Positions 1 to 32,511 of a DNA stretch of 32,511 nucleotides are shown here, piece after piece (the first letter of the stretch is position 1; each line of letters starts with the position of its first letter). The stretch is from an uncultured Clostridia bacterium (GTDB lineage Bacteria; Bacillota; Clostridia; Christensenellales; CAG-138). A program made the translations under genes and the position numbers. Under the pieces are notes generated by a model, which ran no database searches, was not told the DNA's origin, and saw only the letters and a list, made by a program, of their open reading frames with translations. The stretch spans positions 1 to 32,511 of the forward strand of contig CAMVGD010000017.1 of assembly GCA_947166925.1 (NCBI GenBank). The letters run 5' to 3'.

Positions 1-11
1 TTCATAAAGAG

Positions 12-50
12 GGTGTTAAGAAAACGTGTTGCGTTTCTTAACACCCCCTT
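12..50. terminator. Bidirectional hairpin terminator at the window edge
   Basis: A 13-bp perfect stem (GGGTGTTAAGAAA pairing with TTTCTTAACACCC) encloses a 10-nt loop. The plus-strand side is followed by CCTTTTAT and the minus-strand side by a weaker CTCTTTATG, so it could stop transcription from either direction. The TAA stop of the minus-strand reading frame ending at 51 touches the hairpin, as expected for the end of that operon. The sequence resembles the terminator at 16067-16112. Confidence 0.75.
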
Positions 51-407
51 TTATCTGCGTCTTTTGCCCATGTGCAGCTGTTTGATCCTGCGGTTGCGCC
101 TGCGCTTTTCGTCCATTCGGATACGGTGCTCCCATTGAAAGCGATACTTGTGCTCTTTCCATCCGGTGCTGTGGTTGGAACGGTATTCGCCGAGGTCCGG
201 GTCGGACATCACCCAAAGGCGCATCCTCGTCCTGCCGCTCGGTCTCCACAGCCGCACGGGACCGCTTGCATCCTCGCCGAATTCTTCCCTGCCCGCGTTG
301 CGGATATAGCTGCCCGTTCTGGTCTTTTGTCCGCCGTGATCCGTATTGTGTCTTGTGTATCGTATCGTCCGATCCTCCCGCTGCTGTCTTTTTTCGGAGC
401 GGTTCAG
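51..407 (-). CDS. Probable frameshifted C-terminal tail of the upstream membrane protein
   Basis: This minus-strand frame is open from before position 407 to a TAA at 51-53, directly beside the terminator. It encodes about 118 very basic residues that end in an Arg/Lys-rich stretch (…LHMGKRRR), with mostly G/C third positions like a real gene. No ATG, GTG or TTG is placed sensibly near its beginning: the first in-frame GTG is at 257, inside the open region. The TGA of the 404-991 gene overlaps this frame as CTGA. The simplest reading is one protein of about 310 residues, with two TM segments and a basic cytoplasmic tail, broken by a one-base deletion near 405-420. Alternatives are a sequencing error, a -1 frameshift, or a coupled gene using the rare start CTG at 405-407. 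I do not recognise a family. Confidence 0.45.
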   Translation of the reverse strand: MNRSEKRQQREDRTIRYTRHNTDHGGQKTRTGSYIRNAGREEFGEDASGPVRLWRPSGRTRMRLWVMSDPDLGEYRSNHSTGWKEHKYRFQWEHRIRMDEKRRRNRRIKQLHMGKRRR

Positions 408-991
408 CGTCCTCCCGACGGACGGGACGTCTGCTCCGGAACGCGTTTTCCGGTCAGCGCAAGAAACATCAGATAGGCTCCCGCAAGCAGCAGGATGCCC
501 GCGACGATATAGTAATAGGTCGAGGCGACCTTCGGCGACGGATCGATCAGCTCGGACACGTCGGTCAGTCCCATATAGTGATCCTGGAACACGGCTTCGT
601 AGCGTCCGTCGACCGGATAGACATAGACGTAGCGCTTGATCGACGTTTTCTTCGTGACCTCGTTGTTCTCGTCCGGGACCTCGGTCTGCTCGGCGGATTC
701 CGCACGCATGCGGTCATACTGATAGGAATAATAGTCCTCGTCGCCGACGGAGTTTGCAAAGATGATCTCGCCGTATTTCGGGTCGATATACCGGTAGAAG
801 ATCGTGTACTGCTCGTCCTCGGCGTTCTCGCTCACGCGTGCGTCGTACGCCTCAAGCGTGACCTCGCCCAATGACGTGAGCCCGGGGATCACCGCCGGAT
901 GCGACGACGCTTTGATGCCGACGACCGTCAGCACGATCGCGCCCGCTGCGCACAATACCGCAAGGATGATGAAAAAGGTTTTCCGTTTCAT
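404..991 (-). CDS. Two-TM membrane protein of unknown function, probably truncated by frameshift
   Basis: The 195-residue product has one N-terminal TM segment (about residues 5-26), an extracytoplasmic region of about 120 residues rich in Tyr and acidic residues, and a second TM segment (about 158-178). A short tail follows. The start is well supported by GGACGGAGGACAGGCAT upstream. It follows mutS2 with a 54-nt gap and is probably the last gene of that operon. The stop at 404-406 falls shortly after the second TM, while the adjacent frame continues as plausible coding sequence to 51, so this is likely the intact N-terminal part of a frameshifted gene. No conserved family could be assigned. 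Confidence 0.75.
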   Translation of the reverse strand: MKRKTFFIILAVLCAAGAIVLTVVGIKASSHPAVIPGLTSLGEVTLEAYDARVSENAEDEQYTIFYRYIDPKYGEIIFANSVGDEDYYSYQYDRMRAESAEQTEVPDENNEVTKKTSIKRYVYVYPVDGRYEAVFQDHYMGLTDVSELIDPSPKVASTYYYIVAGILLLAGAYLMFLALTGKRVPEQTSRPSGGR

Positions 992-1045
992 ATGCCTGTC
1001 CTCCGTCCCCTATGGTACACCGTTCGACCGGATCCGTCAATGCTC

Positions 1046-3403
1046 TTATGACTTGAGCGTCACGACCGTCACGCCCGCGTCGCCCTCGCCGTACGCGCCG
1101 ATGCGGAAGCTCTTGACCCGCGGATGGGTCTTCAGGTAGTTCTGCACGCCCGTGCGCAGCGCGCCGGTGCCCTTGCCGTGGATGATGTTGAACTCCGTGC
1201 GGCCGGTCCGGATGCAGTCGTCGATGAACGCGTCGATCTCCAGGATCGCGTCGTCCACCAGAAAGCCTCTGAGATCAAGCTCATACTTGACCGTCTTGAT
1301 GTCGGTCATGATCTCGCGGGGACGCGTGACGGCACGCTGCGGCTCCTGCTTCTGCGCGACGATGCGGAGGTCCGAAAGCGGCACGAACATCTTGATCGGT
1401 CCCGCCTGCACCTGCACCTGTCCCTTTGCGTCCTGCGGCTTCAGAACCGTCGCCTTGTTGTTGAGACTGACCACATGCACGGTCTGTCCGCGGATGACCG
1501 ACGCCGGGATCTCGCCCTCGGCGGTATTCGGCTCCGGCGCGTCGGAAAGGCGGCTCGAAGCCGCTCTGAGCTTGTCGCGCGAGGTCTGGATCGCGCGTTC
1601 CAGTGCTTTCGTGTCGATGTTTTTGACCTGTCTGAGCTCGGCGATCAGCGCGTCCATTTCGTGCTTGGTGGCGGCGACGACGGCGCGCGCTTCCTCCCTT
1701 GCCTTCTCGCGGATCGCGGCGCGGTCCTCCCGGAGCTTTTTGCGCTCGGTCTCGAGCGCTTCGCGCTCCGCCTTGACGCGCTCCAGTTCTTCGGTGAGCT
1801 CGTTCGCCTGCTGCTCGGCAAGCTTGCGCTGCGCTTCTGCGCCGGAAAGCACGTCCTCGAACGCGACGTCCTCGTGCTTCAGGTATTCGCGCGCCTGCTC
1901 GATGATCGCGTCGTCGAGACCGAGCCGTCTGCTGATCTCGAACGCGTTGGATTTGCCGGGAATGCCGATGTAGAGCTTGTAGGTCGGGCAGAGCTTGTCG
2001 ACGTCGAATTCCATCGACGCGTTCTGCATGCCCTCGTGCGTCAGCGCGAACGCCTTGATCTCGCTGTAATGCGTGGTCGCAAACGTCGTCGCGCCCGCTT
2101 CCTGCAGATGCTTTAAGATCGCCTGCGCCAGCGCCGCGCCCTCGTTCGGGTCGGTGCCCGCGCCGAGCTCGTCCAAAAGCACGAGCGTGTCTTTGCCCGC
2201 TTCCCTGAGGATCGAAACGATGTTCGTCATATGCGCCGAGAAGGTGGAAAGCGACTGCTCGATCGACTGTTCGTCGCCGATGTCCGCGAATACCTCGCGG
2301 AAAACCGCGATCTCGCTCGATTCGTCGGCGGGAATGAACATGCCCGCGCACGCCATCAGCGTAAAGAGACCGACCGTTTTCAGCGTGACCGTTTTGCCGC
2401 CGGTGTTCGGACCGGTCACGATCAGCGTGTCGTAGCCGTCGCCGATCCAGACGGAGATCGGCACGACGGTGTTTTTGTCGATCAGCGGATGTCTGCCGTT
2501 CTTGATGTGAATGAGACCGTTCCCGTTGAGCTTCGGACAGTAGGCGCGCATGTCGCGGGCAAGGATCGCCCGGGCAAAGATGCAGTCCAAATTGCCCAAA
2601 AGCATCAGGCTTTGATAGAGCTCGTCGGCGTACGGCGCGATAAGCGCGGTGAGCCCGGCGAGGATGCGTTCGATCTCGCGCTTCTCCTCCGCCTGCAGCT
2701 GCTTATACGTATTGCCGAGCTCGACGACCGCCGCCGGTTCGATGAATACCGTCTGCCCGCTGCCACTTTGATCGTGGACGAGACCGCCGATCTGCGCGCG
2801 GTGCTCCGCCTTGACCGGGATCGCGTAGCGTCCGTTGCGGACCGTGACGATCGGCTCCTGCAGATACTTCTGGTACTGCGGACTTTTGATGATGCTGTTC
2901 AGCTTATCCTTGACGCGCTCGGCGGTGATCCGCATCTGACGGCGGATCCGGTTGAGTTCCGGCGACGCGTTGTCGAAGATCTCGTCCTCGGAAAGGATGC
3001 AGCGCGCGATCTCGCTTTCGATCTCGCTGTGCGAGGAAAGCGGATTGGCGAGGCGGTGCAGTTCGACTTCCTCCTCGCCCGCAAGCAGCCGTTCGCGCGC
3101 TCTGCGGCTCGCCTTCAGACACTGCGCAAGGCTAAGAAGCTCCGCAGGCGACAGTGCGTACGCCGCTTTTACGCGGCTCAGCGTGATGCGCGCGTCCGGG
3201 AACGTGTCGATCGGCGAACCGCCGATCCTCCGGCAGATCCCGTCCGCTTCCCACGTCTGTCTGAGCAGCATTTCGGCGCGTTCGAGGTCGTCGGTCGGAC
3301 AAAGCTGCGCAACGAATTCGCGCCCGATGTCGGACGCCGTATGGGCCGCACATTGGGCGCGGATCTTATCAAATTCTAAACTTTTGAGTGCTCTTTCGTT
3401 CAT
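1046..3403 (-). CDS. mutS2: Endonuclease MutS2
   Basis: At 785 residues this has the usual MutS2 length and architecture, without the mismatch-recognition domain of MutS1. The ATPase core carries Walker A (GPNTGGKT, residues 331-338) and Walker B (LVLLDELGAGTDP, about 407-419). A long Lys/Glu/Arg-rich coiled coil follows (about 515-625). The C-terminal Smr nuclease domain (about 708-785) shows LDLRG and HGKGTGALR. Family members act on branched DNA and suppress recombination, or act in ribosome rescue in Bacillus; which applies here is unknown. The start overlaps the htrA stop as ATGA, so translation is probably coupled. Placement behind an envelope-type two-component system and protease is notable. 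Confidence 0.96.
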   Translation of the reverse strand: MNERALKSLEFDKIRAQCAAHTASDIGREFVAQLCPTDDLERAEMLLRQTWEADGICRRIGGSPIDTFPDARITLSRVKAAYALSPAELLSLAQCLKASRRARERLLAGEEEVELHRLANPLSSHSEIESEIARCILSEDEIFDNASPELNRIRRQMRITAERVKDKLNSIIKSPQYQKYLQEPIVTVRNGRYAIPVKAEHRAQIGGLVHDQSGSGQTVFIEPAAVVELGNTYKQLQAEEKREIERILAGLTALIAPYADELYQSLMLLGNLDCIFARAILARDMRAYCPKLNGNGLIHIKNGRHPLIDKNTVVPISVWIGDGYDTLIVTGPNTGGKTVTLKTVGLFTLMACAGMFIPADESSEIAVFREVFADIGDEQSIEQSLSTFSAHMTNIVSILREAGKDTLVLLDELGAGTDPNEGAALAQAILKHLQEAGATTFATTHYSEIKAFALTHEGMQNASMEFDVDKLCPTYKLYIGIPGKSNAFEISRRLGLDDAIIEQAREYLKHEDVAFEDVLSGAEAQRKLAEQQANELTEELERVKAEREALETERKKLREDRAAIREKAREEARAVVAATKHEMDALIAELRQVKNIDTKALERAIQTSRDKLRAASSRLSDAPEPNTAEGEIPASVIRGQTVHVVSLNNKATVLKPQDAKGQVQVQAGPIKMFVPLSDLRIVAQKQEPQRAVTRPREIMTDIKTVKYELDLRGFLVDDAILEIDAFIDDCIRTGRTEFNIIHGKGTGALRTGVQNYLKTHPRVKSFRIGAYGEGDAGVTVVTLKS

Positions 3404-4674
3404 TTTCTCATTTGATTCATATCGCCGACGACAACGCTGATCTCCAGCGTTTCGCCGTTCCGGTCGATGGTCAGAAGGACCGTATCGCCGACCTGCTTCG
3501 AGCGGATGACCAGTACGAATTCATCCTGCGTCAATTCCTTGTGATTCAGCGCGACGAGCCGGTCGCCGACTTTGACGCCCGCGACGTCCGCGGGACCGCC
3601 CTCGGTAATGCCGTAAATGTAGACGCCGGGGGTTTTGATCGTCGTCGTGGGCTCCAGATAGGTCACGATGGTCACGCCGATGCCGGGACGCACCTTGGAG
3701 CCTTCCTTGATCAGCGACTGCGCGATCTCCATGACGTTGTTGATCGGCAGCGCAAAGCCGATGCCTTCGGAGGAGATGTTCTGACCGAATTCGTCGATGC
3801 CCGCGGAGGTATACTTCGCGCTTGTGACGCCGATGACCTCGCCGCGCATGTTGATGAGCGGACCGCCGCTGTTGCCCGGGTTGACCGCCGCGTCGGTCTG
3901 CAGATACTCATTGACGAAGCCTTCGATATTGATCTCGCGCGAAAGCGCGGACACGATGCCGAACGTGACCGAGCCGGACAGCTCGTCCGCGCTGATCGGA
4001 TCGCCGATCGCAAGCACGAACTCGCCGACGCGCGCTGCGGACGAATCGCCGATCGGGAGCGCCTTAAGCGCCGTACCCGCCTCGATGCTGAGCACCGCGA
4101 CGTCCGTCTGCACGTCGGATCCGACCAGCGTCGCTTCGACGGTCTGCCCGTCATACAGCGAGACCTTCAGCATATCCGCGCCCTCGACGACATGCTGGTT
4201 CGTGATGATATAGCCGTCGTCGGTGTAGATGAAGCCGGAACCGCTGCCCGCAAGCACGGGATCGGTCTTGCCCGCCTTTTTCTGATAGTTCAGAATGCCG
4301 ACGACGCCGGGCGTCACCGCTTCGACGACGTCCGGAATGCTCGTGAGCGTCGTCGGATCAAAGGGCTGCGCAAGGTGTTTTTCGATCTCGGGATCCTGTG
4401 CGGGCTTTGCCGCGGGGATCTTGTCCGTCGACGGCTGCGACGCTGCGGGCGACGTCTGCGACGTGACCGGGCAGCCGCACATGCGGCTGAGATACGCCGT
4501 AAAGCCGCGCCAGCCCTGCGAGTCGTTCGTCAGCGCAAAGAACGTGCCTGCGCCGAGCAGCAGGGCGATGATCACGCACAGAATGATCACAAACACGTTG
4601 CCGCCGCGGCGTGCGCGCCTTAACGACGTCGTGTTCCGGTAATCTGCAGGATACGGATAGAACTTATGAGACAT
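3400..4674 (-). CDS. htrA: HtrA/DegP-like membrane-anchored serine protease with PDZ domain
   Basis: The 424-residue protein has a short basic cytoplasmic N-terminus, one TM anchor (about 27-47), a Ser/Pro/Ala-rich linker, a trypsin-like domain (about 115-310) and a PDZ domain (about 325-415). The catalytic triad is visible as His161 (TNQHVVEG), Asp191 (TDVAVLSI) and Ser269 (GNSGGPL). HtrA proteases degrade or refold damaged exported proteins outside the membrane. A GACGGAGG site precedes the start. It overlaps the histidine kinase gene by 11 nt and mutS2 by 4 nt. A two-component system next to htrA recalls CssRS and CiaRH systems, which control htrA; regulation here is inferred. Confidence 0.93.
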   Translation of the reverse strand: MSHKFYPYPADYRNTTSLRRARRGGNVFVIILCVIIALLLGAGTFFALTNDSQGWRGFTAYLSRMCGCPVTSQTSPAASQPSTDKIPAAKPAQDPEIEKHLAQPFDPTTLTSIPDVVEAVTPGVVGILNYQKKAGKTDPVLAGSGSGFIYTDDGYIITNQHVVEGADMLKVSLYDGQTVEATLVGSDVQTDVAVLSIEAGTALKALPIGDSSAARVGEFVLAIGDPISADELSGSVTFGIVSALSREINIEGFVNEYLQTDAAVNPGNSGGPLINMRGEVIGVTSAKYTSAGIDEFGQNISSEGIGFALPINNVMEIAQSLIKEGSKVRPGIGVTIVTYLEPTTTIKTPGVYIYGITEGGPADVAGVKVGDRLVALNHKELTQDEFVLVIRSKQVGDTVLLTIDRNGETLEISVVVGDMNQMRK

Positions 4675-6121
4675 TGCGTTTACCTCCGTCGGTTACTCGT
4701 TTCGCAGCGCTTGCGCGCTCCAGTGTAAAGGTGAATTGCGTGCCGCGCCCTCTCGCGCTGCGCACTGTGATGGATTGTCCGTGGCTCTCGATGATGCGCT
4801 TGACGATCGAAAGCCCGAGTCCTGAGCCCATCTGCGGGGTGGGCGTATGCGCCTTTTCGACCTTATAGAAGCGGTCGAAGACGTGCGGTACGTCCTCCTG
4901 CGGGATGCCGATGCCCGTGTCGCGCACGGTGACATAGACGGTCTTTCGCATCGAATAGGTCGATATGAACAGCGCGCGTCCCTTCGGCGAGTACTTGATC
5001 GCGTTGTCGATCAGGTTGCGCAGCACCTGCCCGATCTGCGTTGCGTCCGCAAAGACGGTGCACTGCTCCTGCGCGAAGTGGACCTCCATCTCCATTTCGT
5101 TTTCGACGAGCCGCGCTTCGAACGTCAGCAGCGTTCTGCGGATCAGCTCATTGATGTCGAAGACCTCGAAGTTCAGCTGGATCGTGCCGGATTCGATGCG
5201 GGCAAGGTCCAGAAGATCGTTGACGAGCGTGACCATGCGGCGCGTCTCGTTCAGCACGATGCCGATGTATTCGGGATAGTTCTCCGGCGGGATCGTGCCG
5301 TCCTGCATCGCCTCCAGAAAGCCCTTCATCGAGGTCAGCGGGCTGCGGAGCTCGTGGCTGACGTTTGCGACGAAGCTTCGGCGCGTGTCCTCGAGTCCTC
5401 TTAACTGCTCCGCCATCTCGTTGAGGCTCTTGCCGAGCTGCGCGGCTTCGTCCCTGCCCTCAACCGGAATGCGCGTCGAAAAATCCCCGCGCGAATAGCA
5501 CTGCACGGCGTGATTCATTTCGATGAACGGATTGATGACGCGGTATGCGGTATAGTAGGAAACAACGCCGGAGCCGATGAGCGCGAATACGCTGATCAGA
5601 ACGGTCCAGAGGATCATGGCGCCGAGCTGCGAACGGATCGGCGTCAGATCGCCGGAAACCAGCAGTACGCCGCTTGCAACGTCGTTTTCAACGGTGCAGT
5701 ACACGGTGAGCACGGGAAACGGACCGGGTCGGAAATACCTGCGCATGGTCCTTCCGATCGGATCGGCGTCTGCCCGGACCGAGGAATAGGCGGTATCCGA
5801 AAGCGACTGCGAAGCGTATGCATCCCAGCGTGTATCTGCATAATAGGCGGTAACGTTGTTGTGATCGCCGATGCGTTCAATAAGCAGATCGTTGTCCTGT
5901 GCAAGATATTTGAGATGCGTTTCCGTATCGCCCGCGCCGGAAGCGATCACGGCGCGCGCGTTCTGCGCGTATCGATTCAGCTGTGTTCCGTACTCCCCGA
6001 TCCTGCCCGCATACACGATGACCGCAAGCACGACGCCGATCAGAAGGATCGCGACCGCGACGGTCGTGCACTGCATGAACATCATGCGGGAAAAGATGGT
6101 ACGGAACCGATTCTTCCGCAT
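4664..6121 (-). CDS. Membrane sensor histidine kinase (HAMP-HisKA-HATPase)
   Basis: The 485-residue protein has TM1 at about 16-38, an extracytoplasmic sensor of about 125 residues, TM2 at about 167-190 and a HAMP segment (about 191-245). A dimerisation/phosphoacceptor domain carries the H box SHELRSPLTS with His256. The ATPase domain shows N box (NLIDNAIKYS), G1 (DTGIGIP) and G2 (GSGLGLSIV). It lies 8 nt downstream of the response regulator gene and is its obvious partner. Ribosome binding site AAGGAG precedes the ATG. The sensor domain matches no family I can name, so the signal is unknown; an envelope stress signal is suggested only by htrA downstream. Confidence 0.93.
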   Translation of the reverse strand: MRKNRFRTIFSRMMFMQCTTVAVAILLIGVVLAVIVYAGRIGEYGTQLNRYAQNARAVIASGAGDTETHLKYLAQDNDLLIERIGDHNNVTAYYADTRWDAYASQSLSDTAYSSVRADADPIGRTMRRYFRPGPFPVLTVYCTVENDVASGVLLVSGDLTPIRSQLGAMILWTVLISVFALIGSGVVSYYTAYRVINPFIEMNHAVQCYSRGDFSTRIPVEGRDEAAQLGKSLNEMAEQLRGLEDTRRSFVANVSHELRSPLTSMKGFLEAMQDGTIPPENYPEYIGIVLNETRRMVTLVNDLLDLARIESGTIQLNFEVFDINELIRRTLLTFEARLVENEMEMEVHFAQEQCTVFADATQIGQVLRNLIDNAIKYSPKGRALFISTYSMRKTVYVTVRDTGIGIPQEDVPHVFDRFYKVEKAHTPTPQMGSGLGLSIVKRIIESHGQSITVRSARGRGTQFTFTLERASAAKRVTDGGKRNVS

Positions 6122-6129
6122 GAAGCTCC

Positions 6130-6813
6130 TTAACTGTGGACGTCGAATTTATATCCCACGCCCCAGACGGTGCGAAGCTGCCAGCTTTCACGCTCGCCGA
6201 GCTTCTCGCGGATGCGCTTGACGTGGACGTCGACCGTGCGGGAATCGCCGAAGAAGTCGAATCCCCACACCTGCTCCAGAAGCTGCTCGCGCGTAAACAC
6301 CCTGCCGCTGTGGGATGCGAGGAAGTACAGAAGCTCGATCTCCTTCGGAGGCATTTCGAGCGTTTCGCCGTCGAGGGTCACCGAATAGTTTTCCAGCGAG
6401 ATGGTCAGGTCGGGCAGCACGATCGTGCGCTCGCTCTCCGCAGTCGGCGCAAAGCGGCGAAGCACCGCCTTGATGCGTGCGACGAGCTCGTTGGAATCGA
6501 ACGGCTTTGCGATATAGTCGTCCGCGCCGAGCTCCAGCCCGCGTACGCGTTCGCCCGTATCGCCCTTCGCCGTCAGCATGATGACCGGCGTGGAGCTTTC
6601 CTGACGGATCTCGTGCAGGATCGTCCAGCCGTCCTTTCCGGGCAGCATCACGTCGAGAACGACGAGCGTCGGCTTCGTGTTGCGGAATGCCTGCATCGCT
6701 TCGTAGCCTGTCGTGCAGGTTGCGACCGAAAAGCCCGCTTTCTTGAGATATAACTCGATGATCGCCAGAATGTTTCTGTCGTCGTCGATGACCAAGATCG
6801 TATTGTTGTCCAT
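6130..6813 (-). CDS. OmpR/PhoB-family response regulator
   Basis: The 227-residue protein has an N-terminal receiver with the acidic pocket (IDDD), phosphoacceptor Asp54 (VVLDVMLPG) and conserved Lys83 (LTAKGD). A C-terminal winged-helix DNA-binding domain (about 128-225) carries REQLLEQVWG and the SRTVDVHVKRIREKLG recognition-helix region. The ATG at 6813 was chosen because GACGGAGG sits 5 nt before it; a TTG at 6828 lies upstream of that site. It starts 11 nt after the DUF523 stop and is followed by its kinase after 8 nt. Confidence 0.95.
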   Translation of the reverse strand: MDNNTILVIDDDRNILAIIELYLKKAGFSVATCTTGYEAMQAFRNTKPTLVVLDVMLPGKDGWTILHEIRQESSTPVIMLTAKGDTGERVRGLELGADDYIAKPFDSNELVARIKAVLRRFAPTAESERTIVLPDLTISLENYSVTLDGETLEMPPKEIELLYFLASHSGRVFTREQLLEQVWGFDFFGDSRTVDVHVKRIREKLGERESWQLRTVWGVGYKFDVHS

Positions 6814-6824
6814 GAATACCTCCG

Positions 6825-7238
6825 TCAATCTTTCACTGTAACCGCAATGCCGTTTTCGAGAAGCAGGTCGGCCGTTACGCCGTTGCCGTCTCTCAGCGTT
6901 CCCGAAAACGTCCCGTCATAGATCCGCCCGCATCCGCAGGAGGGGCTTCGCGCCTTCAGGATCGCCTGTCCGCATCCGTAAAGCCGCGCCATGCGGAGCG
7001 TTTCCTCCGCGCCCGAGAAGAACGCGTCCGTGACGTCTCCGCCGTCTTTTGTCACAACACGCAAGCCGTCCGCCGTGCGCTCGGAAGGTACGCGCGGACA
7101 CGGGAGCCCGCCCATCATTTCGGGGCATACCGGGATCGCTTCGCCCCGTTTCACAAGGGCAACGATCTCCGCATCCGGAACGATCACGCCGTCATACCGG
7201 CACCGGTATCCGGCAAGGCACGCGCTGACGATAATCAT
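6825..7238 (-). CDS. DUF523 family protein
   Basis: This 137-residue protein spans the whole DUF523 domain. It shows SACLAGYRCRYDG at the N-terminus, CPEMMGGLPCPR, and SPSCGCGRIYDGTF near the C-terminus. The conserved cysteines (Cys7, Cys13, Cys38, Cys47, Cys89, Cys101, Cys103) suggest metal or Fe-S binding, but no biochemical role is established to my knowledge. It is the first gene of the operon that continues into the two-component system, htrA and mutS2. Its ribosome binding site (GAAAGG, 9 nt from ATG) is weaker than those of its neighbours. Confidence 0.88.
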   Translation of the reverse strand: MIIVSACLAGYRCRYDGVIVPDAEIVALVKRGEAIPVCPEMMGGLPCPRVPSERTADGLRVVTKDGGDVTDAFFSGAEETLRMARLYGCGQAILKARSPSCGCGRIYDGTFSGTLRDGNGVTADLLLENGIAVTVKD

Positions 7239-7266
7239 TGCATGTTACCTTTCTATAGTTATACAT

Positions 7267-7295
7267 ATATTAGCACAACTTCGGTCCTTTGTCTA
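7267..7295 (-). promoter_or_regulatory. Sigma-A-type promoter of the DUF523/two-component/htrA/mutS2 operon
   Basis: Reading the minus strand, TAGACA (7290-7295) and TAATAT (7267-7272) are separated by exactly 17 nt. The -10 lies about 28 nt upstream of the DUF523 start. It is the only promoter-like pair found ahead of the six co-directional genes. Confidence 0.6.
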
Positions 7296-7307
7296 TACTT
7301 TGTTCAT

Positions 7308-7334
7308 AAAAAACAGGCAGTTAAATCCTGCCTG
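7308..7334 (-). terminator. Intrinsic terminator after the GT4 gene
   Basis: On the minus strand the 7-bp stem CAGGCAG/CTGCCTG with a 7-nt loop is followed by six T (7308-7313). It lies 32 nt beyond the stop of the glycosyltransferase gene and just upstream of the DUF523 promoter, separating the two transcription units. Confidence 0.85.
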
Positions 7335-7365
7335 CACGGTTTTTGCACCAGAAAGGGTTGCTTGT

Positions 7366-8514
7366 TCAGTGCTTTTTCCGTTCGATCAGCGACGCATAGC
7401 GATCCTTTACGCGCTTTGCAATGCCGCTCCACGGGACCGGGATCGTCTCCCTCGCACGCGCGCCGACCGCGTCTGCCGTTTTCAGCGCGCGCTCCATGCA
7501 CGCTGCGATGTCCTCCGGCGTGTTCTCGCAAAGAAAGCCGTTAACGCCGTCCTGTACGCCCTCCGCGGCGCACGATCCGCGAATGAGCAGGCTCGGCGTT
7601 CCCGCAGCCGCAGCCTCGCGCACGACCATCGGCGCGTTGTCGTACAGCGACGGAAACACGAACAGGTCCGCTCTGGCATAGAGCCCTTTCAGGCTTTCCC
7701 GGTCTGCGATGTGACCGGTAAAGACGGCTTTGTCTTTGAGCCCGAGCGAATGCGCAAGCGCCTTCATCTTGTCCGCGTCGGGTCCCTGTCCCGCAAATAC
7801 GATGCGGAAATCCGCGCCGGTCTGCTGATACAGCGACGCCGCTCTGAGGATGCTGTCGGTGTTCTTTTTGAAATTCTGCTGTCCCACGAACAGGAACACC
7901 GGTCCCTTGCCGAGCCCATACTGCGTCTCCGCCCGCTCCGCGTCCTCACGCGTCGGATACCACAGGTTTGTGCCGTTCGGCATAACGACGATGTCGCCTT
8001 TGTAGCCGTACCCTTCGAGGACCTCCGCCGTCGCGTCGTTGACCGTCCAGACCTCGTCGCATTTGTTGTAGAACTGAACGATGCGCTGCACGACCGCAGC
8101 GGCGATCACTTCGCTGCGCGTCTTTGCAAGGATGTCGTCGTAGTATTTGGAATGCAGGGTCGCCACAAGCGGGATCCCGCGCTCATGCGCGATGCGCGTG
8201 GCTTCGATCGCGGAGACGAACGGCGTGTGCGCGTGTACGATATCGAACGGAATGCCGCCGAGATTGTGCTGAAACGACAGATCAAATGCGGAAAGCCCGA
8301 GGCTGTACGCCTCCTTCGGGATCGGAAGGCTTGCATACTGCACGACGGGAAACGGCTCCGGCGCCGCGTCCCGATACTGCCTGCCGGTGTTTTCGGGCGC
8401 AATGTAATAGCAGTCCTCGCCCGCTTTCGTCAGCTCCTCGCAGTAGGCGCGCACGACCATGCCGACGCCGTCGATGTGCGGCGGATACACTTCGCAAAAC
8501 TCGCCGATGATCAT
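7366..8514 (-). CDS. Glycosyltransferase family 4 (GT-B fold)
   Basis: The 382-residue product is a typical GT4 enzyme. The N-terminal acceptor domain begins with GEFCEVYPPHIDGVGMVV, has HAHTPF in the middle and no signal peptide. The C-terminal donor domain shows LFVGQQNFKKN, the VFAGQGPD strand and a FPSLYDNAPMVVREAAAAG segment corresponding to the donor-phosphate and E-x7-E region. Relatives transfer sugars from nucleotide-sugars to lipids or cell-surface glycans; acceptor and donor cannot be read from the sequence. It stands alone between its own promoter and terminator. AAGAAAGGACGG precedes the ATG. It belongs to the same superfamily as the GT at 13906-15051. Confidence 0.88.
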   Translation of the reverse strand: MIIGEFCEVYPPHIDGVGMVVRAYCEELTKAGEDCYYIAPENTGRQYRDAAPEPFPVVQYASLPIPKEAYSLGLSAFDLSFQHNLGGIPFDIVHAHTPFVSAIEATRIAHERGIPLVATLHSKYYDDILAKTRSEVIAAAVVQRIVQFYNKCDEVWTVNDATAEVLEGYGYKGDIVVMPNGTNLWYPTREDAERAETQYGLGKGPVFLFVGQQNFKKNTDSILRAASLYQQTGADFRIVFAGQGPDADKMKALAHSLGLKDKAVFTGHIADRESLKGLYARADLFVFPSLYDNAPMVVREAAAAGTPSLLIRGSCAAEGVQDGVNGFLCENTPEDIAACMERALKTADAVGARARETIPVPWSGIAKRVKDRYASLIERKKH

Positions 8515-8543
8515 CCGATCCGTCCTTTCTTAATTTTTTCTGA

Positions 8544-8572
8544 ATTATAACATAAGCGGAACCGTTTTACAA
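8544..8572 (-). promoter_or_regulatory. Promoter of the GT4 gene, embedded in a hairpin
   Basis: On the minus strand TTGTAA (8567-8572), a 17-nt spacer and a perfect TATAAT (8544-8549) lie 29 nt ahead of the GT4 start codon. The -35 and much of the spacer lie inside the inverted repeat at 8556-8582. Confidence 0.7.
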
Positions 8573-8582
8573 CCGGTTCCGC
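8556..8582. terminator. Hairpin after rlmI, possible weak terminator
   Basis: A 9-bp perfect stem (GCGGAACCG/CGGTTCCGC) with a 9-nt loop lies 35 nt after the rlmI-like stop. The minus-strand side is followed by TTATGTTATAATT rather than a clean T-run, so termination may be weak. It overlaps the GT4 promoter and could instead be an operator or a transcript hairpin. Confidence 0.5.
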
Positions 8583-8617
8583 ATGGTTTCACAGAAATTC
8601 CCAAATTTTGACACGCG

Positions 8618-9853
8618 TCAGTTCCGGACGACCTGAAACAGATAGAACTTGAGATAATCCGTCTCCGGCACGTTCCAAAGGATCGGATGGTCGGGCGCCT
8701 GCTGCCGCTGCTCGATCTGCCGGAGCTGCACGCCCGCGTCAGATGCCGCGTGTTCGAGCATGCGTTCAAAGAGCTCGGTCGGCATGAAATGGCTGCAGGA
8801 CGCCGTCGCAAGATACCCGCCGGGCGGCAGAAGCTTCAGCGCCGCGGAGTTGATCTCGCGGTAGCCGCGCTCGGCGCTGTTCACCGTTTTACGGGACTTG
8901 GTGAATGCAGGCGGATCGAGAATGATCAGATCATACGGTTTCCTGCCCTCCTCAAGCAGCTTGGTGAGAAGGTCGAACACGTCCGCCATGATAAAGTCCA
9001 TGCGGTCTGTCAGCCCGTTGCGTTCGGCGTTTTCCCTCGCCATCGCGATCGCCGTTTCGGAGATATCGACCGCCGTCACGTGTGCCGCGCCGCCCATCGC
9101 CGCGTTCAGCGCGAACGAGCCGGTGTGCGTAAAGCAGTCGAGCACCCTGCGGTCTTTGGAGATCCTGCGCACCGCAAGGCGGTTGTATTTCTGATCGAGG
9201 AAGAAGCCGGTCTTCTGCCCGTTTTCGACGTCGACGAGGTATTCGATCCCGTTTTCGACGATCGAAGTGACGGCGCTTTCCGGCGTCGGAAGTCCTTCGA
9301 TCGAAAACCAGCCCTTCCCCTGCTCCATACCCTCGAGCGACCGGATCGCGGCGTCGTTGCGCTCGAACACGCCGCGGATGCCCGCGCCGTCCTCGTTCAG
9401 CACCTCGACAATCAGCGGGAACAGGACGTGCTTGATGCGTTCGATCCCGACCGACAGCGTCTGCGTGACGAGAAGGTCGTTGAACCGGTCGACGGTCAGC
9501 CCCGGAAACGCGTCCGCTTCGCCGAAGATCACGCGGCAGCAGGAGACGTCGCCGCCCATGACCGCTTTGCGGTAATCCCACGCATAGCGGATGCGCCGCT
9601 TCCAGAACGCTTCGTCGAACCGGTCGTTGGCGTTTCGCGAGACAAGTCGGATCCGGATCTTGGACTGCAGGCTCAGAAAGCCTGTTCCGAGATACTTTCC
9701 CTTTTCGGACACCGCATCCACAAGCGCGCCGTTTTCCGGCTCGCCCTCCGTTGCGAGGACCTCCGCTTCGTAGATCCAGGGATGTCCGCCTTCGACCCAG
9801 CGCGTACCCTTTGCCGTGATCGTGCACTTAGGAAACGCCCGTTGTGTTTTCAT
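8618..9853 (-). CDS. rlmI: Class I SAM-dependent rRNA methyltransferase, RlmI family (COG1092)
   Basis: The 411-residue product has an N-terminal PUA domain (about 1-80, with KGTRWVEGGHPWIYEAEV), a middle region with the FFLDQKYNR signature, and a Rossmann-fold methyltransferase domain. The latter shows VLDCFTHTGSFALNAA (SAM motif I), VDISETAI (acidic motif II) and ILDPPAFTKSRKTV (catalytic motif IV). Enzymes of this family methylate C5 of a cytosine in 23S rRNA (position 1962 in E. coli). The exact target here is inferred. GGCGGGGAAAAGG precedes the ATG. It forms a single-gene unit between the hydrolase and the GT4 gene. Confidence 0.88.
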   Translation of the reverse strand: MKTQRAFPKCTITAKGTRWVEGGHPWIYEAEVLATEGEPENGALVDAVSEKGKYLGTGFLSLQSKIRIRLVSRNANDRFDEAFWKRRIRYAWDYRKAVMGGDVSCCRVIFGEADAFPGLTVDRFNDLLVTQTLSVGIERIKHVLFPLIVEVLNEDGAGIRGVFERNDAAIRSLEGMEQGKGWFSIEGLPTPESAVTSIVENGIEYLVDVENGQKTGFFLDQKYNRLAVRRISKDRRVLDCFTHTGSFALNAAMGGAAHVTAVDISETAIAMARENAERNGLTDRMDFIMADVFDLLTKLLEEGRKPYDLIILDPPAFTKSRKTVNSAERGYREINSAALKLLPPGGYLATASCSHFMPTELFERMLEHAASDAGVQLRQIEQRQQAPDHPILWNVPETDYLKFYLFQVVRN

Positions 9854-9884
9854 GCCTTTTCCCCGCCTTTGCTGTATTTGATTT

Positions 9885-9913
9885 AGTATAGCACATCTGC
9901 GCGCAAAAGAAAA
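9885..9913 (-). promoter_or_regulatory. Likely promoter of the rlmI-like gene
   Basis: On the minus strand a TATACT -10 (9885-9890) lies 31 nt before the start codon. A poor -35 (TTTTCT, 9908-9913) is placed 17 nt upstream and overlaps the T-tract of the preceding terminator. Confidence 0.4.
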
Positions 9914-9940
9914 GACCTCCTCCCGACGGGCGGGAGGAGG
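9903..9940 (-). terminator. Intrinsic terminator after the hydrolase/membrane gene
   Basis: On the minus strand a 10-bp GC-rich stem (CCTCCTCCCG/CGGGAGGAGG) with a 5-nt loop is followed by TCTTTTCTTTT. It starts 15 nt beyond the stop of the 679-residue gene. Confidence 0.88.
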
Positions 9941-9955
9941 TTCGGTTCACAGTGT

Positions 9956-11995
9956 TTATTTGAATGCGACCATCGTGTTTGCGATCGTCATCGTGGTCAT
10001 GAGAAGCGCGTTCAGCACGGCGGGCAGCCAGATGCTGCCGGTCTTCTTGTAGAGGTTGCGCGAGATGATCGCCGCGATCGACAGCGTCGGGATCATCGCA
10101 ACGAGAACGATGCCGGAAAGCGCCGAGCCGGGATGCGCCGCAACGCCGGTCGTGAACAGCGTGCCGTACTGATGTATGAGCCACAGGAGTCCGCCGCCCG
10201 CATTCAGCGCGATCGCAAGGAGATATCCCTTGACGCCCTGCATCTTCTCGGTGTTCGTGTTGATCGTGATCGCCGCCGTGGAAACGACGTAGTACGCAAG
10301 GAACGTCGGGAAATACTTCAGGATCGTCGGACAGATATTGAAGTCGAAGGTCTTGAACGCAAAGGTCCAGATGCGGAAGTCCGCCTTGAAGATGAGGTCC
10401 ACAAGGAACAGAACGCCGTATGCAACCGCATAGGTAATGATCGCGATCAGGATCGAAAGCAGGATCTTGACAGGATTGAACGTGACGCCGTAGTGTTTGA
10501 ACGTAACACCCTTATCTGCCTTGCTGACCACATACACGACGCTCATGGCAAGCAGCGAGATCGCCGCGCAGGCAATGGTCCAGTACGCAATACTGTTGAC
10601 GCCGAGCGCGTTCCAGAACAGTCCGGTTTCATACATCGAGTTGTGCGTAATGAGCGCAAGCGCCGTGCCTGCGATCATGACGCAGATGCTTCCCGTAAGG
10701 ATCGCTTTGCGGTTTTCCTTCTTGACGAGGCTGTAGATAAAGCCGACAAGTCCCGCAACAGCAAACGCACAGCCCGCGTATGTAAGGACGCCGAGCATCT
10801 CCGCTCCGCCGTCCATCAGCGGTGAGAAGAAGATGCCGGGCACCAGAATGAGGCACAAAAGCAGCGCGAACGTGCCGATCTTCGAGCCGGTCCCTTCGAG
10901 GGATGGCAGCGGTTTCAGCTCCGTCTTGACCTTATTGAAGAACGGCAGCTCGATGAGCAGCGACGCGATACCGATGATGAGGAATACGAAGCCGACGAGC
11001 GCGACGCACTCAAAGACTTCCTTGAGCTGCCAGACCTGGCTGTTCGCGTCGATCGCGTTGAGGTCCTTGTTATAATCCTTGAACGCTTCGGTGTAGAATT
11101 CCACCGCGTTCGCCGTCGTGTTCTTGCTGAAGTGGTTCCACGGATGCGTCTGCGCCGGCTCGTAAATGATGCGCCTGCCGCCGTCCGCGGTCTCATACCA
11201 GGTATTCGCCTGCGCAGGTTCGGTCTGTCCAAGGAAGGTCATGCCGTCCGGCGTGGAAACATAGTCCTTATGGCGGACAGTGCCTTCGGGATCATCCGGC
11301 GCGTTGAAGAAAAACTCGTCGAACTGCGCGGCAACCTTGCCCTGCGTACGTCCGCCGCCGAGCATGTCCGCCGTCGCAGCATCGATACCGAAGATGCCGG
11401 TATAGGAGAAATCGGAGCCCTCAGTGAGCCCGCAGTAAATTTTACGGATACCCGTCGCCATTGCTTCCTGTTCATCCATGGCAAGCGCCATCGTGCTGCC
11501 GAAGCCGCCCATCGAGTGACCGGTCACGCCAATGATGCCGTTGCCCGCCTCATCCTTCAGAACGTACGGCTGTTCGTACATATAGGCAACCGCGTCATGC
11601 ATGGAATTGACCCAGAACGGCGCCCATGCCTGCAGGAATACGCCGAACGGTGCATACTGTTCGTAAGCTGCGTTGTCGAGATCGGAATGACCGTGGTCAT
11701 ACTGATCGAGCGCAAGCACGACATAGCCGCGGCGCGAAAGTTCGATCGCGTTCGCGTCCTGCATCTCCGCGGAGTTCAGATAGCCGTGCGTGACGATAAT
11801 CGTAGGACGCGGGTTATCTGCCCCTGCCCCCTTCGGCATGTACAGAAGACCGCTAAGTTTGCCGTTTGCCGCATCAAAAGAAATGCGCGAGACTTTCGTT
11901 CCCATCGCGCCCGCATTGAAAACGGACGCCAGAATGCTGCCGATCAGGATCAGCGCGAGCCCGATGCAGATCGCGATCAATGCTCTTTTTTTCAT
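9956..11995 (-). CDS. Alpha/beta hydrolase fused to a multi-TM membrane domain
   Basis: The 679-residue protein has an N-terminal TM anchor (about 5-27) and an alpha/beta hydrolase domain (about 35-320). Ser161 in GHSMGG is the probable nucleophile, and PTIIVTHGYLNS gives the oxyanion-hole strand. HPWNHFS near residue 300 is a plausible catalytic His region. From about residue 330 to the end there are roughly nine to ten hydrophobic helices. The last ones (ISRNLYKKTGSIWLPAVLNALL) faintly recall CPBP-type membrane proteins, but I do not claim membership. Substrate unknown; the hydrolase may face outward. The ATG follows GAGGGAGGAA. The divergent MarR-type gene and palindrome upstream suggest inducible expression. 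Confidence 0.85.
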   Translation of the reverse strand: MKKRALIAICIGLALILIGSILASVFNAGAMGTKVSRISFDAANGKLSGLLYMPKGAGADNPRPTIIVTHGYLNSAEMQDANAIELSRRGYVVLALDQYDHGHSDLDNAAYEQYAPFGVFLQAWAPFWVNSMHDAVAYMYEQPYVLKDEAGNGIIGVTGHSMGGFGSTMALAMDEQEAMATGIRKIYCGLTEGSDFSYTGIFGIDAATADMLGGGRTQGKVAAQFDEFFFNAPDDPEGTVRHKDYVSTPDGMTFLGQTEPAQANTWYETADGGRRIIYEPAQTHPWNHFSKNTTANAVEFYTEAFKDYNKDLNAIDANSQVWQLKEVFECVALVGFVFLIIGIASLLIELPFFNKVKTELKPLPSLEGTGSKIGTFALLLCLILVPGIFFSPLMDGGAEMLGVLTYAGCAFAVAGLVGFIYSLVKKENRKAILTGSICVMIAGTALALITHNSMYETGLFWNALGVNSIAYWTIACAAISLLAMSVVYVVSKADKGVTFKHYGVTFNPVKILLSILIAIITYAVAYGVLFLVDLIFKADFRIWTFAFKTFDFNICPTILKYFPTFLAYYVVSTAAITINTNTEKMQGVKGYLLAIALNAGGGLLWLIHQYGTLFTTGVAAHPGSALSGIVLVAMIPTLSIAAIISRNLYKKTGSIWLPAVLNALLMTTMTIANTMVAFK

Positions 11996-12023
11996 TACAT
12001 TTCCTCCCTCTGTTCGTTATATT

Positions 12024-12038
12024 GTTTCCTGCGGAAAC
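12024..12038. promoter_or_regulatory. Perfect palindrome, candidate MarR-type operator
   Basis: GTTTCC-TGC-GGAAAC is a perfect 6-bp inverted repeat around a 3-nt centre. It lies between the -10 and the start codon of the hydrolase gene and within the divergent region shared with the MarR-family gene. Its position just past the expected transcription start fits a repressor site. Binding by the neighbouring regulator is inference. Confidence 0.5.
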
Positions 12039-12049
12039 ATTACAAGTGT

Positions 12050-12078
12050 ATTATACATCATGCTGTGCCGAAACGCAA
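12050..12078 (-). promoter_or_regulatory. Promoter of the hydrolase/membrane gene
   Basis: On the minus strand a perfect TATAAT (12050-12055) has TTGCGT 17 nt upstream (12073-12078). The -10 is about 54 nt before the start codon, leaving a leader that contains the palindrome at 12024-12038. Confidence 0.6.
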
Positions 12079-12127
12079 GAGATTTTATATGATATATGCA
12101 TATTGTTCATAAAATTCGATTACGGTG

Positions 12128-12156
12128 TTGCGGATTGCCGGCATTCTTGCTATACT
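12128..12156 (+). promoter_or_regulatory. Promoter of the MarR-family gene
   Basis: TTGCGG (12128-12133), a 17-nt spacer and TATACT (12151-12156) lie 33 nt ahead of the GTG start. It is divergent from the hydrolase promoter, with the two -35 boxes about 50 nt apart. Confidence 0.6.
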
Positions 12157-12189
12157 GAATGCGGAGAGTTTGAAAAGGGGGATCCGGTC

Positions 12190-12681
12190 GTGAAGCTTGA
12201 ATGGATGGGACCGCACCGTGAGATCGTCGAAGCGCTGATCCGCTACTGCAATATCTATGCGGGCGTATACCGCAAAGAAAAGATGAACTTCCGCGGGATC
12301 ACCTATTCCTACGCGCAGATCCAGGTCCTGGAGTATCTTCTGGAGAACGAGGAACGAAACGAGAACATGTCCTCGATCGCGCACCGTCTCGGCATTACGC
12401 GCAGCAATTTCACGAAGATCATTTCGCGGCTTTCCAACAAAGGACTGGTCGAAAAGGTCCGCATGCCCGGAAGCCGCCGCGATCTCAACGTGATCGTCAA
12501 CGATCTCGGCCGCGAGCTGTACGAGGATTATTCCAAAAGCATCCTGAAGCGTCATTTTGATCCGATGTTCCGCGATCTGGATAAGCTTTCTCCGGAGGAC
12601 CGCGTCCATGTCCGCGACGCGCTGTTTCACGCAATGCGCAACCGCAATGCGCAGCAGAACGCCGACCCGGACCGGAAGTGA
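12190..12681 (+). CDS. MarR-family winged-helix transcriptional regulator
   Basis: The 163-residue protein starts at GTG 12190, chosen because AAAAGGGGG lies 8 nt upstream and translation further upstream would cross the promoter. The central winged helix is visible as YAQIQVLEYLLENEE (helix 1-2), MSSIAHRLGITRSNFTKIISRLSNKGLVEKV (helix-turn-helix and start of the wing) and PGSRRDLNVIVNDLGRELY (wing). Helical dimerisation segments flank it on both sides. MarR proteins are usually repressors released by small ligands. The divergent hydrolase gene and palindrome make that gene the likely target, in addition to possible autoregulation. Confidence 0.9.
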   Translation: MKLEWMGPHREIVEALIRYCNIYAGVYRKEKMNFRGITYSYAQIQVLEYLLENEERNENMSSIAHRLGITRSNFTKIISRLSNKGLVEKVRMPGSRRDLNVIVNDLGRELYEDYSKSILKRHFDPMFRDLDKLSPEDRVHVRDALFHAMRNRNAQQNADPDRK

Positions 12682-12713
12682 CTGCGATTTCAACATATTT
12701 CCAAAATTAGGGG

Positions 12714-12742
12714 TTGACTTTTTCTGTACCCCATCGTATAAT
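12714..12742 (+). promoter_or_regulatory. Promoter of tRNA-Leu
   Basis: TTGACT (12714-12719), a 17-nt spacer and TATAAT (12737-12742) end 9 nt before the mature tRNA 5' end. This is a near-consensus strong promoter placed as expected for a tRNA gene. Confidence 0.85.
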
Positions 12743-12751
12743 AAATTTTGC

Positions 12752-12834
12752 GCGGCAGTGCTGGAATTGGCAGACAGGCACGTTTGAGGTGCGTGTGCGC
12801 AGGCGTATGGGTTCAAGTCCCATCTGCCGCACCA
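12752..12834 (+). tRNA. tRNA-Leu (anticodon GAG)
   Basis: The acceptor stem GCGGCAG pairs with CTGCCGC. The anticodon stem CACGT/GCGTG encloses the loop TTGAGGT with anticodon GAG at 12786-12788, reading CUC and CUU. The T arm is ATGGG-TTCAAGT-CCCAT. A longer variable arm is present, as in class II tRNAs. Discriminator A and CCA are encoded (12831-12834). The 3' end is repeated twice downstream. Confidence 0.95.
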
Positions 12835-12835
12835 A

Positions 12836-12872
12836 AAATAAATGACCATCCCTTGCGGATGGTCATTTATTT
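12836..12872 (+). terminator. tRNA-Leu terminator
   Basis: The 16-bp stem AAATAAATGACCATCC/GGATGGTCATTTATTT with loop CTTGC begins 2 nt after the CCA end. The A/T-rich base of the stem supplies the U-tract (TTTATTTGT). Confidence 0.85.
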
Positions 12873-12884
12873 GTATAGATGGAA

Positions 12885-13015
12885 GGGACTTGAAGGGCGA
12901 CGTCGTCCGTCCTGCGGACGGAAAGACGACGGAGCCACGGCTTTGCGGCGAGGCGATTCCGCACAGCGCGGAGCGCAAGCGGAAGACGCCGATTCCACAG
13001 CCGCAAAGAAGTCCC
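12885..13015 (+). repeat. Structured 131-nt element, copy 1
   Basis: The ends GGGACTT and AAGTCCC close a predicted outer helix. Inside are CGTCGT-CCGTCC / GGACGG-AAAG-ACGACG, a 9-bp helix CTTTGCGGC/GCCGCAAAG, and a nested hairpin made of GGCG/CGCC, TTCCGC/GCGGAA and GCGC-GGA-GCGC. The right end is shared with a copy of the tRNA T-arm strand, and the left end GGGACTTGAA is the exact complement of TTCAAGTCCC in the tRNA T arm. It may be a non-coding RNA, a processed tRNA-linked structure or a MITE-like repeat. Confidence 0.8.
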
Positions 13016-13039
13016 ATCTGCCGCACCAAAAATAAATGA

Positions 13040-13070
13040 CCATCCCTTGCGGATGGTATTTGTTTTTGAT
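13040..13070 (+). terminator. Duplicated tRNA-type terminator
   Basis: This second copy keeps ACCATCC-CTTGC-GGATGGT and is followed by ATTTGTTTTTG. The longer stem of the first copy is lost on the 3' side but a clearer T-run is present, so it still looks functional. Confidence 0.65.
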
Positions 13071-13081
13071 TTGAATAGGTC

Positions 13082-13212
13082 GGGACTTGAAGGGCGACGT
13101 CGTCCGTCCTGCGGACGAAAAGACGACGGATCCACGGCTTTGCGGCGAGGCGATTCCGCGCAGTGCGGAGCACAAGCGGAAGACGCCGATTCCACAGCCG
13201 CAAAGAAGTCCC
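13082..13212 (+). repeat. Structured 131-nt element, copy 2
   Basis: This copy has the same length as copy 1 with five substitutions and no indels (126/131 identical). Two substitutions (C12967 to T13164, G12975 to A13172) together turn one predicted C-G pair into T-A in the apical GCGC/GCGC stem. The others are a helix-end/bulge position (12921/13118), a linker position (12934/13131) and an internal-loop position (12963/13160). Confidence 0.8.
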
Positions 13213-13260
13213 ATCTGCCGCGATGCACTTTCCTTTGCGCCTGCGCGCATGAACGGGGGC

Positions 13261-13290
13261 TTGAAATGAATCGGGTGCGCATGCTATAAT
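13261..13290 (+). promoter_or_regulatory. Promoter of the hypoxanthine-DNA glycosylase gene
   Basis: TTGAAA (13261-13266), an 18-nt spacer and a perfect TATAAT (13285-13290) are followed after only 6 nt by the GTG start codon, so transcription should begin at or within a base or two of the start codon. Confidence 0.7.
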
Positions 13291-13296
13291 AACGCC

Positions 13297-13788
13297 GTGC
13301 AGCGAATCGAAATCGTTCATCCGTTCCCCCCGTTCTTTCGGGCGGATTCGCATATCCTGATCCTCGGCAGCTTTCCGTCGGTCAAATCCCGCGAACAGCT
13401 GTTCTTTTACGGGCACCCGCAGAACCGGTTCTGGCGTGTGATCGCCGCCGTGTTCGAGGACGAAACGCCCGTCTCGATCCCGGAAAAGCGTATGTTTTTG
13501 GAACGTCACCGCATCGCGCTCTGGGACAGCATCGGGCGCTGCACCATCGAGGGCAGCGCGGACAGTTCGATCCGCGACGTCGTGCCCAACGACCTTTCCG
13601 TCATCGTAAACGGCGCGCCGATCGCCGCGATCTTCTGCAACGGCAAACAGTCCTTTGACTGCTACATGCGGTATATCTATCCCGCGCTGCGTCGCGAAGC
13701 CTCCGTTCTCCCCTCCACCAGTCCCGCCAACGCCGCCTGGAGCTTCGATCGTCTCGCAGACGCGTGGCGCGTGATCCGTACCGTATAA
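13297..13788 (+). CDS. Hypoxanthine (deoxyinosine)-DNA glycosylase, UDG superfamily
   Basis: The 163-residue product shows the diagnostic N-terminus: HPFPPF, then ILGSFPSVKSRE and FFYGHPQNRFWRV, as in the family 6 uracil-DNA-glycosylase fold (HDG). It also has LWDSIGRC and the C-terminal LPSTSPANAAW motif, which corresponds to the substrate-loop region. Such enzymes excise hypoxanthine arising from adenine deamination. The GTG start is supported because HPF lies just after it, as in relatives, and no other start is available. No Shine-Dalgarno sequence precedes it, and the -10 box ends 6 nt upstream. Confidence 0.88.
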   Translation: MQRIEIVHPFPPFFRADSHILILGSFPSVKSREQLFFYGHPQNRFWRVIAAVFEDETPVSIPEKRMFLERHRIALWDSIGRCTIEGSADSSIRDVVPNDLSVIVNGAPIAAIFCNGKQSFDCYMRYIYPALRREASVLPSTSPANAAWSFDRLADAWRVIRTV

Positions 13789-13842
13789 CTGCCGTTCGGA
13801 TGATATATTCCCGCAGGATCGTTTCAAAAGTTTAAAACAGTC

Positions 13843-13870
13843 TTGAATTATTCGATTTCCATGTTATAAT
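13843..13870 (+). promoter_or_regulatory. Promoter of the GT4/acyltransferase operon
   Basis: TTGAAT (13843-13848), a 16-nt spacer and TATAAT (13865-13870) lie 35 nt before the ATG of the glycosyltransferase gene. Confidence 0.7.
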
Positions 13871-13905
13871 GATCCCATTGTCTGGATTATAAGGGGTAAA
13901 TTTGT

Positions 13906-15051
13906 ATGAACATTACCGTTGTGTGCGACGTGCTCGGGGAAGCGAATAACGGCACGACGATCGCAGCGCTGAACCTGATCCGCGCCATGAAGGAGCGCGG
14001 TCATACCGTCCGTGTGGTCTGTCCGGATCAGAACCGGAAGGACCTGGACGGCTTTTATATCGTGCCGACGCGCAATTTCGGACCGCTGATCAACAGATAT
14101 CTCAAAAAGAACGGCGTTTCGATCGCCCGTCCGGATCCGAAGATCATCAGCGAAGCGATCGAGGGCGCCGACGTCGTGCATTTCATGACGCCGTTTTCCC
14201 TGTCCCGCAAGGCGATCAAGCTGGCAAAGAAGAAGAACATTCCGTTGACCGCCGGCTTCCACTGTCAGGCGGAGAATTTCACCTCGCATCTCTTTTTGAA
14301 GGATTCCAAGATCATCAACCGGCTGTTCTATCATACGGTCTGGGGCATTGCGTATCACAACTGCACGCGGATCCACTACCCGACCCAGTTCATCCGCGAC
14401 ACCTTCGAGCATACCATCCGCAGCGAGACGCCGGGCGTTGTGATCAGCAACGGCGTGAACAAGGCGTTTCATCCGGTCGAGGTCGAACCCGATCCGAAGT
14501 ATGACGGCAAGATCGTAATCCAGTTCACGGGACGGCTCAGCAAGGAAAAAACGCACAAGGTCCTGATCGACGCGGTCGCGCTGTCGAAGTACCGCGACCG
14601 GATCCAGCTCGTCTTTGCGGGCATCGGTCCGCTGCACGACAAGCTCGAAAAACGCGGACAGAAGCTTCCGAATCCGCCGGAGTTTCATTTCTTCTCGCGC
14701 GAGGACCTTGTCAGGCAGCTCAACCGGGCGTATCTGTATGTCCATCCCGCCGAGATCGAGATCGAAGCGATCGCCTGTCTCGAAGCCATCGCGTGCGGTC
14801 TCATCCCCGTCATCGCGAACTCGCCGCGCAGCGCGACGCGCTACTTTGCGCTCGACGAGCGCAACCTGTTCCACAACAAGGATGCAAAGGACCTCGCAAA
14901 GCGCATCGACTACTGGATCGAGCATCCCGAGGAGAAGAAAGCGCTTGCCGAACGCTACAAGGGCTTTGTGGAACAGCACGAATACGAACACTGCATGGAC
15001 CGGATGGCGGAAATGCTGTCCGACGCGGTAAAGGAGCATCAGCATGAGTAA
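13906..15051 (+). CDS. Glycosyltransferase family 4, probable lipid glycosyltransferase
   Basis: The 381-residue GT-B enzyme has an N-terminal acceptor domain (VCDVLGEANNGTTIAALNLIRAMKERGH, and VVHFMTPF) and a C-terminal donor domain (IQFTGRLSKEKTHKVLIDA, LVFAGIGPL, VHPAEIEIEAIACLEAIACG). The last contains the E-x7-E-type signature of GT4 retaining enzymes. It resembles diacylglycerol glucosyltransferases in general layout, though the acceptor is not proven. The next gene, an acyltransferase, overlaps it by 8 nt, which supports a role in glycolipid synthesis at the membrane. AAGGGG lies 9 nt before the ATG. Confidence 0.88.
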   Translation: MNITVVCDVLGEANNGTTIAALNLIRAMKERGHTVRVVCPDQNRKDLDGFYIVPTRNFGPLINRYLKKNGVSIARPDPKIISEAIEGADVVHFMTPFSLSRKAIKLAKKKNIPLTAGFHCQAENFTSHLFLKDSKIINRLFYHTVWGIAYHNCTRIHYPTQFIRDTFEHTIRSETPGVVISNGVNKAFHPVEVEPDPKYDGKIVIQFTGRLSKEKTHKVLIDAVALSKYRDRIQLVFAGIGPLHDKLEKRGQKLPNPPEFHFFSREDLVRQLNRAYLYVHPAEIEIEAIACLEAIACGLIPVIANSPRSATRYFALDERNLFHNKDAKDLAKRIDYWIEHPEEKKALAERYKGFVEQHEYEHCMDRMAEMLSDAVKEHQHE

Positions 15052-15862
15052 GATCCATGAACCGAAGCGTGTCATCTATTACCGTGACGCCGAAAGCGAA
15101 GACTACGCAGGGACCAACATCAATACCAAGGCGGTCGGCGCGGATTTCCCGTTCGCTCCGATCGGTGTGATCTGGAAGTTCCTTGCGTTTATCGCATACT
15201 ATGTGATCGCGATCCCGCTCGTATTCTTTTACTGCTACGTCGTCTGCGGCTTCCGCGTGAAGAACCGCAAGGCCGTCCGGAAGATCCGGAAGGGCGGATT
15301 CTTCCTCTATGCGAACCATTCGCACTTCACCGACGCGTTCCTTGCTCCGATCGTGGCGTTTCCGAAGCGCGCATACGTCATCGTCGGACCCGATACGGTC
15401 TCCATCAAGGGGCTCCGGAATTTCGTGCAGATGGTCGGCGCGATCCCGATCCCGCAAAGCGTGAAGGGCATGGCGTCGTTCCTTGACGCGGTCCGCCTGC
15501 GCACCGAGGAAAAATGCTGCATCAGCGTGTTCCCCGAGGCGCATATCTGGAACTACTGCACGTTCCTGCGGCCGATGAAAAGCGGTTCGTTCCGCTACCC
15601 CGTCCACCTCGGCGTGCCGAGCGTCGCCGTCGCGGTGACGTACCAGCAGCGGAAGCTCCCGTTTATCCGGCAGCCGAAGCGCACCGTGTTCATTTCGGAT
15701 CCGTTCTATCCCGACGACACGCTTTCCGCAAAGGAAGCGCAGAGAAAGCTGCAGAACGAGGTCGAGACGTTTTTGAAGGACAAGCTCGAGACCTATTCCG
15801 TTTATAAGTACTTCGACTACCGAAAGTCGGAAGAAACAGGGGGCTGTTCAAAAACGCTTTGA
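15044..15862 (+). CDS. Lysophospholipid-type acyltransferase (PlsC/LPLAT family)
   Basis: The 272-residue protein has a hydrophobic N-terminal segment (about 42-68) and an acyltransferase domain. The catalytic H-x4-D motif reads NHSHFTDAF, followed by KGLRNFVQMVGAIPIP and FPEAHIW (the FPEG motif with Ala for Gly). These enzymes acylate lysophosphatidic acid or related lipids on the cytoplasmic face. It is translated with the upstream GT4 gene (8-nt overlap, AGGAG before the start), suggesting a shared glycolipid product. Its last nine or so codons and the TGA lie in the first hairpin of the downstream array, so the C-terminus may have been altered by that repeat. Confidence 0.88.
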   Translation: MSKIHEPKRVIYYRDAESEDYAGTNINTKAVGADFPFAPIGVIWKFLAFIAYYVIAIPLVFFYCYVVCGFRVKNRKAVRKIRKGGFFLYANHSHFTDAFLAPIVAFPKRAYVIVGPDTVSIKGLRNFVQMVGAIPIPQSVKGMASFLDAVRLRTEEKCCISVFPEAHIWNYCTFLRPMKSGSFRYPVHLGVPSVAVAVTYQQRKLPFIRQPKRTVFISDPFYPDDTLSAKEAQRKLQNEVETFLKDKLETYSVYKYFDYRKSEETGGCSKTL

Positions 15863-16066
15863 ACAGCCACAATGAATTCTCGCTTCGCTCCGTGAATTGT
15901 CCTTTGGACATGAATTTCCCCTCGCGGGGAATGAATTGACGCCGAACGGCGTCATGAAGGAAGATTTTCCGTCCGGAAAATCCACATGCATGTGACCTTT
16001 GGTCACAATTCATGCCGAAGGCAATTCATGGCGCAGCCAATTCATGCGGCATAGCCGCAATTCATC
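15842..16066 (+). repeat. Array of short hairpins separated by ATGAATT/AATTCAT spacers
   Basis: At least eight hairpins lie in series: GGCTGTTCAAA/TTTGAACAGCC, GTCC/GGAC, TTCCCC/GGGGAA, TGACGCCG/CGGCGTCA, GATTTTCCG/CGGAAAATC, GTGACC/GGTCAC, GCC/GGC, GGC/GCC and GCGGC/GCCGC. The spacers are ATGAATT on the left (15872, 15910, 15931, with variants at 15892 and 15953) and its reverse complement AATTCAT on the right (16007, 16023, 16039, 16059). The whole block is therefore also a large inverted structure. No coding sequence is seen in this 200-nt stretch. Confidence 0.85.
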
Positions 16067-16112
16067 GGGGATGTTAAAAACTGACAATCAGTTTCTTAAC
16101 ATCCCCTTTTTT
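16067..16112 (+). terminator. Intrinsic terminator after the acyltransferase operon and hairpin array
   Basis: The stem GGGGATGTTAA/TTAACATCCCC is extended inside by AAACTG/CAGTTT, and six T (16107-16112) follow. It ends the GT4/acyltransferase unit and separates it from the galM promoter. Stem sequence and layout resemble the terminator at 12-50. Confidence 0.92.
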
Positions 16113-16123
16113 ATGCGAAATCG

Positions 16124-16152
16124 TTGCCTTTTGCTTCCCCGTTTTGTATAAT
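16124..16152 (+). promoter_or_regulatory. Promoter of the galactoside operon
   Basis: TTGCCT (16124-16129), a 17-nt spacer and TATAAT (16147-16152) lie 29 nt before the galM start, which is preceded by ACGGGGAGG. No obvious operator palindrome was seen here. Confidence 0.7.
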
Positions 16153-16181
16153 AGGAATATCTGTGACGGGGAGGAACGGAC

Positions 16182-17162
16182 ATGATCACACAAAAACTGT
16201 TCGGCGTGACAAAGGACGGGCACAAAGTCCATGCTTACACGATCACAAACGAGCGCGGGATCTCCGTGACCGTGCTCGATTACGGCGCGACGCTGCAGTC
16301 GGTCGTGCTGCCGCACATGGGAAAAGCCGTCGACGTCGTGCTCGGATATGACACGGTCGCGGAATATGAGCAGAACGACGGATACCTCGGCGCTTCGATC
16401 GGACGGTTCGCCGGCCGTATACCGGGCTCGCTTCTCAGAGTCGGCGATGAAGTCTGTTCCGTCACCGCAAACGAGGGGCTGAATCATCTGCACGGCGGCA
16501 GGGTCGGCTTCGACAAGCGTATGTGGTTCACGGACGTCGGCAATGATGCCGTCATGTTCACGATCGATTCAAAGGACGGCGAGGAAGGATATCCGGGCGA
16601 TCTCCGCTGCACCGTCACATATACACTGTCCGGCGATACGCTGACATACGCCTATACCGGCAAGGCGAACCGCATGACCGCGTGGAATCCGACGAATCAC
16701 GCGTACTGGAACCTGAACGGACACGAGACGGGAGGCGCCCGTCTGCACTGGCTCGAGATCCCCGCAAACCGCTATGTGCCCGTACGCCCCGACAAGATCC
16801 CGATCGCGCTTGAAGCGGACACGGCGGATACGCCGTTTGACTTCCGTTCGTCCCGGATCATCCTGGGCTCGTACGATCACAGCTTCATCCTTTCCGGTGG
16901 TCCGATCCGGCTGTCCGGCAATCAGGGGATCCGCATGGAGATCACGACCGACTGCAAGGCTGTCCAGTTCTATGACGCGGAATATCTCAGCGAGCGCAAG
17001 GGCAAAGGCGGCGCCGTCTATCGCCCGTTCGGCGCGGTCTGTCTGGAAACGCAGGGACGGCAGACGCTTCGCGGGAATTCGGTTTACGAGGAAAATATCC
17101 TGTATGAAGGGCTGCCGCAGACGCGCACGACACAGATCCGATTTTTGTACACGGAGGGTTGA
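16182..17162 (+). CDS. galM: Aldose 1-epimerase (mutarotase)
   Basis: The 326-residue product is a full-length GalM-type enzyme that interconverts the alpha and beta anomers of galactose or glucose. Visible features are DYGATLQSVVLP near the N-terminus, SIGRFAGRI, LHGG with His104, NPTNHAYWNL with catalytic His173, and CLETQ with Glu289 as the probable general base. It is the first gene of a four-gene galactoside operon. The galK ribosome binding site lies inside its last codons. Confidence 0.95.
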   Translation: MITQKLFGVTKDGHKVHAYTITNERGISVTVLDYGATLQSVVLPHMGKAVDVVLGYDTVAEYEQNDGYLGASIGRFAGRIPGSLLRVGDEVCSVTANEGLNHLHGGRVGFDKRMWFTDVGNDAVMFTIDSKDGEEGYPGDLRCTVTYTLSGDTLTYAYTGKANRMTAWNPTNHAYWNLNGHETGGARLHWLEIPANRYVPVRPDKIPIALEADTADTPFDFRSSRIILGSYDHSFILSGGPIRLSGNQGIRMEITTDCKAVQFYDAEYLSERKGKGGAVYRPFGAVCLETQGRQTLRGNSVYEENILYEGLPQTRTTQIRFLYTEG

Positions 17163-17164
17163 AT

Positions 17165-18355
17165 ATGGAATCCATCGAAAACATGCGGAATGAATTCAGA
17201 ACCGTCTTCGGACGCGACGCCGTGCGGGCGTTCACGTCCTGCGGTCGAAGTGAGCTTGTCGGCAACCACACCGACCATCAGCACGGACTCGTGCTTGCCT
17301 GCGGCGTGAATCTGTCCGCCGTGGCGCTTGCCGCGCCGAACGACCGGGACGAGATCCGTCTGGTCTCGAAGGGCTTCCCTCCCTGCTCCGTTGCGCTGAA
17401 CGCACTCGACCCCGATCCGAAGGAATACGGCACGACGACGGCGCTTTTGCGCGGGGTGCTGAGCGGGATCGTGCAGCGCGGCGCATACCCGTTCGGGCTT
17501 GATATCTACGTCGTGTCCAACGTGCTCTCCGGCAGCGGATTAAGCTCCTCCGCGGCGATCGAAGTCCTGCTTGCGGGCGTGATGGAAGGATTTTATCTCG
17601 ACGGCGATCTTGACGAGATCGCGCTTGCCGTGATCGGGCAGCGCGCCGAAAACGTGTATTTCGGAAAGCCCTCGGGTCTGCTCGATCAGATGGCGTGCGC
17701 GCTCGGCGGCATTCAGTTCTTCGACTTTGCCGATCCCGCCGTGCCGACCGCGGAACGTGTCGATTTTGATTTCTCCGGCAGCGGTCACGCGCTCGTCATC
17801 ATCGATTCCGGCGCGGATCACGCAAACCTGACCGACTGCTACGCCGCGATCACGCGCGAGCTTTCCGCGCTTGACGGATTCTTCGGCGCGACGGCGCTGC
17901 GCGACGTGTCTGAGGACGATTTCTACGCCGCTCTGCCGGTGCTCCGCCGCATGTTCGGCGACCGCGCCGTGCTCCGCGCGATGCACGTCTTCGATGAAAA
18001 CAAGCGCGTGCTGGAAGCCAAATCCGCGCTGGAGCGGAACGACTTTTCCGCCTTCCTTGCCGCGCTGAACGCGTCCGGCGAATCGTCCTACACGATGCTG
18101 CAGAACGTCATTGCCGAGGGGCACGAAAACGCGCAGGCGGTCGCGTTTACGATCTGTTACGCGAAAAAGCTTTTGCACGGACGCGGCGCGGTGCGTGTGC
18201 ACGGCGGCGGGTTTGCCGGAACGGTGCTTGCGATCGTGCCGAACGACATGCTCGACGAATTCTGCGCGGGCATGGACCGCGTGCTGACGCCGGGCGCATG
18301 CCATCCGCTTTCGGTGCGCAGGCGCGGCGTTTATGAGCTGCATACGGAGGGCTGA
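17165..18355 (+). CDS. galK: Galactokinase
   Basis: The 396-residue GHMP-family kinase phosphorylates galactose at C1. The signature GRSELVGNHTDHQHG is at about residues 28-41, the GHMP ATP loop LSGSGLSSSAA at about 121-131, and the catalytic Asp is probably Asp174 in PSGLLDQMAC. The third motif is HGGGFAGTVLAI near the C-terminus. The ATG at 17165 was chosen because GGAGGG lies 6 nt upstream; a TTG at 17159 overlaps the galM stop and is less likely. The N-terminal motif has Asn (GNHTDHQ) where E. coli-type enzymes have Glu, a variant I recall in clostridial galactokinases. Confidence 0.95.
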   Translation: MESIENMRNEFRTVFGRDAVRAFTSCGRSELVGNHTDHQHGLVLACGVNLSAVALAAPNDRDEIRLVSKGFPPCSVALNALDPDPKEYGTTTALLRGVLSGIVQRGAYPFGLDIYVVSNVLSGSGLSSSAAIEVLLAGVMEGFYLDGDLDEIALAVIGQRAENVYFGKPSGLLDQMACALGGIQFFDFADPAVPTAERVDFDFSGSGHALVIIDSGADHANLTDCYAAITRELSALDGFFGATALRDVSEDDFYAALPVLRRMFGDRAVLRAMHVFDENKRVLEAKSALERNDFSAFLAALNASGESSYTMLQNVIAEGHENAQAVAFTICYAKKLLHGRGAVRVHGGGFAGTVLAIVPNDMLDEFCAGMDRVLTPGACHPLSVRRRGVYELHTEG

Positions 18356-18359
18356 GGCT

Positions 18360-19661
18360 ATGCGCAAACGGTTCTGGATCGCGCTGTTCGTCTTCAGTCT
18401 GATCGGACAGGTCGCATGGGTCGTTGAAAACATGTATTTCAACGTCTTTATCTACCACATGTTCAACGCGTCGCAGAGCGATATCGCGCTGATGGTGCAG
18501 GCAAGCGCCGTTTCCGCGACGCTGACAACGCTGCTGATCGGCGCGCTCTCCGACCGGCTCGGCAGGCGCAAGGCGTTCATCACGATCGGCTACATCCTCT
18601 GGGGGATCTCGATTTTGTGCTTCGCCGCGCTGCGCGTCGACTGGATCGCAAAAGTGTTCCCCGCCGCTGCGCAGAACGCCGCAAAAGCCGCTTCGATCGG
18701 CGTCACGCTTGTGATCGTATTCGACTGCATCATGACGTTTTTCGGCTCGACCGCAAACGACGCGTGCTTCAACGCCTGGCTCACAGACAGCACGGACGAT
18801 ACGAACCGCGGCAAGGCGGAAGGCGTCAACGCCATGATGCCGCTCGTCGCGATCCTCGTCGTATTCGGCGGGACCATGTGGACGCAGAAGGACAATGCCG
18901 CGCACTGGACGATCCTGTTCCTGATCATCGGAGGGATCGTGCTCGTTTCGGGCGTGCTCGGTTTTTTCCTGATCGACGAAAAGCCGCAGACCGGTCTGTG
19001 TCCGGACGGATACTTCCGAACGCTGTTTTACGGCTTCCGTCCGCGTGTCATCCGCGAAAACCGGGATCTGTACGTTTCGCTGATCTTCTTCACCGTCTTC
19101 GGGATCTCGATCCAGGTCTTTATGCCGTACCTGATCCTGTACTATACCGAGGCGCTGCATCTTGACAACTATGTGCTGATCATGGCGCCGGCGATCGTAC
19201 TCGCCGCCGTCGCGACCGCGTTCTACGGACGTCTGTACGACAGGATCGGGTATCGGAAATCGCTCGTTCCCGCGCTGCTCGTTCTGCTCGCGGGCTATGC
19301 CGTCCTCTATCTGTTCCGCAACACCGCGCTCGTGTTCGTCGGCTCGCTGCTGATGATGTGCGGATATCTTTCCGGCATGGCCGTGTTCGGCGCGCGCATC
19401 CGCGACTGTACGCCGACCGGCATGGCAGGCAGGTTCCAGGGACTTCGCATCATCGGACAGGTCCTGATCCCCGGCGTCGTCGGTCCCGAGATCGGCAAAC
19501 TCGTGCTGATGGGCGCGGAAACGGTCAAAAACGACGACGGCACGTTTTCGTTCATTCCGAATGCGAATATCTTTTTGTGGGCGGGCGTCGTGCTGCTGCC
19601 CGTCGCCGCGTTGAGCATTTTGCTGCTCCTTCGCCGCAGGGAGGACGCGAACCATGCTTAA
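18360..19661 (+). CDS. MFS transporter, probable sugar (galactoside) transporter
   Basis: The 433-residue protein has about 12 hydrophobic segments. The MFS signature GALSDRLGRRKAF lies between TM2 and TM3, and a related GRLYDRIGYRKSL lies at the same place in the second half. The ATG at 18360 was chosen as the first start after the galK stop, with GGAGG at 18346-18350. An in-frame ATG at 18333 lies inside galK. It sits between galK and a GH2 glycosidase gene (8-nt overlap), so import of a galactoside is the likely job. No sugar specificity can be read from the sequence. Confidence 0.88.
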   Translation: MRKRFWIALFVFSLIGQVAWVVENMYFNVFIYHMFNASQSDIALMVQASAVSATLTTLLIGALSDRLGRRKAFITIGYILWGISILCFAALRVDWIAKVFPAAAQNAAKAASIGVTLVIVFDCIMTFFGSTANDACFNAWLTDSTDDTNRGKAEGVNAMMPLVAILVVFGGTMWTQKDNAAHWTILFLIIGGIVLVSGVLGFFLIDEKPQTGLCPDGYFRTLFYGFRPRVIRENRDLYVSLIFFTVFGISIQVFMPYLILYYTEALHLDNYVLIMAPAIVLAAVATAFYGRLYDRIGYRKSLVPALLVLLAGYAVLYLFRNTALVFVGSLLMMCGYLSGMAVFGARIRDCTPTGMAGRFQGLRIIGQVLIPGVVGPEIGKLVLMGAETVKNDDGTFSFIPNANIFLWAGVVLLPVAALSILLLLRRREDANHA

Positions 19662-21297
19662 CGCCTATCCGCGTCCGCAGCTCCGACGCGAAAGCTTCAT
19701 CAATCTCAACGGCGCGTGGGACTTTGCCGTCACGGACGGCGGGTATCCTGCGCGCTTTTCGGACAAGATCAACGTCCCCTATCCGCCCGAAGCGCCGCTG
19801 TCCGGCGTCTGCCGCCGCATCCGTCCCGACGAGACGATGTGGTACCGCCGCCGCTTTCCGCGTCCCGAACATACGGAAGGCGAGCGCGTGATCCTGCATT
19901 TCGGCGCAGTCGATCAGATCGCCGAGGTGCTTCTGAACGGAACGCTACTCGGGCGTCACGCAGGCGGGTATCTGCCGTTCTTCTTCGACGTCACCGACGC
20001 GCTGCAGGACGACAACGAGCTCGTCGTCAACGCGATCGACACGCTCGACCACACCTTTCCGTGGGGCAAGCAGAAGCAGAAGCCGGGCGGCATGTGGTAT
20101 ACGCCGTTTTCCGGCGTCTGGCAGACGGTCTGGATGGAGGTCGTCCCCGCGGTCTATGTCACGGATCTGAAGCTCACGCCGCAACTTGACGCGATCACGA
20201 TCGCGGTCGGGACGAACGCGCCGTTCCCCGGCGCCGTCCTTACAATCGAAACGCCGAACGCGCCGATCCGTGTCGACATGCGCGCTCCCGAAGTCACGGT
20301 TCCCATCCCCGATCCGCGTCTGTGGACGCCCGAAACGCCGCATCTGTACCCGTTTACGGTGCAGTGCGGCGCAGATACCGTCCGCTCCTATTTTGCGCTG
20401 CGAACGATCTCTCAGGGCGTCGTAAACGGCGTGCCGCGGCTGCTTCTGAACGGAAAGCCGTATTTCTTCCACGGTCTTCTGGATCAGGGTTATGATCCGG
20501 GCGGGCTCTGTCTGCCGCCGGACGACGAAGGGTACGCACGCGACGTTCTTGCCGCAAAAGCGCAGGGCTTCAATACGCTTCGCAAGCACATCAGGATCGA
20601 ACCGCTTCCGTTCTACGAAGCGTGCGACCAGCTCGGCATGCTGGTGATCCAGGACTTCGTGAACAACGGCAAATACCGATACCTGCATGATACCGTGCTT
20701 CCGACGATCGGATTCAAGCGGCTGCGCGAAGAAGGAGCCGACCGCAAAAATCCCGCGCAAAGCATATTTCTGGCGACTGCCGAAGGGACGATCGCGCATC
20801 TTTATAACGCACCGTGCATCGCCGGCTGGACGATCTTCAACGAGGGCTGGGGGCAATTCTCGGCAGATCGCGTATATGATACGCTGAAGCCGCTCGATCC
20901 GACCCGGTTCTTTGATACGACCTCCGGCTGGTTCCGCAAAAAGAAAAGCGACGTACGGAGCGAACACGTGTACTTTCACAAATTCCGGACGGAGCGCTCG
21001 GAAAAACCGCTGCTGCTTTCGGAATTCGGCGGCTACGTCCTTACGGACGATCCCAAGCGGAAATACGGCTACAAGTTCTTTGCGGATCGCGACGCCTATC
21101 AGAAGGCGGTGTCGCAGCTGTACCGCGACGAGATCCTGCCCGCGATCCCGCAGGGATTATGCGGCGCGATCTATACGCAGCTGACCGACGTGGAAAGCGA
21201 GGAAAACGGCATTCTTTCGTATGATCGTTCCACGGTCAAAACGGATCCGGACGAAATGCGGGCGATCGCGGCAGAGCTGATGAACGCGATCCGATGA
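19654..21297 (+). CDS. Glycoside hydrolase family 2 (probable beta-galactosidase)
   Basis: The 547-residue protein has a sugar-binding jelly-roll domain (about 10-165; FINLNGAWDF, PGGMWYTPFSGVWQTVWME), a short Ig-like domain (about 170-250) and a TIM barrel (about 265-545). The probable acid/base is Glu397 in FNEGWGQF and the nucleophile is Glu457 in LLLSEFGGY. It has no signal peptide, so it acts in the cytoplasm on imported oligosaccharide. At about half the length of E. coli LacZ it belongs to the short GH2 group. The galM-galK context favours a galactoside substrate, but glucuronidase or mannosidase activity cannot be excluded from sequence alone. Confidence 0.9.
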   Translation: MLNAYPRPQLRRESFINLNGAWDFAVTDGGYPARFSDKINVPYPPEAPLSGVCRRIRPDETMWYRRRFPRPEHTEGERVILHFGAVDQIAEVLLNGTLLGRHAGGYLPFFFDVTDALQDDNELVVNAIDTLDHTFPWGKQKQKPGGMWYTPFSGVWQTVWMEVVPAVYVTDLKLTPQLDAITIAVGTNAPFPGAVLTIETPNAPIRVDMRAPEVTVPIPDPRLWTPETPHLYPFTVQCGADTVRSYFALRTISQGVVNGVPRLLLNGKPYFFHGLLDQGYDPGGLCLPPDDEGYARDVLAAKAQGFNTLRKHIRIEPLPFYEACDQLGMLVIQDFVNNGKYRYLHDTVLPTIGFKRLREEGADRKNPAQSIFLATAEGTIAHLYNAPCIAGWTIFNEGWGQFSADRVYDTLKPLDPTRFFDTTSGWFRKKKSDVRSEHVYFHKFRTERSEKPLLLSEFGGYVLTDDPKRKYGYKFFADRDAYQKAVSQLYRDEILPAIPQGLCGAIYTQLTDVESEENGILSYDRSTVKTDPDEMRAIAAELMNAIR

Positions 21298-21301
21298 CAG
21301 C

Positions 21302-21346
21302 AAAAAACAGACGCTTTGCGGCATAGGAGCCGGAAGCGTCTGTTTT
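21302..21346. terminator. Terminator between convergent units (GH2 and the secreted protein)
   Basis: A 13-bp stem AAAACAGACGCTT/AAGCGTCTGTTTT with a 17-nt loop lies 4-50 nt after the GH2 stop. It has A-runs on one side and T-runs on the other, so it can serve both the plus-strand galactoside operon and the convergent minus-strand gene ending at 21364. Confidence 0.9.
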
Positions 21347-21363
21347 GATACTTTTATTTCGCA

Positions 21364-22986
21364 TCATCCGCAGCGCAGCAGCGAATGCCCTTCCTCCTGC
21401 TGCAGTTTTGCCGTCACCAGCACGCTGCAGGTCGTCTCTGCGGAGCCGTCGGCGCTGTATATGCGGATCGTCGCCGTGCCCGGGCTGAGCGCGGTCAGGC
21501 GCCCGTCGCGATCGACCCGGACGACAGCCGGATCGGAGCTTTCAAAGCGCAGCTCACCGGTCGGAACATCGGACGGCGTGACCGTCACCTGCAGATCGGC
21601 GGCTTCGCCTGTTAACAGCTCGATCACCGTTTCCGCAAGAACGATCTGCTGTACGGAGAGCACCTCGCTGTCCGTGATTGCCGCCGGCGCAGACGAAGGG
21701 CTTGCCGCGGGGATCGCGCGCGTCTCCAGCGGCGCGCCGCAGACGCTGCAGAAAAGCGTCTCCTCCCCCGCCTCGTCCGGTCCCGCCGCCTTCGTGACGG
21801 TCCAATCCCCGGGCGTATGCCCCGCCGCGGGGATCGTTTCGATGTAGGTGTCGCCGCAGAACACACAGGTATAGACCGCCTTCCCCGCTTCCGTGCAGGT
21901 CGCCTGCACGATGTCTTCGGCGTACTTGTGCTGCGGTTTTGTATAATCGTCGCGGTAGGTATAGCCGCAGGTTTCGCAGGTATAGGACGTATAGCCCCAG
22001 GCCGTGCAGGTCGGTTCCGTAACGACCGAACGATAGGAAGGCGCTTCGCAGGATTCCGGACGCATCGGGACTGCAGTGTTGCGGTAGGTGAAATCGAAGT
22101 GCAGCTCTTTGTTGTGCGTCAGATAACAGTCTCCCGCGCAGTTTTCGCCGATGATCGCTTCGCAATACGCACGCTTCGAGGGCGTGACCTCAAAGAAGCG
22201 GATCTCCGCGTCGACGCTTGAATCCCGGATGAAATGCATCTTTCCTTTATAGCCGCGCCGCAGCTTGAACATGCCGACCATGCCGCCGTTGTGCGCATAA
22301 CCGTAGATGTCGGCATATCCGCGCGTGTACGCCGTGCAGTCCTTGATGTTGCCGCAGCCCGAAGCATAGACGCCGCCGAGGAATTCCTCGCAGAGAACGT
22401 CCGGATTGACGTCGAGGAATACGAGCTCCGCCTCGACCGCGCACTGCTCGAAATCGCTGCCTTCGGAGAACCCGACGATCCCGCCGACGCCGCAGTTTAT
22501 CGCGGAAATCGTCATCGTGCTGCGCACGGACACCGTGCAGTCTGAGATCACGGTGTTCTTTGCGTATCCTGCGATCGCGCCGGAGAAGCAGTTCCGATCC
22601 GTTTCGATCGCGATCTTCACGTTCAGCAGCGTCAGGTCCCTGATCTGCGCGTCGGTCACGACGGAGAACAGTCCGGCGCACGACGTGTCGTATTCGACGC
22701 GGTTGCCGTCATAGGTCACGGCCGTATCTTCGCCGGTCCGCGTGACGGTCAGGTTCCCGATCGTGTGCCCCGCGCCGTCAAATGTTCCGGAAAACGGGAT
22801 CGGCGTCCACGGCTCGCCGCAAAGATCGATGTCCGCCGTCAGCACATAGCTGCCGGACGGCGCGTCCGCAATGCGCATCAGGTCTTCGCGCGTGGCAATT
22901 TCCACGGCGTCCTCTTTTGCGTCCGCTGCGGGAAACACCGCGCAGAGCAGCAGTATGACGATCATAAGCACGGAGATCTTTTTCAT
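21364..22986 (-). CDS. Secreted protein with GLUG-like, Cys-rich repeat and Big2 domains
   Basis: The 540-residue product has a signal peptide (MKKISVLMIVILLLCAVFPAADA, likely cut near residue 23). A beta-helical, GLUG-like region follows (about 28-300; PFSGTFDGAGHTIGNLTV, AGLFSVV, GGIVGFS, GGMVGMF). Next come three Cys-rich modules (about 315-435; EPTCTAWGYTSYTCETCGYTY, ATCTEAGKAVYTCVFCGDTY and ETLFCSVCGAPLE). A bacterial Ig-like group 2 domain closes the protein (about 455-530). Such modules are common in secreted proteins of gut Clostridia, probably for carbohydrate or surface binding. No LPXTG or SLH anchor was found, and the Cys pairs suggest metal binding or disulfides. Confidence 0.85.
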   Translation of the reverse strand: MKKISVLMIVILLLCAVFPAADAKEDAVEIATREDLMRIADAPSGSYVLTADIDLCGEPWTPIPFSGTFDGAGHTIGNLTVTRTGEDTAVTYDGNRVEYDTSCAGLFSVVTDAQIRDLTLLNVKIAIETDRNCFSGAIAGYAKNTVISDCTVSVRSTMTISAINCGVGGIVGFSEGSDFEQCAVEAELVFLDVNPDVLCEEFLGGVYASGCGNIKDCTAYTRGYADIYGYAHNGGMVGMFKLRRGYKGKMHFIRDSSVDAEIRFFEVTPSKRAYCEAIIGENCAGDCYLTHNKELHFDFTYRNTAVPMRPESCEAPSYRSVVTEPTCTAWGYTSYTCETCGYTYRDDYTKPQHKYAEDIVQATCTEAGKAVYTCVFCGDTYIETIPAAGHTPGDWTVTKAAGPDEAGEETLFCSVCGAPLETRAIPAASPSSAPAAITDSEVLSVQQIVLAETVIELLTGEAADLQVTVTPSDVPTGELRFESSDPAVVRVDRDGRLTALSPGTATIRIYSADGSAETTCSVLVTAKLQQEEGHSLLRCG

Positions 22987-23025
22987 CCGGTATCCTCTCT
23001 TTCCCGACGTCCAAAGATTATTATC

Positions 23026-23054
23026 AGTATACCATACGGATCCGGTTCCGTAAA
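23026..23054 (-). promoter_or_regulatory. Promoter of the secreted GLUG/Big2 protein gene
   Basis: On the minus strand TTTACG (23049-23054), a 17-nt spacer and TATACT (23026-23031) lie about 39 nt before the start codon, which has AGAGAGG as ribosome binding site. Confidence 0.5.
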
Positions 23055-23063
23055 TGCCTCAGC

Positions 23064-23086
23064 AAAAAAGGACCGCGATGCGGTCC
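23064..23086 (-). terminator. Intrinsic terminator of the HU gene
   Basis: On the minus strand GGACCGC/GCGGTCC with a 3-nt loop is followed by six T. It lies 22 nt beyond the HU stop codon. Confidence 0.92.
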
Positions 23087-23107
23087 TTTCCGTGTGTATC
23101 AAATGAA

Positions 23108-23380
23108 TTAGTTGAGAGCGTCCTTCAGAGCCTTGCCTGCCTTGAATGCAGCTGCCTTGGTCGCCGCGATCTCGATCTCCTTGCCGGTTGCCGGGTTGTG
23201 GCCCTTGCGTGCCGGACGGGTCTTCGCTTCAAAGGTGCCGAAGCCGACGACGGAAACCTTCTCGCCTGCCTTGAGCGCATCGACGATGGTGCAAACAACC
23301 GCGTTCACGGCCTTCTCTGCGTCCTTCTTGGACAGCTCGCTCTTTTCCGCAACTGCTGCGATGAGTTCAGTTTTGTTCAT
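23108..23380 (-). CDS. hup: HU-family DNA-binding protein
   Basis: The 90-residue protein is a complete HU homologue: [25 protein letters not shown] at the N-terminus, [28 protein letters not shown] for the DNA-binding arm, and a C-terminal helix. It bends and compacts DNA. The ATG at 23380 follows ACGGAGG with 7 nt spacing; an ATG nine codons upstream is less likely because it precedes the ribosome binding site. The order flippase-mazG-hup is a conserved Firmicutes arrangement. Here hup also has its own promoter, with a small inverted repeat GTTAAG/CTTAAC (23410-23426) in the leader. Confidence 0.97.
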
Positions 23381-23437
23381 GATTATTCCTCCGTAAATGA
23401 TTTTCAAAAGTTAAGTTACTCTTAACGAGCAGAGCCT

Positions 23438-23466
23438 ATTTTACCAATCAAATCTGCATTCGTCAA
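23438..23466 (-). promoter_or_regulatory. Promoter of the HU gene
   Basis: On the minus strand TTGACG (23461-23466), a 17-nt spacer and TAAAAT (23438-23443) lie 57 nt before the HU start. The pair falls in the 100-nt gap after mazG. Confidence 0.75.
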
Positions 23467-23482
23467 GACCCAAATTGCCATT

Positions 23483-24904
23483 TTATTCGGAAAACAGGGA
23501 TTTTTTTGCCTGTTCCCAATACTTGTCCTGTTCCGAAAGCGGCAAATCCGCAAGTTCCTTTCCGTCGGCTGCCGCAAGCTCCTCCATTCTGCCGAATCGC
23601 CTGATAAACTTATCTGTCGCATCGTGAAGCAGCTGTTCGCCGTCCAGTCCGAGAAGCCGGATCACATTGACGATCGCAAACAGAAGATCTCCCGCTTCCT
23701 CATCGAGATCGCCCTCTCCGTTCATCGCCGCCCTGAGCTCGTCCAGTTCCTCGTACACCTTCGGCATGGCTTCCTCCGCGCTGTTCCAGTCGAACCCGAC
23801 TTTGCGCGCGCGCTTTTGGACCTTGCTGCTTCGCAGCAGCGCAGGAAAGCGCTTCGGTACGGCGCACAGGACCTCCTTCTGCGTCTTCTGGTTCTTTTCC
23901 TTCTGCTTGAGCTCGTCCCAGCGCTTCAGCACGTCGGCGCTCGATTCCGCCTTTTCCGTGCCGAACACGTGCGGATGGCGATAGATCATCTTTTTGACGA
24001 TGCCGTCCGCAACGTCCGTTTCATTGAACCGCCCCTGCTCGTCCGCGATCACGGAATGAAATACGACGTCCATCAGCACGTCGCCGAGCTCCTCGACGAT
24101 GTGCGCGTCATTCTGTTCGTCGATCGCGTCGTTCAGCTCGTAGCATTCCTCGATGAGATCGGCCTTCAGGCTCTCATGCGTCTGCTCGCGGTCCCACGGA
24201 CATCCGCCCGGCGCGCGGAGCCGGTGCATGACGGCGACGAGATCGTAGTATCCGTAGCGCGTACGCGTTTCAAACGCCGCGGGCTTCACGTACAGCACCG
24301 AGCCGGCAAACAGCGTCCGCCGCCGGTCGAGCTCCGAAAGCGGAAACGTGCGGTACGCATAGTGTCCGTCCGGCTGCAGGGTCGCAAGCGTGACCTGCCA
24401 GTCGTCCGGATAGATCTCGGAAAGCGCAAGCTTGACCTCTCCTGCGATGATCGGGCTGTCCAGCTCCTGCACAAGAAGCGGCACATCGGGATCGATCCGT
24501 TTCGGCAGCGTGCGCGCCGTAAAGGTCTGGGCGTCCTGGATCGCAGGAAACGCAGCCTTCGCATAGGAAACGCCCGGAAGCACGTCGACGCGGAAGCCCT
24601 TCTTTTTTGCGGCCTTCTCGATCGCCGGAAGCTGCGCAAAGCATCCGTCGCCCATGACGGCGTAAACACAGTCCCCGCCCGAGACGAGGCGCTCCGCGAT
24701 CGCGTCGTTCAGCGCATCGAAATCCGCGGCGGTCTCATACAGATCGTCCATCGAAACAAAGGCAAGTCCGGCGTCCGCGACCGGCTTTGCGGACGGATGC
24801 TCCGTTGTTTGCAGATATAAGGTTTTTGCGCAAAGGATCGCGTCCCACGCGGCGCGGGTCAGCGTTTTCGGCGTGGAAAGCGGTGAAATCGTGATTGTTT
24901 TCAT
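23483..24904 (-). CDS. mazG: MazG nucleoside triphosphate pyrophosphohydrolase with degenerate methylase domain (YabN type)
   Basis: The 473-residue protein has an N-terminal tetrapyrrole-methylase-like domain (about 1-215) and two MazG domains. MazG 1 is seen as GGCPWDREQTHESLKADLIEECYEL with EELGDVLMDVVFH; MazG 2 as EEAMPKVYEELDEL with EEAGDLLFAIVNV. MazG hydrolyses NTPs, preventing use of aberrant nucleotides. The usual glycine-rich GLGPGD motif at the methylase N-terminus is replaced by ISPLSTPKTLT, so the first domain is probably not an active methyltransferase. The ATG at 24904 was chosen because AAGGAG lies 5 nt before it; it begins 1 nt after the flippase stop. Confidence 0.93.
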   Translation of the reverse strand: MKTITISPLSTPKTLTRAAWDAILCAKTLYLQTTEHPSAKPVADAGLAFVSMDDLYETAADFDALNDAIAERLVSGGDCVYAVMGDGCFAQLPAIEKAAKKKGFRVDVLPGVSYAKAAFPAIQDAQTFTARTLPKRIDPDVPLLVQELDSPIIAGEVKLALSEIYPDDWQVTLATLQPDGHYAYRTFPLSELDRRRTLFAGSVLYVKPAAFETRTRYGYYDLVAVMHRLRAPGGCPWDREQTHESLKADLIEECYELNDAIDEQNDAHIVEELGDVLMDVVFHSVIADEQGRFNETDVADGIVKKMIYRHPHVFGTEKAESSADVLKRWDELKQKEKNQKTQKEVLCAVPKRFPALLRSSKVQKRARKVGFDWNSAEEAMPKVYEELDELRAAMNGEGDLDEEAGDLLFAIVNVIRLLGLDGEQLLHDATDKFIRRFGRMEELAAADGKELADLPLSEQDKYWEQAKKSLFSE

Positions 24905-24905
24905 A

Positions 24906-26543
24906 TTATCTCCTTGCAAAGCGGGCAAGCTTTCTGCCGCCCGGAATATAGGCGAGTTCTTCCTTGGTGAACATGGCGAACAGGAGTGTAAACAAGGCAT
25001 ATACGGCGATTGCGACGAAGACAGCGAGCAGTGTCGCCAGTCTTGACATCACGGGACCTTGGAAAAACGCCATACCCGACAACAGCTTCTGAACGCCCCA
25101 TGCAGCGCCGCCCATCAAGGCAGACGCCGCGATCGGTTTCAGGAAGGTATCAAGCACATTGAGTTTCGCCTTCGTAACTCTGAGCAGCGCGATCATATCA
25201 AGAATCCCCGCAACGCCGAAACACGCCAGATTCGAAAACACCGCGCCTAATACATTGATCTTCGGAATCGGAATGCAGACCAGATTCACTACGACCTTCG
25301 TGATGCCGCCGATCAGCAGGAACAGGATCGGCAGCCAATGCTTACGCATGCCCTGCAGAGCGCCGGTCGCCGTCTGTGCGAGAGAAATGAAAATGACTGT
25401 GAATGCAGCAACGTGCATCAGCGGTTCGGCAATCGCCAACGCATCGAAAAAAGCAGGATCGTTTCGCATATACAGGAATTTGATGATCGGTCCCGCCAGT
25501 ACGGACAAGCCGACGGCACACGGGACGCCGATCGCCATCGCGATCTTCAGCCCCAGCAAAGACAGATGCTGCATATCTTTTTGATCACGGCGGGCGCGCG
25601 CGGCCGAAATCGCCGGCACGATCGACATAGATATGCCGACGGTCATCGTGGCCGGAAGGTTGATAAGGGAACGCACGTAGCCCGAAAGCGCTGTAAAGCT
25701 GAGTTCTGCTGCGCTGTTTGTGAACCCTGCCTTTATCAGAAGATGTTCGATCATGAATGAGTCAAGCTGGTTGGCAAGCGGAAGAATCGAAGCTCCGATC
25801 GTGATCGGAACAGCGATAACCAGAAGATTGCCGAGAACTCTTTCATTCGGATGGGGATCTTCGATGACCGCAGTATATGCTTTTCTCGTACGCAGATAGA
25901 ATATGATTATGATGACAAGCGCGAGGATCTCCGAGATCGTTACGCCGAGAAGCAGTCCCGCTGCGCTCGCGGCGTATCGAAACTCCGAACCCTCAAATCG
26001 CCGGTACAGATACCACGTGAGAAACAGTCCGAAAATAAACTTGAATACCTGCTCGGCAAGTTGGGATACGCTGGTCCCCGTCATGCGCTGAAGCCCCTGC
26101 AAATATCCGCGGAACGCACAGATCACGGAAACGAACAGCAGCGCCGGCGCAAGCGCCATCAGAGAATAACGGATACCGTCTTTTGCCTTGAGCAGCTCGG
26201 TACCGATCCAGTCCGCGCCGAAAAACATAAACGCAGATGTCACCGCGCCGATGAGAAGGAGCAGCAGAAGAGAACGCCGGAACACACGCTTTGCACCGTC
26301 GTAGTTGCCGACAGCGGCACGCTCCGCGACCATACGGGAAATTGCCGTCGGGAAGCCGGAACTCGAGATAATCAGAAGAAGCGAGTAAGTCGGAAAGACT
26401 TTCTCGTAAAAGTACAGACCTTTTTCCTGAAAAATACGGGTTGCAAAAACGCGAATCAACAGGCCGATCACTTTGCAGATGACTCCCGCGATCGTCAGAA
26501 TTGCCGCGCCTTTTACAAATGAGGTTTTCTTGTTGGCTTCCAT
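24906..26543 (-). CDS. SpoVB/MurJ-like lipid flippase (MOP superfamily)
   Basis: The 545-residue protein has about 14 hydrophobic helices and the polysaccharide-biosynthesis flippase pattern: KGAAILTIAGVICKVIGLLIRV at the N-terminus, GFPTAISRMVAERAA, and FRGYLQGLQRMTGTSVSQLAEQVFK. Relatives (SpoVB, YabM, MurJ, Wzx) flip lipid-linked cell-wall precursors outward. Linkage to mazG and hup matches the B. subtilis yabM-yabN type neighbourhood. No Shine-Dalgarno sequence precedes the ATG; instead a -10 box ends 6 nt upstream, indicating a leaderless transcript from its own promoter. Sporulation-specific use is inferred only. Confidence 0.92.
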   Translation of the reverse strand: MEANKKTSFVKGAAILTIAGVICKVIGLLIRVFATRIFQEKGLYFYEKVFPTYSLLLIISSSGFPTAISRMVAERAAVGNYDGAKRVFRRSLLLLLLIGAVTSAFMFFGADWIGTELLKAKDGIRYSLMALAPALLFVSVICAFRGYLQGLQRMTGTSVSQLAEQVFKFIFGLFLTWYLYRRFEGSEFRYAASAAGLLLGVTISEILALVIIIIFYLRTRKAYTAVIEDPHPNERVLGNLLVIAVPITIGASILPLANQLDSFMIEHLLIKAGFTNSAAELSFTALSGYVRSLINLPATMTVGISMSIVPAISAARARRDQKDMQHLSLLGLKIAMAIGVPCAVGLSVLAGPIIKFLYMRNDPAFFDALAIAEPLMHVAAFTVIFISLAQTATGALQGMRKHWLPILFLLIGGITKVVVNLVCIPIPKINVLGAVFSNLACFGVAGILDMIALLRVTKAKLNVLDTFLKPIAASALMGGAAWGVQKLLSGMAFFQGPVMSRLATLLAVFVAIAVYALFTLLFAMFTKEELAYIPGGRKLARFARR

Positions 26544-26549
26544 GCGAAC

Positions 26550-26578
26550 AGTATAGCAGATACGGCGCTGCTTTTCAA
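26550..26578 (-). promoter_or_regulatory. Promoter of the flippase gene (leaderless layout)
   Basis: On the minus strand TTGAAA (26573-26578), a 17-nt spacer and TATACT (26550-26555) are followed by 6 nt and then the ATG. The -35 overlaps the stop codon of the upstream M14 peptidase gene. Confidence 0.65.
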
Positions 26579-27843
26579 GTGGAGAGTACGGCGGTAAGGA
26601 TCCCCTCGTTTTCGGCGTACAGCGCGGGCAGATCGCCGACCGGCAGCGGGTTCGTTCCCCTGCCCGCCTCGATCGTGAACGCGTTTGCCCCCATCGAATC
26701 GATCATCCAGTCCTTGTATCCGGCAAAGCCGCTGTCGTACGGCACGTCGGCGACCGTATATCCGGACGCCGCCGCAAAGCGTTCCGCAAGCGCGCGCGAG
26801 CCCTGCGGCGCTTTTCCGCGGTATTCCCAGTAGATCTCCCCGCCCTGCGTGTGATACGCGATCGCGCGGTCATACCGTTCCTTCACGGACAGCGCGTACA
26901 TTGCGCGGTCCTCCGGCGCCTCCAAAGGACGCGTGCCGACGTAATCGCGCGGACCGGGACGCGTAAAGCCCGCCGCAAACTTGATCGCGCGCGCATTTTC
27001 CCATCCCGCCGGATACCCGAGGTTGAGATCGACGCCCGAGATGTTCGCCTTCCATCCGGACGGGAACGGGATCCCGGGATAAAACGCGGACAGCGCTCTG
27101 GCGCTCTCATAGAAGCTGTCGCCCTCCGAAAACGCGCCTGTCACAAGATCGACGCCGTCCGGATTGACGAGCGGCACGAGCGTCAGCGTCGACGATCCGT
27201 ACAGCGCCCGCGCCGGTATGCCGCCGATCGCGCCGTTTTCGGCAAACGCTTTTGCGTAGCGCTCCAGAAACAGCAGCACGAGCGGCGTCGTGATCCATTC
27301 ATTGGCATGATGCGCGGCGTTCACACCGACGCGCAGGGATCCCGCCCCGATGCGGACCGCCTCGATCCGGCGTCCCGATACGCTTCTGCCGATCGTGTAC
27401 CGCACGAGAAACGGATACCGGAGCAAAAGCCCCTCAAGCACGCATGCTGTCAGAAACGCCGAATACGGAAGATCGGTGAAGACGACGTCGAAGCCGAGCG
27501 GGACGGTGACCGTTTCGCCCGGTTCAAACCGCGCAGAGGGGTTTGCGGTCCGGATGCGCGAGGGCTCGGTCCCGAACCGCTCCGCAAGCGTTTCGGCGGT
27601 CTCGCCCGGTCCGATCGGAACGAACGTCGAACCTACCAGATGCGGATACAGCGCAGCCCAGGTCAACCGGTCCGCCGCGCCGTCGGAACGGACGCCGTAT
27701 CGGTCCTGCAGCCGCACAAGCGCGCGCTCGGTGCGCCGTCCGAAGATCCCGTCGACTTCTCCCGGCTCCTCCCCCGCGCGTGAAAGCGCGGTCTGCAGGT
27801 ATTGAACGAATAACCCCTTGTCCCCGAATCGAAGCGTCTGCAT
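26575..27843 (-). CDS. M14-family zinc peptidase with PG-binding and LysM-like domains
   Basis: The 422-residue protein has an N-terminal peptidoglycan-binding domain 1 (about 3-65; KGLFVQYLQTAL, DGIFGRRTERALVRLQ), a LysM-like segment (about 73-117; PGETAETLAERFGTEPSRIRTANPS) and an M14 carboxypeptidase domain (about 125-415). Zinc ligands are probably His179, Glu182 (HHANEW) and His331 (AYHTQGG). Glu392 (FTIEAGRG) is the catalytic residue. The layout matches gamma-D-glutamyl-diaminopimelate endopeptidase I of spore-formers, which cleaves peptidoglycan stems. No signal peptide is present, as in that enzyme. GCGGAGGAAAG precedes the ATG. Confidence 0.92.
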   Translation of the reverse strand: MQTLRFGDKGLFVQYLQTALSRAGEEPGEVDGIFGRRTERALVRLQDRYGVRSDGAADRLTWAALYPHLVGSTFVPIGPGETAETLAERFGTEPSRIRTANPSARFEPGETVTVPLGFDVVFTDLPYSAFLTACVLEGLLLRYPFLVRYTIGRSVSGRRIEAVRIGAGSLRVGVNAAHHANEWITTPLVLLFLERYAKAFAENGAIGGIPARALYGSSTLTLVPLVNPDGVDLVTGAFSEGDSFYESARALSAFYPGIPFPSGWKANISGVDLNLGYPAGWENARAIKFAAGFTRPGPRDYVGTRPLEAPEDRAMYALSVKERYDRAIAYHTQGGEIYWEYRGKAPQGSRALAERFAAASGYTVADVPYDSGFAGYKDWMIDSMGANAFTIEAGRGTNPLPVGDLPALYAENEGILTAVLST

Positions 27844-27891
27844 AGCTTTCCTCCGCCGTTTTTGAAATTCTATGCGATTTTATCCTGAAAT

Positions 27892-27995
27892 AGATCCTTC
27901 GCTTCGCTCAGGATGACACTTCTTTTGCACTTGTCAATTTGAGGAGGCGCTGCCGACGAAGAATCCTTCAGATCCTTCGCTTCGCGCAGGATGAC
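27892..27995. repeat. Dispersed-type intergenic repeat (GATCCTTCGCTTCGC…AGGATGAC)
   Basis: A 26-nt sequence at 27892-27917 is repeated at 27970-27995 with one difference (CTCAGG versus CGCAGG). Between them lie AGGCGCTGCCGACGAAGAATCC and related segments. I recall near-identical sequences dispersed in intergenic regions of many bacterial genomes, but did not check. It occupies most of the 208-nt gap between the M14 gene and uraA; no gene is seen in it. Confidence 0.75.
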
Positions 27996-28007
27996 GGGCA
28001 AGCGGAC

Positions 28008-28038
28008 GCAAAAAGCCCGCTCACGCGGAGCGGGCTTT
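28008..28038 (-). terminator. Terminator of the pyrR-uraA operon
   Basis: On the minus strand an 11-bp stem AAAGCCCGCTC/GAGCGGGCTTT with a 5-nt loop ends in TTTTTGCG. It lies 13 nt beyond the uraA stop. Confidence 0.9.
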
Positions 28039-28051
28039 GCAATCGTTCGGA

Positions 28052-29431
28052 TTATTCTTCGGTTTTTTCTTCGGTTTCCAGTCCCATCGTCGCCTCGAGC
28101 GGCTCGACTTCGTCCGCATGCTTCTTGCTCATGCCGCCGAGGATCAGGTTCGTCAGGATGCCGAGGATCAGCGCACAGGCGACCGTGGTAATCTTGACTT
28201 CGCCGAATTCCACAAACAGTCCGCCGACGCCCGCGATCAGAATGACGGAGACCACGAACAGGTTGCGGTTGTTGTTGAGGTCGATCTTCTGGATCATCTT
28301 AAGACCGCTGACCGCGATGAAGCCGTACAGCGCAACGCAGACGCCGCCCATGACGCATGCCGGGATCGTCGCAAGGAACGTCGCGAACGGTCCGATGAAG
28401 CTGATCAGGATCGCGAGAATCGCGGTGTACAGGATCGTGATGACGGAAGCGTTGCCGGAGATCGCGACGCAGCCGATGGACTCGCCGTAGGTGGTGTTCG
28501 GGCAGCCGCCGAAGATCGCGCCCGCGAAGGAGCCGATGCCGTCGCCGAGCAGCGTGCGGTGGAGACCGGGATCCTTGGTGAGATCGACGCCGACGATCGA
28601 GGACAGGTTCTTATGGTCCGCGATGTGCTCCGCAAAGACGACGAACGCAACCGGAACGTACGCGACTGCGATGGTTGCGATGTAGGATGCGTTGATTTCG
28701 CTGAAGCCCTTATATGCCTTCAGGAACGTGAAATCCGGCACCCAGGAAATGTTCTGGAAAAGAGAGAAGTTGATGACCTTAAGCGCTTCGTTGCCGGTTG
28801 CGTTGCCGATCACGGTGAAGATCGCCGCAACGATGTAGCCCGCGACGATACCGATGACGAACGGGATCATTTTGAGCATCTTTTTGCCGTAGACCGAGCA
28901 GATCATGGTGACGGCGAGCGTCACAAGACCGCAGACAATGCAAACGCCCTTGGAAGCGGTGGCGCCGTTGCCCATGAGATCGCCGATCGCGTTGCCCGCA
29001 AGCGAAAGACCGATGATCGCGACGATCGGTCCGATGACGACTGCCGGCATGATCTTGTTGATCCATCTGACGCCTGCGAACTTCACGACGATCGCGATGA
29101 TCACGTAGACGAGACCCGCAAACAGCGCGCCGATGATCAGTCCGAGATAACCGAGCTCAACCGAGGAGACTGCGCCGGCAAACGCGGCGAGCATCGATCC
29201 GATGAACGCGAACGAGCTTCCGAGGAAGACCGGGCTTCTGAACTTCGTGCAGAGCAGATAGACGAGCGTGCCGACGCCTGCGCCGAACAGCGCCGCGGTC
29301 TGGCTCATGCCGTTGCCGATGATCGCCGGGACCGCAATGGTCGCCGCCATGATCGCGAGCAGCTGCTGCAATGCAAAGAGCAGCACCTGACCGAACTTCG
29401 GTTTGTCCTTGATGTTGTAGACCAGATTCAT
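28052..29431 (-). CDS. uraA: Uracil permease (nucleobase:cation symporter 2 family)
   Basis: The 459-residue protein has about 14 hydrophobic segments typical of UraA/PyrP transporters. Signatures are FALQQLLAIMAATIAVP near the N-terminus, AEHIADHKNL with the nucleobase-binding Glu in TM8, and GDGIGSFAGAIFGGCPNTTYGESIG around TM10. It imports uracil (possibly xanthine) by proton symport. It lies 66 nt downstream of pyrR with GGGAGG before the ATG, in the same transcript, so it should be controlled by the pyr attenuator. A weak hairpin lies in the gap between the two genes. Confidence 0.94.
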   Translation of the reverse strand: MNLVYNIKDKPKFGQVLLFALQQLLAIMAATIAVPAIIGNGMSQTAALFGAGVGTLVYLLCTKFRSPVFLGSSFAFIGSMLAAFAGAVSSVELGYLGLIIGALFAGLVYVIIAIVVKFAGVRWINKIMPAVVIGPIVAIIGLSLAGNAIGDLMGNGATASKGVCIVCGLVTLAVTMICSVYGKKMLKMIPFVIGIVAGYIVAAIFTVIGNATGNEALKVINFSLFQNISWVPDFTFLKAYKGFSEINASYIATIAVAYVPVAFVVFAEHIADHKNLSSIVGVDLTKDPGLHRTLLGDGIGSFAGAIFGGCPNTTYGESIGCVAISGNASVITILYTAILAILISFIGPFATFLATIPACVMGGVCVALYGFIAVSGLKMIQKIDLNNNRNLFVVSVILIAGVGGLFVEFGEVKITTVACALILGILTNLILGGMSKKHADEVEPLEATMGLETEEKTEE

Positions 29432-29497
29432 AATGTACCTCCCTGTGTCCTTTTATTATGATGTGTCTATTGAGAAGCCTTTTGGCTGTTCTCCGTG

Positions 29498-30037
29498 TCA
29501 GTTGTCGTTTCTGTACAGCGCGATCTCGTTTCTGCCGTCGATCTCCTCGACGCGGACGCTTACGAATTCGCTTCGCGCGGTCGGCACGTTCTTGCCGACA
29601 AAGTTTGCGGCGATCGGAAGCTCACGGTGTCCGCGGTCGACGATGACGCACAGCCGGATCGCGGCGGGTCTGCCGAGGCGGATGATCGCCTCCATCGCCG
29701 CGCGCGCGGTCCTGCCCGTGTAGATGACGTCGTCCACAAGGATCACGACCTTGCCGTTGACGTCGAACGGGACGTCCGTTCCGTGGACCTGCGGCGTCGG
29801 AAACAGCTCCTTTAAGTCATCCCGGTACAGCGTGATGTCCAGCGCGCCGAGATACACCCGAATGTCCGAAAAGCGCTCGATGTTCGCCTTGATCCGCTCC
29901 GCAAGCGGGACGCCGCGGCGGCGGATCCCGACGAGGTACAGCTCCTCCGCGCCTTCGTTCTTTTCGATGATCTCGTGGGAAAGACGCATCAGCATGCGTT
30001 CCATCGTCTTTTCGTCGACCAGAATATGCTCGTTCAT
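29498..30037 (-). CDS. pyrR: PyrR, pyrimidine operon attenuation protein / uracil phosphoribosyltransferase
   Basis: The 179-residue protein has full family length with the PRPP-binding motif VVILVDDVIYTGRTARAAMEAI (about 97-118), the N-terminal segment LVDEKTMERMLMRLSHEIIEKN and LVGIRRRGVPLAERI. With UMP or UTP bound, PyrR binds leader RNA and promotes termination; it also has uracil phosphoribosyltransferase activity. GGGAGG lies 5 nt before the ATG. The binding site and terminator are visible in its own leader (30055-30140), so autoregulation with uraA is expected. Confidence 0.96.
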   Translation of the reverse strand: MNEHILVDEKTMERMLMRLSHEIIEKNEGAEELYLVGIRRRGVPLAERIKANIERFSDIRVYLGALDITLYRDDLKELFPTPQVHGTDVPFDVNGKVVILVDDVIYTGRTARAAMEAIIRLGRPAAIRLCVIVDRGHRELPIAANFVGKNVPTARSEFVSVRVEEIDGRNEIALYRNDN

Positions 30038-30054
30038 CGCGTCCTCCCTTCATG

Positions 30055-30082
30055 AAAAAATCCTGCCGTACGCGCGGCAGGA
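30055..30082 (-). terminator. Attenuator terminator in the pyrR leader
   Basis: On the minus strand TCCTGCCG/CGGCAGGA with a 6-nt loop is followed by six T, and it ends 18 nt before pyrR. Its 5' arm CCTGCCG can pair, with one bulged A, with CGGCAAGG at the 3' end of the PyrR-binding site. This gives the alternative antiterminator. Confidence 0.85.
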
Positions 30083-30110
30083 CAGAATACGCCTTTTGTG
30101 TGGCTATGGA

Positions 30111-30140
30111 CCTTGCCGGCATCTCGTACCGAATTAAAGG
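30111..30140 (-). promoter_or_regulatory. PyrR-binding RNA loop (anti-antiterminator)
   Basis: On the minus strand the 30-nt segment starts CCTTTAATTCGG, has the GAGA core in the loop (TACGAGATG) and ends CCGGCAAGG, closely following the PyrR-binding consensus (UUUAA…GGUCC-GAGA-GGCCG…AAGG). It lies about 73 nt upstream of pyrR. Two consensus loop positions differ (TACGAGATG for usual TCCAGAGAGG), so affinity may vary. Confidence 0.75.
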
Positions 30141-30157
30141 ATTCTTTGATTTTTGAC

Positions 30158-30186
30158 ATCATACCACACGATATTGATTTTGTAAA
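30158..30186 (-). promoter_or_regulatory. Promoter of the pyrR-uraA operon
   Basis: On the minus strand TTTACA (30181-30186), a 17-nt spacer and TATGAT (30158-30163) give a predicted start near 30151 and a leader of about 114 nt that contains the PyrR site and attenuator. Confidence 0.75.
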
Positions 30187-30253
30187 GGGGGGATCCGTAT
30201 ATATTTTGTATCCTTCGATTTTCTGGAAATCCGTGCGAATGTGCATTTTGCCC

Positions 30254-30282
30254 TTGTGAAAACGTGCTCTATATGCTAAAAT
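30254..30282 (+). promoter_or_regulatory. Promoter of the DUF4364-pcrA operon
   Basis: TTGTGA (30254-30259), a 17-nt spacer and TAAAAT (30277-30282) lie 22 nt before the DUF4364 start, which has TGGAGG 7 nt upstream. It is divergent from the pyrR promoter. Confidence 0.65.
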
Positions 30283-30304
30283 ATGATATCTATGGAGGTA
30301 TGAT

Positions 30305-30835
30305 ATGCCATACTTTACGCACGGAGAAACCAAGAACAAGCTTATCCTTTTATATATCTGCGCACGCGCGGAAGCGATCCCGACCCGCGCGCAGCTCTAT
30401 CGCACCGCGATCCTGAATTCCGAAATGGAATATTTCGCCTTTGAGGAAGCGCTCGGCGAGCTGATCGAGGACGGACTTCTGACCGAGGTGCCGAAGCCGT
30501 TCGGGAACTGCATCGGCGTTACGGATCCCGGGCGGGAGGCGCTTCAGATGTTTGAAAAGAGCATCCCGCAGGACGAGCGAAAACGGCTCGGCGCGTATCT
30601 TTCGGAGCACCGGAACGAATTTCTGCACGAAACGCAGATCTCGAGCCGCATTGAAAGGACCGACGAAGGCGTTGTCCTGCATCTTCTGCTGACCGAAGCC
30701 GGTCGCGTGATCCTGTCCGTGTCGCTTGCCGCGGCGAGCGAGGAGCAGGCGATGAAGATGCGAAGCCGCTGGGAGAGCGCAAGCGAGCCGATCTATAATT
30801 TCATCTGGGACACGCTTTCAAAAGAACAGCATTGA
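30305..30835 (+). CDS. DUF4364 family protein
   Basis: The 176-residue product spans a DUF4364 domain: TKNKLILLYIC near the N-terminus, a winged-helix-like segment (FAFEEALGELIEDGLLTEVP), GVTDPGREALQMFEKSIP, and a C-terminal beta-rich half ending WDTLS. The N-terminal half resembles a winged helix, so DNA or RNA binding is possible, but function is unknown. GGAGG precedes the ATG. It is followed after 7 nt by pcrA, so the two are co-transcribed. Confidence 0.85.
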   Translation: MPYFTHGETKNKLILLYICARAEAIPTRAQLYRTAILNSEMEYFAFEEALGELIEDGLLTEVPKPFGNCIGVTDPGREALQMFEKSIPQDERKRLGAYLSEHRNEFLHETQISSRIERTDEGVVLHLLLTEAGRVILSVSLAAASEEQAMKMRSRWESASEPIYNFIWDTLSKEQH

Positions 30836-30842
30836 GGACACT

Positions 30843-32511
30843 ATGGATTTATCGAAACTCAACCCGCCGCAGCGCGACGCGGTGACCTGTACCGAGGGAC
30901 CGCTCCTGATCCTTGCGGGCGCAGGCAGCGGAAAAACGCGCGTGCTGACGCATCGAATTGCATATCTGATCGAGGAAAAAGGCGTTTCGCCTTACCGCAT
31001 CCTTGCGCTGACCTTCACGAACAAGGCCGCAAAGGAGATGCGCGAGCGCGTCGACGCGCTGGTCGAGACCGACGCGAAGTCGATCTGGGTCGCGACGTTC
31101 CACGGCTTCTGCGCACGCCTTCTTTCGATGGAGATCGAACGCCTCGGCTACGGAAAAGCGTTCATCATCTACGACGAGCAGGACCAGCAGTCGCTGATCG
31201 GACATATCATCAAGGATATGAACCTGAACGACAAGGTCTTTACAAAGCGCATGCTCGCAGGGATCTTCTCGAACGCGAAAAACCATTCACTCTCCCCTCT
31301 TGCGTTTCTGCGCGAGACGGGTCAGCCGACGCAGGTACTGGAGGCGTTCAAGCTCTATGAAAAGCGGCTGAAGGACGCGAACGCGCTCGATTTCGACGAT
31401 CTTCTGCTCTGCACGATCCGTCTGTTTGAGGAGAATCCCGACGTGCTCGAAAAGTGGCGCGAACGGTTCCGCTACATTCTCGTCGACGAGTATCAGGATA
31501 CGAACCTGGCGCAGTATCACATCGTCAATCTGCTTGCGAAAAAGCACCGCAACCTGTGCGTGGTCGGCGACGACGACCAGAGCATCTATGCATGGCGCGG
31601 CGCGGACATCCGCAACATTCTCGAATTCGAGAAGGATTTCGAGGGCTGCAGGGTCATCCGGCTCGAACAGAATTACCGCTCGACCGAAAAGATCCTCGAC
31701 GCGGCGAACGCAGTCATTCACAACAACCGCGGCCGCAAGGAAAAGAAGCTGTGGACCGCCGAAAAGGGCGGCGCGCCGATCGACGTGCATGAGGCGAGCG
31801 ACGAGCGCGACGAAGCGTACTATATCTGCGCAAAGATCGCAAACGGCGTGCGCTCCGGCGCGCGGTACGACGATTTTGCGATCCTCTACCGGACGCACGC
31901 GCAAAGCCGTGTTCTCGAAATGATGCTGAAAAGCTTCCTGATCCCCTACCGCGTCTACGGCGGCGTGTCGTTCTTCTCGCGGGCGGAGGTCAAGGATATC
32001 CTCGCGTATCTGCGGCTTGTTTTGAACCCCGCGGACGACGAGGCGTTTTTACGCGCGGTCAACACCCCGCCCCGCGGTGTCGGCGCACAGAGCATCGCCG
32101 TGCTTTCGGACAGCGCGCGCAGACGCGGGATCCCGCTGATGAGCGCCGTGATCGTGCCGGACGACGTTCCGCCTCGCACCGCCGCAAAGTTTACGCCGTT
32201 TCTGAATCTGTTTCAAAAGCTCTATGAGCTGCTCGACACGATGCCGCTTGCGGACTTTGCGCGGGAGCTTCTGGAACGCATCGGCTACGACGCGTATCTC
32301 AAAGACGATAAGAAGGAAAACTACGAATCCCGCGCCGAGGTCGTCGAGGAGCTTCTCGGCTACATCGAGGAGTTTGAAAAGAACTACACCGAAGCCGACG
32401 GCAACGTGCTGCAGGCGTTTCTGACGAACGTCGCTCTGTTCTCGCAGGCGGACAACGTGGACGAAACGAACGGCTGCGTGAATCTGATGACGCTGCACGC
32501 GGCGAAGGGAC
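30843..32511 (+). CDS. pcrA: ATP-dependent DNA helicase PcrA/UvrD (partial, runs off the window)
   Basis: The frame is open from ATG 30843 to the window end, giving 556 residues of the N-terminal part. Superfamily 1A motifs are visible: Q motif (LNPPQRDAV), Walker A (AGAGSGKT, Lys31), TFTNKAAKEM (Ia), ILVDEYQDTN (II), VVGDDDQSIYAWRGA (III), RLEQNYRST (IV), and the beginning of motif V (VNLMTLHAAKG) at the edge. It unwinds DNA 3' to 5' in repair and plasmid replication and removes RecA filaments. Weak GAGG overlaps the DUF4364 stop, suggesting coupled translation. The C-terminal end is outside the window. Confidence 0.96.
   Translation, partial: MDLSKLNPPQRDAVTCTEGPLLILAGAGSGKTRVLTHRIAYLIEEKGVSPYRILALTFTNKAAKEMRERVDALVETDAKSIWVATFHGFCARLLSMEIERLGYGKAFIIYDEQDQQSLIGHIIKDMNLNDKVFTKRMLAGIFSNAKNHSLSPLAFLRETGQPTQVLEAFKLYEKRLKDANALDFDDLLLCTIRLFEENPDVLEKWRERFRYILVDEYQDTNLAQYHIVNLLAKKHRNLCVVGDDDQSIYAWRGADIRNILEFEKDFEGCRVIRLEQNYRSTEKILDAANAVIHNNRGRKEKKLWTAEKGGAPIDVHEASDERDEAYYICAKIANGVRSGARYDDFAILYRTHAQSRVLEMMLKSFLIPYRVYGGVSFFSRAEVKDILAYLRLVLNPADDEAFLRAVNTPPRGVGAQSIAVLSDSARRRGIPLMSAVIVPDDVPPRTAAKFTPFLNLFQKLYELLDTMPLADFARELLERIGYDAYLKDDKKENYESRAEVVEELLGYIEEFEKNYTEADGNVLQAFLTNVALFSQADNVDETNGCVNLMTLHAAKG

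Follow-up and report, generated by a model that had tools for sequence, protein, structure and literature searches.

Tandem tRNA-linked repeats, possibly mobile, with ends that match their host tRNA in an uncultured Clostridia bacterium

What is the repeated, foldable DNA that stands directly behind tRNA-Leu(GAG) in an uncultured Clostridia bacterium of the CAG-138 lineage (Christensenellales), and why do its ends match that tRNA? The window, that is, the whole stretch of DNA that we analyzed, is 32,511 nt long (GenBank assembly GCA_947166925.1, contig CAMVGD010000017.1, positions 1 to 32,511). A sequence-only reading had described here a 49-nt stretch present twice in identical form and a third time as 16 nt, together with two foldable 131-nt elements. 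This layout is real, and its features are as follows.

12714..12742, + strand: sigma-70-like promoter of the tRNA (TTGACT-17-TATAAT), a consensus match only
12752..12834, + strand: tRNA-Leu(GAG); T54-63 is TTCAAGTCCC, and positions 57-76 lie at 12815-12834
12836..12872, + strand: terminator-like hairpin 1 (AAATAAATGACCATCC / GGATGGTCATTTATTT), a 16-nt inverted repeat, 100% complementary
12885..12894, + strand: anti-T 1, GGGACTTGAA, the reverse complement of tRNA T54-63
12895..13008, + strand: body 1, predicted hairpin arms between anti-T and tRNA copy (folding, consensus structure)
13009..13028, + strand: direct copy 1 of tRNA positions 57-76, including CCA (repeat comparison)
13029..13066, + strand: terminator-like hairpin 2, a copy of hairpin 1 with an altered 3' side (repeat comparison, terminator scan)
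13082..13091, + strand: anti-T 2, again GGGACTTGAA
13092..13205, + strand: body 2, inside a 140-nt repeat, 96% identical
13206..13221, + strand: direct copy 2 of tRNA positions 57-72 (16 nt, no CCA)

A tandem-repeat search recovered the array at 12815-13221 with a period of 197, 2.1 copies, and a score of 701. The 49-nt stretch starts with AAGTCCCATCTGCCGCACCA, covers most of the hairpin, and has identical copies at 12815 and 13009; its third copy, at 13206-13221, is the 16-nt one. The 131-nt elements (12885-13015 and 13082-13212) lie within the 140-nt repeat family. As the earlier reading had it, both start with GGGACTTGAA, the exact reverse complement of TTCAAGTCCC, and both end with AAGTCCC, a direct copy from the tRNA. 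The order within a unit is tRNA 57-76, terminator-like hairpin, anti-T, a 114-nt body, and then the tRNA from position 57 onward again. With two extra 5' nt included, the elements fold at -71.2 and -64.7 kcal/mol (z of -6.35 and -5.11), and none of 200 shuffles folds as well for either of them. The anti-T and the tRNA copy are able to form a 7-bp closing helix. The consensus structure, drawn from 18 units chosen for matching ends, has 29 pairs, 23 of them with changes on both sides. Scanning 12600-13400 for promoters and terminators did not list hairpin 1, and no other promoter-like site was found upstream of the array on the same strand. A minus-strand small RNA and a retroelement primer site were dropped, there being no minus-strand promoter-like site in 12600-13400.

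The open reading frames inside the array look spurious by eye. We searched five window proteins around the array against Pfam profiles and found a MarR-type regulator, a member of the uracil-DNA glycosylase superfamily, a glycosyltransferase, an acyltransferase, and an alpha/beta hydrolase; none of the five is an integrase. The glycosylase superfamily gene (PF03167, 13297-13788) is the one directly behind the array, and it has a promoter-like site of its own at 13261-13290, 40 nt past the last tRNA copy. Rfam gave no matches in the window at the gathering threshold and, in seven related loci at E up to 1, only tRNA, Gut-1, and sub-gathering matches. A plasmid origin was rejected: six plasmid records matched, with matches covering the tRNA part of the query.

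The same plan recurs in this genome on another contig, behind tRNA-Leu(TAA), with the inverted end GGGATTCGA and a copy from tRNA-Leu(TAA). Among its 42 distinct tRNA genes, six of which have less than 330 nt of sequence behind them, the carriers are Leu(GAG), Leu(TAA), Arg(ACG), and Trp(CCA); the Arg(ACG) unit has an imperfect anti-T, and the Trp(CCA) copy is shortened. A DNA search found relatives in 15 of 101 genomes, and a tRNA was called at 22 of the 28 loci scanned from it; L030 and L032 are chance matches inside genes. We then built a covariance model from 18 of the 22 located units, excluding three long ones and Arg. Used at E up to 0.01 with a short calibration, the model has matches in 79 of the family's 103 genomes, spread over 16 of its 26 genera, and a single genome can hold as many as 20; nearly all of these genomes are fragmented. 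The window's genome has seven matches with differing body types, among those listed two each on C17 and C49 and one each on C59 and C89. The 108 matches taken further, in 71 loci, are mostly best-scoring ones and no random sample; removal of four duplicate loci left 100. For 83 of these, a tRNA was called on the same strand no more than 700 nt upstream, so the proposed tie to tRNA genes holds, as does the proposal that the ends match or derive from the tRNA, and the element is not an ordinary dispersed repeat. In sister species it stands beside tRNAs at none, one, or more copies. Since the model finds it in so many genomes, and since a similar plan exists in the complete genome of E. coli K-12, an assembly artifact is unlikely.

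The 17 matches with no called tRNA, as far as they were inspected, look like interrupted or displaced tRNA sites. L099/L146 and L138 stand behind halves of tRNA-like sequence that went uncalled by ARAGORN; L102/L116 stands behind unrelated DNA whose end is a tRNA-like tail. At L019, L099/L146, and L014, uncalled tRNA-Leu-like genes are apparently interrupted near the anticodon, intron-like, and cognate units stand behind them. L082 (G000:C59:6480-6615) and L088 (G007:C28) have no tRNA in front; there, unrelated DNA ends in a CACCA-like tRNA tail immediately in front of the terminator, which would fit the integration of some larger element between tRNA and unit.

How closely do the ends follow the upstream tRNA? 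The fairer test is the one on the 83 model-matched units. The covariance model rewards pairing between anti-T and copy but has no knowledge of the tRNA upstream. If the register may shift by up to 3 nt, the anti-T has no mismatch in 10 to the T54-63 of the upstream tRNA in 54 units and one mismatch in 29. When 15 T-arms were compared, the cognate one alone fitted best in 79 of the 83 and shared first place in one. Tandem units are counted here; the 59 first units alone, which begin 42-66 nt past the tRNA end, give 37 without a mismatch and 22 with one. A table of 70 units places the start of the copy at tRNA position 57; permutation of this table gave a mean of 110.6 mismatches against 21 observed, a contrast biased upward, like the pair counts, because the table was picked for near-matching ends. 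The anti-T reaches position 54, while many units of the window's genus read GAC, not GAA, and so match 55-63. In the three first units behind tRNA-Thr, T55 is C and the anti-T carries the matching G (0 mismatches at position 55 against a permuted mean of 5.7, again in the set with near-matching ends). Among the 53 first units compared there are 20 kinds of tRNA, and each kind has a version that matches it.

The bodies, by contrast with the ends, are shared between different tRNAs. Ser(GCT) and Gly(TCC) in G123, and Arg(ACG) and Gln(CTG) in G042, have bodies that differ by 0.064-0.09 (identity about 91-94%), and both ends fit the module's own tRNA, with one mismatch in the Gly(TCC) anti-T of G123. 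Identity between such modules switches at the anti-T and at position 57. We compared 64 modules by body, after removing duplicates and bodies outside 85-140 nt. The nearest neighbor is from the same genus in 42 (shuffled mean, 12.4) and behind the same tRNA in 22 (shuffled mean, 2.8), and in 20 it is a same-tRNA module in another genome of the genus. Vertical descent or homologous exchange between same-tRNA modules therefore plays a part. Across the genus, Leu(GAG) is followed by body types A, B, or C (assigned by eye), by a decayed remnant, or by nothing, in 18 copies of which two are cut by contig ends; that of G004 may be a decayed site instead of a never-filled one. The only clear comparison of an empty with a filled site, made between species, comes from Val(CAC). 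In G009, GAAAAACGCAC..GTGCGTTTTTC follows the tRNA directly, giving a terminator with no module between, and in G006 a sequence similar by eye follows the copy, with the element and another terminator in between. Val(CAC) thus appears to be empty in one species and filled in another.

The first reading knew of no description of such an arrangement. A precedent does exist, in the tRNA-linked repeats (TLRs) of E. coli and the RtT RNA (RF00391). TLRs were first described in 1978 (Egan and Landy 1978; Rudd 1999; both via PMC8144298), and their function was still unknown in 2021; E. coli has 22 of them at ten loci, and their last 18-19 bp duplicate the 3' end of the tRNA or rRNA that precedes them (PMC8144298). 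In E. coli K-12, we found a TLR-type copy at 10 of 45 tRNA and rRNA genes examined (11 stretches, with matches to a next tRNA left out); our 12-nt copy criterion misses the copy of the rrfB (5S) TLR reported in PMC8144298. At lysV and lysQ, GATTCGAACCTGC (13 nt, the reverse complement of tRNA-Lys 49-61) stands at +50, after the terminator, and the copy stands at the 3' end; in the predicted fold this inverted segment pairs with the adjacent body, not with the copy. At lysV, the first 31 nt after the copy are also the first 31 nt after the tRNA. The inverted segment of tyrV complements 59-68; for the arg TLRs and the remaining lys TLRs, a search for inverted matches of 9 nt gave nothing.

The window's element stands directly downstream of a tRNA, its 3' ends copy that tRNA (20 nt, 57-76, in unit 1; 16 nt without CCA in unit 2), and its body occurs at several loci of the genome. 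Like E. coli TLRs, the family combines a structured body with a 3' end equal to that of the upstream RNA, and it shares with them tandem units, two-sided terminators at some loci, and bodies common to several loci. The reverse complement of the tRNA's own T-arm at +50 is a further likeness to lysV and lysQ, in a shifted register: the family matches T54-63 in all 83 units tested, and lysV/lysQ match 49-61. It also differs in lying behind 20 kinds of tRNA, outside the Enterobacterales, and in not matching the RtT model. That model gave no match in the window (gathering threshold) or in seven related loci (E up to 1), while E. coli tyrTV, the positive control, gave four. RtT, the tyrT/tyrV TLR, has the same closing helix between inverted segment and tRNA copy; its copy spans 58-76, its tandem units are 178 bp apart, and its inverted segment complements 59-68 rather than 54-63. 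The RrA/RrB/RrF sRNAs of the E. coli rrn operons belong to the TLR family, lie between dual terminators, and are transcribed by readthrough (PMC8144298), but they follow 5S rRNA, whereas the window's element follows a tRNA. Since the architecture is shared with K-12 and the RtT model is unmatched, the window's element is, as judged from sequence, a TLR by anatomy and not a member of the RtT sequence family. What seems new is the cognate anti-T, the family-wide spread, the shared bodies with fitted ends, and the occurrence of a similar architecture in other phyla and, with its register shifted, at lysV and lysQ of E. coli; the literature searched, in the parts available to us, does not describe these. 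For the cognate anti-T, that holds for the available text of PMC8144298, its supplement excluded, and the available parts of PMC3119063, PMC7657543, and PMC8040213 contain nothing bearing on it.

To look outside the family, we scanned named genomes with one T-arm sequence only, GGGTTCGAATCCC, followed by GGGATTCGAA 50-80 nt later. At least 118 stretches were found. Among the 155 matches listed, 70 are convergent tRNAs and 85 are non-convergent. A copy, counted when 11 or more of the 12 nt of tRNA 58-69 recur within 290 nt, is present in 55 of the 85 non-convergent matches listed (53 loci) and exact in 45, against 3.3% in a control with another match's tail. By record title, the carriers among the matches listed include Patescibacteria, Spirochaetes, Deltaproteobacteria, Desulfuromonadales, Geothrix, Omnitrophota, Verrucomicrobia, and many Clostridia. 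In 26 units from 24 chosen loci, the predicted folds have the anti-T and copy closing hairpin arms, and at one Spirochaetes locus (L290) three tRNA genes each have their own unit. The matches in Halorubrum (L211), Woesearchaeota (L239), and Gulosibacter (L267), with short or tRNA-like bodies, may be something else. Within the window's own phylum, a cognate pattern, TTCGAATCCC, one base longer than that used for the named genomes, matched none of 398 sampled genomes, and a general spread in the phylum was rejected. In the family, the same pattern matched 27 of 103 genomes and its reversed control none; the search therefore works, and the element is concentrated and patchy. The non-cognate pattern also matched 0 of 398 genomes, a control made uninformative by the equal result with the cognate one. 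Carriage by phages was likewise rejected, as no viral contig matched (only the TTCGAATCCC pattern was used).

How could one body come to carry ends that fit so many tRNAs? With modest confidence, we favor the view that the array in the window consists of two tandem units of a tRNA-linked, mobile-like repeat whose ends are copied from the host tRNA. Such an element would be a passenger on tRNA genes that has no gene of its own. On reaching a new tRNA, a body would take both ends from it, T54-63 in inverted and 57-76 in direct orientation, often with the terminator, so that the tRNA and its termination would be preserved. The direct 57-76 copies could later recombine with each other and so produce tandem units. 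If transcription from the tRNA promoter ran on beyond terminator 1, the product would be a structured RNA, closed where anti-T and copy pair. This RNA would have a tRNA-like tail at its 3' end, open to recognition by processing enzymes; for readthrough, there is a precedent in the three rrn TLRs of E. coli, whose transcription runs through the first terminator of two (PMC8144298).

Templating of both ends at insertion would account together for the cognate direct ends, the cognate inverted ends, and the shared bodies. We know of no enzyme for such an insertion and of no example of insertion in which the ends are templated by the target. The three observations could also be accounted for separately, by selection for anti-T pairing, by recombination at the direct end, and by conversion of the bodies. 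Several points count against the favored reading. None of the enzyme candidates tested tracks the module, gene conversion between long-resident units could be the source of the shared bodies, and the same-tRNA neighbors in 20 of 64 modules show that part of the body pattern is vertical or due to homologous exchange. The TTCGAATCCC pattern is missing from the 398 phylum genomes and the viral contigs, and the inverted segments of E. coli differ (lysV/lysQ 49-61, tyrV 59-68, none in arg and other lys). The clear comparison of an empty with a filled site is a single one, and in Gly(TCC) of G123 it is the copy and not the tRNA that the anti-T matches. We rate a mobile-like element with target-derived ends first, a trailer RNA second, and relics third; these explanations are not fully exclusive.

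A trailer RNA is a somewhat unlikely explanation, and the best of the alternatives. It would be a cis- or trans-acting regulatory RNA in the tRNA trailer, with ends kept cognate by selection for pairing. The anti-T would have two alternative partners, the T-arm of the tRNA itself (10 bp) and the copy downstream (7 bp), and the readthrough RNA would tune tRNA maturation or make an sRNA. The closing helix covaries, with 98.3% of cells paired against 85.1% in shuffles and 55 cells changed on both sides, figures biased upward because the 49 rows were chosen for matching ends. Pairs with both-sided change (23 of 500 shuffles reach the value) and further pair types (500 of 500) are not clearly above shuffles. 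Where copy and tRNA differ within 57-63, the anti-T agrees with the tRNA at 6-7 of 8 loci, by our reading of the table, the exception being Gly(TCC) of G123, where it agrees with the copy; the anti-T also matches T-loop base 55, which is absent from the copy. A trailer RNA would also be in line with the rrn TLR RNAs, which arise by readthrough and to which Hfq and CsrA bind in vitro, but a phenotype once ascribed to a tyrT TLR turned out to come from a reading frame close by (PMC8144298). That source also places rrn TLRs in Enterobacterales only, as of 2021. Further against a trailer RNA, a stable hairpin lies between tRNA and element in the first units: a spacer hairpin at -10 kcal/mol or lower is found in 52 of 52, against 17 of 52 mononucleotide shuffles, and 44 of 52 have a T-run. 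The presence of the element is patchy among species, and bodies more than 90% identical with both ends exchanged are hard to explain by selection alone.

The family could instead consist of homogenized relics, ancient TLR-like units at many tRNAs, whose bodies are converted and whose ends drift with the tRNA through recombination with it, with no current mobility or function. We consider this unlikely. The excess of same-tRNA neighbors (22 of 64) fits it, as do tandem duplication, decay, and absence at Leu(GAG), and the state of the last copies: of 53, 31 are of full length, 20 are of 13-17 nt, and two are shorter, with 16 nt or less in 19 arrays. However, conversion with the tRNA in the same orientation does not refresh an inverted 10-nt end, and yet that end is perfect in 54 of 83 units. 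The apparently empty and filled Val(CAC) sites also argue against relics.

An attachment remnant or a miniature integrative element, acted on by a tyrosine recombinase at the T-loop, is very unlikely. In attachment sites of the T-loop type, a direct repeat starts in the T-loop and runs to CCA; the repeat seen here, from T-loop position 57 to CCA, resembles them, and the disruptions at L082 and L088 look like integration between tRNA and module. The family differs in its inverted end, its units of about 195 bp, and its many tRNA targets per genome, each of the 20 kinds of tRNA having its own matching version, and we know of no role for an inverted anti-T in such sites. The small integrating element at an att site that the sequence-only reading offered is not supported here as one of integrase type: the units have no convincing gene, no integrase is among the five proteins around the array, and four mobility-related families do not track the element.

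The four families are TnpB, IS110, Y1 transposase, and reverse transcriptase. Against 79 of 103 family genomes with the module, a TnpB-type domain is over the cut-off in 7, IS110 is found in 5, and a Y1 transposase and a reverse transcriptase are over the cut-off in 40 and 33, so that none of them tracks the module. The window's genome has one Y1 transposase (C13), but the family is missing from some carriers, G001, G013, G014, and G021 among them. We therefore set aside an RNA-guided or transposase-driven element as far as these four families go. An RNA-guided element, in which a structured RNA with a 16-20 nt 3' tail would guide a TnpB-, Cas12-, or IS110-like protein to a TTC motif, is highly improbable: there is a scaffold with a 3' tail of tRNA sequence that begins right after the T-loop TTC, and the two segments read opposite target strands, but the Thr units carry TCC instead of TTC, and the reading is weakened because the candidate proteins are absent from most genomes.

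To return to target-derived ends, an element whose ends are written from any new host tRNA would fit any tRNA without harm. A wider idea is tentative, and we lean mildly against it: there might be a class of gene-less, tRNA-specialized mobile elements across bacteria, with ends written from the host tRNA and the E. coli TLRs as its enterobacterial branch. If the ends are instead kept by selection, the family points to a general tRNA-trailer RNA. A family with up to 20 matches per genome, a precise end rule, and a wide scatter makes origin and function testable: natural variants are plentiful, sites with and without the element can be compared, and cognate ends are a definite prediction.

Some loci hold additional elements. 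The units of L013, L028, and L033 are about 53-57 nt longer and have a similar extra hairpin (ATGGTACGCGCGGG...) within the body, behind three kinds of tRNA, Leu(GAG), Val(CAC), and Leu(TAA). At L024, three Gut-1 RNA matches (RF01706; 24-97, 265-338, and 540-613) alternate with copies of the tRNA-Val(CAC) tail in one array. Another dispersed element adjoins a tRNA CCA, with or without a TLR unit, and its first letters are CGTCG(T/C)CGCGG... or CGTCGAGTGG.... It follows the last copy at L006:1537-1760, L050, and L064 and the CCA at L039, L040, L066, and L070. Some of its copies have, at one end or the other, a stretch resembling CGAGTGNTGATAACGGAYTT or the reverse complement of it, like terminal inverted repeats.
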